A stretch of DNA of 64,000 nt. Origin: an uncultured Pelagibacteraceae bacterium (GTDB lineage: Bacteria > Pseudomonadota > Alphaproteobacteria > Pelagibacterales > Pelagibacteraceae). The DNA is taken from assembly GCA_902583075.1 (NCBI GenBank), contig CACHUN010000003.1:124001-188000 (forward strand), given 5' to 3'. The notes under the pieces are model-generated. The model was not told the origin of the DNA and did not search any database. It saw only the letters and a program-made list of their open reading frames with translations. The number at the start of each line of letters is the position of its first letter. Positions within the stretch are counted from its first letter, which is position 1. Positions 1 to 64,000 of the stretch are shown here, one piece after another. The translations under genes were made by a program, and so were the position numbers.

Positions 1-593
1 GTTTAGTTGATGCAAAAAAGATATCTGAACAAAAAAGTCCCAATCTTATTATTGCTGAAATAGAATATGGACAGTCTGAATTAGATGTTAAAATCGCAAG
101 ATCAGATTTATCTCCGACAGCAAAACTTTCACTTGAAAGATCATATACAGATGATCTAAGCGCAACTTATGATGAAAGGGAAAAAGATGTACTACAAGCA
201 ACAGTAAGTTGGCCATTTCAATTTGGAGGAAAGAATAAATCTAATATAAATAAAAATCTTCAAGTAAAAGGAATGAAAAAATTATTACTTGAGAATGCTT
301 TTAGAAATAATACACAAGGTGTTACTGCAGCTTGGTCTACTTTAGAATCTTCGAAAAGTCTACTAAGAGCCGTACAATCACAAGTTAAGGCTGCTGAAAT
401 TGCAAATGAGGGGATTAGTTTTGAATATGAGAGTGGTTTAAATAGATCTACATTTGATGTTCTTCAATCCAGATCAAATTTAATAAATGCTAAAATTAAT
501 CTTGCCGAAGCTGAAAGAAATTATTTATTAGCTCAATATAGTCTCTTAAAGTCCGCAGGTTTATTAAATAGCGAATACCTAAAACTTAGATAA
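1..593 (+). CDS. tolC: TolC-family outer membrane efflux protein, C-terminal part
   Basis: The frame is open from base 3 to the TAA at 591-593, giving about 196 residues; the start lies before the window. The pattern fits the second structural half of a TolC-type outer membrane channel: a strand region with W-P-F-Q-F-G-G (about residues 70-76), then long amphipathic helices rich in A, S, N and Q, including the typical E-x-G-L-N-R-S-T-F-D-V-L-Q-S-R segment near residues 137-151 and an N-A-K-I-N-L-A-E-A-E-R-N-Y helix. TolC partners inner-membrane pumps in type I secretion or efflux. No pump gene is visible on this side, so the partner is unknown. The next gene, recA, is unrelated and has its own spacer. 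Family call is firm; substrate cannot be said. Confidence 0.85.
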   Translation, partial: LVDAKKISEQKSPNLIIAEIEYGQSELDVKIARSDLSPTAKLSLERSYTDDLSATYDEREKDVLQATVSWPFQFGGKNKSNINKNLQVKGMKKLLLENAFRNNTQGVTAAWSTLESSKSLLRAVQSQVKAAEIANEGISFEYESGLNRSTFDVLQSRSNLINAKINLAEAERNYLLAQYSLLKSAGLLNSEYLKLR

Positions 594-594
594 A

Positions 595-612
595 TAGGGA
601 CTTCTAGCCCTA
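595..612 (+). terminator. Weak hairpin after the TolC-like gene
   Basis: TAGGG at 595-599 can pair with CCCTA at 608-612 across an 8-base loop, starting one base after the stop codon region. It is followed by ATTTT and an A run rather than a clear T run, so it is at best a weak terminator or a 3' end processing hairpin. Confidence 0.3.
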
Positions 613-636
613 ATTTTAAAAAAATATTGCCAATGA

Positions 637-651
637 GAACAAAATGTGTAC
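637..651. promoter_or_regulatory. Candidate LexA/SOS box upstream of recA
   Basis: GAAC (637-640), seven bases, GTAC (648-651). The alphaproteobacterial LexA box is GTTC-N7-GTTC, which reads GAAC-N7-GAAC on the other strand, so this site differs at one of eight fixed positions. It sits about 50 bases before the recA start, where an SOS operator would be expected. No lexA gene is in the window, and whether this organism has LexA is unknown, so the call is tentative. Confidence 0.3.
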
Positions 652-701
652 ATTTATTTTCATGATTCGAATGTTAATAAATGAAAAAAACGAGGCAAAA
701 A

Positions 702-1826
702 ATGACAAAAAATAACCTAAAAGTGGTGAAAACCGCAAAAGATAAAGAATTGGAAGATAAAGAAAAAAATAAAGCACTAGATGCTGCAATCAGCCAAATA
801 ACAGATAGTTTTGGAAAAGGCTCTGTGATGAAGCTTGGAGAACAAAAAGCAATGGATATTGAATCCATTTCTACAGGATCTTTAAGTTTGGATTTAGCAC
901 TTGGAATAGGCGGTTTGCCAAAAGGTAGAATTGTTGAAATTTACGGACCAGAGTCATCTGGTAAAACTACATTAGCTTTACAAGTTGTTGCTGAAGCACA
1001 AAAAGCAGGTGGAATTTGTGGATTTGTAGATGCAGAACATGCATTGGATCCAGTTTATGCAAAGAAATTAGGTGTTAATACTGAAGAGTTACTTATTTCA
1101 CAGCCAGATACTGGTGAACAAGCATTGGAAATAACAGATACTTTAATTAAATCTGGCTCAATGTCAGTTTTAGTAGTCGATTCAGTTGCAGCATTAACTC
1201 CAAGAGCAGAAATTGAAGGAGATATGGGAGATCACCATGTTGGTCTTCAAGCAAGACTAATGTCTCAAGCTCTTAGAAAATTAACAGGATCAATTTCAAG
1301 AACTAATACAATGGTTATATTTATTAACCAAATTAGAATGAAAATTGGTGTAATGTTTGGAAGTCCAGAAACAACTTCTGGAGGTAATTCTTTAAAATTT
1401 TATTCTTCAGTAAGAATGGATATTAGAAGAATTGGAGCAATAAAAGATAAAGAGCAAATTGTTGGAAATACAACAAGAGTAAAAGTTGTTAAAAACAAAG
1501 TTGCACCACCATTTAAAGTTGTTGAGTTCGACTTAATGTATGGAAAAGGAATTAGTAAAGTAGGGGAACTAATCGACCTTGGTGCCAAAGCTGAGATTGT
1601 TGAAAAATCTGGAGCTTGGTACGCTTACAAAGGTGAAAAAATTGGTCAAGGTAGAGAGAATGCTAAACTTTACCTTGAACAAAATCCAAAAGCTGCTGCT
1701 GAAATTGAAATGGCTATCAGAGAAAAAGCTGGTGTTATTTCAAAAAAGATTGAGGGTAATCCTTTAAGCGAAGAAAAGCTTGAAGCACAGAAGAAAGAGG
1801 AAGAAGTTCCTACTAAAAAGAATTAG
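702..1826 (+). CDS. recA: Recombinase A
   Basis: RecA forms filaments on single-stranded DNA, drives ATP-dependent strand exchange and activates the SOS response. The Walker A motif G-P-E-S-S-G-K-T-T is at about residues 82-90 of the chosen form, followed by the Walker B-like V-V-D-S-V-A-A-L and the L1/L2 region containing F-I-N-Q-I-R. The C-terminus is lysine/glutamate rich. Two in-frame ATGs compete, at 681 and 702. I chose 702 because GAGG at 692-695 lies six bases before it, while nothing resembling a ribosome site precedes 681. The chosen form has 374 residues, close to the usual 350-ish. The gene is monocistronic: an upstream spacer with a possible SOS box and an intrinsic terminator right after the stop. 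Confidence 0.97.
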
Positions 1827-1845
1827 CAGATAACTTTTAGTTATT

Positions 1846-1876
1846 AAAAAAAGGCGCTCTATTCGGCGCCTTTTTT
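1846..1876 (+). terminator. Rho-independent terminator of recA
   Basis: GGCGC at 1853-1857 pairs with GCGCC at 1866-1870, the stem being extended by A7 on the left and T6 on the right, with a short loop. The T run completes a classical intrinsic terminator 20 bases after the recA stop. It isolates recA from alaS. The G+C-rich stem stands out sharply from the A+T-rich surroundings. Confidence 0.9.
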
Positions 1877-1925
1877 CCCTTCAGAGGTGTAGACATCATA
1901 TAAAAATGCTGTATTTTAGATAAAT

Positions 1926-4589
1926 ATGGCTAAAACATTAAATGAAATTAGGTCAGCATTTTTGGATTATTTTGAAAAAAATGATCATAAAATAGTTGAG
2001 TCTAGCAATTTAGTCCCGAATAATGACCCAACATTGATGTTTGCCAATTCAGGAATGGTCCAATTTAAAAATGTGTTTACTGGACTGGAAAAGAGAGACT
2101 ATCAAAGAGCTACAACATCTCAAAAATGTGTAAGAGCAGGTGGTAAGCATAACGATCTTGAAAATGTTGGCTATACTCCAAGACACCATACGTTTTTTGA
2201 AATGTTGGGAAACTTTTCTTTTGGTGATTATTTTAAAGAAAGAGCTATTGAACTTGCGTGGAATTTAATAACAAAAGAATTTGGTTTAGATAAGAACAGG
2301 CTTTATGTAACAGTCTACCACGACGATGACGAAGCCTTTAATTACTGGAAAAAAATTGCTGGGTTAAGTGAAGATAAAATCATAAGGATAGCAACATCTG
2401 ATAATTTTTGGTCTATGGGTGAAACTGGACCTTGTGGACCTTGTTCAGAAATATTTTATGATCATGGAGACCACTTGGAAGGTGGATTGCCAGGAACAAA
2501 AAATGAGGATGGTGATAGATTTATAGAAATTTGGAATTTAGTCTTTATGCAGTATGAGCAAATTTCAAAAGATAAGCGTATTAATCTGCCAAAACCATCA
2601 GTTGATACTGGTATGGGTTTAGAGAGAATTGCTGCATTGCTTCAAGGAACTCACGACAACTACGAAACAGATCATTTTAAAAAAATAATAAACTCTGCTG
2701 CAGAAATTTTAAAAGTCGAACCTAATAACGATAATTTAGCAAGTTTTAGAGTAATAGCAGATCACTTACGAGCAAGTTCATTTTTAATTGCTGAGGGAGT
2801 TTTGCCATCAAATGAAGGAAGAGGTTATGTACTAAGAAGAATTATGAGAAGAGGAATGAGGCATTCCCACTTGCTTGGTTCTAAAGAGCCAATTTTTTAT
2901 AATATTTTTAAAACTTTAAAAGATGAGATGAAAGGTAATTACTCAGAAATAGAAAGAGCTGAGTCTTTAATTAAAGAAACATTAAGAATGGAAGAAGAAA
3001 AATTTTTAATTCTTTTAGACAGAGGTATTAAAATATTAAATGAGGAAATGACTAAAATAGACAAGATATTACCTGGAGAAGTAGCTTTTAAACTCTATGA
3101 TACCTATGGTTTTCCATTAGACCTGACACAAGACATCTTAAAAAATAAATCATTAACAATAGACAACCATAAATTTCAAAGTTTAATGAAAGAAAGTAAA
3201 GAACTTGCTAAGAAAAATTGGAAAGGCTCAGGTGACAGTGCGGTAGATGATATTTGGTTTTCGATAAAAGATAGATTAGGTCCTTCAGAATTCCTAGGAT
3301 ATGAGACTGATCAAGCAGAAGGTATTATTTTATCATTACTAAAAGACAACAAAGAAGTAAATGAATTGAATAAAAACGATGAAGGAATTATTATTTTAAA
3401 TCAAACTCCTTTTTATGGAGAGTCTGGAGGACAGGTAGGAGATACTGGTGAAATAATATCTGGAGACTTTAAGTTCGAGATCACAGATGTCCAAAAAAAA
3501 TTAGGTGATCTATTTGTACATTACGGCAAAGTTAAATCAGGAAGTATAAAAATCAAAGACAATGTTGAGATGAAAATTGATATTGATAGACGTAATAATA
3601 TAAGAGCTTATCACTCAGCAACACACCTTTTGCATGAGTCTTTAAGAAGAGTATTAGGTACTCATGTTACACAAAAAGGATCATTAGTAGCACCAGATAG
3701 ATTAAGATTTGATTTTAGCCATATGAAACCAATTTCAGACCAGGAAATAGAAAAAATAGAAAATCACGTTAATTCAATGGTACAAAAAAAATCAGAAGTT
3801 AAAACAAGGATCATGACTCCTAAAGAAGCAGTAGATAATGGAGCCCTGGCACTCTTTGGAGAAAAATATGGAGAAGAGGTTAGAGTATTATCTATGGGAG
3901 ATGAGAAAGAAAGGTATTTTTCCACTGAATTGTGTGGAGGTACGCATGTACGAAACACTGGTGACATAGGAAAATTCAAAATTATTAGCCAATCATCAAT
4001 TGCAGCAGGTGTGAGAAGAGTAGAAGCACTTAGAGAAAATCAATTAAATAGTTTCTTACAAAATAAAGAAAAATTATCTGACTTATCCGCGCAAAAAGAT
4101 GAAGAAATGATTAATGACTTATCAAAACAGATAATTAAATTAGGTGGCAAACCAAATATAGAAAATGAAGATAATAAGATTTTAATTAAAGATTTATCAA
4201 AACAACTAGAGCAATTAAAATTTAGTTCAATTTTAGAAAATAATTTAAAAAATATAATTCAAGATGTTAAAATTAATAATATAAGTGTAAGATTTCAAAA
4301 AGTTGATGATCTTCCACCTAAAGAGCTGAGAAAATTGGTTGATGCCGGAAAAAAAGAGCTAAACACAGGAATTGTAATAGTTTTTGCTAGTCTAGAAGAC
4401 AAAGTAGGTCTTGCAGTTGGGATAACAAATGAGCTTCTTGATAAGTATGATGCAGTCACATTCGCTAAAACAGGATCTGAAATTATTGGTGGAAAAGGTG
4501 GTGGTGGTAGAAAAGATTTTGCACAAGCGGGAGGCCAATTTAAAGATAAAATTGATGAGGCTTTTGAAAAAATTAAGTCTTTAATTTAG
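1926..4589 (+). CDS. alaS: Alanine--tRNA ligase
   Basis: Charges tRNA-Ala and clears mischarged Ser/Gly. At 887 residues it has the full class II layout: N-terminal catalytic domain with the motif around G-N-F-S-F-G-D-Y-F (about residues 95-103), the tRNA-recognition region, an editing domain whose zinc-binding residues show as H-S-A-T-H (about 563) and C-G-G-T-H (about 668), and a C-terminal DHHA1-type domain ending in the glycine run G-G-K-G-G-G-G-R near residue 860. The ATG follows recA's terminator by about 50 bases. The 3' end overlaps the convergent icd gene by 9 bases. Position next to recA is common in bacteria. Confidence 0.98.
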
Positions 4590-5795
4590 TTTTTGTCTCA
4601 ACTTACCATCTAAAGTATCTAAAAATTGATTAGTTGTTAAATACTTTGTTGAAGGTCCTATCAAAATAGCTAAGTCCTTAGTCATTGAGCCTTCTTCAAC
4701 ACAATCAACACATACTTTTTCTAGTGTTTCTGCAAACTTTATTAATTCCTCATTTCCATCTAATTTTCCTCTATGAGCCAAACCTCTTGTCCATGCAAAA
4801 ATAGATGCAATAGGATTTGTTGAGGTTTCTTTACCTTGTTGATGCATTCTAAAATGTCTTGTTACTGTTCCATGTGCAGCTTCTGCTTCCATTGTTTTGC
4901 CATCTGGAGCAAGCAAGACACTTGTCATTAAACCTAAAGATCCATATCCTTGAGCAACGGTATCTGATTGTACATCTCCATCATAATTTTTGCACGCCCA
5001 AATATATTTACCATGCCATTTCATTGCGCATGCTACCATGTCATCTATCAATCTATGCTCATAAGTAATTTTATTTTGATCAAATCTATCCTTAAATTCT
5101 TTTTCAAAAACTTCCTCAAAAATATCTTTAAATCTTCCGTCGTATCTTTTTAAAATTGTATTTTTAGTAGAAAGGTAAACTGGCCATTTTTTAATTAATC
5201 CATAGTTAAAGCAAGATCTTGCAAAGTCCTCTATTGATTTGTCCAAATTATACATTGATAATGCAATCCCAGGACCTGGGAAATTGAAGACTTCATACTT
5301 TCTCTCATCAGAACCATCTTCAGCAGTCCATTTGATTTCTAACTTACCTTTACCGGGTACTGTAAAGTCTGTTGCTCTGTATTGATCACCAAAAGCATGT
5401 CTACCTATGATCAATGGATCTGTCCATGAGGGCACAAGTTTTGGAATATTTTTACAAATTATAGGTTCTCTAAAAACAGTTCCTCCAATTATATTTCTTA
5501 TTGTACCATTTGGAGATCTCCACATTTTTTTAAGATTAAATTCTCTTACTCTAGCCTCATCAGGTGTGATGGTTGCACACTTAATACCGACACCATTTCT
5601 TTTAATTGCATTAGCACATTCAATTGTAATTTTATCTTCTGTTTTGTCTCTACTTTCCATTCCCAAATCGTAATACTCAATTTTGAGATCAAGGTAAGTT
5701 AAAACGAGCTTGTTTTTTATGAAGTCCCATATAACTCTGGTCATTTCATCGCCATCTAACTCTACAATGGGGTTTTTAACCTTAATTTTACTCAT
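4581..5795 (-). CDS. icd: NADP-dependent isocitrate dehydrogenase
   Basis: Oxidative decarboxylation of isocitrate to 2-oxoglutarate in the TCA cycle, with NADPH as product. The 404-residue length and the sequence ([13 protein letters not shown] near residue 11, R-S-P-N-G-T-I-R-N at 93-101 containing the substrate-binding serine) match the homodimeric, eukaryote-like type II family common in Alphaproteobacteria, not the E. coli type. The D-D-M-V-A and Y-D-G-D-V-Q-S-D metal-binding segments are present. It converges on alaS with a 9-base overlap and diverges from psd; the 78-base spacer to psd must hold promoters for both. Confidence 0.97.
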
Positions 5796-5873
5796 TTTTT
5801 CGATATATCTTAATAGTTGAATTTATTCTTTTTGTATACATATTAATCCAAAATTATCAATTATAGGATTGTC

Positions 5874-6518
5874 ATGAGTAAAATATTTCCGAAAATACAT
5901 AACGAAGGATACAAATTTATTATTATTTTTGCAATCGTAACTATAATTCTCTATTTCCTAAACGGATTTCTTGGTTTTATAGGATTGGTATTAACTATTT
6001 GGTGTTATTATTTTTTTAGAGACCCTGAAAGAACTTCAATAGGTGATGATAACTATCTTACAAGTCCAGCTGATGGAGTCGTACTACAAGTAATGGATAC
6101 TAATGGTCCAAAAGAATTAGGTTTAGAAAATAAACAAATGAAAAAAATTAGTATTTTTATGGATGTCTTTGATTGCCATGTAAATAGGTCTCCATGTTCT
6201 GGAGCAATATCTGAGATACTTTATAAACCAGGAAAGTTTTTTAATGCATCTTTAGATAAAGCAAGTGAAGATAATGAGAGAAATTATTATAAAATAAAAA
6301 ATTCTAATGGAGAAGACATAATTGTTGTCCAAATAGCAGGACTTGTTGCAAGACGGATTGTAACAGAGGTTTCTAAAGATGAGCTTGTAGAACAAGGTTC
6401 AAGAATAGGAATGATTAGATTTGGAAGTAGGGCTGATATGTATTTTGAAAATTATACTCCTTTGGTAAAAGTTGATCAAAAAACTATAGCTGGCGAAACT
6501 TTAATCGCAAAAAAATGA
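5874..6518 (+). CDS. psd: Phosphatidylserine decarboxylase proenzyme
   Basis: Makes phosphatidylethanolamine from phosphatidylserine at the inner membrane. The protein is 214 residues, the short form of the family without the long N-terminal region. Two hydrophobic segments near residues 15-45 anchor it. The pyruvoyl-forming serine is in F-G-S-R (Ser about 185), where self-cleavage yields a large beta and a small alpha chain; the supporting Asp (P-A-D-G, about 67) and His (D-C-H-V-N, about 102) are in place. pssA starts four bases after the stop, so the two enzymes act in sequence from one transcript. Confidence 0.95.
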   Translation: MSKIFPKIHNEGYKFIIIFAIVTIILYFLNGFLGFIGLVLTIWCYYFFRDPERTSIGDDNYLTSPADGVVLQVMDTNGPKELGLENKQMKKISIFMDVFDCHVNRSPCSGAISEILYKPGKFFNASLDKASEDNERNYYKIKNSNGEDIIVVQIAGLVARRIVTEVSKDELVEQGSRIGMIRFGSRADMYFENYTPLVKVDQKTIAGETLIAKK

Positions 6519-6522
6519 TTTA

Positions 6523-7320
6523 ATGGAGCCTCAAAATAAAAATATTAAATTAGTTTCTAGTAAAAAAACAAGAGTTATTCTACCAAATATTTTAACACTT
6601 GTTGGAGTATGTATTGGACTGACTTCAATAAAGTTTGCATTTGATGGTAAATTTGAATTATCAATTATCGCAGTTATAGTTGCTGCAATTATTGATGGTT
6701 TAGACGGTAGAATTGCAAGGTTAATTAAAGGAACTTCTAAAGTTGGAAAAGAACTAGACTCTCTTACTGATGTTATAAGTTTTGGTGTAGCTCCAGCTTT
6801 TATAATGTATTTTTGGGCTTTGTCTGAAACTGGAAGAGTAGGTTGGTTAATTTCGTTAATTTATGTTGTTTGTGTTGCACTTAGACTTGCAAGGTTTAAT
6901 GTTTCTTCAAATGAAGAGAGTTCTTGGAAAGATAATTTTTTTGAAGGAATTCCATCTCCAGCAGGTGGAGTTCTTGTTTTAATGCCTTTGATATTAAGTA
7001 TTAGTGAATTTCAGTTTTTAAACTTAAATTATCAAATTATCGTACCTATTATGTTTATAATTGTTTCAATATTGTTAATAAGCAAAATACCAACTTATTC
7101 TTTTAAAAGGATAGCTGTCCCAAGAAGTACATCAATATTTTTGTTATTTGGAATAATCTTATATTTTGGCTTAATTCTTGTTTATACATTTAATGCTATT
7201 ATTATTTCAGGTGTAATTTATTTGTTAATGGTACCAATAAGTTCAATGCATTATTTAATGGTTAAAAAGAATGCGAAAGCCATCGCAGATGATACTGATC
7301 ATCACGAAGATGTGTTATAA
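6523..7320 (+). CDS. pssA: CDP-diacylglycerol--serine O-phosphatidyltransferase
   Basis: Condenses CDP-diacylglycerol with serine to phosphatidylserine, the substrate of Psd encoded just upstream. The CDP-alcohol phosphotransferase signature D-G-x2-A-R-x8-G-x3-D-x3-D is complete at about residues 61-83. The remainder is strongly hydrophobic with about seven membrane helices, and the 265-residue length is normal. The gene starts four bases after psd and ends directly against the next ATG at 7321, implying one transcription unit. A histidine/aspartate-rich tail closes the protein. Confidence 0.95.
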   Translation: MEPQNKNIKLVSSKKTRVILPNILTLVGVCIGLTSIKFAFDGKFELSIIAVIVAAIIDGLDGRIARLIKGTSKVGKELDSLTDVISFGVAPAFIMYFWALSETGRVGWLISLIYVVCVALRLARFNVSSNEESSWKDNFFEGIPSPAGGVLVLMPLILSISEFQFLNLNYQIIVPIMFIIVSILLISKIPTYSFKRIAVPRSTSIFLLFGIILYFGLILVYTFNAIIISGVIYLLMVPISSMHYLMVKKNAKAIADDTDHHEDVL

Positions 7321-8220
7321 ATGAAGGAAAATACAATAATCTCATTAGCAGATGCAAATTATTTCAATCTTCTTAACGAATTAATTGACTCAATTAATAG
7401 ATTTGAACAAAGCAAAACAGTAGATATTTGCATCATGGATGCAGGATTAACTGGTGAACAAATTAAAATATTAGAAAAAAAAGTAGCTCAAATCAAAAAG
7501 GCTGAGTGGGATATAGAAGTTCCAAATTTTAAAATAAAAGGAAGAGAATGGTTGAAAAGTCAGGTATCTAGAGCATTCTTACCAAATTATTTTCCAGGAT
7601 ATAAAAAATATTTATGGATAGATGCTGATGCATGGGTAAACTCTTGGTACGCAATCGATCTTTACTTTCAGGGCTGTGAGAATAAAAAATTAGCAATAGC
7701 AACATCAGCAGATAGATCTTACGGAAGAGTTTTAAGAGCAGATTGGGTGTGGGGAAGTTTTGCGAGAATAAAATCACAAAATTATAAACACGCTAAATCA
7801 TCAGGTTTCTCAGAGAAAGTTTCAAGAGAAGTTGCCCTTAAACCCCATTTGAATATTGGATTATTTTGCTTAGAAGAAAGTGCTCCTCATTGGGAAATCT
7901 GGCAAAAAAATTTGAAAAAAGCTTTATCCTCTGGAAAAATTTGGGGTTCAGAACAAATTGCAATGAATATTACAATATATTCAGATAATTTAGACGTAGA
8001 AATTTTACCTGCTTATTGCAACTGGACTTTAATCGAAGCGATTAAATTTGACAAAAAACAAAATACTTTTGTTGAACCTTATTTACCAAACCATGAAATA
8101 GGAATTATTCATTTAGCAGGAAAAAATAATGACAATATAAGAAATAATAAAAATTATATGTCCAAAGTTAAAACATTGGATGGAGATACAATTGAAAAAT
8201 CTTTAAGATTTGGGAATTAG
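7321..8220 (+). CDS. Putative glycosyltransferase (GT-A-like)
   Basis: Not assignable to a named family by eye. The 299-residue protein reads like a nucleotide-sugar-dependent transferase: an N-terminal Rossmann-like start (I-I-S-L-A-D-A-N-Y) and a D-A-D motif at residues 101-103 after the hydrophobic strand K-Y-L-W-I, the position of the metal-binding DxD of GT-A enzymes such as GT8. A later conserved-looking I-I-H-L-A-G-K-N segment near residue 260 resembles the histidine region that closes GT8 active sites. No membrane helix is seen. It lies with no spacer between pssA and rlmE, so a lipid or envelope glycosylation role is possible but only inferred. Confidence 0.6.
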   Translation: MKENTIISLADANYFNLLNELIDSINRFEQSKTVDICIMDAGLTGEQIKILEKKVAQIKKAEWDIEVPNFKIKGREWLKSQVSRAFLPNYFPGYKKYLWIDADAWVNSWYAIDLYFQGCENKKLAIATSADRSYGRVLRADWVWGSFARIKSQNYKHAKSSGFSEKVSREVALKPHLNIGLFCLEESAPHWEIWQKNLKKALSSGKIWGSEQIAMNITIYSDNLDVEILPAYCNWTLIEAIKFDKKQNTFVEPYLPNHEIGIIHLAGKNNDNIRNNKNYMSKVKTLDGDTIEKSLRFGN

Positions 8221-8832
8221 TTGAAAAAGAATAAATTTTCTAAAAATTGGATCATTAAGCAAAAGAGAGATATTTACGTCAAAAAATCAAAATTAGAGGG
8301 TTATAGGTCAAGAGCTGTATACAAATTGCAAGAAATAAACGATAAATTTAAAATAATCAAAAATAATATCTCAGTTATAGATCTTGGCGCAGCCCCGGGT
8401 AGTTGGTCTCAGTATATATCAAGAAATTTCAGTAACTCTAAAATAATTTCAATTGATTTAAAGGATATTGAACCAATAAAGAATTTAATACATATAAAAG
8501 GGGATTTTACTGAGGAGCAACAAAAAAAAAATATCAAAAATTATTTTGGTAAGAAAGTTGATCTTATAGTCTCTGATATGGCAGTTAACACCACAGGTAA
8601 TAAAAGTGTAGACTCATTAGTTACAGGAGAATTATGTATAGAAGCAATGAATTTTGCAATTGAATTACTTAATAAAAAAGGAAATTTTATTTCTAAACTT
8701 TTTATGGGATCATCTTTTAACGAGATTGTCGCATTAGGTAAAAAATCTTTTAAAGATGTTGATATTTTCAAGCCTCCTTCAAGCAGAAAAGACTCTAAAG
8801 AAAATTTTATAATTTGTAGAAATTTGAAATAG
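8221..8832 (+). CDS. rlmE: 23S rRNA 2'-O-ribose U2552 methyltransferase
   Basis: RrmJ/FtsJ family; methylates the A-loop uridine of 23S rRNA late in 50S assembly. S-adenosylmethionine motif I (I-D-L-G-A-A-P-G-S-W-S-Q) spans about residues 54-64. The catalytic K-D-K-E tetrad is visible: Lys in A-V-Y-K-L-Q (35), Asp in S-D-M-A (about 118), Lys in F-I-S-K-L-F (about 160), and a late Glu. The start is TTG at 8221, directly after the preceding stop; no ATG further in would keep the conserved N-terminus. The 203-residue length is normal. Confidence 0.93.
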   Translation: MKKNKFSKNWIIKQKRDIYVKKSKLEGYRSRAVYKLQEINDKFKIIKNNISVIDLGAAPGSWSQYISRNFSNSKIISIDLKDIEPIKNLIHIKGDFTEEQQKKNIKNYFGKKVDLIVSDMAVNTTGNKSVDSLVTGELCIEAMNFAIELLNKKGNFISKLFMGSSFNEIVALGKKSFKDVDIFKPPSSRKDSKENFIICRNLK

Positions 8833-8871
8833 TTATCCTTTTATTTTTTCAAGAATCATTTATATAAGGAC

Positions 8872-9936
8872 ATGGAAACTATTAAAGAAGCTTTAACATT
8901 TGATGATGTTACTTTAGCGCCAAATTACTCAGCAATTCTACCTAGTGAAGTAATCACCTCCATAAATTTAACAGAAAGTCTAAAGATGAAAATACCACTT
9001 TTGTCATCTGCAATGGACACTGTTACAGAATCTTCAATGGGTATTGCTATGGCAAGATCAGGGGGATTAGGAATAATTCATAGAAACTTAAATATTGAAG
9101 AACAGATTAGAGAAATTAGAAAAGTAAAATCAAAAAAATTACTAGTAGGTGCTGCAGTTGGCGCGAGTGATAAAGAATTAAAAAGAGCTCAAAAAATATT
9201 AAAAGAAAACTTAGACTTAATAGTAATTGATACAGCGCACGGACATACCAAAAAAGTAGGAGATATAATTAAAAAAATAAAAAAAATACGTCCTAAGAAA
9301 ACAGCAATTTGTGCCGGAAATATAGCCACAGCAGAAGCTGCAAAATTTTTGGTAGGACTAGGTGTTGATATTATAAAAGTAGGAATTGGTCCAGGATCTA
9401 TTTGTACAACAAGACTTGTAGCTGGAATAGGTGTTCCACAACTAAGTGCGATATTAAATGTTAAAAAGGGAATTGGGAAAAGTAAAACAAGGTTAATTGC
9501 TGATGGTGGAATAAAATTTTCTGGTGATATTGCTAAAGCATTAGCAGCTGGCGCAGATGCAGTAATGATAGGTTCATTATTTGCAGGTACAGATGAAGCG
9601 CCTGGTAAAAAAATAAAAAAAAATGGAAAATTATATAAATATTTCAGGGGTATGGGATCAATTGGTGCTATGAATAAAGGTTCAGCAGACAGATATTTTC
9701 AAACGAAACAAAAGGATACATCAAAATACGTAGCGGAAGGTGTAGAGGGATATATTAAATACAAAGGTAAAGTTGATAACATAATCTACAACTTAGTTGG
9801 AGGTTTAAAATCTTCAATGGGCTACATGGGAGCCAAGAAAGTAATTGATTTAAGAAAAAAACCGAAATTTGTAAAAATTACTAAAGCAGGATTTTATGAA
9901 AGTATGGTACATAATATAGATGTTATAAAAAAATAA
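8872..9936 (+). CDS. guaB: IMP dehydrogenase without CBS (Bateman) domains
   Basis: Oxidises IMP to XMP, the committed step to guanine nucleotides. The catalytic barrel is complete: F-D-D-V-T-L at the N-terminus, S-S-A-M-D-T-V, the active-site loop G-S-I-C-T-T-R with Cys178, I-A-D-G-G-I, and the flap region containing R-Y-F-Q. The protein has only 354 residues against roughly 490 for ordinary bacterial enzymes, because the paired CBS module is absent: R-K-V-K-S (about 83-87) runs straight into L-L-V-G-A-A-V-G (90-97). Loss of CBS domains should remove the adenylate/guanylate control those domains give. guaA follows after one small gene. A-A-G-G-A lies unusually close to the ATG. Confidence 0.95.
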   Translation: METIKEALTFDDVTLAPNYSAILPSEVITSINLTESLKMKIPLLSSAMDTVTESSMGIAMARSGGLGIIHRNLNIEEQIREIRKVKSKKLLVGAAVGASDKELKRAQKILKENLDLIVIDTAHGHTKKVGDIIKKIKKIRPKKTAICAGNIATAEAAKFLVGLGVDIIKVGIGPGSICTTRLVAGIGVPQLSAILNVKKGIGKSKTRLIADGGIKFSGDIAKALAAGADAVMIGSLFAGTDEAPGKKIKKNGKLYKYFRGMGSIGAMNKGSADRYFQTKQKDTSKYVAEGVEGYIKYKGKVDNIIYNLVGGLKSSMGYMGAKKVIDLRKKPKFVKITKAGFYESMVHNIDVIKK

Positions 9937-9938
9937 TT

Positions 9939-10367
9939 ATGAGATACTTAATTTTAATTTTAACATTTCTTTTAGTTAGTACTGTTGCTAAGACAAATGA
10001 AAATAATTTTTTTAATCAAGCTAAAGATTTATTCGATAAAGAAAAATATGAAGATTCAAAATTTTTATTTCATAGAAACATAGTTTATAACCCAAAAGAC
10101 TCGGTATCTTACCTTTATTTAGCTAAAATTTTTAAAATTGAAGATGATAAAAGACAAGAAGAAAAAAATATAAGAACTACTTTACTTTTAGATCCTAAGA
10201 ACGAAGAAGCAATGTACCTTTTAATTGATATGGAGTTAGAAAGATCAAACTTTTCAAAAGCAGATGAATTAAGTGAAGATTTTAAGAAAATTTGTGTAGA
10301 TATGTGTGAAAAAATTGCTTCAATAGAAAGTCGATTAAAGGATTTTGAGATAAAAGATGCGTCTTGA
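9939..10367 (+). CDS. Secreted TPR-like protein of unknown function
   Basis: 142 residues with an N-terminal signal peptide (hydrophobic [14 protein letters not shown], residues 3-17) and two or three degenerate tetratricopeptide-like helices ([23 protein letters not shown]). It starts two bases after guaB and its end overlaps guaA by 11 bases, so it is cotranscribed with purine genes although a periplasmic TPR protein has no obvious tie to them. It resembles the lipoprotein-sized TPR proteins that mediate protein contacts in the periplasm. No specific function can be assigned. Confidence 0.65.
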
Positions 10368-11919
10368 GGACACTCTCAATAAGATACTTATAGTAGACTT
10401 TGGTTCTCAATTTACACAATTAATCGCAAGAAAAATAAGGGAACTGGGAGTTTATTGTGAGATTATAAGTCACAAAAAAATAGAAAAGTTCCAAAATTTT
10501 GAAAAAAATATCAAAGGTATTGTTTTATCTGGTGGGCCATTGAATGTTTATGAAAGCAAAAAAGTAAAGTTTAATAGTAAACTTCTTAAATTAGGGACTC
10601 CTGTACTAGGTATTTGTTTTGGACATCAAATAATTTCAAAAACAATGGGTGGAAGTGTAAGAAATTCAAAATATAGAGAATTTGGACTAGCAGAGGTAAA
10701 AGAAATTAAAAAAAGTAAGTTAACAAAAAATTTTTTTTCTAAAGGAAAAAATAATGTTTGGATGAGTCATGCTGATCAAGTAACAAAATTACCAAAAAAC
10801 TTCAAAATAATTGCACAAAGTAACAATTCTAAGATGTGCATAATTGAAAATGTAGAAAAAAAAATGTTTGGTATTCAATTTCACCCAGAGGTAAGTCATA
10901 CAATTAAAGGAAAATTAATACTAAAAAATTTTTTATTTTCTATTTGTAAATTAAATAAAAATTGGTCAGCAAAAGATCAGAAAACAAAGTTAATAAATGA
11001 AGTAAGAAATAGAGTACGAAATTCAAAGGTTATTTGTGCATTATCTGGAGGTGTTGATAGCAGCGTAGTCGCTAAATTATTATCAAATGCAATAGGAAAA
11101 AAATTAACATGCATCTTTGTCAATACAGGACTACTTAGGAAAAATGAGGAACAGCAAGTTGTAAATACATTCAAAAAGAAATTTAAAATTAATCTAATTT
11201 ATGTGAATGCTGAAAATTTATTTTTATCAAAATTAAAAAATATATCTGATCCAGAAAAAAAAAGAAAAATAATAGGAAATCTTTTTATTAAAATATTTGA
11301 AAAATATGCAAATAAAATTAAAAATGTAAAATTTTTGGCTCAAGGAACTTTGTATCCCGATTTAATTGAAAGTAAATCTGTGACTGGAAGTCAAACTTCA
11401 AAAATTAAATCACATCATAATGTAGGCGGTTTGCCAAAAAAAATGAAACTTCAATTAGTAGAACCACTAAAATACCTTTTTAAAGATGAGGTTAGAAAGT
11501 TAGGATCAGAACTAGGATTGAGTAATGAAATAATTTCTAGACATCCATTTCCAGGACCAGGCCTTGCAATAAGAATGCCTGGCATAATAACTAAAGAAAA
11601 AATAAACATTTTAAAAGAGGCTGATAATTATTTTATCAATTCTTTAAAAGAAAATAACCTATATAACAAGATTTGGCAGGCTTATGCTGCATTACTTCCT
11701 GTAAAAACAGTCGGTGTAATGGGAGATAATAGAACTTATGAGTTTCTTTGTCTTTTAAGGGCAATTACATCAGAAGATGGAATGACAGCTGATTTCTTTC
11801 AATTTAATAAATCTTTTATGCAAACAGTATCTAATCAAATTGTAAATAATATAAGAGGTATTAATAGAGTAGTTTATGATATTACTTCTAAGCCACCGAG
11901 TACTATTGAATTGGAATAA
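10357..11919 (+). CDS. guaA: GMP synthase (glutamine-hydrolysing)
   Basis: Amidates XMP to GMP using glutamine and ATP. Three domains are seen in order: class I glutamine amidotransferase with nucleophile Cys87 in G-I-C-F-G-H-Q and the His/Glu pair in F-H-P-E-V-S-H (about 173-179); the ATP pyrophosphatase loop A-L-S-G-G-V-D-S-S (about 229-237); and the C-terminal dimerisation domain with H-P-F-P-G-P-G-L-A (about 397) and K-P-P-S-T-I-E-L-E at the end. 520 residues is the normal size. The ATG overlaps the end of the TPR gene by 11 bases, suggesting coupled translation and coexpression with guaB. Confidence 0.98.
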
Positions 11920-11941
11920 TAAGACTATATAAGTAACTGAT

Positions 11942-12361
11942 ATGAAATATTTACACACAATGATTAGAGTCTCAAACATAGACGAGTCATTAAGATTTTT
12001 CTGTGAAGGGTTAGGTCTTAAAGAAACAAGAAGAAAAGACAGTGAAAAGGGCAGGTATACTTTAGTATTTCTTGCTGCTCCAGATGATGAGAAAGCTGAA
12101 ATAGAATTAACATACAATTGGGATGGAGATAGTTTGGGTGATGGTTCAAGAAACTTTGGACATTTGGCGTACAGAGTTGAAAATATATATGAGACTTGTC
12201 AAAGATTAAGAGACATGGGTTATACAATTAACAGACCACCAAGAGATGGTCATATGGCATTTGTTAGATCTCCAGATAAAATTTCTGTTGAAATACTTCA
12301 AGATGGCTACTTGGAACCAATAGAACCATGGAAATCTATGGAAAATACAGGCACTTGGTAA
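11942..12361 (+). CDS. gloA: Lactoylglutathione lyase (glyoxalase I)
   Basis: Isomerises the methylglyoxal-glutathione hemithioacetal to S-lactoylglutathione. The vicinal-oxygen-chelate fold is clear: H5 in Y-L-H-T-M-I-R-V, a Glu in I-E-L-T-Y-N, H in F-G-H-L-A-Y, and E in S-V-E-I-L-Q, the four metal ligands of the family. At 139 residues it is a standard single-domain enzyme. Its cofactor glutathione can be made by gshA and gshB at 48948-51153 in this window. It follows guaA by 22 bases and precedes panB by 9. Confidence 0.93.
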   Translation: MKYLHTMIRVSNIDESLRFFCEGLGLKETRRKDSEKGRYTLVFLAAPDDEKAEIELTYNWDGDSLGDGSRNFGHLAYRVENIYETCQRLRDMGYTINRPPRDGHMAFVRSPDKISVEILQDGYLEPIEPWKSMENTGTW

Positions 12362-12370
12362 TAAATATTT

Positions 12371-13150
12371 ATGCCTCCGAAAATAAGTAGGCTTATATTA
12401 AAAAAAAAAAATAAGTCAAAAATAGTCTGCTTAACAGCCTACTCAAAAAATATTGCTGAAGAAGTTGATAAATACACAGACCTTGTACTAGTTGGAGATT
12501 CCTTGGGTTCTGTTTTATATAATTTTGATACAACAAGAAAAGTAAATCTATCTATGATGATTGAACATTCTAAAAGTGTAAGAAAAGGAGTAAAAAAAAG
12601 TTTAATGATTGTAGATATGCCATTTAATACTTATAAAAATAAATTGCAGGCGCTAAAAAATTGTAAAAAAATAATTAAAGAAACAAAATGTGATGGTATC
12701 AAATTAGAAGGAGGTAGTAAGATCAAAGATATAATTAAATATTTAGTAAATAATAAAATTCCAGTAATGGGCCACATAGGTATAACTCCACAATCTCAAA
12801 GAGGTAGATTTAGATATAAAGGTAAGACTGAAAAAGAAAAAAAAAATTTATTAAAAGATTCAAAAATCTTAGAAGAGGCAGGTGTTTTTGCTATTGTACT
12901 AGAATGTATTGAGAAAAAACTTTCAAAAAAAATTACTGAGACGATTGAAATTCCAACAATAGGAATTGGATCATCAAAGTTTTGTGATGGTCAGATTTTA
13001 GTTTTAGACGATTTATTAGGTTTGACTAATAGTAAAATAAAATTTGTTAAGAAATATGCTAATTTTAAAATTAATATTAGAAATGCAGTTAAAAAATTTG
13101 GGTCAGACGTGAAAAGAGGTTCATATCCATCATTAAAGCATTCTTACTAA
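12371..13150 (+). CDS. panB: 3-methyl-2-oxobutanoate hydroxymethyltransferase
   Basis: Adds a hydroxymethyl group from methylene-tetrahydrofolate to 2-oxoisovalerate, giving ketopantoate for coenzyme A. Family signatures are present: V-G-D-S-L-G (about 42-47) with the metal-binding Asp, V-D-M-P-F (about 82-86), G-I-K-L-E-G-G, P-V-M-G-H-I-G-I-T-P-Q-S (about 132-143) and I-G-I-G-S (about 199). 259 residues is normal. panC and panE are not adjacent. Its last four bases overlap the convergent TerC-family gene. Confidence 0.95.
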   Translation: MPPKISRLILKKKNKSKIVCLTAYSKNIAEEVDKYTDLVLVGDSLGSVLYNFDTTRKVNLSMMIEHSKSVRKGVKKSLMIVDMPFNTYKNKLQALKNCKKIIKETKCDGIKLEGGSKIKDIIKYLVNNKIPVMGHIGITPQSQRGRFRYKGKTEKEKKNLLKDSKILEEAGVFAIVLECIEKKLSKKITETIEIPTIGIGSSKFCDGQILVLDDLLGLTNSKIKFVKKYANFKINIRNAVKKFGSDVKRGSYPSLKHSY

Positions 13151-13761
13151 AAATACTTTTTAAATTCCTCATTAATTTTTAGAATTTCTAAGTCAACAAG
13201 TCCACCAATAATAAGCTGTATTGCAAGTATAAGAATAACTACTATTCCAATATAGACGACCCATAAATGTTTCTGAATATAATTAGCTAAATAAGTGGCC
13301 ATAGCACCTGTGAGGACTACAGATAAAATTAAACCAAAAATCATAAACCCAAAGTTACCCTTAGAAGCACCAACAACACCTATAACATTATCAAAACTAA
13401 TTGTTATATCTGCAAAAAGCACTTTATACATACCCTTTGCAAATGAAGGTTCTAAGGATTTTTTTGTTGGTGATTTAATTTGTCTCTGAGCTTGTAAAAG
13501 ATCTTTTCTAAGATCATTTACTATCCAAATTAGAAGCAAACCTCCAAGAATTTTTATAAAGTAAAATTTGAATAAATAGGTCGCAAATACTGCAAATAAA
13601 ACTTTAAAAATTAAAGCTCCGACCACTCCCCAAAATATGATTTTTTTTCTATTCTTTGGGACAAAATTAGCCGCAATTAGACCAATTATTATGGCGTTAT
13701 CAGCTGCCAATATAATATCTATAAAGATAATTTGCAGTAAAATAAGGGCTTCTTCTATCAA
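13147..13761 (-). CDS. TerC-family integral membrane protein (YjbE-like)
   Basis: 204 residues with about seven membrane helices. The TerC signature shows twice: D-I-I-L-A-A-D-N-A-I-I-I-G-L near residues 15-28 and D-I-T-I-S-F-D-N-V-I-G near 117-127, each placing acidic residues inside helices. Family members export metal ions (manganese in characterised homologues); the length and repeat arrangement suit the YjbE subgroup. It ends 4 bases into panB (convergent) and diverges from dctP. I saw no manganese riboswitch in the short upstream region. Confidence 0.85.
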   Translation of the reverse strand: MIEEALILLQIIFIDIILAADNAIIIGLIAANFVPKNRKKIIFWGVVGALIFKVLFAVFATYLFKFYFIKILGGLLLIWIVNDLRKDLLQAQRQIKSPTKKSLEPSFAKGMYKVLFADITISFDNVIGVVGASKGNFGFMIFGLILSVVLTGAMATYLANYIQKHLWVVYIGIVVILILAIQLIIGGLVDLEILKINEEFKKYF

Positions 13762-13863
13762 GATAACAATATAATAGTAACAATTTTAAATTTTTCAATA
13801 AAACATGGGAAAATTTTTATTGATTTAATAAATAATACATAATGAGATGTATTTTTTAAAAAT

Positions 13864-13870
13864 AAGGAGG
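13864..13870 (+). promoter_or_regulatory. Strong ribosome binding site of dctP
   Basis: AAGGAGG ends four bases before the dctP ATG. It is a near-perfect Shine-Dalgarno sequence in a genome where most starts in this window have none, which fits very high translation of a periplasmic binding protein. Confidence 0.8.
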
Positions 13871-13874
13871 ATTA

Positions 13875-14846
13875 ATGAAAATTTTAAAAACTTTGTTTTC
13901 TATTCTATTTTCTGTCTTGTTAATAGCAAATGTAAATGCTTCTGAAAAGTGGGATATGGCTTTAGCTTATGGTGCGAGCAACTTTCACTCAGCAAATGCA
14001 GCAGAATTTGCTAAAAATGTTTCAGAGAAAAGTGGAGGAAAACTTGCAATAGTTACACATCCTGGTGGATCATTATTTAAAGGTGGAGAAATCTTTAGAG
14101 CGGTAAGAACTGGTCAAGCACAGATGGGTGAAAGATTTATGTCTGCATTAGGAAAAGTTGACCCTATTCTTGAAATTGACTCACAACCTTTTTTAGCAAC
14201 TTCATATGACGATGCTATGAAACTTTATCAAGCTTCAAAGCCAGCAATCATTGAAAGTTTAAACCAAAAAGGATTAGTATTTTTATACGCTGTGCCATGG
14301 CCTGCACAAGGACTATATAGCAAAAATGAAATCAATAGTGTTTCAGATCTAGAAGGTTTAAAATTTAGAGCTTATAATTCTGCAACAATTAGAATTGCAG
14401 AGCTTACAGGTATGGCTCCAACTAAAATTGAGGCGGCTGAAATCAGTCAAGCATTTTCAACTGGAGCAGTTGAAAGTATGATTACTTCGCCAACAACTGG
14501 TAAAAATAGCAAAATATGGGAGAACGGTGTTAAATATTTCTATGACATCGCTGCTTGGTTCCCAAAAAATATGGTTGTTGCACATAGAGGATCTTGGAAT
14601 AAACTAGATTCTGATACTCAAATGCTAATTAAAAGAGAAGCTGCTGCTGCAGAAGAAAAAGGTTGGATGCTTTCTAGAGTTGGAAATATAGAAGATAAAA
14701 AAGCTCTAGCCGCTGCAGGAATGGTAGTAGGCAAAGTAAATGCTGATTTAGAAAAACATTTTCAAAAAGTTGGAAAAAAAATGGCAAAAGAATGGAAGAA
14801 AAAAGCTGGCAAAACAGGTGCTAGCGTACTTGCCGCATACAAATAA
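13875..14846 (+). CDS. dctP: TRAP transporter substrate-binding protein, DctP family
   Basis: Periplasmic receptor that delivers a carboxylate-type ligand to the DctQM permease encoded next. It begins with a signal peptide (hydrophobic residues 5-20, cleavage probably after N-A at 21-22). The DctP fold is seen in the G-E-I-F-R-A-V-R-T-G-Q-A-Q-M-G region (about 73-87), L-E-G-L-K-F-R-A-Y (about 159-167) with the carboxylate-binding arginine, and A-E-I-S-Q-A-F-S-T-G-A-V-E (about 188-200). 323 residues is normal. A terminator follows directly, so dctP should be far more abundant than dctQM. The nearby pxpABC genes suggest 5-oxoproline or a related compound as ligand; this is inference. Confidence 0.95.
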   Translation: MKILKTLFSILFSVLLIANVNASEKWDMALAYGASNFHSANAAEFAKNVSEKSGGKLAIVTHPGGSLFKGGEIFRAVRTGQAQMGERFMSALGKVDPILEIDSQPFLATSYDDAMKLYQASKPAIIESLNQKGLVFLYAVPWPAQGLYSKNEINSVSDLEGLKFRAYNSATIRIAELTGMAPTKIEAAEISQAFSTGAVESMITSPTTGKNSKIWENGVKYFYDIAAWFPKNMVVAHRGSWNKLDSDTQMLIKREAAAAEEKGWMLSRVGNIEDKKALAAAGMVVGKVNADLEKHFQKVGKKMAKEWKKKAGKTGASVLAAYK

Positions 14847-14858
14847 AAAAAATATAAT

Positions 14859-14890
14859 AAAAAAGGCTGTTTAAAAAAACAGCCTTTTTT
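14859..14890 (+). terminator. Intrinsic terminator between dctP and dctQ, abutting the dctQ start
   Basis: GGCTGTTT (14865-14872) pairs perfectly with AAACAGCC (14877-14884) across an AAAA loop; flanking A and T runs extend the stem and T6 ends at 14890. The dctQ ATG is the very next base. This would end most dctP transcripts and leave dctQ without a free Shine-Dalgarno region, setting a large receptor:permease ratio. Confidence 0.9.
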
Positions 14891-15376
14891 ATGTTACAGA
14901 AATTAAATAAATCATTAAATAATATTTATAATTATTCAGGATATATAGCTGCAGTTTTTTTAATTCTTATTGCAGTTTTTATATTAACCGGAATTGCATC
15001 TAGAATTTTCGGTTTTTATATAAGGGGGTTAGCTGAATACTCAGGGTATTGTATGGCTGCCTCATCTTTTTTTGCTCTTTCATATACATTCGTAAATGGG
15101 GGTCATATAAGAATCACATTATTTTTAGAAAAGTCCACAGGTTTTAAAAAAAAATTTTTAGAAGTTTGGAGCTTAGTCGTAACAACAATATTTGCAGGTT
15201 ATATGTCATATTATTTTATCAAAATGTTAAAAATCTCATACGAATTTGAGGAAAGAAGTGAAGGTGCTGATGAAATTTTAATATGGATACCTCAATGTAG
15301 CGTCGCTATTGGAGCAACACTTTTTTTTATATGTGCCTTTCATCTACTAATCTTAAAAATTTATAATAATGATTGA
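14891..15376 (+). CDS. dctQ: TRAP transporter small permease, DctQ family
   Basis: 161-residue inner-membrane protein with four predicted helices, as usual for DctQ, which supports the large permease DctM in sodium-driven TRAP uptake. The helix-2 region G-L-A-E-Y-S-G-Y (about 45-52) and the following F-V-N-G-G-H-I-R (about 66-73) match the conserved E-Y and G-x-H-I-R features of the family. The ATG is fused to the end of the dctP terminator, so initiation probably depends on readthrough and on melting of that hairpin. It overlaps dctM by 8 bases. Confidence 0.9.
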   Translation: MLQKLNKSLNNIYNYSGYIAAVFLILIAVFILTGIASRIFGFYIRGLAEYSGYCMAASSFFALSYTFVNGGHIRITLFLEKSTGFKKKFLEVWSLVVTTIFAGYMSYYFIKMLKISYEFEERSEGADEILIWIPQCSVAIGATLFFICAFHLLILKIYNND

Positions 15377-16679
15377 AATTTTATTAGCTATTTTTTTTAT
15401 TACAGTTTTACTACTTTTTTTAGGCTCTGGAATATGGGTAGCAATAAGCATGATTGGTGTTTCTTCTATTGGAATGATTTTATTTACTTCTCGACCAGTT
15501 GGAGATGCGATGGCCACAACAATTTGGGGTGCATCATCATCATGGACTCTGACTGCTTTGCCTCTTTTTGTATGGATGGGAGAAATTTTATTTAGGACTA
15601 AATTATCTGAAAATTTATTTGAGGGACTGGCTCCTTGGTTACAGAAACTTCCTGGAGGTTTAATACATGTCAATGTTGTTGGATGTGCATTGTTTGCAGC
15701 TATATCTGGATCCTCAGCTGCAACAGTCGCTACGGTTGGAAAAATGTCAATTCCAGAGTTGAGAAAAAGAAAATATCCTGAAAAAATTTTACTTGGAAGT
15801 CTTGCGGGCTCTGGAACTTTAGGATTACTAATCCCTCCTTCAATTATTCTAATTATTTATGGAGTAACTGTTCAAGAGTCTATTGCTAAACTATTTATAG
15901 CTGGAATAATTCCTGGAATAATGATTGCTCTGATTTTTATGGGCTATGTAATCATTTGGTCTTTGTTAAATAAAAATAAAATGCCGTTAACTGAAGAAAA
16001 TTACTCATTTTTAAATAAATTAAGTAAATCAAAACAATTAATACCTGTAATTTTATTAATCCTTGGTGTAATTGGCTCTATTTATACTGGAATTGCAACA
16101 GCAACTGAAGCGGCATCTCTGGGTGTTGTGGGAGCTTTAATACTTTCTTATTTTCAAAAAAGTTTGAACTTAAAAACCTTTAAAGAATCTTTACTTGGTG
16201 CAACAAAAACCTCGTGCATGATTGCATTCATACTAGCTGGAGCAACATTTTTATCACTTGCCATGGGATTTACTGGTCTTCCTAGAAACCTAGCAATTTG
16301 GATACAAAATATGGAATTATCACCATATGTTTTAATTTTCGTATTAATGATTTTTTATATAATTTTAGGGATGTTTCTTGATGGAATATCAGCAGTTGTA
16401 CTTACAATGGCTATTATCGAACCTATGATAAGGCAGGCTGGTTTTGATATGATTTGGTTTGGTATATTTTTAGTTATAGTTGTTGAAATGGCTCAAATTA
16501 CCCCTCCAGTTGGATTTAATTTATTTGTTTTGCAAGGTATGGCTAACAAAGATATGGGCTACATCGCCAAGAGTGCATTTCCTTTATTCTTGTTGATGAT
16601 ATTTGCGGTAATCTTAATTGTCTTGTTTCCTCAAATAGCACTATGGATGCCTGAGCAAATGATTCAAAATATAAACTAA
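15369..16679 (+). CDS. dctM: TRAP transporter large permease, DctM family
   Basis: 436 residues with about 12 membrane helices; the sodium-coupled transport subunit. Hallmarks include the hairpin regions G-C-A-L-F-A-A-I-S-G-S-S-A-A-T-V-A (about 105-121) and L-L-I-P-P-S (about 156-161), G-I-A-T-A-T-E-A-A-S-L-G (about 243-254), and near the end Q-I-T-P-P-V-G-F-N-L-F-V (about 377-388), all characteristic of the family. It starts within dctQ (8-base overlap). Its last four bases overlap the convergent TPR gene. Confidence 0.95.
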   Translation: MIEILLAIFFITVLLLFLGSGIWVAISMIGVSSIGMILFTSRPVGDAMATTIWGASSSWTLTALPLFVWMGEILFRTKLSENLFEGLAPWLQKLPGGLIHVNVVGCALFAAISGSSAATVATVGKMSIPELRKRKYPEKILLGSLAGSGTLGLLIPPSIILIIYGVTVQESIAKLFIAGIIPGIMIALIFMGYVIIWSLLNKNKMPLTEENYSFLNKLSKSKQLIPVILLILGVIGSIYTGIATATEAASLGVVGALILSYFQKSLNLKTFKESLLGATKTSCMIAFILAGATFLSLAMGFTGLPRNLAIWIQNMELSPYVLIFVLMIFYIILGMFLDGISAVVLTMAIIEPMIRQAGFDMIWFGIFLVIVVEMAQITPPVGFNLFVLQGMANKDMGYIAKSAFPLFLLMIFAVILIVLFPQIALWMPEQMIQNIN

Positions 16680-17155
16680 TATTTTGATTTTTTTGATCCG
16701 TCTATAATTTCTTTTAATTCTTGATACTCTTCACAATTACAATCTTTTAAAACTTCTAGTCTTTCTTTTGCTAAATCTATTCTGTTTGTAACGACATATA
16801 ATTCACCTAAGTATTCATTTATTCCAACATGATTTGGTTCAACTTGTAGCCCTAGTAAGTAATATTTCTCTCCTGCTTCAAAGTCCCCAAGTTTTCTAGT
16901 TGTAAAACCCAGGTAGTTTAGTGTATCAGCTTGTAAGGGCTTTTCTTTGTCGAGTTTTAATAAAATTTTTTGAGCTTTTTCGTATCTTTTTAATGCTTTA
17001 TCCATTTTATTTTTGGACTCATATTTCTTAGCTGCTTCAATTATTTTTACAGCATTTTTATAGCTCGGTTTTTTATCTGATGAACTTGTTCCAGCAGCAA
17101 AAGTTTCAACAGTTAAAAAAAAGAATATGAAAAGAGTAAATATTTTTTTAATCAT
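16676..17155 (-). CDS. Secreted TPR-repeat protein
   Basis: 159 residues: a signal peptide (hydrophobic residues 4-20, A-A-G cleavage area) followed by three tetratricopeptide-like units, visible as A-L-K-R-Y-E-K-A-Q, T-L-N-Y-L-G-F-T-T-R-K-L-G and G-I-N-E-Y-L-G-E-L-Y. It probably binds other proteins or peptides in the periplasm. It is two bases downstream of pxpA on the same strand and converges on dctM, so it shares a transcript with the 5-oxoprolinase A subunit. Specific role unknown. Confidence 0.7.
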   Translation of the reverse strand: MIKKIFTLFIFFFLTVETFAAGTSSSDKKPSYKNAVKIIEAAKKYESKNKMDKALKRYEKAQKILLKLDKEKPLQADTLNYLGFTTRKLGDFEAGEKYYLLGLQVEPNHVGINEYLGELYVVTNRIDLAKERLEVLKDCNCEEYQELKEIIDGSKKSKY

Positions 17156-17157
17156 AA

Positions 17158-17931
17158 TTATATAAATTTTTTCATTTTATTTAGAGGCTTTAATTCTAAA
17201 TTATTTTTTATCAAGTTTTCTTTTACTTGTTTTGCAGTAGAAAGAGAGCTTGCGTTATCACCATGTATGCAAATTGAATCGATTTCACAAGGTATTTGTT
17301 TTCCACTGTGACAATTAAGAGTTTGGTTTTTCACCATATTGAATACATGCTCTTTAGCTCGCTCAGGATCAGTTATTAGGGCATGGTCCTTACCTCTTGA
17401 CACAAGCGTTCCATCGTCTTCATAATTTCTATCTGCAAAAATTTCACATGCAATTTTCATATTTAATTTTTTAGCTGCAATTTCCATTTTTGAACCTGTT
17501 GGTACTAAATAAATTATATCTTTATCAATACTGTAAATAGTTTTTGCCAAAATTGTTGCTAGTTCAAGGTCCTCACAAGCCATATTATTCAAGGCTCCAT
17601 GTGGTTTAATATGAGAAACCTTTTCATCTAATTTAATGGCAATATTTTGCAAAATTTCATATTGATCTATTAAAAGCTTAGAAATCTCATCAGCGCCAAG
17701 ATTAATTCGTTTTCTTCCGAAGTTTTCTGGATCATTGAAAGATGGATGTGCACCAATACTTACATTATTTTGCTTTGAAATCTCTACAACTTCTCTCATA
17801 GTTTCCTCATCTCCAGCGTGGTACCCACAAGCCACATTCGCAGAGTTTACTATTTTAAGTAAATCGGGATCATTCTCATTTGAATGATGCTTTGATTTTT
17901 CACCTAAATCACAATTTAAATTAATTTCCAT
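17158..17931 (-). CDS. pxpA: 5-oxoprolinase subunit A
   Basis: LamB/YcsF family; with PxpB and PxpC it opens 5-oxoproline to glutamate using ATP. The characteristic start M-E-I-N-L-N-C-D-L-G-E-K and the G-Y-H-A-G-D (about 36-41), I-G-A-H-P-S-F (about 64-70), H-I-K-P-H-G-A-L-N (about 112-120) and S-I-C-I-H-G-D (about 221) motifs are present. An ATG exists eight codons earlier at 17955, but the conserved N-terminus begins at 17931, and the extra codons would run into the divergent pxpB start region, so I use 17931. Unusually it is divergent from pxpBC rather than in line with them. Confidence 0.92.
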   Translation of the reverse strand: MEINLNCDLGEKSKHHSNENDPDLLKIVNSANVACGYHAGDEETMREVVEISKQNNVSIGAHPSFNDPENFGRKRINLGADEISKLLIDQYEILQNIAIKLDEKVSHIKPHGALNNMACEDLELATILAKTIYSIDKDIIYLVPTGSKMEIAAKKLNMKIACEIFADRNYEDDGTLVSRGKDHALITDPERAKEHVFNMVKNQTLNCHSGKQIPCEIDSICIHGDNASSLSTAKQVKENLIKNNLELKPLNKMKKFI

Positions 17932-17958
17932 ACTATTAAGCTTAAAGTATAACATGAC

Positions 17959-18633
17959 ATGATTAAAAATATATCAAATCTTGGTGACGCAGCATTGTAC
18001 TGTGACTTTGGTAATGAGGTAAATAAAGAAATAAACAGAAATGTTATAAATTATTTTAACAATTTAAGAGATAGTAATTTTTTAGGTATTACAAATATTA
18101 CACCAAGTTATAATAAACTGGTAATTAGTTTCGATTTAAAACTTACGAGTTTTGCTAAATTAAAAAAACAAGTTGAAAATCTTGAGTTAAAAAAAAATAA
18201 TAATTTAAAAAATAATCTTATTAAAATCCCAGTTTGTTGCGCAGAGGAATTTGCACTAGATATAAAACGTTTACAAAAATTATTAAAGATAAATGAAGCA
18301 AAAATTTATGAAACATTCTTTTCAAAAAATTATTATTGTTATATGACAGGTTTTATTGCAGGAATGCCGTTCTTAGGAGATATGGATAAATCTCTTTTTG
18401 CAAAGCGTTTAGAAACACCGAGAGTTAAGGTCCCAAAAAATTCCATAGGTATAACAGAGAAATTTTGCAATATTTATACTTTTGAAAGCCCAGGTGGTTG
18501 GAATATAATTGGCAAAACACCAATTGATATTTTTGATAATAAAAAAAATACTGAACCAAATCTAGTTAATCCAGGTGATACAATATCATTTTACCCAATT
18601 TCTAAATTAGAATATGAAAAAAAATATGAATAA
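17959..18633 (+). CDS. pxpB: 5-oxoprolinase subunit B
   Basis: KipI-like subunit that, with PxpC, phosphorylates and opens the lactam ring. The 224-residue protein carries the conserved G-F-I-A-G-M-P-F-L-G-D (about 132-142), R-L-E-T-P-R-V-K-V-P-K-N-S-I-G (about 152-166) and S-P-G-G-W-N-I-I-G-K-T-P (about 176-187) stretches of the cyclophilin-like family. It starts 27 bases from the divergent pxpA start and its 3' end overlaps pxpC by 20 bases. Older annotations call this family allophanate hydrolase subunit 1. Confidence 0.93.
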   Translation: MIKNISNLGDAALYCDFGNEVNKEINRNVINYFNNLRDSNFLGITNITPSYNKLVISFDLKLTSFAKLKKQVENLELKKNNNLKNNLIKIPVCCAEEFALDIKRLQKLLKINEAKIYETFFSKNYYCYMTGFIAGMPFLGDMDKSLFAKRLETPRVKVPKNSIGITEKFCNIYTFESPGGWNIIGKTPIDIFDNKKNTEPNLVNPGDTISFYPISKLEYEKKYE

Positions 18634-19573
18634 AAACTATTTTGAGGTATTACGACCAGGTATCAATTCTACATTTCAAGACAATGGTAGAAATAATTTT
18701 TATCACATAGGCATACCTTTTAGTGGAGCAATGGATAATAGGAATTTTTTATTAGCAAATACCATTTCAAATAATGGAATAAACAATCCGGTCCTAGAAT
18801 TTGCATATCAAGGTCCAATATTGAAATATGTAGGAGAAAATATCTCCATCAATGTTACTGGAGATGTTAATTTTAAAATTATAAGAAAAAACAAAAATTT
18901 AAAGTTTAGTTGTTATGAAAATATCGTTTTAGAAAATAATGATTGCTTAGATATACTGTCTACCAATCGATCAGTATATGGTTATTTATCTATTGGAGGC
19001 ACATTTGAGGTAGATTATTATTTAAATAGTTGTTCTACAAATACTAAGGCTAAAATTGGTGCAAATAGTGGGAAAAAACTTGAGACAGGACAAATAATTC
19101 AATTAAAAAATATAAAAAAAATCCTTCCAAAAAATAAAATAGAATACCTAAATTCTAAAATTGAAAATATTAGAATAATAAAAGGACCCCATTTTGATTA
19201 TTTTTCAAAGGATGCAATTGATTCATTTTTTAGTAATGAATTTAATGTAACCAAATTAAGTGACCGTATGGGAATAAGACTTAAAGGACCTAAGATTAAT
19301 AATATTAAAAATACAAATATAAAGTCGGAAGGGTTAGTAAAGGGTGTTATCCAAATCACTGCAGATGGGGATCCAATAATTATGCTATCTGATCATGGAA
19401 CTATAGGAGGTTACCCTAAGATTGGAGTTGTAATAAGTGCTGATTATGACAAACTAGTACAAATACCTCCAGGATCAAAAATTAAATTTAAAGAAATTAA
19501 TTTAAAAGATGCAGAAACTATTTTTAAGTTGTATGAGATGGAAACTCAAAATTTGATTTCCAGTATTAAATGA
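18614..19573 (+). CDS. pxpC: 5-oxoprolinase subunit C
   Basis: KipA/biotin-dependent-carboxyltransferase-like subunit. Typical features: V-L-R-P-G-I-N-S-T-F-Q-D-N-G-R (about 12-26), H-I-G-I-P-F-S-G-A-M-D (about 32-42), S-D-R-M-G-I-R-L-K-G (about 216-225), the run S-E-G-L-V-K-G-V-I-Q-I (about 238-248), and D-H-G-T-I-G-G-Y-P-K-I-G (about 260-271). 319 residues. The start overlaps pxpB by 20 bases; an alternative in-frame ATG at 18626 would also keep the conserved region. The EamA permease gene begins in its last four bases. Confidence 0.93.
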   Translation: MKKNMNKNYFEVLRPGINSTFQDNGRNNFYHIGIPFSGAMDNRNFLLANTISNNGINNPVLEFAYQGPILKYVGENISINVTGDVNFKIIRKNKNLKFSCYENIVLENNDCLDILSTNRSVYGYLSIGGTFEVDYYLNSCSTNTKAKIGANSGKKLETGQIIQLKNIKKILPKNKIEYLNSKIENIRIIKGPHFDYFSKDAIDSFFSNEFNVTKLSDRMGIRLKGPKINNIKNTNIKSEGLVKGVIQITADGDPIIMLSDHGTIGGYPKIGVVISADYDKLVQIPPGSKIKFKEINLKDAETIFKLYEMETQNLISSIK

Positions 19574-20448
19574 ATTTTATTTCAAAGATACCAGGTCCAT
19601 TATTAATCTTTTTTGGCGCATTTTGTCTTAGTTTTGGTGGGTTGATTGTTAAATCATTTGAAGGATCAACTTTATGGCAAATCTTATTTTGGAGACAGAT
19701 TTTTTTTATAATTGTTGTAACTATTTTTTTAATTGTAACTTACAAAGGAGAGGTATTTAAAAAAATTTATGTATCAGGAATTCCTGGCTTAATTGGTGGA
19801 ATTATATTGGGTATTGGATTTAGCAGTTATGTTTATGCTATGTATAATACTACTGTTGCAAATACAAATTTCATAATACAAACACAAACAATTTTCCTAG
19901 CGATATTTGGATATTTTTTTTTGAAAGAAAAAATTTCAAAAATTACTTTAGCTTCTATTATTTTAGCAATTTCTGGATTAATTTTAATGCTAGGTAATAC
20001 TCTATCAAGTGGACAAATGTCTGGAAATATTGTTGCCTTTATAATGCCAATTACCTTCGCAACTCTAATTTTAATTGTGAGAAGATATCCTCATGTGGAT
20101 ATGGTACCCTTACAATTAGTTGCAGGAATAGTTGCAATGATAATAGGTTTTTTAGCTTCAACAAAAATTTCTATATCTTTAAATGATATGTTTTTGGCAT
20201 TTTTGTCTGGGACATTTCAAATAGGACTTGGCTTTATATTAATAACAATTGGTGCAAGAAAAACTCTATCAGCTATGGTCGGCATAATAATGCTTACAGA
20301 GGCAATACTTGGTCCTCTTTGGGCTTGGCTATTTGTAAATGAAAACCCTTCATTCTACGTATTAATAGGAGGAAGCATTATAATTTTTGCAGTTTTTCTA
20401 CAATTTGTCTCATCCTTTACAAAAGAAAATAAATATAATCCTCAATAA
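19570..20448 (+). CDS. EamA-family (DMT) permease
   Basis: 292 residues, ten predicted membrane helices in two EamA halves, with the typical mid-protein F-F-L-K-E-K-I-S-K after helix 4. Such drug/metabolite permeases export or import amino acids, nucleosides or similar small molecules. It overlaps pxpC by four bases and the next gene by one, so it belongs to the pxpBC transcript and may move the pathway's substrate or product (5-oxoproline or glutamate); this link is from context only. One of four such permeases in the window. Confidence 0.85.
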   Translation: MNFISKIPGPLLIFFGAFCLSFGGLIVKSFEGSTLWQILFWRQIFFIIVVTIFLIVTYKGEVFKKIYVSGIPGLIGGIILGIGFSSYVYAMYNTTVANTNFIIQTQTIFLAIFGYFFLKEKISKITLASIILAISGLILMLGNTLSSGQMSGNIVAFIMPITFATLILIVRRYPHVDMVPLQLVAGIVAMIIGFLASTKISISLNDMFLAFLSGTFQIGLGFILITIGARKTLSAMVGIIMLTEAILGPLWAWLFVNENPSFYVLIGGSIIIFAVFLQFVSSFTKENKYNPQ

Positions 20449-21686
20449 TGAAATTAGCTATTATAGGCTCTGGTATATCAGGTCTAAGTGCAGCGTATAG
20501 TTTATCTAAAAAATATAAAGTAGATTTATTTGAGAAAGAAGACCATTTTGGAGGTCATTCTCATACTATTGATGTTAATGTTGGAGATAATATAGTCCCT
20601 ATTGATATAGGCTTTATTGTATTTAATAAAAAAACCTATCCAAATTTAATAAATTTTTTTCAAGAAAATGATATTGCTATAGAAGAAAGCAATATGTCAT
20701 TCTCAGTATCTGTTAGAGACTCAAATATAGAATATTGTGGAAAAGGTCTTTCTGGAATTTTCAGCAATAAATCAAACCTGTTAAATATAAAATTTTTGAA
20801 GATGTTTTTTACTATAATTAGTTTTTATAAACAAAGTGAAAACCAAGATTCAATTAATGAAAATATTACTTTAGGCAGCTATTTAGACAATTTAAAATTG
20901 TCAGAGTATTTTATCAAATTCCATATTATTCCTATGGTATCAGCAATATGGTCAATGCCCCCTTACGAGGCAAAACAAATGCCATTGAAATTTTTTTTTA
21001 AATTTTTTCAAAATCATGGATTATTCAAATTAAAAGATCGACCGCAATGGTTCACAGTTTCCAAAAGAAGTAGAACATATGTAAATAAAATTCTAAGTAA
21101 AATCAGTGGCGAATATTATAAAAATTACAATATTAATAAAATTAAAAGAATTGGATCCGCAGTTCAGGTTTATTATGGAGATAAAAATGAATATTTTACT
21201 TACGATAAAGTTGTATTGGCTACTCATGCTAATCAAGCCCTCTCTTTAATTGAAAATCCTGAAGAAATAGAAAATAAGATCTTAAGTAATTTTAAATATA
21301 AAACAAATGAGGCTATAGTACATGAGGATAAAAGTTATATGCCAAATAATAAAAGTGCTTGGTGTTCATGGAATTCCTCGATCGAATCTGAGAATAGTGA
21401 AAAAAATTCGATTACTTATTGGTTAAACCTATTACAAAATTTGAATATAAATAAAAATATTTTTTTAACATTAAATCCTTATTTAGAGATACCCGAAGAT
21501 AAGATAATCCGAAAAGTTATATTTACACACCCTTACTTTGATCAAAATGCAATCAATAGCCAGAAAGATCTTCACCTAATTCAAAATAAAAATAATATTT
21601 TGTTTTGTGGAAGTTATTTTGGATATGGATTTCATGAAGATGGTATAAAATCATCAATAGATATGATTAAGTATATAAATGCTTAA
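20448..21686 (+). CDS. FAD-dependent oxidoreductase, amine oxidase-like (COG2907)
   Basis: 412 residues beginning with the dinucleotide-binding motif I-G-S-G-I-S-G-L-S-A-A (about 5-15), then E-K-E-D-H-F-G-G-H (about 30-38), as in the NAD/FAD-binding proteins of COG2907. A C-terminal FAD-contact segment F-G-Y-G-F-H-E-D-G-I-K (about 393-403) is present. In other proteobacteria this family travels with DUF1365 and Cfa-like genes, exactly the next two here. In Rhodobacter sphaeroides furan fatty acid synthesis, enzymes of a methylation/desaturation series act on phospholipid acyl chains; a role as acyl-chain oxidase or desaturase is therefore plausible. No membrane helix is evident. Confidence 0.85.
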   Translation: MKLAIIGSGISGLSAAYSLSKKYKVDLFEKEDHFGGHSHTIDVNVGDNIVPIDIGFIVFNKKTYPNLINFFQENDIAIEESNMSFSVSVRDSNIEYCGKGLSGIFSNKSNLLNIKFLKMFFTIISFYKQSENQDSINENITLGSYLDNLKLSEYFIKFHIIPMVSAIWSMPPYEAKQMPLKFFFKFFQNHGLFKLKDRPQWFTVSKRSRTYVNKILSKISGEYYKNYNINKIKRIGSAVQVYYGDKNEYFTYDKVVLATHANQALSLIENPEEIENKILSNFKYKTNEAIVHEDKSYMPNNKSAWCSWNSSIESENSEKNSITYWLNLLQNLNINKNIFLTLNPYLEIPEDKIIRKVIFTHPYFDQNAINSQKDLHLIQNKNNILFCGSYFGYGFHEDGIKSSIDMIKYINA

Positions 21687-22455
21687 AAACTCTAAGATAT
21701 ATGTAGGAAAAGTAATACACAGACGATTTAAACCTAAAAATCATTATTTCAAATATAGGGTTTTTTCATTATTAATAGACTTAGATGATTTAAATGAAAT
21801 TGATAATAAAATTAAATTATTTTCATATAATAAATTCAATATCATTAGTTTTTTTGACAAAGACCATGGGGATAGAGATGGCACCTCTTTAATAAACTGG
21901 GTAAAAAAAAAACTAGAAAATATTGGTATCGACAATAAAGACGTTAAAATCAAATTATTCTGTTATCCAAGAATATTAGGTTACGTATTTAATCCTCTAA
22001 GTGTTTTTTTTATATATGATAAGTACGATAAAATAATCTCTATATTTTATGAGGTTAAAAATACATTTGGTGAACAACACACATACATTTTCAAAGCTGA
22101 AGATAAAGAAACTTTAAGAAATAGTTGTGTAAAAAAATTTCATGTATCGCCCTTCATAAATATGGAGTGTAATTATAAATTTAGAGTAAATAAGCCCACA
22201 GACAAAATATCAGTTATTATTGACCAATCTGATAATGATGGTAAACTTTTATTCGCATCCCAGGACGGTATTGCAAAAGAATTTAGTAATAAAAATCTAT
22301 TCGTTTCCTATATTTTTCACCCCCTGATGACATTTAAAGTTATTGTCGCAATCCACTATGAGGCATTTAAACTATGGTTAAAAGGAATAAAGTTTATTAA
22401 AAAAAAAATAAATATTAAAAATAATAGTTCGGTAGAAAAAAGTGAATTTGAATAA
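21679..22455 (+). CDS. DUF1365 family protein
   Basis: 258 residues. Family-typical features are the N-terminal Y-V-G-K-V-I-H-R-R-F-K-P (about 7-18), F-S-L-L-I-D-L-D-D-L (about 28-37), the F-C-Y-P-R-I-L-G-Y-V-F-N-P-L-S-V-F segment (about 93-109) and K-K-F-H-V-S-P-F (about 153-160). Function is not established; it nearly always lies between a COG2907 flavoprotein and a cyclopropane fatty acid synthase homologue, as here, implying work on membrane lipids. It overlaps its upstream neighbour by 8 bases and cfa by 14. Confidence 0.88.
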   Translation: MLKNSKIYVGKVIHRRFKPKNHYFKYRVFSLLIDLDDLNEIDNKIKLFSYNKFNIISFFDKDHGDRDGTSLINWVKKKLENIGIDNKDVKIKLFCYPRILGYVFNPLSVFFIYDKYDKIISIFYEVKNTFGEQHTYIFKAEDKETLRNSCVKKFHVSPFINMECNYKFRVNKPTDKISVIIDQSDNDGKLLFASQDGIAKEFSNKNLFVSYIFHPLMTFKVIVAIHYEAFKLWLKGIKFIKKKINIKNNSSVEKSEFE

Positions 22456-23614
22456 ATTATCAGACAAAATTGTCTTTAACTCACTAAAATTTATTAAACA
22501 TGGAAATTTAAAAATAACAAACCATGATGGAAAAGAATATACTTTCGGAAATAGTAATGAAAGATTAAATGCTGATCTAAAAATAAATAAACCAGGGTTA
22601 ACTTTTAAAATTATCAAAAATGGAAGTGTAGGTCTGGCAGAAGCATATATGGATAATTATTTTGAGACGAATAATTTAACGAATCTTATAGAGCTAGCGG
22701 CAAAAAATATAAAAATAGTTCATAAATTTTCTGGCTCTTTCGATCTTTCAATATTTAATAAAATCAAAGGTTTGTTTATTAAAAATAATAAATCTAGGAG
22801 TAAAGAAAACATTAGAAAGCATTACGATTTAGGGAATGAATTTTTCTCATTATGGCTTGATAAAACCCTAACTTATTCAAGTGCAATTTTTGACGATAGT
22901 AATGATTTGGAAAAAGCTCAGTTAAATAAATATAAAAAACTCTCAAGTCTTGTTAAGCCTAAATCAGGCGATAAGATGCTTGAGATTGGTTGTGGGTGGG
23001 GAGGATTTGCAGAATATATTGGAAAAAATTATGACGTAAAGTTAGATTGTATAACAATCTCCAAAAAACAATACGAATATTCAAAAGAAAGAATTCACAA
23101 TGAAGGTTTGAATGAAAAAATAAATATACAAATGTTAGATTTTAGAGATGTTAAAAATAATTATAATTCAATAGCTTCTATAGAAATGATAGAAGCAGTA
23201 GGTCAGAGTTATTTAAAAAATTATTTTAATACTATTAAAGAAAACTTAGTTGATGGAGGAACAGCAGCTATACAATCAATTACTATAGATGACTCCATCT
23301 ATGATAGATATAAAAGTAAAACTGATTTTATCCAAAAATATATTTTTCCTGGTGGTTTTTTACCTAGTAAAAATGAGTTAGTAAATCTAGCAAACCAATC
23401 TGGACTTAAGTTTGAGAATTGCAATTCTTATGGTGATCATTACTCAAATACACTAAATATTTGGAGAGAAGAGTTCTTAGAAAAATGGGAACAAATTTCA
23501 TCCCAAGGCTTTGACAATACTTTTAAAAGAATGTGGAATTTTTATTTATCTTATTGTGAAGCAGGTTTTAAATCAAAAAATATAGACTTAATCCAATTTG
23601 CTCTTCAAAAATAA
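22442..23614 (+). CDS. cfa: Cyclopropane-fatty-acyl-phospholipid synthase family protein
   Basis: S-adenosylmethionine-dependent enzyme acting on unsaturated acyl chains of phospholipids. The AdoMet motif L-E-I-G-C-G-W-G-G (about 180-188) and the substrate-side signature H-Y-D-L-G-N-E-F-F-S-L-W-L-D (about 127-140) are intact, and 390 residues is normal. The start is GTG at 22442, inside the end of the DUF1365 gene. Homologues in the same context can be methylases leading to methylated or furan fatty acids (UfaM type) rather than cyclopropane makers, so the exact product is open. Confidence 0.92.
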   Translation: MNLNKLSDKIVFNSLKFIKHGNLKITNHDGKEYTFGNSNERLNADLKINKPGLTFKIIKNGSVGLAEAYMDNYFETNNLTNLIELAAKNIKIVHKFSGSFDLSIFNKIKGLFIKNNKSRSKENIRKHYDLGNEFFSLWLDKTLTYSSAIFDDSNDLEKAQLNKYKKLSSLVKPKSGDKMLEIGCGWGGFAEYIGKNYDVKLDCITISKKQYEYSKERIHNEGLNEKINIQMLDFRDVKNNYNSIASIEMIEAVGQSYLKNYFNTIKENLVDGGTAAIQSITIDDSIYDRYKSKTDFIQKYIFPGGFLPSKNELVNLANQSGLKFENCNSYGDHYSNTLNIWREEFLEKWEQISSQGFDNTFKRMWNFYLSYCEAGFKSKNIDLIQFALQK

Positions 23615-23622
23615 ATAATACT

Positions 23623-24159
23623 ATGAAAATAAAATATTTATTATTGATAATAATCTCGGTATTGATTACAAGTTGTTCATCAAACCAAGCAATGAAACCA
23701 GAAGATTTCAAAAACCAAAAACCTAGATTAATAATAGAAGAGTATTTATCTGGAAATGTAAAAGCATGGGGAATTTTACAAAATAGATCAGGTAAAGTGA
23801 CAAGACAATTTTCTGCAGACCTAGATGGAAAGTGGGATGGAAAACAATTAATACTTGACGAAAAATTTGTTTGGAACGATGGAGAAATTCAAAATAGGCA
23901 ATGGACAATCAATAAAATCGATGAACATAACTATGAAGGCACTGCTGGAGACGTAGTTGGAACTGCAAAGGGTTTTTCTTATGGTCCTGCATTTAAGTTT
24001 GAATATGTACTGTTAGTTCCTGTAAAAGGAAGAGAAATGAAAATAACTTTTGATGATTGGATCTTTATGCAAGATGAAAGAGTAGCAATTAATAGAGCAA
24101 AAATGACAAAGTTTGGTATTAAAGTTGCAGAATTAACTGTGATGTTTGTAAAAGATTAA
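23623..24159 (+). CDS. DUF3833 family lipoprotein
   Basis: 178 residues. A lipobox L-I-T-S-C at residues 14-18 marks a lipoprotein, followed by the DUF3833 pattern: P-E-D-F-K, Y-L-S-G-N-V-K-A-W-G-I-L-Q-N-R-S-G (about 42-58) and D-L-D-G-K-W-D-G-K (about 67-75). The domain resembles a lipocalin-like beta barrel and is regularly found next to Cfa and DUF1365 genes in light- or oxidative-stress clusters. It may carry or sense modified lipids; that is inference. It converges on the SDR gene with a two-base gap. Confidence 0.85.
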   Translation: MKIKYLLLIIISVLITSCSSNQAMKPEDFKNQKPRLIIEEYLSGNVKAWGILQNRSGKVTRQFSADLDGKWDGKQLILDEKFVWNDGEIQNRQWTINKIDEHNYEGTAGDVVGTAKGFSYGPAFKFEYVLLVPVKGREMKITFDDWIFMQDERVAINRAKMTKFGIKVAELTVMFVKD

Positions 24160-24161
24160 AT

Positions 24162-24917
24162 TTATTTTTTTTGAAGCTTCGTCATTTTTCTTATCAAATA
24201 TAAGTAGATCCCATTTGGCAAAATCTTAAAAAATTTTAATATTAAAAATAAACTTCTAGGAAAAGCTATTTCAAATGAATTTTTATTTATTAAACCATCA
24301 TAAATCTGTTCAGCCGCATATTGTGTGGTTTTTAAAAATGGCATTTTAAATGTGTTTTTATCCGTAAGTCTTGTTTTGATAAATCCAGGGCTGACTAGAC
24401 ATACGCGAACATCATATCTTTGAAAATCAAGATATAAACTTTCTGCTAAATTAATAAGAGCTGCTTTTGCAGGCCCATAGGCAGTTGAATTTGGCAAACC
24501 TCTGTATCCTGCAGTAGAAGATACAATAGATATAACTCCTTGCCTTTTTTCTTTGTAATATTTTTCAACAGCTTTAATACAGTTTATGGTTCCAATATAA
24601 TTCACATTTGTAACATCAATTATATTCTGAAGATCAAAATCCTTCTCTTTTTCAGGCTCATAAATTGCAGTAGAAAAAAAACAAATATCAACCTTATTGT
24701 ATTTCTCCACGATTGTTTTAAAAACTGAATTACATGCTTCATAATCAACAATATCTAATTTCAAATAATCAATATTTTCATTTTTATCTGAAATATCTTT
24801 TAAGACTTCCTCACGTCTTGATGATATAATTACCTGCCACCCTTTATTTGCAAACTTTAATGCAACTGCTTTTCCTATTCCACTGCTACCGCCAGTTATC
24901 CAAATTACTTTTTTCAT
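24162..24917 (-). CDS. Short-chain dehydrogenase/reductase
   Basis: 251 residues with the classical NAD(P)-binding G-G-S-S-G-I-G (about 8-14) and the catalytic Y-G-P-A-K motif (about 145-149), preceded by S-I-V-S-S (about 131-135). The C-terminus carries a hydrophobic stretch and basic tail (about 220-251), so it may associate with the membrane. An SDR of this kind is a regular member of the COG2907-DUF1365-Cfa-DUF3833 cluster. It is convergent with the DUF3833 gene and divergent from the small membrane protein at 24955, with a 37-base spacer. Confidence 0.88.
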   Translation of the reverse strand: MKKVIWITGGSSGIGKAVALKFANKGWQVIISSRREEVLKDISDKNENIDYLKLDIVDYEACNSVFKTIVEKYNKVDICFFSTAIYEPEKEKDFDLQNIIDVTNVNYIGTINCIKAVEKYYKEKRQGVISIVSSTAGYRGLPNSTAYGPAKAALINLAESLYLDFQRYDVRVCLVSPGFIKTRLTDKNTFKMPFLKTTQYAAEQIYDGLINKNSFEIAFPRSLFLILKFFKILPNGIYLYLIRKMTKLQKK

Positions 24918-24954
24918 CTATTTTCTTTGTTTTATCTCATAAATTTTTATCGAC

Positions 24955-25248
24955 ATGCGACAAGAATTGAATAGTATTAATTATATTGAGAACTATATCA
25001 ACCATATGTTCAAGATTATAATCATATATGAGTTAATTTTCGTCGCGTTTTGGAATATTCTTTATTATTCAAACTCTGGGGTAGAGAACTGGTTTCAAGA
25101 AAAAATTTTGACAGCCATATTTGTATTTCTATCTACCATGGCTTTAGGATTAACTTTAATTTATGTGATTTATTATAGTTTAAAAATTACGGGGCTATCA
25201 AAAATTTTAAAAACACTTAAAGATCCTAGAAAAAGCAATACACAATAA
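24955..25248 (+). CDS. Small two-helix membrane protein
   Basis: 97 residues, not recognised. Two hydrophobic helices are evident (about residues 19-39 and 53-77), with a charged C-terminal tail ending K-D-P-R-K-S-N-T-Q. It sits inside the photolyase/lipid cluster: divergent from the SDR and abutting the DUF2256 gene tail to tail, the two stop codons being adjacent (25246-25248 and 25249-25251). Function unknown. Confidence 0.6.
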   Translation: MRQELNSINYIENYINHMFKIIIIYELIFVAFWNILYYSNSGVENWFQEKILTAIFVFLSTMALGLTLIYVIYYSLKITGLSKILKTLKDPRKSNTQ

Positions 25249-25377
25249 TTAATTACTAGAAGCGCATCTCTTAGAGCAATACTTAACTTTTTCCCAATTA
25301 AGTTTCCATTTTTTTCTCCAAGAAAAAGGCCTGTTACAAACTTTGCATAGCTTAGTAGGTAGGTTTTGTTTTTTCAT
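25249..25377 (-). CDS. DUF2256 small Cys-rich protein, 42 residues
   Basis: Reading from the ATG at 25375-25377 the product has two CxxC-type pairs, L-C-K-V-C-N-R-P-F (residues 10-18) and Y-C-S-K-R-C (about 33-38), with the conserved F-S-W-R-K-K-W core between them. This is the full DUF2256 pattern, a tiny putative zinc protein that almost always accompanies cryptochrome/photolyase genes, as it does here. Its 5' end overlaps the DCC gene's 3' end by 26 bases, so it is the last gene of a photolyase-DCC-DUF2256 unit. Function unknown. Confidence 0.88.
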   Translation of the reverse strand: MKKQNLPTKLCKVCNRPFSWRKKWKLNWEKVKYCSKRCASSN

Positions 25378-25723
25378 TTAATTGTTTTTTGTTTTTTAAA
25401 AATAAGAAATATGCAGCAATTTCGTATATATAATGAAAAATAATAAATAAGGGTTTTATTGAAAAAATTTTAGATAGGATTTTATATTTTGGTATTTTTG
25501 ACCAAATTATAATAAATGCTTTAGCACCTCCAATAACTTCACCATCATTTATTACATGCAACCTTCTGAGCAACTCTTTTTGCGACTTAGATGTTATTTT
25601 TATAGCCTCATCATTATTTGTAATATCTATCCACTCCAAATCACTATTTGCAATTTTTTTATAATGATTTATTTCCATTCTACAAATATTGCAAGAATCG
25701 TTAAAATAAACTTTAATTCCCAT
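25352..25723 (-). CDS. DCC-type thiol-disulfide oxidoreductase (DUF393)
   Basis: 123 residues with the family-naming motif D-S-C-N-I-C at residues 9-14 (Cys11, Cys14), followed by an M-E-I-N-H-Y segment, and the middle E-L-L-R-R-L-H-V pattern. A hydrophobic C-terminal region (about 87-112) may contact the membrane. DCC proteins are thioredoxin-like with unproven substrates. It overlaps the photolyase gene by 11 bases and the DUF2256 gene by 26, so translation is probably coupled along the three genes. Confidence 0.87.
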   Translation of the reverse strand: MGIKVYFNDSCNICRMEINHYKKIANSDLEWIDITNNDEAIKITSKSQKELLRRLHVINDGEVIGGAKAFIIIWSKIPKYKILSKIFSIKPLFIIFHYIYEIAAYFLFLKNKKQLNEKTKPTY

Positions 25724-27209
25724 AAGTATTATCTTTAATAAATTTGTTTGCTTCTGATAATATTAATTTTTTTCTATCTTCTTTCATTTTGTCAAAAATT
25801 CTTACCATCATAGACAACCTTGGATTTTTCAAAAAAAATTTTCTATTTCTATCTATGAAACGCCAATATAGACCATCCATAACATTACACCAGCTGCCCC
25901 TCTTAAAATCCATCATTTTCATAAAATAACTTGATCCACATATATATGGCTTGGTTGCGAAAATTCCACCATCACTAAACAAACCCATTCCATAAACATT
26001 TGGAACCATAACCCAATCAGATGAGTCCACAAACATCTCCATGAACCATTTATAAACTGATTTTGGTTCAACTTCGCATAAATTCATAATATTTGATAAT
26101 ATCATTAATCTTTCAATGTGGTGCGACCAACCAAATTTGCTAGCATTTTTAATTGCATGATCTAAAGGATCCAAACCAGTGCTACCATCATAAAATGTAT
26201 TTTTCATTTTTCTATTATGTTTAAAGAAATTTCCACTTTCCATTTCTTTACTAAAATTTTGATATATTCCTCTCATAAACTCTCTCCAACCAATTATTTG
26301 TCTTATATAGCCTTCTAAAGAATTTAGTCTCACACCCTTACTATCGTGATAAGTCATTATTTTTTGAATGATTATATCTGGCGTTATTAAACCTAGATTT
26401 AAATATGGACTAAGAGCACTGTGAAATAAAATATTATTATTTTGGTCAACCGCATCCTCATAATCACCAAATAGATTCAACTTATCTTTAATAAAAAAAT
26501 CTAATAATTTTAAAATATCTTTATATTCAGTTGCAAACCAAAATTTTTTGGTATCACCTGGATGTTTACTAAATAATTTTTCAATAATTGGTTTTAAACT
26601 TTTTGTATGTTTAGTTTCTTTAATTTCTGGAAATTTAGGTATTAAGATATTTTTTGGTATTTTTTTTCTATTATCTTCATCAAAACTCCATTTCCCTCCC
26701 TCTGGTGTGCCATCTTTATTCAACAAAATATTTAATCTTTCACGCTTTTCTTTATAATACTTAGCCATAAAGGGTTTTTTTGTTTTAGTTAAATATTTTT
26801 TAAAATCTTCTCGACTATCTAAAAACATTGGAGATCGAATTATATTCCACTTAATATTTTGTTTTTTTAAAAAATTATTTATTTTTGTTTCAAAAAATTT
26901 ATCCTCTATTTCAAAACTAGTTATTTCTTTTACTTTGTTTGCCTTTAATATTTTTTCTAATTTTTTCGTATAATCTTTTTTAAAATCAGCAGAATCAATT
27001 TTTGAATAATTTAGCTTAAATTTATTTTCCTTCAATTTATCCGCATAAGATCTCATTGAAGATAAAAATAGTAGAATTTTTAATTTATGATGTCTTTCAT
27101 ATGTACATAATTCGTAGTCTTCTGACATAAAAAAAAGGTGGTCTTTTTTGTAGCGGTCGAGGTTTTTTAATGGAAATAACTGATTTCCAAGTATAAAAAA
27201 TAATTTCAT
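25713..27209 (-). CDS. Cryptochrome/photolyase family protein (FeS-BCP, PhrB/CryPro type)
   Basis: 498 residues of the COG3046 class, whose studied member (Agrobacterium PhrB) is a (6-4) photolyase with FAD, a lumazine antenna and a 4Fe-4S cluster. Recognisable parts: the N-terminal F-I-L-G-N-Q-L-F-P; R-Q-I-I-G-W-R-E-F-M-R-G (about 300-311); H-I-E-R-L-M-I-L-S-N (about 363-372); and D-W-V-M-V-P-N-V-Y-G-M (about 398-408). C-terminal cysteines are Cys378, Cys424 and Cys441; a fourth iron-sulfur ligand is not obvious to me. The start lies 10 bases from a divergent SDR start. Light-driven DNA repair is the likely role. Confidence 0.9.
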   Translation of the reverse strand: MKLFFILGNQLFPLKNLDRYKKDHLFFMSEDYELCTYERHHKLKILLFLSSMRSYADKLKENKFKLNYSKIDSADFKKDYTKKLEKILKANKVKEITSFEIEDKFFETKINNFLKKQNIKWNIIRSPMFLDSREDFKKYLTKTKKPFMAKYYKEKRERLNILLNKDGTPEGGKWSFDEDNRKKIPKNILIPKFPEIKETKHTKSLKPIIEKLFSKHPGDTKKFWFATEYKDILKLLDFFIKDKLNLFGDYEDAVDQNNNILFHSALSPYLNLGLITPDIIIQKIMTYHDSKGVRLNSLEGYIRQIIGWREFMRGIYQNFSKEMESGNFFKHNRKMKNTFYDGSTGLDPLDHAIKNASKFGWSHHIERLMILSNIMNLCEVEPKSVYKWFMEMFVDSSDWVMVPNVYGMGLFSDGGIFATKPYICGSSYFMKMMDFKRGSWCNVMDGLYWRFIDRNRKFFLKNPRLSMMVRIFDKMKEDRKKLILSEANKFIKDNTYGN

Positions 27210-27219
27210 TAATTATTAT

Positions 27220-27930
27220 ATGTCAGAAAAATATCTAATTGTCGGTGCGACAGGTTCTATCGGATCCAATTTAGCAGAGCAAATGTATTCTTCTGGTAAA
27301 GAAATTCATTTAGTTGGAAGAGATGAAAACCAACTTAAAAATTTAGCTGAGAAATTGAACTCTTCTTATACTGTGGCAGATGTATTACACGAGGGGTTCG
27401 TGGATACAATTAAATCAGACATATCAGAAATCAAAGGTGTAGCATATTGTGTTGGATCTATAGATTTGAAACCTTTAAAGATGGTAACTGAGAATGATTT
27501 CAATAAATGTATGAAACTTAATTTTTATTCTGCGGTGGACTTAATCAAAGGATATCAAGATAATTTAAAACAAAATAATGGTTCAATTGTTTTATTTTCA
27601 ACAGTTGCAGCTCAAAGAGGTTTTACAAATCATTCAATAATAGCATCAACCAAAGCGGCTATTGAGGGACTAACTGTATCATTAGCAGCTGAATTTGCTC
27701 CAAACATAAGAGTTAACAGTGTTGCTCTAAGTTTAACTAATTCTAAGATAGCTCAACCAATGTTAAAAAATATAGCAATTGCTCAAGGAATAGCTAAAGC
27801 CCACCCACTTAAAAGACTAGGTGAGGGTAAAGATGGAGCAGCTTTAGCAAAATTTTTACTTACTGAGGAAAGTTCCTGGGTAACGGGTCAAATAATTGCA
27901 GTTGATGGTGGAAGATCAAAACTTTCATAA
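27220..27930 (+). CDS. SDR-family protein lacking the usual catalytic tyrosine
   Basis: 236 residues. The N-terminal nucleotide-binding G-A-T-G-S-I-G-S-N (about 8-16) and late A-V-D-G-G (about 228-232) are normal for SDRs. In the active site, where Y-x3-K is expected after the S-T-V-A-A strand, the sequence reads H-S-I-I-A-S-T-K, keeping Lys but with Ile in place of Tyr. A minority of SDRs share this. It could be a weakly active or differently catalysing reductase, or a binding protein. Its start is 10 bases from the divergent photolyase start; its end abuts the sugar dehydrogenase gene. Confidence 0.8.
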   Translation: MSEKYLIVGATGSIGSNLAEQMYSSGKEIHLVGRDENQLKNLAEKLNSSYTVADVLHEGFVDTIKSDISEIKGVAYCVGSIDLKPLKMVTENDFNKCMKLNFYSAVDLIKGYQDNLKQNNGSIVLFSTVAAQRGFTNHSIIASTKAAIEGLTVSLAAEFAPNIRVNSVALSLTNSKIAQPMLKNIAIAQGIAKAHPLKRLGEGKDGAALAKFLLTEESSWVTGQIIAVDGGRSKLS

Positions 27931-27931
27931 A

Positions 27932-28996
27932 GTGAAAAAAATAATATACGTTTTAATTATTTTTTTCGTATTTGCCTCAAAATCGTATTCACAAAACTTT
28001 GAATTAGAAAAATTAGTTAACCTAGATTCACCTTGGGGATCCTCTTTTATTAATAGTAATGAAATAATAATTACAGAAAAAAGTGGCAAAATAAAAATTG
28101 TAAATATTTTATCTAGAGAAGTTCAAGAAATTAGTCATCAACTTAACTTTGTTGTCCATGGTCAAGGAGGCTTATTAGATATTATTCATAAAGACAATAA
28201 TATTTGGATTTCATATACTGAAGATAGAGGTGGATATAAAACTAGCACTTCTATTGCAAAAGCAGAATTTAATAAGAAACAATTAAACTTTAAAAATATT
28301 TTTCAAGCAAATCCCCCAATAGACTCTGGTTATCATTTTGGATCAAGATTAGTTATCAAAGATAATTTTATATTTGCTTCTGCGGGTGAGAGAGGACAAG
28401 GTATGATTGCACAAGACGCCTCAAAGCATCCAGGTAGTATTATAAGAATTCATTTAGATGGAAGTATACCAAAAGATAATCCAAAGTTTGAGGGTATGGT
28501 AGATTGGTTGCCAGAGATTTATCAAATTGGAATTAGAAATCCTCAAGGGATGGCACTTTCTGAATTTGATGGAAAAGTTTACATGAGTAATCATGGGGCA
28601 AAAGGTGGAGATTGGTTCGGAGAAGTTAAAAAAGGCGAAAATTATGGATGGAAAATTTTAGGATGGGGAGGAACCAATTATTCTGGAATTCCAATTGGCC
28701 CAAAATGGAAACCTGGATTTACAAAAGCTATTCAATATTGGGTACCCTCAATAGCAACTAGCGCAATAACTATTTATAAAGGTGACGAGTTTAATGAGTG
28801 GAATAGTCATGCTTTAATCACTTCTTTAAAAGATAAATCCTTAAGAAAACTGATATTTGATGACTTATCAAATGTAAAAGAAGAGGTTATTTTTAAAAAT
28901 AAAATTGGAAGAATTAGAGACATTCAAGTGCATCCCTCTAACGGAAAAATTTATTTTTTATCTCAAGATGCTTTATGGTTAATGCAAAGAAAATAG
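27932..28996 (+). CDS. Secreted PQQ-dependent sugar dehydrogenase-like protein
   Basis: 354 residues in the form used. From the GTG at 27932 the product begins with a clean signal peptide (K-K-I-I-Y-V-L-I-I-F-F-V-F-A-S-K). A TTG at 27896 would add 12 residues lying inside the SDR gene and spoil the signal, so I reject it. The body is the soluble aldose (YliI/Asd-like) six-bladed propeller: H-G-Q-G-G-L-L-D (about 70-77), H-F-G-S-R (about 133-137), I-G-I-R-N-P-Q-G (about 197-204) and G-E-N-Y-G-W (about 235-240). It oxidises aldoses or acts on other substrates in the periplasm. PQQ synthesis genes are not in the window. Confidence 0.88.
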   Translation: MKKIIYVLIIFFVFASKSYSQNFELEKLVNLDSPWGSSFINSNEIIITEKSGKIKIVNILSREVQEISHQLNFVVHGQGGLLDIIHKDNNIWISYTEDRGGYKTSTSIAKAEFNKKQLNFKNIFQANPPIDSGYHFGSRLVIKDNFIFASAGERGQGMIAQDASKHPGSIIRIHLDGSIPKDNPKFEGMVDWLPEIYQIGIRNPQGMALSEFDGKVYMSNHGAKGGDWFGEVKKGENYGWKILGWGGTNYSGIPIGPKWKPGFTKAIQYWVPSIATSAITIYKGDEFNEWNSHALITSLKDKSLRKLIFDDLSNVKEEVIFKNKIGRIRDIQVHPSNGKIYFLSQDALWLMQRK

Positions 28997-29011
28997 TATA
29001 TATTAAAATTT

Positions 29012-30115
29012 ATGGATGATGTCGTCATAGTTGGTGGAGGTATAATAGGCGCTGCAACTGCATACTTTTTATCAATGGAAGGTAGAAAAGTTAAGGTAAT
29101 TGAGAGAGACCCTACATATAAGACTGCCTCATTTCCTTTATCTTTGGGTGGATTTAGAAGACAATTTTTTCAAAAAGAAAATATACTTTTAGGTAAATTT
29201 GCTAGAGAATTCATCTTTAAAATACCAGAATTATTAAAAACAAAAAAAAATCCAAACCCAACGGCAAGCATGGTTCCTAATGGATACCTTTTAATGTTTG
29301 GACCAGAACATGCAGAGGAACAATATAAAGCTTTAGAAAATCATAGAGAATGCGATGCTGGTACAAAAAATATTAAAGGTTCAGAATTAAATAAAATTTT
29401 TCCATATATAAATAACGAAGGTATAGAAACAGCTACATATACTGATAATAAAAGTGAAGGTTGGATTGATCCTTTTATGTTTCATAGTGCTTTAAAAAGT
29501 AAAGCAATTGAGTTAGGCGCAGAGTTTCTTAAAGGTGAGGTTAAAAATTTGTCTGAGATAAATGCAAAAACTATCATTTCAGCAGCAGGATGTTGGACTA
29601 AAGAATTGTTATCAGATATTCCAGTTGAACCACAAAAGCACACTGTATTTCGAGTTAAATGCCCAAAACATTTTCCTGATATGCCACTAACTGGAGATTT
29701 AACAACAGGTGTATATTGGAGACCAGAGGGTAAAGAATTCTTAGCAGGTTCACCTATATCTGTGTTTGATGCGAAAGATTTAGAACCAGCATGGAATGAT
29801 TTTGAAGAATTAGTTTGGCCTGCTCTGGCAAAAAGAGTTCCAGCCTTTGAAGAACTAAAATTAACCGGTGGTTGGGCAGGATTTTATGATTGTAATAAAC
29901 TTGATAACAACGCAGTTGTAGGCAAACATCCAAAATATGACAATGTTTATTTAGCTTCCGGTTTCACTGGAAGAGGTTTAATGCAGGCACCAGGAATTGG
30001 AAGGGCTCTGACTGAATTGATCACAACAGGTAGCTACCAATCAATAGATATAAGTGTTTTTGATGTAGAAAGAGTTTTAAAAAGTAATGCTAGACCAGAA
30101 CCTTACGTTTTATAA
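29012..30115 (+). CDS. FAD-dependent oxidoreductase (DAO family)
   Basis: 367 residues. The FAD motif V-G-G-G-I-I-G-A-A-T-A (about 7-17) opens the protein, followed by the family region S-L-G-G-F-R-R-Q-F (about 43-51) and a C-terminal A-S-G-F-T-G-R-G-L-M-Q-A-P-G-I-G (about 320-335). It belongs to the D-amino acid/sarcosine/dimethylglycine oxidase superfamily, near FOXRED1-like proteins. Substrate is probably a secondary or tertiary amine, but no folate-binding domain or partner gene is present to decide. The last six bases overlap a small gene on the other strand. Confidence 0.88.
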   Translation: MDDVVIVGGGIIGAATAYFLSMEGRKVKVIERDPTYKTASFPLSLGGFRRQFFQKENILLGKFAREFIFKIPELLKTKKNPNPTASMVPNGYLLMFGPEHAEEQYKALENHRECDAGTKNIKGSELNKIFPYINNEGIETATYTDNKSEGWIDPFMFHSALKSKAIELGAEFLKGEVKNLSEINAKTIISAAGCWTKELLSDIPVEPQKHTVFRVKCPKHFPDMPLTGDLTTGVYWRPEGKEFLAGSPISVFDAKDLEPAWNDFEELVWPALAKRVPAFEELKLTGGWAGFYDCNKLDNNAVVGKHPKYDNVYLASGFTGRGLMQAPGIGRALTELITTGSYQSIDISVFDVERVLKSNARPEPYVL

Positions 30116-30289
30116 TTTTTTAATATAAACTCCTAGTATTCCGTTAAATATAGATACAGCTAAAATCAATAATTGTCCTTTAAACGAGTAAAATTCAAAG
30201 GATGGATAAAAACTTATCCCAATTGAAAAAAAAAGATAAGTTAACACAAAAGGTCGATAAAATTTTTTTATAAATTTTAAAATTTTCAC
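30110..30289 (-). CDS. Small membrane protein, 59 residues
   Basis: An uninterrupted frame from a GTG at 30287-30289 that directly follows the stop of the EamA permease gene on the same strand. The product starts K-I-L-K-F-I-K-K-F-Y-R-P-F and has two hydrophobic segments (about residues 14-26 and 38-55), with basic ends. Tight stop-start coupling, and the fact that it fills the entire gap up to the convergent FAD gene (6-base overlap), support a real gene. Function unknown; no homologue recognised. Confidence 0.5.
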   Translation of the reverse strand: MKILKFIKKFYRPFVLTYLFFSIGISFYPSFEFYSFKGQLLILAVSIFNGILGVYIKKL

Positions 30290-31138
30290 TTACTTTCTAG
30301 TTGCAATATAAACACCAATTGTTGCTAGTATAAATCCTGCTATATCAATATTAGATAATTTTTCTCCTAAAAATAAATAGGCCATCACAGCAGTTGTAGG
30401 TGGGACAAGAAAAAATAATGTTGAAGTTTTACTAACTGAGCCTGCTTTTATTAAAAACATTAAAATTGTGAAGGCTCCAAATGACACAAGAATAATTTGA
30501 TGTGTCATTCCTAATAAAAATCCTGTTGTAAAATTTATATAAGGAGTTTCAAATGTTAATATTAAAATTAAATTAAAAGCACAGCCCCCAAAAGCTTGAA
30601 ATCCATTATTAACTGATAATGGAATATTACCACTTAATTTTTTTTGCCACAAAGTTCCTGTAGTAATTGCAGCAAGAGCTATAAAACAAGTTACAAGTCC
30701 ATCCTTTGGGAACTCATCTCCAAAATCTACCCCAAGCACTAGTAAAGAGCCAATAAAACCAAATATAATACCAACCCACTGTCTCCACCCAATTACTTCT
30801 TTATAAATTGGTCCTGATAATAAGTTAGTTAATATTGGCTGAAGAGTAACTATTAAAGCTACAACACTTGCAGGGACCCCTACATGAAACGCGTACCAAC
30901 AACCACCAAGATATAATCCATGAAATAATACACCTGTAGTTATACTTTCTAATATGTATCTTACTTTTGTAAAAATTATCTCTTTTTTAAGTAATGCGAA
31001 TAAGAAGAAACCTATAGTTACAATTCCAAATCTAAAGGCAAGTGCTGCAAAAGGTGACGCATTCTGAACTATAATATCACCTGAGATGAATGCGGATGAC
31101 CATAGCAATATAAATAGTAAAGGAAATGTTTTAATCAT
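30290..31138 (-). CDS. EamA-family (DMT) permease
   Basis: 282 residues with ten hydrophobic helices in two EamA repeats. The first begins L-L-F-I-L-L-W-S-S-A-F-I-S-G-D, typical of RhaT/YdcZ-like members; the second half ends with Y-L-F-L-G-E-K-L-S-N and a final helix. Substrate cannot be read from sequence. The small gene at 30110-30289 begins immediately after its stop, and an NADP-dependent reductase gene lies 33 bases upstream on the same strand... direction is minus, so that reductase is transcribed before it. Confidence 0.85.
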   Translation of the reverse strand: MIKTFPLLFILLWSSAFISGDIIVQNASPFAALAFRFGIVTIGFFLFALLKKEIIFTKVRYILESITTGVLFHGLYLGGCWYAFHVGVPASVVALIVTLQPILTNLLSGPIYKEVIGWRQWVGIIFGFIGSLLVLGVDFGDEFPKDGLVTCFIALAAITTGTLWQKKLSGNIPLSVNNGFQAFGGCAFNLILILTFETPYINFTTGFLLGMTHQIILVSFGAFTILMFLIKAGSVSKTSTLFFLVPPTTAVMAYLFLGEKLSNIDIAGFILATIGVYIATRK

Positions 31139-31171
31139 TTATTGAGGATTTTAAGTCACAAATTTTCTAAA

Positions 31172-32179
31172 CTAAATTTTGACAAGCATTTTGCCAATAT
31201 TTTTACCGTTTAATAAATCAATAAATGACTTTGGAGCACTCTCTATTCCTTCGTAGATAGTTTCTCTAAATTTTATTTTACCATCCGCCAACCATTTTGA
31301 CATTTCAGTTTCAAATGGCTCTCTTTCATTATCGTGATCAAAAATAAGAAATCCTTTAATTGTAAGTCTTTTTACTAAAACATAAGCCATATTTTTCAAA
31401 CCAGATCCAGGATTTGTTGCATTCATTTGAGAAATTCTTCCACAAATCACAATACGACCATATATTTTCATTTGGAAAATAGCGGACTCTAAAAAATCTC
31501 CACCAACATTATCGAAATAAAGATCAAAACCATCAGGACAAATTTCCTTGAAATGTAACACAAGGTTTTCTACTTTCTTATAATTAAAAGCATGATCAAC
31601 TTTTAATTCATTTTTTAACCAATCAACTTTTTCATCAGACCCTGTGCTTGCAATAACTTTACAACCAAGATTTTTTGCAATTTGACAAACTGTGGATCCA
31701 ACACTCCCTCCAGCAGAGGAGACTAAAACTGTCTGTCCAGGTTTTAATTCACCGTGTTTTAACAGACCTATATAAGCTGTATGACCTGTCATTCCAAGTG
31801 GACCTAAGTACGACTGTATAGGCATATCAATTGGTTTTAGTTTCTTTAGTTCATCAGAACTACAAACAAATTTATCTCTCATACCAAGACTGCTAAATAC
31901 TAAATCTCCAACACTAAAACCTTTATCATTTGAGAGTTCTACTTTACCGATTGCATACCCTTCCATTTCCTCACCAATTTTAAATGGTGGTTTATAATTT
32001 TTTCTCTCAGTCATTCTTGCACGCATATATGGATCAACTGATATCCATGAATTTGATACTAAGACATTTTTTTCATCATTCATTGAAATTTCTTTTGATT
32101 TTATTTCAAAATCTGTTTCTTTTGGTAATCCAGTTGGAATATAATTTTTTAAAGATACGTATTTACTAACCACAGACAT
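31172..32179 (-). CDS. NADP-dependent oxidoreductase, MDR family (leukotriene B4 dehydrogenase-like)
   Basis: 335 residues. The Rossmann motif S-S-A-G-G-S-V-G-S (about 153-161) and the preceding G-M-T-G-H-T-A-Y-I-G-L (about 128-138) identify the zinc-free medium-chain reductases that include curcumin reductase CurA and alkenal/one oxidoreductases; F-D-N-V-G-G-D (about 222-228) is also typical. It likely reduces the double bond of reactive enones with NADPH, a detoxifying task. msrA ends two bases upstream in the transcript, so the two protective genes are probably coexpressed. Confidence 0.9.
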   Translation of the reverse strand: MSVVSKYVSLKNYIPTGLPKETDFEIKSKEISMNDEKNVLVSNSWISVDPYMRARMTERKNYKPPFKIGEEMEGYAIGKVELSNDKGFSVGDLVFSSLGMRDKFVCSSDELKKLKPIDMPIQSYLGPLGMTGHTAYIGLLKHGELKPGQTVLVSSAGGSVGSTVCQIAKNLGCKVIASTGSDEKVDWLKNELKVDHAFNYKKVENLVLHFKEICPDGFDLYFDNVGGDFLESAIFQMKIYGRIVICGRISQMNATNPGSGLKNMAYVLVKRLTIKGFLIFDHDNEREPFETEMSKWLADGKIKFRETIYEGIESAPKSFIDLLNGKNIGKMLVKI

Positions 32180-32180
32180 T

Positions 32181-32759
32181 TTAAGACCCCCAAATACTAT
32201 TTAATATTGCTTCGCGTCTACATCCTTTTTTATATCTTAAGTAATTAAGAAAATTTATTTGGTAATAATCTTGATGAACAGCCTCTGCCATGTAAAATTT
32301 ATCAAATTTTCTTACATAAGTTACTACTTTTTTTTTAAATTTTTTCTCTATTTCCTTAATACTATTTTCTATTAGGTTTTTTTGCTTATCATTTTGATAA
32401 AATGCCACTGATCTATAACTATATCCCTTGTCACAAAATTGCCCTACAGCATCAAATGGATCAATATTTACCCAGAATTCTTCTAAGAGTTTTTCATAGC
32501 TAACTACTTCTGGAATATATATGACTTCAATAACCTCAAAATGACCTGTATTTCCATATGTAACTTCTTTATAAGTTGGATTTTCGGTAGTGCCACCTGA
32601 ATAGCCAGAGATAACTTTTGAAACACCAAGAATATTTTCAAAAGATTCTTCCATACACCAAAAGCATCCTCCAGCAAAATAGGCTTTTTCAAAATTTGGT
32701 GAATTAGCAAAGCAGTTTGAAGAAATTAGAAAGAAAATTATTGATAAAAGTTTTTTCAT
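32181..32759 (-). CDS. msrA: Peptide-methionine (S)-S-oxide reductase, exported
   Basis: Repairs oxidised methionine. The active-site G-G-C-F-W-C is at residues 30-35 with catalytic Cys32, followed by the G-Y-S-G-G (about 54-58) and H-x-E pattern in G-H-F-E-V (about 73-77). 192 residues. An N-terminal hydrophobic signal (L-L-S-I-I-F-F-L-I-S-S) places it in the periplasm; no later start would retain the core, so the start at 32759 holds. A perfect-stem hairpin ends one base before the ATG, leaving no normal ribosome site. Confidence 0.95.
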   Translation of the reverse strand: MKKLLSIIFFLISSNCFANSPNFEKAYFAGGCFWCMEESFENILGVSKVISGYSGGTTENPTYKEVTYGNTGHFEVIEVIYIPEVVSYEKLLEEFWVNIDPFDAVGQFCDKGYSYRSVAFYQNDKQKNLIENSIKEIEKKFKKKVVTYVRKFDKFYMAEAVHQDYYQINFLNYLRYKKGCRREAILNSIWGS

Positions 32760-32760
32760 T

Positions 32761-32796
32761 AAAGGTAGCTATCTAGATTAATGATAGCTTACCTTT
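32761..32796 (-). terminator. Hairpin after fdh, one base from the msrA start
   Basis: The 13-base arm at 32761-32773 pairs with 32783-32796 through 13 base pairs with one bulged base, over a nine-base loop. Read on the minus strand it lies 20 bases after the fdh stop and ends one base before the msrA ATG. It lacks a long U run, so it may be a partial terminator, a 3' end stabiliser for fdh mRNA, or a structure that controls msrA initiation. Confidence 0.65.
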
Positions 32797-32816
32797 AATG
32801 TTTTGTATTTAAAACT

Positions 32817-34016
32817 CTATTTTTTTTGATATTTTGCCGCTTCTTCAGAACCGCCTGTAGCGCTTCCTTTACTATAAGAATGCGCACCCATTCCAGCTAA
32901 TTGTCCATCTTTAACAATTAAGTATTGGTTACGTATTTCACTACCTTCAAAGAAACATTCCAAGATTTCTCTTACACCATCAGCATATCTAGCTTGAGCA
33001 GATAGTGAAGTTCCAGAAGTATGAGGTGTCATTCCATGGTTTGGCATTGTTCTCCATACATGATCGTTTGGAGCTGGCTGAGGAAACCACACGTCTCCTG
33101 CATATCCACTTAGTTGACCACTTTCTAAAGCTTTAGCAATTGCATCTCTATTACAAATTTTACCTCTTGCTGTATTCACAATATATGCACCTTTTTTCAT
33201 TTTACCTATCATTTCATCATCAAATAAATTTTCTGTTTCAGGATGAAGAGGACAGTTAATTGTAACAACATCACATACTTTAACCATAGACTCAACAGTT
33301 TCATGAAAAGTAAGATTTAACTCTTTTTCAACTGATTCAGGTAATCTATGTCTATCAAAATAATGAAGATGTACATCAAATGGTTTCATTTTTCTGAGTG
33401 CATCTAAACCAATTCTTCCAGCCGCAACTGTTCCAATGTGCATTCCTTCAACATCGTAAGACCTTTGAACAGCATCTGCTATATTCCATCCACCTTCATT
33501 TACGATTCGATGTTGGTTGTGGTAATCTCGAACAAGTGAAACTATCATCATTACTATATGCTCAGCAACTGATCTTGAGTTACAGAAAGTAACTTCTACG
33601 ACATCAATTTTATGATCCATTGCTGCTTGTAAATCTACGTGATCTGAACCAATTCCTGCAGTAATTGCCATTTTCAAGTTTTTTGCTTTTTCAATCTTTT
33701 CTTTTGTTAAATAATAAGGAAAGAATGGTTGAGAAATAACTATATCTGCATCGACTATATGTTTATCAGCCTCGCATCCTTCTCCATCTTTACTATTTGT
33801 TACAACTAACTCATGACCATTGCTCTCTAAAAATTTTCTTAATCCTAATTCACCAGATACACATCCTAACAATTCTCCAGGTGTGAAATCCCTACCTTTT
33901 GGACTTGGTAGTGTCATCCCATCTGGATATTTTTCTAGTTTTGGAAGATCTGACAATGGGTAGCTTTTAGGCATCCCACCTTTTGGATCATCATATAATA
34001 CGCAAAGTACTTTCAT
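32817..34016 (-). CDS. fdh: NAD-dependent formate dehydrogenase
   Basis: Oxidises formate to CO2 with NADH formation, the last step of C1 oxidation known in SAR11. The 399-residue, single-subunit enzyme belongs to the D-2-hydroxyacid dehydrogenase family and shows formate dehydrogenase hallmarks: P-F-F-P-Y-Y at 98-103, the nucleotide motif G-T-V-A-A-G-R-I-G at 195-203, Y-F-D-R-H-R with the Asp that selects NAD over NADP (about 219-224), and the late H-T-S-G-T-S-L-S-A-Q with catalytic His (about 333-342). A good A-G-G-A-G ribosome site precedes the ATG. Confidence 0.95.
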   Translation of the reverse strand: MKVLCVLYDDPKGGMPKSYPLSDLPKLEKYPDGMTLPSPKGRDFTPGELLGCVSGELGLRKFLESNGHELVVTNSKDGEGCEADKHIVDADIVISQPFFPYYLTKEKIEKAKNLKMAITAGIGSDHVDLQAAMDHKIDVVEVTFCNSRSVAEHIVMMIVSLVRDYHNQHRIVNEGGWNIADAVQRSYDVEGMHIGTVAAGRIGLDALRKMKPFDVHLHYFDRHRLPESVEKELNLTFHETVESMVKVCDVVTINCPLHPETENLFDDEMIGKMKKGAYIVNTARGKICNRDAIAKALESGQLSGYAGDVWFPQPAPNDHVWRTMPNHGMTPHTSGTSLSAQARYADGVREILECFFEGSEIRNQYLIVKDGQLAGMGAHSYSKGSATGGSEEAAKYQKK

Positions 34017-34059
34017 TTTTTCTCCTAATATTTATGTTTTAAAATCTCTCTATAGATAT

Positions 34060-34100
34060 TTTCTTAAGAAAGTGTAGCATAAAATTAGAACATCAATCAA
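34060..34100 (-). promoter_or_regulatory. Candidate fdh promoter with adjoining palindrome
   Basis: On the minus strand TTGATT (34095-34100), 18 bases, TACACT (34071-34076) form a plausible -35/-10 pair upstream of fdh. A perfect 12-base palindrome, TTTCTTAAGAAA (34060-34071), begins at the -10 end and would cover the transcription start, the usual place for a repressor operator. Promoter elements are only moderate matches, so this is tentative. Confidence 0.35.
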
Positions 34101-34115
34101 ACGAATAGTAGTTGA

Positions 34116-34577
34116 TTAGGGGTATTTCTTTTTAGCAACGAATTTATTCAGAATAATTCCAAAGGCTATTATAATCAAACATCCAGTTAATATTGGAGAG
34201 AACAAATAGTCAAACGATACTGAGCCCAATATGACTATAATAGGATTTCCTCCAGCTGGGGGGTGGGTTACATCTAGTAAAATCATCAATCCAACACCAA
34301 GACCTACCGCTAAAGGTATTGAAATATATATTGGCAAGGGGATAAAATTATAAAATAGAATTCCAATTGCTGAAGTTACTAGATGACCAAATAATATATT
34401 TTTAGGTTTAGCAAATGGGCTTTCTGGGTAACCATACAAAAGAACCATCGAGGACCCAAATGATGCAATTAAAAAAAGTCCAAAATTAGTTTTATAAGTT
34501 AATAAAGTTAAAACACCAATTGTTATAGTTGTAAAAATCAACGCTAAAAGGGATTTTAAAATTTTATCTTTATTCAT
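34116..34577 (-). CDS. HPP-family membrane protein
   Basis: 153 residues with about five membrane helices. The family signature T-H-P-P-A-G-G-N-P (about 108-116) is intact, and the S-F-G-S-S-M-V-L-L-Y-G region near 39-49 with P-F-A-K-P fits too. Plant and cyanobacterial HPP proteins have been linked to nitrite transport; the role here is unproven. The ATG directly follows the stop of the IscU-like gene, so both are translated from one message. Confidence 0.85.
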   Translation of the reverse strand: MNKDKILKSLLALIFTTITIGVLTLLTYKTNFGLFLIASFGSSMVLLYGYPESPFAKPKNILFGHLVTSAIGILFYNFIPLPIYISIPLAVGLGVGLMILLDVTHPPAGGNPIIVILGSVSFDYLFSPILTGCLIIIAFGIILNKFVAKKKYP

Positions 34578-34973
34578 TTATTGTATTACTTTTTTTAAAG
34601 CTTTTATTGGAAGTGTTAAACATTCTTTCCTTGCATAATTTTTTTTATCAAAGAGTTTTTTAAACTCTTTCCATTCCCTTGGAAATGAAATATTTTCTTT
34701 ATCATTAAACTTATCTAATAATTTTAAAAAATTTTTAATTTTATCTTTACTTTTTTTCTTAAAATTTTTTGTAGCTAAATTTGCAGATGCATTGCAATAT
34801 ATGCAAGATTGAGACTGATAAGAAAAATCTTTTATAACATTGTCTTTAATAATTAAAAAAATTTCAATCTCATCACCACAAATTTGACTTTTATATTTCA
34901 TCGAATGAGTAAAGTTATGAATCTGTTTATTGTTTTTGGTATCAGAAGCTATTTTTAAAATATTAATATCCAT
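34578..34973 (-). CDS. IscU/SufU-like iron-sulfur scaffold protein
   Basis: 131 residues. The three-cysteine scaffold pattern is recognisable: I-C-G-D (Cys32 with Asp34), C-I-Y-C (Cys57/Cys60) where IscU has its second Cys, and K-E-C-L-T-L-P (Cys118), close to the SufU ending R-x-K-C-x-L-L-P. The extra cysteine in C-x2-C is unusual, and the protein is divergent elsewhere. No cysteine desulfurase or Suf genes lie nearby; instead it is fused in transcript to an HPP protein. Family membership is likely, exact function uncertain. Confidence 0.75.
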   Translation of the reverse strand: MDINILKIASDTKNNKQIHNFTHSMKYKSQICGDEIEIFLIIKDNVIKDFSYQSQSCIYCNASANLATKNFKKKSKDKIKNFLKLLDKFNDKENISFPREWKEFKKLFDKKNYARKECLTLPIKALKKVIQ

Positions 34974-35051
34974 TAATTTGAGTATTTATTTGATTGTTAT
35001 TATACAAATTTATATTTATATTTTCATACTTCTTAAATAAAAAAATAGCAC

Positions 35052-35957
35052 ATGCTAAACTTAAAAAATCCTAAAGTAGCCATACCAATCGTATTAATTG
35101 CTGGTATTTTTTGGTCATTTGGCCCATATGTTGTAAGACACATCGATCAGCCAGAAACTGTTCCTTGGCAATATTTATTTACAAGAGGAATAGTTATTTT
35201 TTTTTTGCTAAATATGTATTTGTTCCTTGAAGAAGGAAAAGAGTTTTATAAAAATTATTTTAAAGTGGGTATATCAGGTCTAATTGGAGGCATTGGACTT
35301 GGCACTGCAATGATAACATTTATATGGTCAATTACTAATACAACAGCAGCTATCACTTTACTTTGCCTTGCGGCAATGCCATTTATAACAGCTTTATTAG
35401 GGTTTTTATTTTTAAAAGAAAAAATTTCATTAACAGTATGGATTGCGATTGTAGTTGCAGCAGTGGGTATATGTATAATGGCTTTAGACAATTCTGGTAA
35501 AAATTCATTGCTAGGACTTGTGTTTGGACTTATTTCTGCATTAGGTTTCTCAATTTTTTCTGTTTCACTTAGATGGAGAAAAGAAACACCAAAATTTACT
35601 ACCGTAGCTTTTGCGGGGCTGTTCTGTTTCATATTTTCTGCTGTAATGCTTATGTCGAATGATGCTAATTTTTTATCTACAGGAAAAAATGAAGCCTTAT
35701 TTGCTACTCATGGAACTCTAGTATGTATGGGTTTGATTTTGTATTCAATTGGATCAAAAAATATTCCAGCAGCTGATCTAACCTTGCTCTCACTCACTGA
35801 AGTAATAGGTGGAATATTCTGGGTGTGGTTACCATGGATGGGAATTAATGAAGTCCCATCCACAAATACTATTATTGGTGGGTTTTTTATCTTTATGTCA
35901 ATTTTTTACTACAGCCTTATTATGCAGTCAAATAGAAGATTCATAGGTTTAAATTAA
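35052..35957 (+). CDS. EamA-family (DMT) permease
   Basis: 301 residues, ten hydrophobic segments in two EamA repeats, with the conserved F-L-F-L-K-E-K-I-S after helix 4 and the second-half S-L-T-E-V-I-G-G-I-F-W-V-W-L (about 244-257), nearly the same motif seen in the permeases at 19570 and 48076. It ends one base before the amidinotransferase gene and appears to start the operon, so it may carry a substrate or product of the amidinotransferase/threonine aldolase pair, for example an amino or guanidino compound. Confidence 0.87.
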   Translation: MLNLKNPKVAIPIVLIAGIFWSFGPYVVRHIDQPETVPWQYLFTRGIVIFFLLNMYLFLEEGKEFYKNYFKVGISGLIGGIGLGTAMITFIWSITNTTAAITLLCLAAMPFITALLGFLFLKEKISLTVWIAIVVAAVGICIMALDNSGKNSLLGLVFGLISALGFSIFSVSLRWRKETPKFTTVAFAGLFCFIFSAVMLMSNDANFLSTGKNEALFATHGTLVCMGLILYSIGSKNIPAADLTLLSLTEVIGGIFWVWLPWMGINEVPSTNTIIGGFFIFMSIFYYSLIMQSNRRFIGLN

Positions 35958-35958
35958 A

Positions 35959-37074
35959 ATGAAAAATGAAAAAGTAATTGTTAATAGTTGGAATGAATGG
36001 GATCCATTGAAACATGTAATAGTAGGTAAAGCAGATGGCACTTGTATACCTGCCCCTGAGCCAGCACTAGACGCCAAAGTTCCTGAAGACAGCGATATGA
36101 GAGGAAAATTTGGTCCAAGAACTAAAGATACTGTTGATAAAGCAAATCAGCTTTTAGATAATTTTTCAAATATATTAAAAAAAAGAGGTATTAAAGTTGA
36201 TAGACCAGATCCAATTGATTTCAATCAAAAAACATCTACACCAGATTGGCAGTCGGAGACAATGTTTGGTTGCATGCCACCGAGAGACGTTTTGTTAACT
36301 GTAGGGAATGAAATTTTAGAGGCTACGATGAGTTATCGTTGCCGATGGTTTGAATATCTATGTTACAGACCACTTTTAAAACAATATTATAATTCAGATC
36401 CAAATATGAGACACGAATCTGCTCCTAAACCTAGGTTAACAGATGAGGATTACAGAGAAGATTACTTATCAGATAAAATAGGAATTCAAAAAAGACTGGA
36501 ATGGACAGAAAATAAATATTTTGTAACCACTGAAGAGGAGCCATTATTTGATGCTGCTGATGTTCTAAGATTTGGTAAAGATTTAGTAGTGCAACATGGT
36601 TTTACAACAAATTTAAAAGGAATTGATTGGTTAAAAAGACATTATAAAGATCACAGGGTTCATGCTGTTAATTTCCCAGGTGATCCTTATCCAATTCATA
36701 TAGATGCAACTTTTACGCCTATCAAGGAGGGTTTAATAATTAACAATCCTCAAAGAAGGCTTCCTAAAGAGCAAAGAAAATTGTTTGAAAATAATGGATG
36801 GGAAATTATTGATAGTGCTCAACCTGCACACAACGAACCCCCACCTCTATGTTACTCTTCAACATGGTTATCAATGAATGTTTTAGTTCTAGATCCTAAA
36901 ACCGTGTGTGTTGAAAAAAGTGAAGTATACCAAGCAGAACAACTAGATAAATTAGGAATGGAGGTTGTTCCTATTGAGCTTAGAGACGCTTATGCATTTG
37001 GAGGTGGATTACATTGTTGTACAGCAGATGTTTATAGAGAAGGTGAATTAAAAGATTATTTTCCAAAACAATAA
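35959..37074 (+). CDS. Glycine amidinotransferase-like enzyme
   Basis: 371 residues of the arginine:glycine/inosamine amidinotransferase family (human AGAT, bacterial StrB). The N-terminal S-W-N-E-W-D-P-L-K-H-V-I-V-G (10-23), the Asp of F-D-A-A-D (197-201), His248 in P-I-H-I-D-A-T-F and Cys353 in G-G-G-L-H-C-C form the catalytic triad in the expected order and spacing. It moves an amidino group from arginine to an amine acceptor such as glycine, giving guanidinoacetate and ornithine. The next gene can make glycine, supporting glycine as acceptor; other acceptors remain possible. Confidence 0.88.
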   Translation: MKNEKVIVNSWNEWDPLKHVIVGKADGTCIPAPEPALDAKVPEDSDMRGKFGPRTKDTVDKANQLLDNFSNILKKRGIKVDRPDPIDFNQKTSTPDWQSETMFGCMPPRDVLLTVGNEILEATMSYRCRWFEYLCYRPLLKQYYNSDPNMRHESAPKPRLTDEDYREDYLSDKIGIQKRLEWTENKYFVTTEEEPLFDAADVLRFGKDLVVQHGFTTNLKGIDWLKRHYKDHRVHAVNFPGDPYPIHIDATFTPIKEGLIINNPQRRLPKEQRKLFENNGWEIIDSAQPAHNEPPPLCYSSTWLSMNVLVLDPKTVCVEKSEVYQAEQLDKLGMEVVPIELRDAYAFGGGLHCCTADVYREGELKDYFPKQ

Positions 37075-37076
37075 TT

Positions 37077-38123
37077 GTGACAAAGATAAAAACAAAAAGA
37101 GAAAGAGTAAAATTTGCTTCAGATAACGTTACAGGTGCATGTCCAGAGGTCTTAAATGCACTTCTTAAAGCTAATGATGAAGACAAAACCCCATATGGTA
37201 ATGATGAGCTGTCGAAAAACTTACAAAATAAATTTTCAGAAATATTTGAGAAAGAAGTTATAGTTTTTCCAACAGCATCAGGAACAGCAGCTAATGCTTT
37301 AGCTTTATCAACTATGACTCCTTCTTTTGGAAATATCTATTGCCATAGACTTTCCCATATAAATGTAGATGAATGTGGAGCTCCCGAATTTTATACTGGA
37401 GGTGCAAAGTTAGTAAATCTGGATGGTAATAATGGAAAAATTATAGCAGAGGAGCTAGATAATAATATCTCTGGAAAAGGCGTAGTTCATCATACTCAAC
37501 CTTCGTCAGTAAGTATTACTCAATTATGTGAAACAGGTGTTGCTTACAATTTAGATGAAATAAAAAAAATATCAGAGATTACTCATAAACACGATCTAAA
37601 TATTCATATGGATGGAGCAAGATTTGCAAATGCATTAGTTTCATTAAATTGTACTCCAGCAGAAATGACATGGAAGTCTGGAATTGATGTACTGTCATTT
37701 GGAGCAACTAAAAATGGATGCCTAGCTGCGGAAGCCATTATTTTTTTTAAACCAGAGTTAGTCGGAAATTTAGCTTTTTTAATGAAAAGAGCAGGGCATT
37801 TACTATCAAAGATGCGTTTTGTATCAGCTCAATTAGATGCTTATATCTCAAATGAGGTTTGGTTAAAAAATGCAAAGCATGCAAATGCTATGGGGAAAAA
37901 ATTAAGCCAAGGTTTACTGAAACACAAAAATATTGAATTAGCTTACCCAACAGATGCAAATGAAGTTTTTGTCAAAATACCAAAAAATATAATTGATCAA
38001 TTTAATTTGCATGGTTACAAAATTAACGATGACGAGTGGGAAGATAAAGCTGTTCGATTAGTTGCTGCCTGGAATACTCATCCAGATGATGTAGAGTCGT
38101 TTTTAAATATAATTAAATCCTAA
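37077..38123 (+). CDS. ltaE: Low-specificity threonine aldolase-type PLP enzyme
   Basis: Cleaves threonine to glycine and acetaldehyde, or related beta-hydroxy amino acids. 348 residues of the beta-eliminating lyase fold: P-T-A-S-G-T-A-A-N (66-74), H-M-D-G-A-R-F-A-N-A (177-186) with the pyridine-binding Asp, and the PLP lysine Lys212 in S-F-G-A-T-K-N-G. The start is GTG at 37077, two bases after the amidinotransferase stop. In an organism group reported to depend on outside glycine or serine, this gives a glycine source and pairs naturally with the amidinotransferase. Confidence 0.9.
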   Translation: MTKIKTKRERVKFASDNVTGACPEVLNALLKANDEDKTPYGNDELSKNLQNKFSEIFEKEVIVFPTASGTAANALALSTMTPSFGNIYCHRLSHINVDECGAPEFYTGGAKLVNLDGNNGKIIAEELDNNISGKGVVHHTQPSSVSITQLCETGVAYNLDEIKKISEITHKHDLNIHMDGARFANALVSLNCTPAEMTWKSGIDVLSFGATKNGCLAAEAIIFFKPELVGNLAFLMKRAGHLLSKMRFVSAQLDAYISNEVWLKNAKHANAMGKKLSQGLLKHKNIELAYPTDANEVFVKIPKNIIDQFNLHGYKINDDEWEDKAVRLVAAWNTHPDDVESFLNIIKS

Positions 38124-38124
38124 T

Positions 38125-38352
38125 TTAGCTAGGATTTTCTTTAAGGAAATTTATATAATTTACTATTTCATCAAATTTTTCATCCTCAATATCTTTATAA
38201 CTTGCATTAAATTTACTCTTTACGCAAATTGCGACATGTGCATAAGGATTTCTACCTTTAGGATGATTAGGATGATCTGTAAGTTGTCCTTGTAAATAAT
38301 CGCCAGCTTCCTGAATAATTTTCCAGAGTTTACTTGCGTTTTCTTTATTCAT
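38125..38352 (-). CDS. Conserved-looking protein of 75 residues, function unknown
   Basis: Soluble, mixed-charge product with W-K-I-I-Q-E-A-G-D-Y-L-Q-G-Q-L (about 10-24), D-H-P-N-H-P-K-G-R-N-P-Y-A-H-V (about 26-40) and a C-terminal helix. Not recognised. Its first 20 codons are duplicated almost exactly at 42476-42537, where they form a dead fragment, so this copy marks one end of the accessory island. It converges on ltaE with a one-base gap. Confidence 0.7.
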   Translation of the reverse strand: MNKENASKLWKIIQEAGDYLQGQLTDHPNHPKGRNPYAHVAICVKSKFNASYKDIEDEKFDEIVNYINFLKENPS

Positions 38353-38353
38353 A
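38292..38353. repeat. 62-bp direct repeat, copy 1 (inside the 75-residue gene)
   Basis: Identical at 60 of 62 positions to 42476-42537, same orientation, 4.18 kb apart. It covers the start codon and first 20 codons of the gene at 38125-38352. The pair brackets a hydrolase, an HNH protein, small genes, an interrupted gene and an amidohydrolase, as expected if the segment was inserted at, or duplicated from, the 5' end of this gene. Confidence 0.9.
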
Positions 38354-38436
38354 CGACTTCAAACCTTGATTTATCTCAATCTGGTATAGTCTGCGGTATA
38401 GTATCCTATAAAATCCTATTTATAAAAGTTTTTTCA

Positions 38437-39276
38437 TTAGTTTATATATTCTTTAATTATAGATCCAATTGTTGGCATAGACCTTAATCCGTGACCTCCA
38501 TCAATAATATGTAACTTAACTTGTAGTTTTTTCTTTTTAAGTAAATCATAATAATATTTTGAAACTCCTGGAGCTGTATTTTTATCATCTTTTCCAACAA
38601 TTAATATATTGAGAGATTTTAAATCTATATCTTTATAATTGAAACTTGGTGAGTTTTTTTTTAATTCTTTCAATTGAGATTTGGTTTCCCATTTTTTACC
38701 GTTGCTTAGTTTTTTTCTAATTTCCCAATCACACGGGCAAGAGATCAAAATATTCATATCAACTAATCCTGGTACTTTTCCATGAATAGTACCTCCCTGA
38801 TAAGCTCCTCCAGAATGACCAATTAAAATTAGTTTTTTTGGTTTATAATATTTTTTAAGATTTTGTAATGCAGGTACTAGTATTTGAAAATTTTTCCAAT
38901 CATAATTTACTACTGTACTCTTTATAGCGTTACGAGGTCCTGATGAATATCTATCCTCTTCACTACTGCCTCTTTCTCTAATAAAGTAACCAGGTCTTGC
39001 AAAAAGAAAAATATTGTTATCATCGTTTATTAATTCTTTTGCAAATCTAATTTGACTTTTTTTGGGTATTCCTGGCCTTGGAGAATTAGGACTACCATCA
39101 CCATGAAGAAATACTATTAAGTTTTTTTTACTCTTTTCAATTTTTCCTAAATTTAAAATTGCTATACATTTGTTTTTACCTGCTGATATATATTTTATGA
39201 AATCCTCTTTTTCACAAGCGTTAGAGTTTCCACTCAACAACAAACCAAGAAACACGATCCCTAAGAGTTTTTTCAT
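38437..39276 (-). CDS. Secreted alpha/beta hydrolase
   Basis: 279 residues with a signal peptide (hydrophobic residues 4-16, cleavage near N-A-C at 19-21). Hydrolase features: oxyanion loop F-L-H-G-D-G-S (56-62), nucleophile elbow G-H-S-G-G (153-157, Ser155), an Asp in V-G-K-D-D-K (about 237-242) and the C-terminal His in D-G-G-H-G-L-R (about 263-269). It resembles acyl-ester or peptide hydrolases of the periplasm; substrate unknown. Its 5' flank is a near-copy of the flank of the amidohydrolase gene at 41103-42269, suggesting shared control or recent rearrangement. Confidence 0.8.
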   Translation of the reverse strand: MKKLLGIVFLGLLLSGNSNACEKEDFIKYISAGKNKCIAILNLGKIEKSKKNLIVFLHGDGSPNSPRPGIPKKSQIRFAKELINDDNNIFLFARPGYFIRERGSSEEDRYSSGPRNAIKSTVVNYDWKNFQILVPALQNLKKYYKPKKLILIGHSGGAYQGGTIHGKVPGLVDMNILISCPCDWEIRKKLSNGKKWETKSQLKELKKNSPSFNYKDIDLKSLNILIVGKDDKNTAPGVSKYYYDLLKKKKLQVKLHIIDGGHGLRSMPTIGSIIKEYIN

Positions 39277-39368
39277 AATCCAAGATTACCAAATCATGGA
39301 CCATGAGTCTATTTGCTTGAAAAGCAGCTATTTGATTTATCTCTTTTGTTTCTAGTTAGTTTCTAGTT
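39271..39368. repeat. About 97-bp repeat, copy 1, upstream of the hydrolase
   Basis: Matches 42264-42359 at roughly nine positions in ten, with a two-base indel and a handful of substitutions, same orientation. In both copies the repeat begins at the start codon of a minus-strand secreted-hydrolase gene and extends upstream, so it is a duplicated 5' region. This copy also contains a perfect CATGG-A-CCATG inverted repeat that is damaged in the other. Confidence 0.9.
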
Positions 39369-39383
39369 ATCCTATAAATTTAA

Positions 39384-40292
39384 TTAAACATCTTTACCTA
39401 AGTGTTCTAATCTATCGCATATTTGATCAAAATTATAATTCATTTTTTTTGAGAATACCCTAAGAGTTAATGCTTTTTTATTAGAATTACATTCCCTACA
39501 TATCAAAACCATATTTTGATATGTGCTCAAGCCTCCTTTATTGACTGGATGAATATGATCTGCTTGAGATAAGCTAATTTTTTTTTTCAAATTACAATAA
39601 GGACATTTCCAATTTTGTTTGGATGATATGCTATTTAGCAGATCTCTTCTTACAATTTGAGCCCCATCTCTAGCATTTTTGTCAAATGCTACTATTTTTG
39701 ATCTTTCCTCTCTTCGTTTAGCTCTATTTTTTAGAGTTCCAATGTTTTTATTTAGATTTTCAAGCTCCCAAAATTTGTTATCTAAAGTTTTAAATTTTTT
39801 TTCTAAATTATCTAATTTTTTATAAGTGCTTTGAAATTTCGAGTTATATTTAATTTTTTTTCTATAAATTTTTTCGTATGTTGTGTCATAATCTAATCTT
39901 TGATCTGCTGAACTTGAAGAAATTAATTTTTCAAATAAAAAATAAACTATTCCATAAGGTAAGAAACTAACAAAAAATGCTACAAATAAGCTATTACTTA
40001 TATCTGCATCTGTTGTGTTGTATAAGATTAGCGTTAATGGAATAAAACAAATAAAATAAGAAATAATATGTAATCCATTATCATTTGATTGTTTAGTCCC
40101 AATTTTATTTTCTATATCATTTTTTATTTTTTGCTCTATTTTATAAATTTTATTTTTATAAATATTAATTTCATTTTGAGTTTGATCTATTAAATGCTCC
40201 AATTGATTTATTTGTTTTGGTAAAGATTTTTGAATAAAAAATAATTTATTATATGAATAAGTTTTATATTTATCAGAATAAATTTTAGACAT
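39384..40292 (-). CDS. Membrane-anchored HNH endonuclease domain protein
   Basis: 302 residues from the ATG at 40292 (a TTG two codons earlier is possible). Order of parts: an N-terminal coiled-coil region rich in Q, N, K and I (about 20-65); two membrane helices (about 75-92 and 100-122); a second helical, charged region (about 130-205); and a C-terminal HNH nuclease domain with W-K-C-P-Y-C, A-D-H-I-H-P-V-N-K-G-G and C-R-E-C-N-S-N-K-K, i.e. zinc CxxC pairs and the H-x-H core. A nuclease tied to the membrane suggests DNA uptake or defence against incoming DNA; this is inference. It lies in the accessory island. Confidence 0.8.
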   Translation of the reverse strand: MSKIYSDKYKTYSYNKLFFIQKSLPKQINQLEHLIDQTQNEINIYKNKIYKIEQKIKNDIENKIGTKQSNDNGLHIISYFICFIPLTLILYNTTDADISNSLFVAFFVSFLPYGIVYFLFEKLISSSSADQRLDYDTTYEKIYRKKIKYNSKFQSTYKKLDNLEKKFKTLDNKFWELENLNKNIGTLKNRAKRREERSKIVAFDKNARDGAQIVRRDLLNSISSKQNWKCPYCNLKKKISLSQADHIHPVNKGGLSTYQNMVLICRECNSNKKALTLRVFSKKMNYNFDQICDRLEHLGKDV

Positions 40293-40347
40293 TATCAATA
40301 ATTACTCCATGAATTAGAGGATCAACATTTTTATAAGAGAGTGACAT

Positions 40348-40566
40348 TTAATTTAATTTAACAGCATCTTTTAGATCCCATTCCCATCTTTTAATTGATT
40401 TTTTATTAGGATTTTCTGAAAGTTTTACCTCAATAAAATCTTTTTTAATTCTTACTTTTATTAGTATTGAGATATCTTTAGGAAAATTATCTATTAATTT
40501 AGGTATCTGATTATCAAATTCTTGGAGCGATATTCTTTTATCTAAGTAAGCTAAAAGTTTTTTCAT
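40348..40566 (-). CDS. Hypothetical protein, 72 residues
   Basis: Soluble, basic product with an N-terminal L-A-Y-L-D-K-R-I-S-L-Q-E-F-D helix and a C-terminal E-W-D-L-K-D-A-V-K-L-N. Not recognised. Its ATG overlaps the stop codon of the small membrane gene at 40566-40733 (shared base), so the two are translationally coupled. Found only in the accessory island of this window. Confidence 0.55.
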   Translation of the reverse strand: MKKLLAYLDKRISLQEFDNQIPKLIDNFPKDISILIKVRIKKDFIEVKLSENPNKKSIKRWEWDLKDAVKLN

Positions 40567-40733
40567 TAATTCTTAAATAAATAAATAAAAGTTAAAATTA
40601 TAAGCACTATGATAATCCAAATAGTAAGATTAGTTAATAATTGTTTTAATTTGGAATTAGACTGTAAAAAAGCAGGTAGAACCAACAATAGAACTCCTAT
40701 CATATATACTACAGGTATTAGTTGATCCATCAT
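40566..40733 (-). CDS. Small membrane protein, 55 residues
   Basis: Frame from ATG-ATG at 40728-40733 to TAA at 40566-40568. Two membrane helices are obvious (about residues 5-21 and 34-51) joined by a polar S-N-S-K-L-K-Q loop, with K-N at the end. The layout recalls the membrane anchor found at the N-terminus of some periplasmic aspartyl proteases, but no protease domain follows. The stop overlaps the start of the 72-residue gene. Function unknown; reality supported by coupling and the clean helix pattern. Confidence 0.55.
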   Translation of the reverse strand: MMDQLIPVVYMIGVLLLVLPAFLQSNSKLKQLLTNLTIWIIIVLIILTFIYLFKN

Positions 40734-40751
40734 CTAAGAAGTTTTTTCATA

Positions 40752-41099
40752 TTAATGAAATATTACACAATTCTTATCTGTATAGGATTTTGAATATCCA
40801 GACAAAGCATCTTGGGTTCTATTAATGACATACTTGCCTCCATAATCCATATAAATATCAAAATCAAAATCACTTTGATTATCGCTGAACTCTCCGTAGA
40901 CACTAATTTTGTATTGTCATTGATCTTTTGTTATTTTAAAGGTTATGCCATCATTATTTGGAAAGCTTAATATAATTTCTGTATCTTTAACTTCATACAT
41001 AGCTTTTCCATGTCTGAAATTATCACAAGTCCAAGTTTCAGTATAAGCACTCCCACAAAATAACAAACTAAGAACAAGGATCGATAGAATTTTTTTCAT
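40752..41099 (-). pseudogene. Secreted protein gene interrupted by one in-frame UGA
   Basis: From the ATG at 41099 the frame gives a signal peptide (hydrophobic residues 4-18, ending S-A-Y-T) and a mature part to codon 60, then TGA at 40917-40919, and then continues in the same frame for 54 more sensible codons to TAA at 40752. The after-stop part has normal composition (K-I-S-V-Y-G-E-F, D-I-Y-M-D-Y-G-G-K-Y) and no frameshift is needed. The break fits a TGG-to-TGA (Trp) nonsense mutation in a roughly 115-residue periplasmic protein. Readthrough, or a genuine 60-residue product, are alternatives. Family not recognised. Confidence 0.65.
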
Positions 41100-41102
41100 T
41101 TT

Positions 41103-42269
41103 TTATTGTTTGCCAACAATTAAAGGTTGATTAAGATTAATTTTAAAAAGTTTAGCTGCATTTTTATATGCAATCTTTTCTTGTACATCTGGGCTTAAAG
41201 ATCCAATCATCAAACGAACATGCTTCATATAGTGTTCAACAAAAACATCATGTGCTGGGCTTTTACCTAATTTATGATCAGAACCAAAAAAATATCTATC
41301 GGAATATTTTTCCATCGATTTTGCCCAAACCTCATGTAATTTAAATCTATAATCATTTGGGATATGCAAATCCTCAAAGCCCCAAAGAGAAGACCAATGA
41401 AATGCTATTTTCCAGTCAGTATATGTATTAGGACAATAATCAAAAATTTCTTCAAGGTCTTTTGTTGGCATCATTCCTGTATGAGCTATCACAATTTTTG
41501 CGTTGGGGTATTTTTCACATTTTTTTTTATAAAAATTTTTAAACTCTGTTAATCTATCTATCCCATCTATTTCATGAAAAGGCTCCAGGTGTAAATTAAT
41601 CGGCATACGGTGTTCATTGACAAATTTGAACGCCTTATCAATAATTGGGTTTTTAAGATCTAAATCTAATTGGGGTTGATACCCACCATAAGGGGGATTT
41701 TTTTTCTTTTTATTATAGTGAACCAGTCCAGCTTCTCCCAATCCATAACATTGTCCTTTTTTAAATCTTTTAATAGTTTCTTTAAACTCTTTATTAACTT
41801 CTGAGTTCTTATATTTTTTTTTATTTGCTGCCATTCCAATAAAATTGGAATGACAATTAGTTAAAACATTCTGATGCTCTGCAGCAAAATCATAATAATA
41901 ATTCCAATTATCTTCTGATTTGTAAGTATTTGGAGTTCCCATAATTACAGACATAAAAACATTTGCCTTATTTGTTAACATTGGCAAATCTTCTATAAAA
42001 TACTCAGTACCTATATCTAAAGCTCTTCCGGTGGATTTTCTAGGATGTGCATGACCATCTATTATAGGTCCTAAATAAGGTTTATTTGTATCTCTTACCT
42101 CAAGATTATTAAGTTTATGACTGTCTAAAAGTTTTTTTGCTTCTTCACGACTTTCAGTTTTTCCAAACATAATTCTTTCATAAGCCCAGTGATCAAACTT
42201 ATAATGATCATCAAAACTGTTGGCAAACGTTGGTAAAATTAAAAAAATAAAAAACAAAATTATTTTCAT
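41103..42269 (-). CDS. Secreted amidohydrolase-family (TIM-barrel) protein
   Basis: 388 residues with a signal peptide (I-L-F-F-I-F-L-I-L-P-T-F-A). The metal-dependent amidohydrolase pattern is visible: I-D-G-H-A-H (70-75, the HxH pair), N-L-H-L-E (about 226), A-H-T-G-M-M (about 264-269), and F-F-G-S-D-H-K (about 331-337) with the catalytic Asp. This is close to the amidohydrolase_2 group, whose members hydrolyse or decarboxylate ring or ester substrates. It is three bases upstream of the interrupted gene in transcript order. Its 5' flank duplicates that of the hydrolase at 38437. Confidence 0.8.
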   Translation of the reverse strand: MKIILFFIFLILPTFANSFDDHYKFDHWAYERIMFGKTESREEAKKLLDSHKLNNLEVRDTNKPYLGPIIDGHAHPRKSTGRALDIGTEYFIEDLPMLTNKANVFMSVIMGTPNTYKSEDNWNYYYDFAAEHQNVLTNCHSNFIGMAANKKKYKNSEVNKEFKETIKRFKKGQCYGLGEAGLVHYNKKKKNPPYGGYQPQLDLDLKNPIIDKAFKFVNEHRMPINLHLEPFHEIDGIDRLTEFKNFYKKKCEKYPNAKIVIAHTGMMPTKDLEEIFDYCPNTYTDWKIAFHWSSLWGFEDLHIPNDYRFKLHEVWAKSMEKYSDRYFFGSDHKLGKSPAHDVFVEHYMKHVRLMIGSLSPDVQEKIAYKNAAKLFKINLNQPLIVGKQ

Positions 42270-42359
42270 TATCCAAGATTACCAAATCCTGAACCATGAG
42301 TCTATTTGCTTAAAATAGCTATTTGATTTATCTCTTATGTTTCTAGTTAGTTTCTAGTT
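42264..42359. repeat. About 97-bp repeat, copy 2, upstream of the amidohydrolase
   Basis: Partner of 39271-39368. The shared block starts at the ATG of the minus-strand gene and reaches the doubled CTAGTT motif at its far end. Because both copies precede secreted enzymes, the block probably carries a promoter and 5' untranslated region. Confidence 0.88.
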
Positions 42360-42467
42360 TGTGAGTTAAAATTAATGAGTCTTTAAGCGATTTATTTTAA
42401 GGTAACTTTTTAATAACCACATAAGTAGTGTAGAATAATGCAGCTTAATGCAGGATAGGTTGAACCT

Positions 42468-42536
42468 CTAATCCCGTAAATAATCGCCAGCATCCTGAAT
42501 AATTTTCCAGAGTTTACTTGCGTTTTCTTTATTCAC
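42468..42536 (-). pseudogene. Truncated copy of the 75-residue gene's 5' end
   Basis: Starting at GTG (42534-42536, ATG in the intact gene) the first 20 codons match the gene at 38125-38352 with one substitution (Glu15 to Asp); after Leu20 the match stops abruptly and a TAG follows two codons later. It is a remnant produced by the same event that made the 62-bp direct repeat (42476-42537). Confidence 0.8.
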
Positions 42537-42537
42537 A
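42476..42537. repeat. 62-bp direct repeat, copy 2
   Basis: Same orientation as 38292-38353, with two mismatches. It lies at the distal end of the segment 38354-42475 and upstream of the DUF-like 85-residue gene, consistent with one boundary of an inserted or looped segment. Confidence 0.9.
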
Positions 42538-42585
42538 CCTCAACTTTTCTTGTTTTACATCAAAAAATTCTAGTTTGGGAACTAG

Positions 42586-42843
42586 TTACATTATTTTCTC
42601 AAGTTTCCAAGCTTCATCTTTAGCATTAAACTTTGCGTTCCAATCTTTAGATCTTTGATCTTCAAATAAGGCATAAAATTTTTCTTCATCAGTGACATTT
42701 GCAATAAAAATCATTTTACCTTCACGAATGTGTGCCCATTCAAATGATGACGTGCATTTTGCAAGATCATCTTTAAACATACTGTATAATTCATCTGTAT
42801 CTTTTTTAGTTCCTTCATATGTTGTTGTTCCAACAAAGTTCAT
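42586..42843 (-). CDS. Hypothetical protein, 85 residues
   Basis: I use the ATG at 42841-42843 because A-A-A-G-G-A-A lies just upstream and a good promoter precedes it; the longer frame to 42912 starts with TTG and adds an unlikely leader. The product (F-V-G-T-T-T-Y-E-G start, F-I-A-N-V-T-D-E-E-K-F-Y-A-L-F near 48-62) looks like a small alpha/beta dimeric barrel-type protein, with one Trp-rich segment S-F-E-W-A-H-I-R. No specific function. It lies in the accessory island. Confidence 0.65.
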   Translation of the reverse strand: MNFVGTTTYEGTKKDTDELYSMFKDDLAKCTSSFEWAHIREGKMIFIANVTDEEKFYALFEDQRSKDWNAKFNAKDEAWKLEKIM

Positions 42844-42872
42844 AGTTATTCCTTTCTTTATTAAATTAAAAT

Positions 42873-42900
42873 AATATAGACACAATAAATTCCCAATCAA
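42873..42900 (-). promoter_or_regulatory. Promoter of the 85-residue gene
   Basis: On the minus strand TTGATT (42895-42900), 16 bases, TATATT (42873-42878) gives a reasonable sigma-70 pair about 30 bases before the start codon, with a visible ribosome site between. One of the better promoter matches in the island. Confidence 0.45.
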
Positions 42901-43004
42901 TAAGATTTTCAACTAATTTATCTCAACTTGTTCAAGTTTCGGGACTAGTTTATCTATAAAATCCTACAACACAGAACCACAATCTTTAAAGATTTTTTAA
43001 TTTA

Positions 43005-43889
43005 TTAATCAACTGGTTTGTTCTTATTTATATCTACTTCATCGTAGGATTTACCAAATCTCACTTCATCAAATAGCATTACGGTTGTTGGAATTTTATT
43101 TTCCCATTTATATTTAAAAGGTTTTATTATATTTTTTTGACCACTTGGTTGAGTCATGGTTTTCATTCCCTTTGGTTTATTTTTATTTATTTGAGATAAG
43201 TAATCACCAACTCTAAATTTATAAATACCATATCTCATATTAATTTGTTGTTTGTTACTGCTCCACCCATGGCTTTTGGACTCTTTAATATGTTTATTTT
43301 TTACAAAAGGAATATAATGGGTGCACTCATTAATCTGTTCTCCATTCCACCATAGCTCAAAATATTTTTCACCTTTAATTCTTTCTCTACTATAATTAGT
43401 TTTAACTATAAAATCATTCCAACTACCTTTTTTAAAAGAGAATCCATGGCATCTCTTATAGTGACCTAATCTCACTTGAAAGCCTGAACCCTGTGTAGAA
43501 ACCATCCATAATGGCATATCTACACCTTTCATTTTAGCTTGAAACAAAGACATCTTTGATGCTACGAAATCATATCCAAAATCTTCGGGTATATAGATAC
43601 TCAAAGCATAAAATACTGGTTCTTTAAATTTTTTACTTGAGTAATGAAGTTTTTTTAAATGCCTTTCTGTTCTTTGAGCACCCCATTTACAATCTTGTTT
43701 TTTACATTCACCATGTCTAATTTCAAACTTTTGAGCTGATTTACCAGCACGAACATTCTTATCGACTATTTCAAAATGCTCTTTGATATCCATGTGATGC
43801 CACCTAGTTTTTTTAATTGTAACAGGCTCTGTATAACCTAAATTACATGTAAAAAAGATTAGAACCACAATCCCAAAAATTTTTTTCAT
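43005..43889 (-). CDS. Secreted polysaccharide lyase-like protein
   Basis: 294 residues with a signal peptide (I-F-G-I-V-V-L-I-F-F-T-C-N-L-G-Y). The body matches the heparin-lyase-I-like jelly-roll family (polysaccharide lyase, PF14099 type): F-E-I-R-H-G-E-C (about 55-62), Y-A-L-S-I-Y-I-P-E-D-F (about 94-104), L-F-Q-A-K-M-K (about 114-120), G-S-W-N-D-F-I-V-K-T-N-Y (about 155-166), E-L-W-W-N-G-E (about 179-185) and M-R-Y-G-I-Y-K-F-R (about 219-227). It probably cleaves an acidic glycan outside the cytoplasm. Such an enzyme is unusual for streamlined plankton and supports acquisition of this region. Confidence 0.75.
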   Translation of the reverse strand: MKKIFGIVVLIFFTCNLGYTEPVTIKKTRWHHMDIKEHFEIVDKNVRAGKSAQKFEIRHGECKKQDCKWGAQRTERHLKKLHYSSKKFKEPVFYALSIYIPEDFGYDFVASKMSLFQAKMKGVDMPLWMVSTQGSGFQVRLGHYKRCHGFSFKKGSWNDFIVKTNYSRERIKGEKYFELWWNGEQINECTHYIPFVKNKHIKESKSHGWSSNKQQINMRYGIYKFRVGDYLSQINKNKPKGMKTMTQPSGQKNIIKPFKYKWENKIPTTVMLFDEVRFGKSYDEVDINKNKPVD

Positions 43890-44012
43890 TTAAAATCCAC
43901 CTCGCCAGTTGTTTTTGGATTTGAAGTCTTTCTCTTCTTGTTTGGAGGTAGGTCTAAATAAATAAAAACCCACGACAACAATTACAAATATACCTAAAAT
44001 AATTTCAATCAT
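43890..44012 (-). CDS. Small single-helix membrane protein, 40 residues
   Basis: ATG at 44010-44012, TAA at 43890-43892, the stop directly abutting the lyase ATG at 43887-43889. One strong membrane helix (residues 3-18, I-I-L-G-I-F-V-I-V-V-V-G-F-Y-L-F) is followed by a basic, polar tail ending N-N-W-R-G-G-F. The stop-start junction suggests coupling to the lyase gene. Function unknown. Confidence 0.55.
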   Translation of the reverse strand: MIEIILGIFVIVVVGFYLFRPTSKQEEKDFKSKNNWRGGF

Positions 44013-44018
44013 GTTTAA

Positions 44019-44504
44019 TTAATCTCTAAAATTAATAAATTCAATCGGAAGCCCTATATCTATTGCTTCTATGGCAGCTATTGCTTCTTGAAGATCATCT
44101 CTTTTTTTTCCTTGAGCTCTTAATTCTTCTCCTTGAATTTTAATTTGGATTTTAAGTTTTAGTTTTTTTACATCAGCAATAATCTTCTTAGCATTTTCTT
44201 GGCTTATACCCTCAGCTAATTCACTAACCTGCCTGATAGTTCCACCTGCTGCACTCTCTGAATTTTTAATAATTATTACTCTTGGATCTACTTTTCTTCT
44301 TATGAGGTGAACTTGTAACAATTCATTTACTTGTTTTAATTTTAATTCATCTGGAGCTAGTGTAGTTATTATTTTATCTTTTCTTTCAATTGAAATATTA
44401 AGTCCCTTAAAGTCATATCGGTTAGCAATTTCCCTTAAACAATTAGCAAGAGCATTGTCAAACTCTTGATAATTGATTTTACTTATAACATCAAATGAGG
44501 GCAT
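44019..44504 (-). CDS. yajQ: YajQ-family nucleotide-binding protein
   Basis: 161 residues, full YajQ/UPF0234 length, starting M-P-S-F-D-V-I-S-K and containing N-R-Y-D-F-K-G (about 28-34), two RRM-like ferredoxin folds and the C-terminal F-I-N-F-R. Homologues bind cyclic di-GMP or RNA and act in phage development or virulence regulation in other bacteria. No cyclic di-GMP enzymes are in the window. Core gene; marks the end of the accessory island. Confidence 0.93.
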   Translation of the reverse strand: MPSFDVISKINYQEFDNALANCLREIANRYDFKGLNISIERKDKIITTLAPDELKLKQVNELLQVHLIRRKVDPRVIIIKNSESAAGGTIRQVSELAEGISQENAKKIIADVKKLKLKIQIKIQGEELRAQGKKRDDLQEAIAAIEAIDIGLPIEFINFRD

Positions 44505-44589
44505 ACTTTTTAATATTACTTACATTAATATATTTTTTAATTAGAACAACCTTCATCAAAGCTACTTTATTCACATTTTCTATATTCTT

Positions 44590-45666
44590 TTAATTTTTTG
44601 GTAACCAAGACTTATAGAATGGATTATTTTTATCAATTGGAAGTTTGATATTTATATTTTGTCTTGAAGATTGGTAAACAGCAGTTACAAACTCTAATGA
44701 TTTTCTAGCATCTGACAATGTTACCTCATCACTTGAAGAGCCATCTAGTTTCTTTGCTACTTCATCAAACATTCCTGCGTACCATGATTTAGGTTTTTCG
44801 ACTTTTGACAATACTTCTTCAATTTGATTTTTTGTAATAGGAGCTCTTGGTAAAAATACCCATTCATCGTCAGCTGGATTATAAGGCTTATCTGGAGATG
44901 CTCCCGATTCTACTGTCAGTCCATCAAAACAGAATTTTAGTCTACTGGTATCATTTGCTGCACCAAGGGTGATTGAGCTAGTGACCAATGATCCATCTTC
45001 CATTTCAATTGATAAAGACGCACAGTCTTCGACCTCAATATCATTTACTCTTGTTGTTAATTTTGCAAATACATTTGAAACTGGGCCTAGTATCATACTC
45101 ACCAAGTCATGAATATGTATAGCATGACTTAATATTGCCCCACCTTGTTCACCATCCCAAGTACCTCGCCAAGGTTTTGAATAATAATTTTTTCCTCTAT
45201 TCCAATGAGTCTCCAATGAGGCTATTAAAGGTTTTCCAGCAAGTCCTGACTTTATTAGTGCCTTAAATTTAGAAAATCCTAATCCATACCTATATTGGAA
45301 TACAGGAAAAATTATCTTTCCTGTTTCTTTACTAATATTTTCTAGCTCATCAATCTCTTTAAGACTTGAAACCAAAGGTTTTTCGCAAATTACATGCTTT
45401 CCAGCTTCTAGAGATTTTTTACACGCAGAAAAATGTAAATGGGGTGGGAGACAAATATCAATTATATCTATTTCCTTTACTTTTAATACATCATCAAAGT
45501 TTAATGACATTTTAGTATCGTTATTTGACGCCAATATTTTATCTATTGCATCTCTTGTTAAACCACACAATGTATGAACACTAAATCGGTCCGATACTTT
45601 TTGAAAATCTTCAAAATGTTTAGCTCCTATATTAGTTCCTATTATTGCTATCTGATATTTTTTCAT
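44590..45666 (-). CDS. Gfo/Idh/MocA-family oxidoreductase
   Basis: 358 residues with the Rossmann start I-A-I-I-G-T-N-I-G-A (about 5-14) and the family hallmark H-V-I-C-E-K-P-L (about 92-99) carrying the catalytic Lys, followed by the H-x2-H-x2-D-like I-H-I-H-D-L (about 182-187). Such enzymes oxidise or reduce sugars and cyclitols with NAD(P). It overlaps its upstream neighbour by four bases (ATGA), and the two are homologous partners of one sugar or inositol pathway; substrate unknown. Confidence 0.88.
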   Translation of the reverse strand: MKKYQIAIIGTNIGAKHFEDFQKVSDRFSVHTLCGLTRDAIDKILASNNDTKMSLNFDDVLKVKEIDIIDICLPPHLHFSACKKSLEAGKHVICEKPLVSSLKEIDELENISKETGKIIFPVFQYRYGLGFSKFKALIKSGLAGKPLIASLETHWNRGKNYYSKPWRGTWDGEQGGAILSHAIHIHDLVSMILGPVSNVFAKLTTRVNDIEVEDCASLSIEMEDGSLVTSSITLGAANDTSRLKFCFDGLTVESGASPDKPYNPADDEWVFLPRAPITKNQIEEVLSKVEKPKSWYAGMFDEVAKKLDGSSSDEVTLSDARKSLEFVTAVYQSSRQNINIKLPIDKNNPFYKSWLPKN

Positions 45667-46673
45667 TTTTTTTCTGCTAATTCTTGAGCTTTAATTGCTA
45701 CTTGCATTGATAAGTAAGTAAGTTCTTGCGAACAAGCAGTATCAGTTCTATTTAAAACATCTTTAATTAAATTAGCAAAGTAGGGGAGTTTCACATTTGA
45801 ACAGTCAATATGTTTAACTTCGTCATTATTTGCCAAAAATAGTTGATTTCCTTTTTCAGATTTTGCTAAATCTGTGTATTTTCTAATTTCAATAAAACCT
45901 TTATCACCTAGGACAAATAACCTTCCATCTCCCCAAGTAGGAAGCGCATCAGGAGTAAACCAATCTAAACGAACATATCCATGACCACCATTTCCAGTAA
46001 GATTAACTTCCCCGAAATCTTGAAAACCAGCAAATTCTTTCTTAGTCGTATTTTCAACTAACGCATGATTTACTTTAGCTTCATTTGAATTTGTAAATAC
46101 TAAAAATTGATGAATTTGATGAGATCCTATATCTGTTATTATTCCACCATAACTATCACGATCATAAAACCAATCTGGTCTTTCATAATTACCTTGCCTG
46201 TGTGGACCAGTACCAATTGTTTGTTTAACTTTACCGATTTTACCTTCAGCGACTAGCTCTTCAGCTTTTGTAACAGCTGCTACATGAAATCTTTCTGAAA
46301 AATTAATTGACCAAATTTTTCCTGTCTCCTTGACTGTTTGTTTTATATTATTAAGTTGCTCAAGTGTTGTACATCCTGGCTTATCAACCATGACATCTTT
46401 TCCAGCTTTCATTGCATCTATAGATAGATTTGCCCTATCTTTAGGAATAGATGAAATTAAAATCATATCAATTGTATCATCATTTAAAATATTACTTTTA
46501 TTATCTACTCTTTTAATTTGAGGATATTTTTTGCTAAATTCATCTAAAGTTAACGGAGATCCTTCGGTCCAAAAATAATTACAACTACATCCCTCTTTAA
46601 GCATCTCATCAAGCATGTCGAAGATATGACCATGATCAATACCCAATACTCCAAGATTTATAGTTTTAGTCAT
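45663..46673 (-). CDS. Gfo/Idh/MocA-family oxidoreductase
   Basis: 336 residues: N-terminal Rossmann region L-G-V-L-G-I-D-H-G-H (about 7-16, a variant glycine motif), D-V-M-V-D-K-P-G-C (about 92-100) with the family's Lys-Pro, and G-S-H-Q-I-H-Q-F (about 181-188), which places the substrate-binding histidine. It is upstream of and overlaps the second family member by four bases. Together they may carry out successive oxidation and reduction steps as in inosose or scyllo-inositol metabolism. No kinase or isomerase gene is adjacent. Confidence 0.87.
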   Translation of the reverse strand: MTKTINLGVLGIDHGHIFDMLDEMLKEGCSCNYFWTEGSPLTLDEFSKKYPQIKRVDNKSNILNDDTIDMILISSIPKDRANLSIDAMKAGKDVMVDKPGCTTLEQLNNIKQTVKETGKIWSINFSERFHVAAVTKAEELVAEGKIGKVKQTIGTGPHRQGNYERPDWFYDRDSYGGIITDIGSHQIHQFLVFTNSNEAKVNHALVENTTKKEFAGFQDFGEVNLTGNGGHGYVRLDWFTPDALPTWGDGRLFVLGDKGFIEIRKYTDLAKSEKGNQLFLANNDEVKHIDCSNVKLPYFANLIKDVLNRTDTACSQELTYLSMQVAIKAQELAEKK

Positions 46674-46714
46674 TAACTATTTTAGCAGAATATAAATTTT
46701 AAATAAGATTTTAA

Positions 46715-48034
46715 TTATTGGGAAGGGTTATTCTCTATAATAACTGTTTCTTCGGTACCTACTGGTTTTATCGGTTCTTCGATAGGCTCTGTCGCTGGAT
46801 TAAGTTCTAAGCCAATAGGTGTTATTGTTGTAGGAAGAGGTGTAAATTGAGAGTCAGGGTTTTCAACAACTTCTCTAACTTTCATCCTATAAACTCCATA
46901 TACTCCTATTAAACAGTGAAATATAATTAGAAATATAAAATAACCATTCTCCCCTATAAAATCCATAAACATAGAACATAAAAAAGGTCCGCTAATTGCA
47001 CCCATTCCAAAGGTGAATTGTAAACCTGCGCCTGCAGCGACAAATTTTTCTTTAGCTATAAAATCATTAGTGTGAGCAAAAATTAATGCAAACATAGGAA
47101 GGCTAAAGAAAGCATATAAGCCTGTAAAAATATAAAACCAAAACTTTGAGCTAGCTAAACCATCAGGTAAATGCATTGTACCAACTGAAAAAATTGCACA
47201 TAGCGCAAAGAAAGCCGAAGCAAAAGTAGAATATACTGTAACTGTTCTTCTGTCATAAATGTCTGATAGTTTACCAATAGGCCATTGGGAAATAGCTCCA
47301 GAAATAGCAATTAAAAAAGTTACAAAAGAAATTTCAAAAATACTAAAATTCATTGAAGCCGCATAAACAGCAATTAAAGCAAACATTGCAGAGTGACAAA
47401 TTCCACATAAAAGTGCACTTACCATACCAAAAGGAGAAGCTACATAAAGTTCTTTAATTTTCATTCCTATAATTTTTTTAAATTTTGGCGGTTTTTTTTT
47501 AGTTAATAATATTGGAACAAGTGAAAGTGACATGAATAAAGAAACAAGTATAAATGGCTGAAAATTTTCTGGCTTACTGAAGTTTAAAAAAAACATTCCA
47601 ATCGCCATAGATGCGTAAAGAACGATCATATAAATTGATAAAACACTTCCTCTATTTTTATTGCTTGCTCGGTCGTTTAACCAGCTTTCTGCAATTGTAT
47701 ATAAACATACCATTGAAAAACCTGAGGCAATTCTTAATACAAACCATGTAAATGGATTGATTATTATAGAGTGTACTAAAACAACGATAGAAGCAATTGA
47801 TGCAAAAGCTGCAAATACTCTTATATGACCAACTCTTGATACTAAAATTGGAACTGTTTTTGCTCCGATAAAATAGCCTACAAAATATCCTGACAACATA
47901 AAGCCGGTTGCTGTTAAGCTGAAACTTTCATAAACAGCTCTTACTCCAAGTAAAGAAACTTGAAATCCATGAGCTATCATAATTAGACCCATACCCGTGA
48001 ATAATGCCCAGGAGTTTTTAAGTATCTTTTCCAT
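46715..48034 (-). CDS. MFS transporter
   Basis: 439 residues with twelve hydrophobic helices, and the inter-helix motif G-x3-D-R-x-G-R-R-like segment G-K-L-S-D-I-Y-D-R-R (about 254-263) in the second half. The closest style is the YcaD/YfkF-like group. Residues after about 390 form a soluble, proline- and glutamate-rich tail (P-I-E-E-P-I-K-P-V-G-T-E-E), unusual for an MFS protein. Substrate unknown. It follows the EamA gene in the same orientation. Confidence 0.85.
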   Translation of the reverse strand: MEKILKNSWALFTGMGLIMIAHGFQVSLLGVRAVYESFSLTATGFMLSGYFVGYFIGAKTVPILVSRVGHIRVFAAFASIASIVVLVHSIIINPFTWFVLRIASGFSMVCLYTIAESWLNDRASNKNRGSVLSIYMIVLYASMAIGMFFLNFSKPENFQPFILVSLFMSLSLVPILLTKKKPPKFKKIIGMKIKELYVASPFGMVSALLCGICHSAMFALIAVYAASMNFSIFEISFVTFLIAISGAISQWPIGKLSDIYDRRTVTVYSTFASAFFALCAIFSVGTMHLPDGLASSKFWFYIFTGLYAFFSLPMFALIFAHTNDFIAKEKFVAAGAGLQFTFGMGAISGPFLCSMFMDFIGENGYFIFLIIFHCLIGVYGVYRMKVREVVENPDSQFTPLPTTITPIGLELNPATEPIEEPIKPVGTEETVIIENNPSQ

Positions 48035-48075
48035 AATTTCGCTATCTATGAATGATTTGATATTAAATCAAGAAA

Positions 48076-48969
48076 TTAATTAATTATTTTTTCAGTCTCT
48101 CTTAGTTTTATAAATGAGTGGATACCTAAAGTAATAATGATCACGGCACCTCCAATAATCGTCTCTAGGGTAGGCTGCTCTTTGACAACTAACCAAACCC
48201 AAATTGGACCTATTATCGTTTCTAATAAGAAAAATAGATTTACTTCCTCTGCAGGTATGAACCTTGGTGCAATTGTTACCAAAACAAAAGGTAGGGCAAC
48301 ACAAATAATGCACATTACTGGTATGTAAATTTGATCGGTTCCATTTAAATTAAAGTTTTCAACAAAAAAGAAAGCAAATACTGCAACTCCTAATTTGCCC
48401 ATTACAGCAGAAGGCAAAAGATCTCTGTCCTTGGCATATCTAATAAGAACTGCATTTACTGCTAATCCTGCAGCTGTAACAAATCCCATTATGTTCCCAA
48501 AAAGATTACCGACTTGTAGTGAGTCGTAAAAAATAAACAAAGCCGCTAAAAATGTGATGAAAATGGCGATCCAAGTCCCTTTACTAGGCATTTCTTTTAA
48601 GAATATTGCCCCAAGTATTGCTGAAAGCATTGGTGCTAAAGCAATCATAATTAGCGTATTGGCTACGTTAGTATTTTGAATAGATACAATGAAAGTGATG
48701 TTACAAATAGAAAAACTAATTGCGTAAAATATACCAACTATACCAACTTTTAAAAAGGCATTAATAAAATTTTGCCTATAAAACAATAATAATCCAATTA
48801 AGACTATAAGGAAAGGAATGGCTCCTCTATAAAAAAGCATTCCCCATGTTTCTATGTCTGAAAGCCTGATAAGTAATGAGTCAGGTGTAATGAACATTAC
48901 AGCTACGAAGGCTAGTAGTGAACCTTTCTTTTGATCTGATAATTTATTCAAGCTCTTAAACCTTTCCAA
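48076..48969 (-). CDS. EamA-family (DMT) permease
   Basis: 297 residues, ten membrane helices, two EamA halves; mid-protein A-I-F-L-K-E-M-P-S after helix 4 and the second-half F-L-L-E-T-I-I-G-P-I-W-V-W-L (about 255-268). Its start overlaps gshB by 22 bases, so it is coexpressed with glutathione synthesis and could export cysteine- or glutathione-related compounds or another metabolite; this is a context argument only. Confidence 0.86.
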   Translation of the reverse strand: MERFKSLNKLSDQKKGSLLAFVAVMFITPDSLLIRLSDIETWGMLFYRGAIPFLIVLIGLLLFYRQNFINAFLKVGIVGIFYAISFSICNITFIVSIQNTNVANTLIMIALAPMLSAILGAIFLKEMPSKGTWIAIFITFLAALFIFYDSLQVGNLFGNIMGFVTAAGLAVNAVLIRYAKDRDLLPSAVMGKLGVAVFAFFFVENFNLNGTDQIYIPVMCIICVALPFVLVTIAPRFIPAEEVNLFFLLETIIGPIWVWLVVKEQPTLETIIGGAVIIITLGIHSFIKLRETEKIIN

Positions 48970-49874
48970 AATATCTTAGCAAGATTGATTTTAGAAAGGT
49001 CATAGTATGTTTTTAATCCAGTAGGAGACGTTACATTAATATCTCCATTTAGTTTCTGATCTATGAAGTCAATTCCAGCAAAATAAATATTATCATTCTT
49101 TAATTTTTTTCCTATAAGTTTTGAAATTTTAATTTCTTGTTTTGTAAGTTTTGTAAGTTTAGGCACAGCACCTTTGCTCATATTGCTCAAATATGAACCT
49201 TTTTTAGGAACTCTTGAGATTGCTCCACATACTTTACCATTAATTATAAAAACTCTCTTATCTCCTTTAGATATATTTTTTAAGAATTTTTGAAACATTG
49301 AATGACCATTTTTATTTAAAAAATTTGTAATAAGTTTTTTATTAAACTTATTTTTAATGAGATGAATTTGATTACCACCATATCCATTAATGGGTTTCAT
49401 AATCATACTTTTATTTTGTTTATAAAATTTCTTAATTTCTTCTATATTATTTGAAAACAAAGTATTAGGCATAAATTTGATAAAATGCTTTGAATACAAC
49501 TTTTCTGATACATTTCTGATAGCAGTTGGATTATTTATTACTTTTACTTTTTTTAAGCCATCTAAAATAAGAGTAGTTATTAAATATTCTGAATTAAATG
49601 GAGGATCTTGCCTAATTAAAATAAATTTTAAATTTTCAACGTCAATTTTTTGTTTTTTATAAATTTTATAAAATTTTTTCTTTTCATAATTAAATTTAAC
49701 AAATACACCATTTGCATATGTTTTGTTTTTGATGATGGATAAATTTGAGGGGGTATAATAAAATATTTTATATCCTAATTTCTGAGCTTCATGAGCTAAA
49801 AATATTGATGTGTCAGAAGATATGATAATTTTATGTAATTTATCGCCTTGTATGCCTATTATTTTATTTGTCAT
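48948..49874 (-). CDS. gshB: Glutathione synthetase, ATP-grasp
   Basis: 308 residues. ATP-grasp signatures: I-M-K-P-I-N-G-Y-G-G-N (about 156-166) with the glycine-rich nucleotide loop, F-Q-K-F-L-K-N-I-S-K-G-D-K-R-V (about 193-207), and I-D-F-I-D (about 276-280) followed by N-V-T-S-P-T-G (about 286-292), the metal and glutathione end of the site. It adds glycine to gamma-glutamylcysteine. The start overlaps gshA by 11 bases. A somewhat divergent, lysine-rich copy, but the pairing with gshA makes the call safe. Confidence 0.88.
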   Translation of the reverse strand: MTNKIIGIQGDKLHKIIISSDTSIFLAHEAQKLGYKIFYYTPSNLSIIKNKTYANGVFVKFNYEKKKFYKIYKKQKIDVENLKFILIRQDPPFNSEYLITTLILDGLKKVKVINNPTAIRNVSEKLYSKHFIKFMPNTLFSNNIEEIKKFYKQNKSMIMKPINGYGGNQIHLIKNKFNKKLITNFLNKNGHSMFQKFLKNISKGDKRVFIINGKVCGAISRVPKKGSYLSNMSKGAVPKLTKLTKQEIKISKLIGKKLKNDNIYFAGIDFIDQKLNGDINVTSPTGLKTYYDLSKINLAKIFWKGLRA

Positions 49875-51153
49875 ATAAATCTTCTAAATTTTGAAATTTA
49901 GAGAATTTGTTTATAACATGACTGGCTACTGTTTCTTTATTATTGATAATCTTATTTAGATGTTCCAAGTATTTAGTTTCGTTTGTACCGCTTTTTCCAA
50001 TAAAATCTCTCTTTTCTAAGCCTTTTTCAGCAATTTTTAACAAGTTAGAGATCCAATAAATCATATCTTTACCCATTAAATTTGTATCAAGTCCTTTCAT
50101 GGGCGCATCTTTATAAGCATTCAATAAATCTTTCTTCTCCCATTTTGAAATAAATTCTAATGCTTCGTCTAAATTACCATATAAAAGACCAGTAAAAAAA
50201 GCAGGACCAGCGCAGATACAGTTCCAACCACAAGTATCCATAGATCTTAATTCAATGTATTGTTTTAATCTATTCTCTGTAAATATAGTACTTAAATGCA
50301 ATCCAAGATCGTCAATACTTGGTAAAGATTTATTAATTTCTTGAATATTACCATTCATATAATCAGAAAATTTATAATTTTTACCAGATAAATATTTATC
50401 ATCTTTTTTTAAAAACAGTATTGGATAATCCATTACAAAATCAGCATATTTTTCAAAATCAACATTTTCTAAAAAAAATTCTGGAAGTCCACCTCTTGAT
50501 GTTTCTTGCCATACTTTTGATCGGTATGATAAATATTTACTATCTTTTTTCTCAACAATTGATGAGTTTGCAAAAAGTGCAATACTTAATGGAACTAAAC
50601 TATTTGCTAATTGAAATTTTTTTGTAAAATCATTCTCAGACGTGTAGTCAAGATTTAACTGCGTCCCAGATGTTCTATACATCATATCTAAACTTAGCGA
50701 CCCACCTTTAGGCATATCTTTTGTCATTACTTCATATCTTTTTTTAGGATTATTTGGAATTTCAGACAATTTAGATATTGGATCAAATCCTGCACTTACT
50801 ATTTTTAAATCTAATTTTTCAACAACTTGTTTAAGTTCAAATAAATAATTATTAGCTTCAGAACAAACTTCATGAATATTAGCTAGTTGAGCGCCCGCAA
50901 GCTCTATTTGATTACCTGGTTCTAAAGTTATACTCTTATTATCTTTATTTAACGCTATAACATTCTCACCTTCATAAGATGGTTTCCAACCAAATTCATA
51001 TAAAATTTTGAAAATCTCTTTAATTGTAGCATAATTAATTCTTTTATTATTCTTCTTATAGAAAAGGAATTTTTCGTGCTCAACTCCTATTTTGGTATTA
51101 ATAGGTTCCTTAATTCCTGATTTAAAATGATCTATTATGTTACCTTTGTGCAT
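49864..51153 (-). CDS. gshA: Glutamate--cysteine ligase (plant-type)
   Basis: First step of glutathione synthesis. The 429-residue protein belongs to the alphaproteobacterial/plant family: I-G-V-E-H-E-K-F (about 22-29), L-E-P-G-N-Q-I-E-L-A-G-A (about 76-87), M-M-Y-R-T-S-G-T-Q-L-N-L-D (about 158-170) and I-E-L-R-S-M-D (about 297-303). gshB follows with an 11-base overlap, so both steps come from one message. Glutathione is needed by gloA in this window. Confidence 0.92.
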   Translation of the reverse strand: MHKGNIIDHFKSGIKEPINTKIGVEHEKFLFYKKNNKRINYATIKEIFKILYEFGWKPSYEGENVIALNKDNKSITLEPGNQIELAGAQLANIHEVCSEANNYLFELKQVVEKLDLKIVSAGFDPISKLSEIPNNPKKRYEVMTKDMPKGGSLSLDMMYRTSGTQLNLDYTSENDFTKKFQLANSLVPLSIALFANSSIVEKKDSKYLSYRSKVWQETSRGGLPEFFLENVDFEKYADFVMDYPILFLKKDDKYLSGKNYKFSDYMNGNIQEINKSLPSIDDLGLHLSTIFTENRLKQYIELRSMDTCGWNCICAGPAFFTGLLYGNLDEALEFISKWEKKDLLNAYKDAPMKGLDTNLMGKDMIYWISNLLKIAEKGLEKRDFIGKSGTNETKYLEHLNKIINNKETVASHVINKFSKFQNLEDLYDK

Positions 51154-51162
51154 ATTAATGAT

Positions 51163-53103
51163 TTAATCACTCTTTCTTAGATATTCAACAGCTTCGTTTA
51201 TGTTAGTTAATTTGTTAGAACAAGTTTGGTTTTTACATATAATAACACTAGGTTTTGTATCATTATTTAATTGATAAACAAATGTTGCAACTCCTAGATA
51301 TTCTTTTTGTAAATAAATCTGCATTTCCTTAATAGACTGAGATGTTCCATGGAATGTGAATGATAAGCTATAATCGCAAATATCTAGGGTTTTTATAAAG
51401 CTAAACATTTGTGAATAATAAGAGTTTAAAACCTGATGAAATGATTTTTTAAGAACCTCATTTCTTTCAGACCATATTTTATCATTTGTAATTGAATATA
51501 ATTTATTTGAAATTAGTAGATAAACACTATTACCATTTGGTATATTGCTATCATTCAAGTCTATTGGACTTGCAAACAAATCATTATCTTTAATAATATT
51601 TTTCTGGAACAGCCGCGTTTCTTTATTAAAGAATAATTCCCAAGTATCATTCATTATTTTTATTGATTTTTCTAAAGCTTTTTTGTCAGCATTAACTTCA
51701 TATAGAGTTATCATAAGTAAAGCATAATATACGTAGTCCTCAAGAAAAGTTTCTATTTCTTTATTTTCATAACAATGAATAATTTTTTGATTTAATTTTT
51801 TATTTAATATTTCAATTGTTTCTATCGTCTTACTTTTTAAATCTTCATCGTCTAAATTTACTGAAGTTTTGAGAAGAACTTGGAGCATATATGCATTTAA
51901 ATCAGTTTGAGATTTATCGTCAAAAAATGGTTTTATTCTTTTTCTTCTGATATTAAGTAATTTATTTTTTATTTGATCTAGGCTATTTTTGTATCCATCA
52001 GGTATTAAATTTTTTTCTACCAGGATGTTATTTCCTTCAAAATTACCACTTTCTGAAATTTCATAATTATTTTCTAAATATTTAATATCATCCTTTAAAA
52101 GATTTTTTAATTCTGTATATGACCAAACATAATATTTTCCTTCAACACCTTCGCTATCAGCATCATATGCTGAACCATATAATTCTTCTTTGTTTTTAAA
52201 TTCATTATTAAAATATTGAATTGTTTGCAAAAGTTTATTTTTAAAATAATCATTTTTTGTATTTTGATAAAATTTAGTCAAGAGATCAATAAATTGGATA
52301 TTGTCGTAAAGCATTTTTTCAAAGTGAGGAATTATCCATTTTTCATCAACAGCATATCTTGAAATTCCTCCTTCGAGTTGATCATAAATACCTTTGGAAC
52401 AGAGATTATTGAGCAAAATTTCAACAGGCTTAAAATAATTTTTATTCTTAGTCTTTAAAAAGAAGTAAAACATTGCATCAAATAAATAAAATTGGGGGAA
52501 CTTCGGCGCTCCTTTGAAACTTCCGTTATTTTCATCTAAATAATTAATAATTTTTTCAACAAATGGCTCTAATGGCTGATTTAAAACTGCAGATCTTTGA
52601 TTAATTTTTGAGAATATTTCTTTAACTTGCGGCGCTTGAGCTAAAATTTTTTCTCTATTTTCATTGTACACGTTATGCACGTTGTTTAAGACTTTTTTAA
52701 AGTCGGGCCTTCCTTGAATTTCCTTTGGTGGAAAGTAAGTGCCACCAGTAAAAGGTACGCCATTTTCATCTAAAAACATTGATAATGGCCACCCACCTTG
52801 TGCCCCAGTTAAGATTGATAAGCTTTTTTGAAAGACGTAATCTAAATCAGGTCTTTCCTCTCTATCAACTTTAATATTTATAAACTTTTCGTTCATGAGT
52901 TTAGCAGTTTCATCATTTTCAAAACTCTCATGAGCCATTACATGACACCAATGACAACTTGCATATCCAACGCTTAAAAATATAGGTTTTTTCTCTTTCT
53001 TTGCTTTATCCAAAGTTTCTTTATTCCAGGGAAACCAATCAACTGGGTTATCTTTATGTTGTTGAAGATAAGGACTTTTTTCGTTTTTTAAAATATTTGA
53101 CAA
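51163..53103 (-). CDS. YyaL/SSP411-type thioredoxin-domain protein
   Basis: 646 residues from the TTG at 53101-53103. I prefer this start because the product then begins with the family's usual [15 protein letters not shown]-x-D-N-P-V-D-W, and it follows the HD gene stop by one base; the TTG at 53157 lies inside that gene. Domains: an N-terminal thioredoxin-like (DUF255) domain with S-C-H-W-C-H-V-M (about 50-57) and V-D-R-E-E-R-P (about 79-85), then a long alpha/alpha-toroid six-hairpin region. Human homologue is SPATA20. Cofactor and substrate unproven. Confidence 0.88.
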
Positions 53104-53104
53104 T

Positions 53105-53662
53105 TTAGTGATGGTAATAAGGTTTTCTTGAAAAAATATTCCTAACCATTGGTTCAAATTCTTTTAAAGTCATTGACTTATAATTTGGATCAAAAGAAGC
53201 CTGATCATAGTTTTCACAAAAATCTATTGTTGCTTGATAATGTTCTGCATCCTTAAATTTTTCTCTTGCGTTCTTATCCCCACCTAAGTGTTCTGCAGAA
53301 TAGTAAGTTTGAAATAGACCATGGTGTAAAATAATCCAATAAGTTTTTTCTGAAACATAAGGTTTAATCACCGAAGCAGCATACTGTGAATGATTCATTG
53401 GAGCTAATTCATCTCCAAGATCGTGTAATAATGTGGCTACAACCATTTCTTCGTTTTCACCATTTTTATATGCTCTTGTTGCTGCTTGTAATGAATGTTC
53501 TAATCTTGTTATCTTGTAGCCCTCAAGTGTAGAAGTTTGTGAAGCTAAATAATTTAAAATTCTATCTGCAGTTTTTCTTTCATACTGATTCTCTAACTTT
53601 TCTAATAATTGATAGTCATCTTTTGTTCCATACTTCATTTCTGTGAAACTTACTTTTTTCAT
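53105..53662 (-). CDS. HD-domain protein (possible PhnZ/MIOX-like oxygenase)
   Basis: 185 residues. Metal-binding pattern: His56 in L-E-H-S-L-Q, His80-Asp81 in L-L-H-D-L-G-D, His91, His113/114 in L-H-H-G-L, and Asp153 in N-Y-D-Q-A-S-F-D. This resembles HD enzymes such as PhnZ and myo-inositol oxygenase, which bind two irons and cleave C-P or C-C bonds, more than signalling phosphohydrolases, but the spacing is not identical. No phosphonate uptake gene is nearby. Two bases separate it from purF. Confidence 0.75.
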
Positions 53663-53663
53663 T

Positions 53664-55133
53664 TTAATTATTTGAAGCCGTACTTAGTAATGAAAGTTGA
53701 GTTACTTTATCCTCACCAAGCTCATCGATTATTTTCACTGGATATTCACCAGTAAAGTGGTGGTCAGTTAATTGTGGATAATTATCATTTCTTTTATCAA
53801 AGCCCATTCCTAAATATAAACCATTTAAACTTAAGAATTTTAACGATTTTGCCTTTATGAATTCACATATTTCATTTGTAGATTTATTAGCAGCTAAAAG
53901 CTCTTTTTTTGTTGGTGTATCAACACCATAAAAGTCGGGAAATTTTATTTCTGGGCTAGCTATTCTTACGTGCACTTCTTTTGCTCCAGAATCGTATAGC
54001 ATCTTTACAATTTTTGATGACGTAGTCCCTCTAACAAGTGAGTCATCAACTAGAATTATTCTTTTATCTTTAATTACAGATATATTTGGATTTAATTTTA
54101 ATTTTACTCCTAAACTTCTAATTTGTTGAGATGGTTCAATAAAAGTTCTACCAACATAATGATTTCTTATTAAACCTAAGTCAAATTTTAAGCCTTTTTT
54201 TTCAGCGTAGCCTAATGCCGCTGCATTTCCTGAGTCTGGTACAGGCACAACTAAATCAGCATTTATATTGTCCTCATTAGCAAGTTGTGCTCCAAAGTTT
54301 TTTCTATATTCGTAGGCTGTTTTTCCATTCAAAATACTATCTGGCCTAGAGAAATAAATAAATTCAAACACGCAAGGTCTGACTTTTTTTGGTGGAAATG
54401 GTTTAATGCTTTTCAGTTCATCATTTTCAATATAAACGATCTCGCCATTTTCAACTTCTCTAACAAATTTAGCTCCTATTATATCAAAGGCACATGTCTC
54501 AGAGGCAAATACATATGAGTTTTTTAATTTGCCAATTACTAATGGTCTAATTCCGTAAGGATCTCGAACTCCTATAAGGGTATTTTGCGTCATCATCACA
54601 AGTGCATAGCCACCTTGAATTTGAAATATAGCATCAATAATTTTATCTATTGTTTTAACTCTTTTAGATTTGGCAATCAGTTTAACTATTGTTTCAGTAT
54701 CTGAGGTAGTATAAAAAATCGATCCATCTTGAACCATTTTATTTCTTAAAGTAATTGCATTTGTTAAATTGCCGTTATGTGCAACCCCAATACCTCCTGA
54801 GTTAGTATCAGCAAAAAATGGCTGAACATTTCTCAATGCTGTGCCTCCTGTAGTTGAATATCTATTGTGTCCGATTGCAAATTTACCTGGCAAATTTTTT
54901 AAAACTTTTTCATCATTGAAGTTATCTCCTACAAGCCCAAATCTTTTTTCAGAGTGATATTTGAATCCATCAAAAGAAACAATTCCACAACCTTCCTGCC
55001 CTCTATGCTGAAGAGCATGAAGTCCTAAAGCCGTAAGCGTTGCTGCGTCTTCATTATTACTTATTCCAAAAACGGCACACTCCTCTTTTAATTTAGGATC
55101 ATATATCTTGAACTTTTTCTTTAGTTTCCTCAT
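53664..55133 (-). CDS. purF: Amidophosphoribosyltransferase
   Basis: First committed step of purine synthesis: PRPP plus glutamine gives phosphoribosylamine. 489 residues. The N-terminal glutaminase domain starts at the catalytic Cys19 in E-C-A-V-F-G-I; the preceding 18 residues would be a propeptide removed to free the cysteine. The family shows H-R-G-Q-E-G (about 42-47), G-H-N-R-Y-S-T-T-G (about 88-96) and the PRPP-binding I-L-V-D-D-S-L-V-R-G-T-T (about 358-369). It overlaps cvpA by 35 bases, the same cvpA-purF order as in E. coli. Confidence 0.96.
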   Translation of the reverse strand: MRKLKKKFKIYDPKLKEECAVFGISNNEDAATLTALGLHALQHRGQEGCGIVSFDGFKYHSEKRFGLVGDNFNDEKVLKNLPGKFAIGHNRYSTTGGTALRNVQPFFADTNSGGIGVAHNGNLTNAITLRNKMVQDGSIFYTTSDTETIVKLIAKSKRVKTIDKIIDAIFQIQGGYALVMMTQNTLIGVRDPYGIRPLVIGKLKNSYVFASETCAFDIIGAKFVREVENGEIVYIENDELKSIKPFPPKKVRPCVFEFIYFSRPDSILNGKTAYEYRKNFGAQLANEDNINADLVVPVPDSGNAAALGYAEKKGLKFDLGLIRNHYVGRTFIEPSQQIRSLGVKLKLNPNISVIKDKRIILVDDSLVRGTTSSKIVKMLYDSGAKEVHVRIASPEIKFPDFYGVDTPTKKELLAANKSTNEICEFIKAKSLKFLSLNGLYLGMGFDKRNDNYPQLTDHHFTGEYPVKIIDELGEDKVTQLSLLSTASNN

Positions 55134-55641
55134 AATCTTTTTTATCTGGAAATTCTTTTATAAGATAGTTACTACCTTTTTCAACCCATGCATATGTAAA
55201 AGCGTCATCTAAATTAATTGGCCATTTTTTGTGGTTATAGACGATATTTATAGTTGTATAAATACATACAACAATAACGTAAGCCCTCACAAATCCAAAA
55301 AAGAAACCAAAGATTCTATCTAAATTCCCTAATCCAGAGTATGTGACTGCTCTATTAATTCCTTTATTTATTAATAAAATTATAAAAACAATTATTATAA
55401 ATAATCCTAGACCAACTGCTAGATCAAGCACATATTCACTATCAATTATATCTTCAAAGAATGGTTTTACTTTTGGAAATAGAAATAGAGTAACTACATA
55501 AGCTAAAAGCCATTTTGAGGCAGACAATATGCTTAGTAAAAAACCCTTTTTTGTGCATGTAATCAAGGATAGTAATGTGAAAACCAAATAAACAATATCA
55601 AAGGTATACAGATTAGTAAAAAAATCTTCTACAACTTCCAT
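55099..55641 (-). CDS. cvpA: CvpA-family inner membrane protein
   Basis: 180 residues with four membrane helices (about 16-33, 40-56, 77-97, 111-132) and the conserved G-L-G-N-L-D-R-I-F-G-F-F-F-G-F-V-R (about 98-114) between helices three and four. In other bacteria CvpA is linked to colicin V production and envelope or bile stress, and sits next to purF, as here. It overlaps purF by 35 bases and shares one base with the RND gene upstream. Confidence 0.88.
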   Translation of the reverse strand: MEVVEDFFTNLYTFDIVYLVFTLLSLITCTKKGFLLSILSASKWLLAYVVTLFLFPKVKPFFEDIIDSEYVLDLAVGLGLFIIIVFIILLINKGINRAVTYSGLGNLDRIFGFFFGFVRAYVIVVCIYTTINIVYNHKKWPINLDDAFTYAWVEKGSNYLIKEFPDKKDYEETKEKVQDI

Positions 55642-58016
55642 TAATTATCTAGTTTAAAAGGTTTGATTACTAAAAGTAAAGATGGCAATAATGTTAAAAC
55701 TGATATCATAGCTAATAGCATTGCTATACCAGTAAAGACTCCAAAATATATAGTTGGAATAAAATTAGATAAAACCAAAATAGAAAATCCAAATACAATG
55801 GTTATAGATGTATTTAGTATCGCTACTCCTACTGTTGAATGACAATATTTAAGTGTTTTATTGTAATCTTTTATTTTAGTCAGTTCCTCCCTAAATCTGT
55901 AAATATAATGTATGCTATTATCTACAGCTATACCAATCGTGATAGCAGCAATTGTGATTGTCATCATATCTAAGGGGATACCTGCCAAACCAATTATTCC
56001 TAGAATAAAAAAGGCTGCAATAAAATTTGGTATTACTCCAATGAGTGAAATTTTAATATTTCTAAAAAGTATTAAAAACATAACAAATATTCCAATCATC
56101 ACAAAACCAAGAGTTAAAATTTGGGATTTAAATAAACTTTGAAGTAGATTATTAAATAATATAAGTACACCTCCAAGTTTAAATTCATCTTTGCTGATAT
56201 TTAATTTATTTTCTAAATCAAAATTAATTTGATTAATCAGATCATTTCTTCTTAATCCATCTAAAGAGTCTTTTATTCTTAAACTAATTCGAGCTTCAGA
56301 ATTTTTTATAGATATATATGGGTCTACTATTTCTTTTTTAATATTATCAGGAATTTTAGTATAGAGAACTCCCATTTCCAAAGTTCCAAGTGCTTTATTA
56401 TTATTTAATTTTGTTGCAACCTCAATTATTGATGAAAAGGATAAAACTTTACCAACAGCATCTATATCATCTAAATAATTGTGTACTCTAGTTATTTTAT
56501 TAATTTTATCTTTAGTAAACCAATACTTATTGTCATTTTCATCCTCATCACCCCAATCATTCTCACTATCAGTTTCTTCATCCTCATCTTTTGGAAATTT
56601 TAAAATTACTTCTAGTGGTGTTGTTCCGCCCAGTTTTTCATCTATTAACTTCATGCCTTTATAAATCTCTGTATTTTTATCAAAGTAATTAATGAAACTA
56701 TTTTCAACTTCTAGTTTTAAGATACCAAATATGCTCAAAAATATAATAATCCCAGTGACACCAAATATGTAATATTTGTTTTTAACTGATAATATTCCTA
56801 AATAACTTGTTATCCTAGAGTCATTCTCTTTTGATAGCGCAACATTTGAGTTTTGCACAAAATTTAGCAATGTGGGAAGCAATGTGAATGTAATTACTAA
56901 TGAGGTTAATAGTCCAAAAGTCATCATCCATCCAAAATCAATAATTGGTTTTATTTCACTAAAGATTAATGACATAAAAGCACATATCGTTGTTAAGACA
57001 GTATAAAATATTGGCCAAATCATTTTTCTTGTAGTCATAATTAAAATTTCAAATTTTTTCTTTCCTGGAAACTGTTTGTTTAATTGTAAAAATCTAGTAC
57101 TCATATGAATATTCATTGCCATTGTAAGGATTAACATTAACGCGATAAAGTTTGATGAAATTACTGTAACTTTCCACCCAACCAAACCCAGAAAACCTGT
57201 CATAAATACAACTGAAAAGAAACAGCTACTGATCGGAATTATTATCCAAATTATATTTCTGAATACATACCAAAGTGTTAAGATGATAAAAAGCAATACC
57301 CCAATTCCAAACGTAACAATATCATTTTTAATAAAAGTCATCATATCATCTGCTATCATCGGAATACCCCCAAGATAAATCTGTGTATTTTGATTATGAT
57401 TTTTTATGACCTCTCTAATTTCTAAAATATTTTGATGTCGCTCTTTTTTAATTTTATCTTTATAAACCTCTAATTCTTTATTTGTCTTTATCTCTTTATC
57501 TGTTTTATTTGGTTTTATATATACAATGATACCACTAGTTTTTCCGTCCTCGCTAATCACAAAATTTTTAAATACTGGACTATTTAAGATTTCATTAAAT
57601 CCACGGTCTTTATCTATATTCTTGCTTGTTAACGTTTTAAAATTTTGAATACGATCAATTAAACTATCATCTGTTGCCTCTAACAAGGGAATATCTAAAA
57701 GTGTAACAACATTATGAACCCAGCTTAATGATTTTAACTCATTTTTTAACGCAGAAAGATTCTCAATTGAAGCCTCCGAATTCATTTTAATTTTTGGAGA
57801 GTAGGTGAGCACTAGAAATTCCTTAGCTCCATATCTCTCATTTATTTCATTCAGGTATTTTAGATCAGGATCATTTTCCAATAACAAGGTCTCTGAACTT
57901 GCATCTAAGCGAAAGTCTTTAGAATAGTAAAAAGAGGTTATTAATACTAAAACCAGGATCAAAAAAACTAGCTTAGGTTTTTCTATGATATTTTTTTCGT
58001 AAAAATTAGCTAACAT
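55641..58016 (-). CDS. RND-superfamily (MMPL/HAE3-like) transporter
   Basis: 791 residues in two homologous halves, each with a single helix, a large outer domain and five helices (about 220-400 and 610-785). The halves end in MMPL-type segments such as T-I-G-I-A-V-D-N-S-I-H-Y (about 693-704). This layout fits the hydrophobe/amphiphile exporters that move lipids, including hopanoid-type transporters. Within the second outer domain there is an acidic run rich in D and E (about 483-505), odd for the family. It lies between dnaB and cvpA, sharing one base with cvpA. Confidence 0.88.
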   Translation of the reverse strand: MLANFYEKNIIEKPKLVFLILVLVLITSFYYSKDFRLDASSETLLLENDPDLKYLNEINERYGAKEFLVLTYSPKIKMNSEASIENLSALKNELKSLSWVHNVVTLLDIPLLEATDDSLIDRIQNFKTLTSKNIDKDRGFNEILNSPVFKNFVISEDGKTSGIIVYIKPNKTDKEIKTNKELEVYKDKIKKERHQNILEIREVIKNHNQNTQIYLGGIPMIADDMMTFIKNDIVTFGIGVLLFIILTLWYVFRNIIWIIIPISSCFFSVVFMTGFLGLVGWKVTVISSNFIALMLILTMAMNIHMSTRFLQLNKQFPGKKKFEILIMTTRKMIWPIFYTVLTTICAFMSLIFSEIKPIIDFGWMMTFGLLTSLVITFTLLPTLLNFVQNSNVALSKENDSRITSYLGILSVKNKYYIFGVTGIIIFLSIFGILKLEVENSFINYFDKNTEIYKGMKLIDEKLGGTTPLEVILKFPKDEDEETDSENDWGDEDENDNKYWFTKDKINKITRVHNYLDDIDAVGKVLSFSSIIEVATKLNNNKALGTLEMGVLYTKIPDNIKKEIVDPYISIKNSEARISLRIKDSLDGLRRNDLINQINFDLENKLNISKDEFKLGGVLILFNNLLQSLFKSQILTLGFVMIGIFVMFLILFRNIKISLIGVIPNFIAAFFILGIIGLAGIPLDMMTITIAAITIGIAVDNSIHYIYRFREELTKIKDYNKTLKYCHSTVGVAILNTSITIVFGFSILVLSNFIPTIYFGVFTGIAMLLAMISVLTLLPSLLLVIKPFKLDN

Positions 58017-58041
58017 TGGATATTAGCTTTTATAATTTATA

Positions 58042-59457
58042 TTAATTATTTTGAATATCTTTAAATTTGGTAAACATTTCCTCAAATTCAAGCATTATAG
58101 TACCAGTTGGACCGTGTCTTTGCTTTAGAATGAGTAGTTCTGCTAAATGAGAAATTTCATTCATTTTTGCCTGCCATTCTGCATGTTCAACAGTCGCGGG
58201 CCTTGGCTCTTTATTCTTTAAATAATAAGACTCTCTAAAAACAAACATTACTACGTCTGCATCTTGCTCAATTGAGCCGGACTCTCTTAAATCAGATAGT
58301 AAGGGCTTTTTATCATCTCTTTGTTCAACTGCTCTAGACAATTGAGAGAGTGCTAATACAGGAACTGATAATTCTTTAGCAAGAGCCTTAAGTCCTTGTG
58401 TTATTTCTGAAATTTCCTGTACTCTACCATCCTTAAAGTTTGTCCCTTTCATTAACTGGATATAATCGACTAAAATCATATCTAATCCATGAATCCTTTT
58501 TATTCGCCTTGCTCTGTTACTAAGGGCTGCAATAGAAATTGCTGGAGTTTCGTCGATATATAAAGGAAGTTCAGCAATATTTTTTGAAGTTTCTATAAAT
58601 TTATCAAATTGCTCCTCGGATATTTTGCCTCTTCTGATATCATTAGATTTTATTCTTGATTGCTCAGCAAGAATTCTTGTTGATAATTGCTCTGAGGACA
58701 TTTCCAATGAAAAAAAAGCTATACAGGATTTCTCTCCTTTTTCTTGAATATCTTTCGCAGCATGAAATGCTATATTTGTTGCCAAAGCAGTTTTACCCAT
58801 AGAGGGCCTACCAGCTATAATTATTAAATCTGATTTATGCATCCCACCCAGTCTGTCGTCTAGATCTCTAAGACCTGATGGAACCCCTACTATTCCTTCT
58901 TCATTCTTGTATGCATTAGATGCCATTTCTATTGTTTGTCTCATTGCCTCATCAAACTTAATAATAGATGAACTAAATGATCCCTTTTCTGCCAAATCAA
59001 ATAGCGATTTTTCAAAAGTTTCAATGATTTGCTGCCCATCATTATTTAAATCATTTAGTTTGGCAGTATCAATAATATTATCCGAAATTTTTATAAGTTC
59101 TCTCTTTACATATAAATCATAAATCAGTTTTGAGTACTCAATACTTTGTCTTGAGGAAGTAGAAAACTTTGTAATTTTCACTAAATATTCTGGAATATCA
59201 AGCTCATCTTTTTCATTTTCAAAATAGTTTTTTAGTGTAATTGGATTAGCTAACATTCCTTTGTGGATTAAGCTATCAATTGCGCTAAAAATTTTTTGAT
59301 GCATCGGATCATAAAAATTTTTACTAGATATCATGACTCTTATGTCATCGAAAATTTCATTAGATAGCAAAATAGAGCCTATTACAGACTGTTCTGCTTC
59401 TATATTATTTGGTAGTTCATCTATTCTATTTTTTACTATATTTAATGATTGAGACAC
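58042..59457 (-). CDS. dnaB: Replicative DNA helicase
   Basis: Hexameric 5'-3' helicase of the replication fork. 471 residues: N-terminal DnaB domain beginning L-P-N-N-I-E-A-E-Q-S-V-I-G, linker, and RecA-like motor with Walker A G-R-P-S-M-G-K-T (216-223), Walker B I-L-V-D-Y-I-Q-L-M (about 326-334) and the Q-L-S-R-A-V-E-Q-R region (about 365-373). The start is GTG at 59455-59457; a good A-G-G-A is immediately before it, closer than usual, but no other start fits the conserved N-terminus. Located downstream of rplI, a common order. Confidence 0.96.
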   Translation of the reverse strand: MSQSLNIVKNRIDELPNNIEAEQSVIGSILLSNEIFDDIRVMISSKNFYDPMHQKIFSAIDSLIHKGMLANPITLKNYFENEKDELDIPEYLVKITKFSTSSRQSIEYSKLIYDLYVKRELIKISDNIIDTAKLNDLNNDGQQIIETFEKSLFDLAEKGSFSSSIIKFDEAMRQTIEMASNAYKNEEGIVGVPSGLRDLDDRLGGMHKSDLIIIAGRPSMGKTALATNIAFHAAKDIQEKGEKSCIAFFSLEMSSEQLSTRILAEQSRIKSNDIRRGKISEEQFDKFIETSKNIAELPLYIDETPAISIAALSNRARRIKRIHGLDMILVDYIQLMKGTNFKDGRVQEISEITQGLKALAKELSVPVLALSQLSRAVEQRDDKKPLLSDLRESGSIEQDADVVMFVFRESYYLKNKEPRPATVEHAEWQAKMNEISHLAELLILKQRHGPTGTIMLEFEEMFTKFKDIQNN

Positions 59458-59524
59458 TCCTAAAATTTATTAAAATTAAAAAAAAAAACAATTATAAAAT
59501 TATCAACGGGAAAACTTTGTATAA

Positions 59525-59983
59525 TTATTTAATTTCCTCTTGTGAAATAGTCTTAATTACAATCTGAGTTTGAACTTCTGAATGTAAATTAATTATAACA
59601 TTGTAGCTACCAAGAGATTTAATTTCTTTTGAAGGTTGTATTAAGGATGGATTAATTTTAACTTTTTCGACCTCCTCCAAAATTTTAGAAATTTCTGTTG
59701 GCTTTACTGAGCCATAAAGTTCTTTATTCTCAGTACTTAATTTTCTAATTTCATATTCTTTATCTTTAATTTTTTCATTTATTAATTGAGCTTGTTTTTT
59801 TTTCTCTTGATCTTTTTTACCCAACTCAGATTTTATTTTTAATACATCTTTAATATTTGTCTCTGATGCGAATAAAGCTTTTTTCTTTGATATAAGAAAG
59901 TTCCTAGCAAACCCCCTTTTAACGTCAATTATTTCGCCAATCGACCCAACTTTTCTTACATTTTCTAATAATATTACTTTCAT
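59525..59983 (-). CDS. rplI: 50S ribosomal protein L9
   Basis: 152 residues, normal length. The N-terminal rRNA-binding domain reads M-K-V-I-L-L-E-N-V-R-K-V-G, with the G-x-I-x-V-K-R-G-F-A-R-N-F-L signature (about 18-31), then the long helix (about 50-75, K/Q-rich) and the C-terminal domain with S-L-G-S-Y-N-V (about 125). A T-rich stretch after the gene on this strand may end part of the transcription before dnaB. Starts two bases after rpsR. Confidence 0.95.
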   Translation of the reverse strand: MKVILLENVRKVGSIGEIIDVKRGFARNFLISKKKALFASETNIKDVLKIKSELGKKDQEKKKQAQLINEKIKDKEYEIRKLSTENKELYGSVKPTEISKILEEVEKVKINPSLIQPSKEIKSLGSYNVIINLHSEVQTQIVIKTISQEEIK

Positions 59984-59985
59984 GA

Positions 59986-60255
59986 TTATAACAATGCTAA
60001 ATTTCTCGCTCTTTTAATTGATAATGATAATTCTCTTTGCTTTTTTTGACTTACCGACGTAATTCTGGATGGCAGAATCTTACCATTTTCTGAAATATAT
60101 CTTTTTAATAATTTAATATTTTTATAATCTACTGCCGGAGCTCCTTTAACTGAAAGTGGACATTTTTTTTTAAATTTGTATTTTTGATTTTGAAATATAC
60201 TTAATTTAGAAAAATTACTTTGTTTGGTTTTATTTTTACTGTTTCTTTTTTTCAT
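59986..60255 (-). CDS. rpsR: 30S ribosomal protein S18
   Basis: 89 residues. The S18 core is clear: [24 protein letters not shown] (about 43-66) followed by the basic [11 protein letters not shown] end. An unusually long lysine-rich N-terminal extension (about residues 1-33) precedes it. It binds S6 in the ribosome and is encoded between rpsF and rplI as in most bacteria. Confidence 0.95.
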
Positions 60256-60263
60256 AAAAATAC

Positions 60264-60608
60264 TTATTTTTTAATAACTTCTTTTTCCTCACTTTTTTTA
60301 AAGTAATCTGTTTGCAAATCAAATTTTTTTACTTTCACAGTTAAATATCTTAGTAAATTTTTGTCAATTTTCTCATTTTTTTCAAGCTCAGAAATAATTT
60401 GACCGCTACCTTTAATTTTGAAATGAATATAATTTCCTTTTTTATTTTTTTTGATTAAATATGATAAATTCATTAATCCCCAATTCTCAAGTTTAACTAT
60501 GTTACCATCAAGTTTCTCAACAATTTTAGAATATTTTTCTTGAATTTGTTTAATCTGAGAAGGGCTAATATCCTGCCTTGCTATAATAGTATGCTCATAT
60601 AAGTTCAT
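60264..60608 (-). CDS. rpsF: 30S ribosomal protein S6
   Basis: 114 residues. [10 protein letters not shown] (about 4-13), the central [16 protein letters not shown] (about 43-58) and L-R-Y-L-T-V-K-V (about 86-93) are the S6 pattern. First gene of the rpsF-rpsR-rplI-dnaB unit, with a TATAAT-like promoter upstream. Diverges from fabD. Confidence 0.95.
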
Positions 60609-60639
60609 AATAATTCTTTCAAAAAAGAGAGGATATACT

Positions 60640-60645
60640 ATTATA
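60640..60645 (-). promoter_or_regulatory. Likely -10 element of the rpsF operon
   Basis: A perfect TATAAT on the minus strand lies 31 bases before the rpsF start. No good -35 match is seen at the proper distance; TTTTTA is present about 17 bases upstream. The 84-base spacer to fabD must also hold the divergent fabD promoter. Confidence 0.4.
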
Positions 60646-60692
60646 ATTTTTTAATTACAATATAAAAAATAAGGTTTTTACTTATATTTTCT

Positions 60693-61613
60693 ATGTTTTC
60701 TGTTTTATTTCCAGGCCAAGGTTCTCAATCAGTAGGAATGGTTAAAGAACTTTACGAGAATTATGATTATGTCAAACATCTTTTCGAAGAAGCAAGTGAT
60801 GCGCTTAATTTGTCAATGAGTAAACTAATATTTGAGGGACCTAAAGAATTACTTGATGAGACAGAAAATACTCAACCAGCAATTTTTCTAGCAAGTTTTG
60901 CAATATTTAAGGTAATACAAAAAGAGAGCTCTTTCCAAATAGATAACGCAAAATTTTTTGCTGGACATTCTTTAGGTGAATATTCTGCATTGGCTTGTTC
61001 TGGAGCTATTAGTTTTATTGAAACTATTAAACTTTTAAAGATAAGAGGTCATGCTATGCAAAATGCAGTTCCCAGAAATGAGGGTGGAATGTTAGCAATA
61101 TTGGGAGAAAATATAATTAAAGTAAATGAGCTATTAGAAAATAATAAAAATAAATTTACATGTTTTTTGGCTAATGACAATTCTAACGGACAAATTGTTA
61201 TAAGTGGAAAAATTCAAGATCTTGATCAGTTGATTAATGAATTAAAAAATTTAAATATTAAAAATATCAAATTACCTGTTTCAGCACCATTTCATTGTGT
61301 ATTGATGAACCCTGCTACCCAAATTATGAGAAAGCAAATTATGAACACCGGTTTTTCTCAACCTAAAAATGAAATAATTTCTAATGTGACAGCAAATGCT
61401 TCCAAAGACCCTCAAGAGATAAAAAAATTACTTATAGAACAGATTGAAAGCCCTGTAAGATGGAGAGAGAGTATAATTAACATGATAAATGTTGGAAATA
61501 AAAAATTTATAGAAATCGGACCTGGGAAAGTATTGTCTGGTCTTATAAAAAGAATAGATAGAAATGTAGAGTTAATTCAAGTAAATAATATAAGTGATCT
61601 TAATAATTTATGA
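60693..61613 (+). CDS. fabD: Malonyl-CoA--ACP transacylase
   Basis: Loads malonate on acyl carrier protein for fatty acid elongation. 306 residues: F-P-G-Q-G-S-Q (6-12), catalytic Ser93 in G-H-S-L-G-E-Y, the R-G-x2-M-Q-like R-G-H-A-M-Q (about 117-122), V-S-A-P-F-H-C (about 197-203) with the second catalytic His, and G-P-G-K-V-L-S-G-L (about 276-284). fabG begins in its last four bases and acpP follows, so all three act on the same carrier. Confidence 0.96.
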   Translation: MFSVLFPGQGSQSVGMVKELYENYDYVKHLFEEASDALNLSMSKLIFEGPKELLDETENTQPAIFLASFAIFKVIQKESSFQIDNAKFFAGHSLGEYSALACSGAISFIETIKLLKIRGHAMQNAVPRNEGGMLAILGENIIKVNELLENNKNKFTCFLANDNSNGQIVISGKIQDLDQLINELKNLNIKNIKLPVSAPFHCVLMNPATQIMRKQIMNTGFSQPKNEIISNVTANASKDPQEIKKLLIEQIESPVRWRESIINMINVGNKKFIEIGPGKVLSGLIKRIDRNVELIQVNNISDLNNL

Positions 61614-62347
61614 TTAATTTAAAAGGTTTAAATGTAATTTTAACAGGAGCAACAGGAGTTTTGGGCAATTCTATATTAGATATGTTAGTCTTTGCGGGGT
61701 CCAATGTTTTGGCAACGGGAACTAATGAAGAAAAACTTAAAAAAATTAAAAATAAACACAATAATGTAAATGTTTTAAAGTTTGATATATCTAAGCATAA
61801 AGAGATAGATGGGTTTGTAAACGATTGTTATAAAATTTTGTCAAATAAAATAGATATTTTGATTAATAATGCAGGTATCACCCAAGATAATTTATCTATC
61901 AGAATGAAGGAGGAGGAATGGAAAAAAGTAATTGATATTAATCTATCCTCAACATTTTTAATAACTAAAAATGTAATTAAAAAAATGTTAAAATCAAAAA
62001 ATGGCAAAATCATTAATATAACTTCAGTGGTTGGACATTCTGGAAATATTGGGCAAGTAAATTATGCAGCATCAAAAGCTGGAATAATAGCAATGTCAAA
62101 AAGCTTAGCGTTAGAATATGGTAAAAAAGATATTAAAGTAAATTGTGTCTCACCTGGCTTCATTAAGTCGGATATGACGGATAAAATTAGTGATGAACAT
62201 ACCGAATTACTAAAGTCTAGAATATCCCTCAATAAGTTCGGCAATCCAGAGGATGTAGCAAATACGATTGCTTTTTTATGTTCAAATCTATCAGATTATA
62301 TTACAGGAGAAACTATACACGTTAATGGAGGCATGTATTTTAGTTGA
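61610..62347 (+). CDS. fabG: 3-oxoacyl-ACP reductase
   Basis: Reduces 3-oxoacyl-ACP with NADPH. 245 residues of classical SDR fold: T-G-A-T-G-V-L-G-N (about 12-20), N-N-A-G-I-T (about 84-89), Ser in I-T-S-V-V-G-H (about 136-142), and Y-A-A-S-K (about 150-154). A C-terminal H-V-N-G-G-M-Y-F completes the family pattern. It overlaps fabD by four bases; its TGA stop lies inside the -35 box of the acpP promoter. Confidence 0.95.
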   Translation: MINLKGLNVILTGATGVLGNSILDMLVFAGSNVLATGTNEEKLKKIKNKHNNVNVLKFDISKHKEIDGFVNDCYKILSNKIDILINNAGITQDNLSIRMKEEEWKKVIDINLSSTFLITKNVIKKMLKSKNGKIINITSVVGHSGNIGQVNYAASKAGIIAMSKSLALEYGKKDIKVNCVSPGFIKSDMTDKISDEHTELLKSRISLNKFGNPEDVANTIAFLCSNLSDYITGETIHVNGGMYFS

Positions 62348-62371
62348 CAAAATAAATAAAATATTTATTAA
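62344..62371 (+). promoter_or_regulatory. Promoter of acpP
   Basis: TTGACA (62344-62349), a perfect -35, 16 bases, then TATTAA (62366-62371) as -10. It lies about 22 bases before the acpP start and overlaps the fabG stop codon. An independent strong promoter fits the need for much more acyl carrier protein than FabD or FabG. Confidence 0.6.
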
Positions 62372-62392
62372 CAAATTAACTTAAGGAACATA

Positions 62393-62632
62393 ATGTCAGA
62401 TGATATTTCAAGCAAAGTAAAAAAAATTGTTGCAGATCACTTAGGTATAGATGAGTCAAAAGTAAATGAAGAGTCAAGCTTTATAGATGATCTTGGTGCA
62501 GATAGCTTAGATACAGTAGAATTAGTGATGGCTTTCGAGGAAGAATTTGGTTCAGAGATTTCCGATAGTGATGCTGAGAAAATTTTAACTGTTGGTGATG
62601 CAGTTAAATTCATCGAAAATAAAGCAAGCTAA
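62393..62632 (+). CDS. acpP: Acyl carrier protein
   Basis: 79 residues, acidic. Phosphopantetheine attachment is at Ser38 in [11 protein letters not shown], and the flanking V-A-D-H-L-G-I-D and [12 protein letters not shown] segments are standard. It carries growing acyl chains between FabD, FabG and other enzymes. AAGGAA at 62383-62388 gives a usable ribosome site, and a strong promoter of its own precedes it. The gene after it is gmk, not the usual fabF. Confidence 0.96.
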
Positions 62633-62646
62633 TTTTTTTTACATAA

Positions 62647-63282
62647 ATGGCCGAAAGAAAAACTGGGGTAATTATAATATTATCTTCTCCCTCGGGTGCT
62701 GGAAAAACTACTTTAGTTAAAAAAATTGCATCCAAAAAAAATTTCAAAATTTCTATTTCTTACACTACACGCAAACCAAGATTAAAAGAAAAAAATGGTA
62801 GAGACTATTTTTTTGTAAGCCAAAAGGAGTTTAAAAAATTAATAAAAAATAGAAAATTTTTAGAATATGCAAAAGTATTCAATAATTATTATGGATCTTT
62901 GAAGAATTCTGTAATTAATAAACTAGAAAAAGGTGAAAATGTTATTTTTGATATTGATTGGCAAGGAACAAAACAAATAAAAAAAAAAAAATTGAAATAT
63001 AAAATTATAACAATATTTATAGTCCCACCTTCAAAAAACGAATTATTTGCAAGATTGTTAAAAAGAGACCACAAAGATAAAAAAATTGCTAGTGAAAGAA
63101 TGAAACAATTTAAAAAGGATGTTATGCATTGGAGAGAATATGATTATACTGTCATTAACGATAAATTAGAAAAATGTTATAATTCTATAATTAAGTTTAT
63201 TAGTTTACAGAAAAAACAAAAAAATATTTTAAATTACAATAAAAAATTTATCAAAAATCATATTTCTAATTTAATTAATTGA
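62647..63282 (+). CDS. gmk: Guanylate kinase
   Basis: Phosphorylates GMP to GDP, downstream of guaB and guaA in this window. 211 residues with the P-loop S-S-P-S-G-A-G-K-T-T (13-22), the GMP-binding S-Y-T-T-R-K-P-R (about 38-45) and G-R-D-Y-F-F-V (about 51-57), and D-I-D-W-Q-G (about 98-103). The C-terminal end is extended and lysine-rich (about 190-211). Converges on rsmA with a 12-base overlap. Confidence 0.95.
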   Translation: MAERKTGVIIILSSPSGAGKTTLVKKIASKKNFKISISYTTRKPRLKEKNGRDYFFVSQKEFKKLIKNRKFLEYAKVFNNYYGSLKNSVINKLEKGENVIFDIDWQGTKQIKKKKLKYKIITIFIVPPSKNELFARLLKRDHKDKKIASERMKQFKKDVMHWREYDYTVINDKLEKCYNSIIKFISLQKKQKNILNYNKKFIKNHISNLIN

Positions 63283-64000
63283 TTCTTCATAAAGCTTACA
63301 AATTTTATAATAAGTCATAATTTCTAAGTTTTGAGGTCTTAACCTTAAATCAATAGATAAATTTTTTGAAACTTCCTCAAAATTTTTAAATAAAAATTTC
63401 ATTGGTTTTTTTATCATTTTGCGTCTCTGAGAAAAAAAAATATTTGTAACATGTTCTAAGTTTTTAGGATCTTTAAGGTGAAAATATTTTTTTTTTGGTT
63501 CAAAGGTCAGAAGAGTGCTATGTACTTTTGGGGGTGGTATAAAACTATCAGGCTCAATATCAATTATTTTATTTATTTTCATTTTCCAATTTGATAAAAT
63601 AGTCAATCTTCCATAGTTTTTTGTGTCCACTTTTGCTATAATTCTATCCGCAACTTCTTTTTGAAACATTAGGACAAATTTTTTGCAAAATTTTTGTAAA
63701 TGTTTCATTTTTATCCATTTTGCAAGTATTTGCGTAGAAATATTATATGGTAAATTTCCAAAAATAATTAAATTTTCTTTATTAAAACTATTAAATGAAA
63801 TCTTCATCATATCATCCTTGATAATTTTAATTCTATCGCCAAATTGATCCTGTAAAAAAATTGCTAATCTCTCATCTTTTTCAACTACAGTTAAGTCTTT
63901 TGGTTTCATTTCTAAAATTTTTTTTGTCAAAGACCCCTTTCCAGGGCCAACTTCTAAAACTGAAATCTTATTGTTAATATTCCCATTTTTTACTATTAAA
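63271..64000 (-). CDS. rsmA: 16S rRNA dimethyladenosine transferase, 5' end cut by the window
   Basis: KsgA-type enzyme that dimethylates two adenosines near the 16S 3' end. The frame stays open to the window edge, giving about 243 residues; the start lies outside. Visible: AdoMet motif I V-L-E-V-G-P-G-K-G-S-L-T (63960-63925 region), the adenosine-binding N-L-P-Y-N-I-S-T (about 63771-63748), and V-H-S-T-L-L-T-F near the C-terminal domain. The TTG within L-T-K-K at about 63930 is not the true start because conserved motif I lies before it. Convergent with gmk. Confidence 0.93.
   Translation of the reverse strand, partial: LIVKNGNINNKISVLEVGPGKGSLTKKILEMKPKDLTVVEKDERLAIFLQDQFGDRIKIIKDDMMKISFNSFNKENLIIFGNLPYNISTQILAKWIKMKHLQKFCKKFVLMFQKEVADRIIAKVDTKNYGRLTILSNWKMKINKIIDIEPDSFIPPPKVHSTLLTFEPKKKYFHLKDPKNLEHVTNIFFSQRRKMIKKPMKFLFKNFEEVSKNLSIDLRLRPQNLEIMTYYKICKLYEESIN

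Follow-up and report, generated by a model that had tools for sequence, protein, structure and literature searches.

A predicted membrane-anchored HNH nuclease on small, repeat-bounded islets of SAR11 genomes

Introduction

Why would a bacterium of the SAR11 group encode an HNH nuclease that appears to be fastened to its membrane, and how did it come by the gene? The genomes of this group are streamlined and are thought to be poor in mobile elements. The gene lies in a 64,000-nt stretch of an uncultured Pelagibacteraceae genome (assembly GCA_902583075.1, contig CACHUN010000003.1, positions 124,001 to 188,000), which we refer to as the window and within which the features below are numbered; the genome itself (G000 in our set) comprises 1.19 Mb and is 84% complete. 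Neither a membrane-anchored HNH family nor SAR11 mini-islands devoid of an integrase are described in the literature that we searched, as far as the accessible parts of the sources go, PMC13092281 and PMC11389934 included. A study from 2007 distinguished four hypervariable SAR11 regions, of which one carries an integrase gene and another has tRNA genes on its flanks (PMC2217521). The present analysis suggests that the nuclease may be cargo of very small islets that would insert at tRNA genes or at another attachment site.

Results

The gene occupies positions 39384..40292 of the minus strand, with its ATG start codon at 40292 and its stop codon ending at 39384, and it encodes 302 amino acids; its assignment as a membrane-anchored HNH nuclease gene draws upon the open reading frame, the PF01844 match, the relatives and dN/dS. 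From the N- to the C-terminus, the protein presents a long, charged helix, then two membrane-helix peaks and another long helix, and lastly the HNH domain. This is the arrangement that a sequence-only reading of the locus had proposed (coil, two membrane helices, second coil, C-terminal HNH) and it is upheld by the reading frame, the PF01844 match and two hydropathy peaks, with the coils appearing as long helices of an AlphaFold2 model. The predicted membrane helices, called solely from hydropathy, comprise residues 73-91 (40020..40076, minus strand; Kyte-Doolittle 19-residue mean 1.92) and residues 102-120 (39933..39989, minus strand; mean 2.19). The loop between them holds no lysine or arginine and two aspartates. 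Among all four full-length members of the family, using helix limits set by hand, this loop has 0-1 lysine or arginine residues and each 15-residue flank has 1-4, while acidic residues in the same flanks also number 1-4. The charge pattern weakly fits an orientation in which both ends of the protein, i.e. the coils and the nuclease, would face the cytoplasm.

The HNH domain (residues 230-273; 39474..39605, minus strand; PF01844, E = 3.4e-11) scores 43.6 bits against a gathering cut-off of 21.4, which places the protein within the HNH profile family. The protein exceeds the curated cut-offs of both PF01844 and PF14279, and the PF01844 cut-off was likewise passed by each of the three other proteins scanned (L003, L035 and a Thauera protein). 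In an alignment of the window protein, three SAR11 relatives and the Thauera protein, C230, C233, D245, H246, N260, C265, C268 and N269 are invariant across all five sequences; among them are the catalytic histidine, the aspartate and asparagine residues, and the cysteine pairs. The AlphaFold2 model, built from a two-sequence input, consists of helices at residues 14-93, 98-148 and 151-223. Its block pLDDT is 84-94 at residues 11-60 and 141-190, 44-58 at residues 71-130, and 31-49 from residue 221 onward; the model thus backs the long helices at 11-60 and 141-190, whereas neither the membrane stretch nor the fold of the HNH domain is modelled reliably. The HNH assignment is based upon sequence. 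What the protein has in common with the HNH superfamily (PF01844/PF14279) are the core residues and the two cysteine pairs, whereas for residues 1-200, with their two-helix hairpin between two coils, Pfam and NCBIfam yielded nothing above cut-off. The membrane part weakly matched DUF412/YfbV and PspC (E about 0.01); L003 and L035 gave no such matches, and we took them as effects of composition.

Three full-length relatives were found, all SAR11-like: L032, from the uncultured Pelagibacteraceae genome AG-911-N14 (79-80% identity), G008 (35-39%) and G242 (35-38%). Each has two membrane peaks and intact HNH residues, such that the helices are kept in all four full-length members. The family is rare, being detected in 3/399 genus genomes at E 1e-10, with the window's own genome included. 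At the level of the class, 44 of 385 genomes match at 1e-6 (again including the window's own), and no genome other than the window's own has a full-length match; the remaining matches concern the HNH end only, since none of the listed places begins before profile position 193. Weak matches in 147 of 200 genomes are mostly HNH proteins of ~190 amino acids that align from residue 225 on, and in another class member an HNH-like match (4.2e-12) is found within a 1366-aa open frame (L039; G545:C2:176727-176957). A plasmid-encoded protein of Thauera aminoaromatica (pTha01, WP_012592925) shares the C-terminal half (28.5% identity across residues 98-302) and likewise ends in G-K-x-V, but unlike the window protein it is devoid of membrane peaks.

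A phage origin was also considered and set aside, as no full-length relative was found in viral contigs, phages or plasmids. The scans of viral contigs rely upon short peptide patterns and mainly detect close relatives; they confirmed 0/18, 0/163, 0/68 and 0/5 candidates, while one further scan confirmed 3/110, covering only residues 163-286 or 227-274. Coverage of 80% of the query was reached by none of 381 phage records at E 0.01 and by none of 19 plasmid records. Between the window gene and that of L032, dN/dS is 0.20 overall and 0.075 at residues 200-302, which argues that the nuclease part is under selection. The HNH gene is apparently intact and subject to purifying selection, and both the recurrence of the two peaks in four SAR11 members and the low dN/dS between two of them speak against a chance arrangement.

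The sequence-only reading had further pointed to two tiny, coupled membrane genes next door as possible partners. These are a 72-aa ORF (40348..40566, minus strand) and a 55-aa ORF (40566..40733, minus strand), which share one base, the former stopping 55 nt ahead of the HNH start codon. Hydropathy agrees with this description for the 55-aa protein, a predicted two-helix membrane protein, and contradicts it for the 72-aa product, which is not hydrophobic and has no peak at 1.4 or above. By genus search, the 55-aa gene is widespread (132/201 genomes) and unlinked to the HNH family: among the three HNH-family holders it occurs only in G000 and G008, and in G008 the two genes reside on separate contigs. 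The 55-aa protein is unmatched in Pfam and resembles a core small protein of the genus. The 72-aa ORF is essentially an orphan, matching just its own genome and, weakly, G097 (2/201), where the matching sequence contains five stop codons. The neighbors of the other HNH genes differ as well, consisting of 200-, 143- and 108-aa genes in L032, of 55-, 145- and 89-aa genes in G008 with sequences different from those in the window, and of a 69-aa membrane protein in G242. When the 15 proteins encoded in the four islets were compared all-versus-all at E 0.1, the HNH gene was the sole gene in common; the three other matches span 16-33 residues, and none is stronger than E 0.007. Given this distribution, the differing neighbors and the restriction of shared content to the HNH gene, the proposed partnership is not supported. 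Of the two conditions that the sequence-only reading had named as able to overturn it, loss of the helices in homologues does not apply, whereas the expected linkage to neighboring genes fails.

What the four HNH genes do share is their setting. Each is located within an islet of 1.35-2.9 kb bounded by direct repeats of 67-118 nt, the distance between repeats being 1349 nt in G242, 2184 nt in G008, 2453 nt in L032 and 2894 nt in the window. In G242, the 85-nt repeat includes the 5' part of a tRNA-Ser gene; in G008, the 67-nt repeat includes that of a tRNA-Met gene; and in L032, the 118-nt repeat includes that of a tRNA-Leu gene. In all three cases, the right-hand repeat takes in the first 39-63 nt of the intact tRNA gene and a displaced fragment makes up its left-hand counterpart, i.e. 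the organization of a tRNA-integrated island. Chance proximity to tRNA genes was rejected, as the probability that two or more of four genes fall within 125 bp of one is about 0.006, assuming 31 tRNAs and 1.2 Mb.

Empty sites are known for three of the four islets. The G242 site is empty in seven genomes (G063, G005, G000, G054, G044, G004 and G047), each with an 84-nt overlap, and the G008 site in G049, whose flanks are joined with a 67-nt overlap. An exact empty counterpart of the L032 site did not turn up, and pieces of that site recur in several other genomes. When the window site was compared to the searched L032 stretch, the match consisted of the HNH gene plus 20 nt past its stop codon, ending at a tandem pair, and nothing upstream of the gene matched; the two HNH genes are at different chromosomal sites. 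The islet genes gave no integrase match, either in the window or in L032, G242 and G008.

In the window, the islet extends from the HNH gene to an amidohydrolase-like gene (41103..42269, minus strand; PF04909, 2.3e-9) between the two copies of repeat A (left, 39270..39368, plus strand, 99 nt, 92%; right, 42263..42359, plus strand), which were defined by a repeat search and by the flanks of G031. In the latter genome the site is empty: the stretch is missing and its two flanks join within repeat A, overlapping by 74 nt. Inside each copy lies the tandem pair TTCTAGTT with an 11-bp period (39350..39368 and 42341..42359, both plus strand, from a pair search). A second repeat, B, brackets a larger variable region: its left copy (38292..38354, plus strand; 63 nt, 97%) forms the start of a 75-aa ORF, 5' end included, that is itself intact, its right copy (42476..42538, plus strand) is a displaced fragment of that ORF, and the flanks of G054 and G047 join there with a 68-nt overlap. 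Repeat A does not correspond to a tRNA, and the pattern of intact tRNA plus displaced fragment is accordingly missing from the window; the single Rfam match within 38000-44600 (22.5 bits against a gathering score of 74) was taken as chance. Instead of tRNA sequence, repeat A contains 5' sequence from two other genes, so the window islet could have arisen by homologous recombination.

This spot is also occupied by other genes in near relatives, many of which have signal-peptide-like starts as judged by eye, and in some of these genomes the genes are separated by copies of a ~265-nt linker. Such repeated linkers, carrying a fragment of the 75-aa ORF, are present in L101 (G044:C1:800-12000) and L099 (G024:C13:15000-27000); in L101 they separate single genes, and no integrase was noticed among the ORFs listed there. 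The arrays look like the outcome of repeated integration at one site. The amidohydrolase gene (41103-42269) has 99% DNA identity to G010:C6:62684-63870, located at a different chromosomal place, while G010 is otherwise about 75% identical to the window where the two were compared, which points to a recent transfer of this one islet cargo. A little further on, 43005-43889 encodes a 294-aa protein with no Pfam match. In G031 and G054, which lack this gene at the window's spot, position 42964 joins 43889 directly, suggestive of another separate insertion.

The ends of the islets show a second regularity. Inside G242, G008 and L032, at most 220 nt from both ends, there are end-matched tandem 7-mer pairs with an 11-bp period, the 7-mers being AACTAGA, GGTCCAC and CTCGGAC, respectively. 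Shuffles, i.e. first-order Markov resamples rather than exact dinucleotide shuffles, reproduced matched pairs in 0/500 trials for each of the three. A strict matched-pair test was passed by 8 of 13 elements and failed by the window's outer repeat B, G020, G062, G031 and G120, with near-matching pairs evident by eye in G020 and G062; the result for repeat A of the window is not independent, because the TTCTAGTT pair lies within the repeat. Furthermore, a motif scan located an 18-nt end motif, ATAGGATTTTATAGGATA, adjoining a tandem pair at 38402..38419 (minus strand), where a search of the window at up to 2 mismatches gave 1 match against 0.03 expected. This motif adjoins pairs at G242, L032 and window position 38402, and is absent from the G008 HNH islet and from the other tRNA-Met islet ends that were read. 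When up to 1 mismatch is allowed, 15 of 61 genus genomes contain it, and none contains the reversed control. An exact tandem pair is situated just downstream at 16 of 21 motif sites versus 4.6% of random positions, and is missing from the other five; the 21 comprise 20 loci (of 22 places listed) and L036, which is not independent since the motif was read from L036 and L032. Taken at face value, these end features fit a tyrosine-recombinase element in which the pairs would be putative arm-type sites.

Comparable structures carry other cargo. Within the window's own genome there is a 7.4-kb island at a tRNA-Met gene (L117; G000:C1:35500-44500), which has 59-nt identical end repeats, encodes a phage-type integrase (PF00589, 1.9e-19) and shows the pair TGCTCCA at either end; its cargo consists of a PDZ protein and unrecognized genes. 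Five more tRNA-Met islets with repeats were found in G077, G020, G052, G062 and G037, three of which pass the strict pair test, and no integrase was seen among their ORFs, read from the ORF starts. The Pfam searches of tRNA-Met islets covered between one and three genes per genome in G000, G077, G020, G052 and G062. In G053 (L122), there is neither a repeat nor a tRNA within the stretch taken. Islets at tRNA-Met occur on the 5' side as well as on the 3' side of the tRNA (L118, L119, L120, L121 and L125), and the region of the anticodon stem-loop is where the duplicated tRNA-Met parts overlap, which is what a crossover at that place would give. Many of the sister-islet genes have signal-peptide-like starts by eye and two are trypsin-like; of 20 chosen cargo proteins, PADLOC left 18 unmatched at 0.001 and matched two over the trypsin-like domain.

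Discussion

The features of this nuclease and its islets can be compared with several known systems. Among defense genes, the best PADLOC matches are Septu PtuB and the candidate PDC-M01B, mostly via the HNH domain. No ATPase corresponding to Septu PtuA was recognized in the ten window proteins at 38125-43889 or in the relatives' islets, PADLOC left the five further window proteins that it scanned unmatched, and no known defense system or gene was recognized beside the HNH gene or in the four islets. Zorya likewise includes an HNH nuclease, ZorE, as part of a membrane system, and no Zor match (ZorA/ZorB) was obtained in the six window proteins scanned. SLATT effectors combine two helices with a coil, and of the 19 families matched with E values of up to 1 none belongs to this group. 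Regarding the islets, Islander-type islands and tycheposons also have an intact tRNA and a displaced fragment, whereas the HNH islets have no integrase match, and their 5' fragments are the rare kind, as PMC4383910 gives 159 islands in Islander with 5' fragments versus 3760 with 3' fragments. Tycheposons are cargo elements that have a tyrosine recombinase and reside at a tRNA, and their size is given as 4-200 kb (PMC10872708). At 1349-2894 nt and without a recombinase match, the HNH islets fall outside that definition, and for these two reasons we did not file them as tycheposons.

Based upon these features, we consider the window gene to encode a nuclease that is anchored in the inner membrane, faces the cytoplasm, is carried as cargo by repeat-bounded mini-islands lacking an integrase, and cuts invading DNA, a reading that we judge to be about evenly balanced between right and wrong. 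Several steps would follow from it. Firstly, the two-helix hairpin would anchor the nuclease with its coils and HNH domain on the cytoplasmic side, where the coils may provide dimerization or sensing. Secondly, phage or plasmid DNA entering the cell would be encountered by the nuclease at the membrane and cut there. Thirdly, the islands would have integrated at tRNA genes or another attachment site through a recombinase, probably of the tyrosine type, that was supplied in trans or has since been lost, with the tandem pairs possibly serving as its arm-type sites; the islets may still be moving. With no integrase match in any of the HNH islets, their mobility is something that we infer. The resemblance to a defense gene stems from the gene being rare cargo, under selection, on small and probably movable islands, although most of the sister cargo bears no recognizable mark of defense.

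One alternative is that the islets are not mobile at all and that variable spots acquired the repeats by local duplication or homologous recombination. Repeat A, like the linkers in the neighboring arrays, does contain 5' regions of other genes, and 5 of 13 elements fail the strict pair test, both of which would be compatible with such an origin. However, three unrelated tRNA sites exhibit the same combination of an intact tRNA and a displaced 5' fragment, with end-matched pairs like those of the island that has an integrase, and the exact pair recurs downstream of the 18-nt motif far above the random rate. We therefore view immobility of the islets as unlikely.

A different possibility concerns the target of the nuclease rather than its carrier. 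The protein could be a self-acting toxin that is freed upon infection and degrades host DNA, resulting in abortive infection, with its anchor sensing a membrane change. A coil and two helices followed by a C-terminal effector could be read as a sensor-effector plan, and the rarity of the gene agrees with this idea. Against it, no candidate antidote is conserved, as the four islets, with 15 proteins between them, share nothing but the HNH one, and we find this scenario rather unlikely.

HNH domains are common in homing enzymes, and all four HNH genes are situated in repeat-bounded islets, three of them at tRNA genes. The protein might accordingly cut at or near a tRNA attachment site, after which break repair would copy the islet in. 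No intron family was found at 38000-44600 of the window. Five tRNA-Met islets of the same plan reside in genomes with just a short HNH match on another contig, and one further tRNA-Met island has an integrase, both of which speak against a homing-like process. In addition, we know of no case in which homing leaves direct repeats of 67-118 nt. This explanation is distinctly unlikely. A host housekeeping function exerted at the membrane, for instance in chromosome maintenance or in processing DNA that has been imported, would suit the predicted anchor and the strong constraint on the HNH part, but the presence of the gene in so few genomes, at differing places and with empty sites, makes it very unlikely.

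Returning to the preferred reading of a membrane nuclease carried by mini-islands, the shared plan of the islets can be extended into a broader suggestion. SAR11 genomes might harbor a family of mini-islands that lack an integrase and have end pairs of 7-9-mers at an 11-12 bp period, set within the frame ATAGGATTTTATAGGATAAC-pair-GAGATAAA in a subset, by which one to a few genes are moved among tRNA-Ser, -Met and -Leu genes and other hotspots. The pair sequence would be specific to each element and would tend to match at both ends, much like recombinase arm sites, and one of the cargoes would be a new membrane immune nuclease directed against phage DNA. This wider proposal is tentative, and we consider it more apt to fail than to hold.

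The gene content of SAR11 varies despite streamlining. A tiny element without an integrase, but with recognizable ends, would constitute a testable route for the exchange of single genes between SAR11 cells. Its HNH cargo, placed at the membrane, would be a defense acting upon DNA entry, with a layout that, beyond the HNH domain, is unmatched in Pfam and NCBIfam above cut-off. If the mini-island reading is true, such elements would have moved genes in some of the most abundant bacteria of the ocean.
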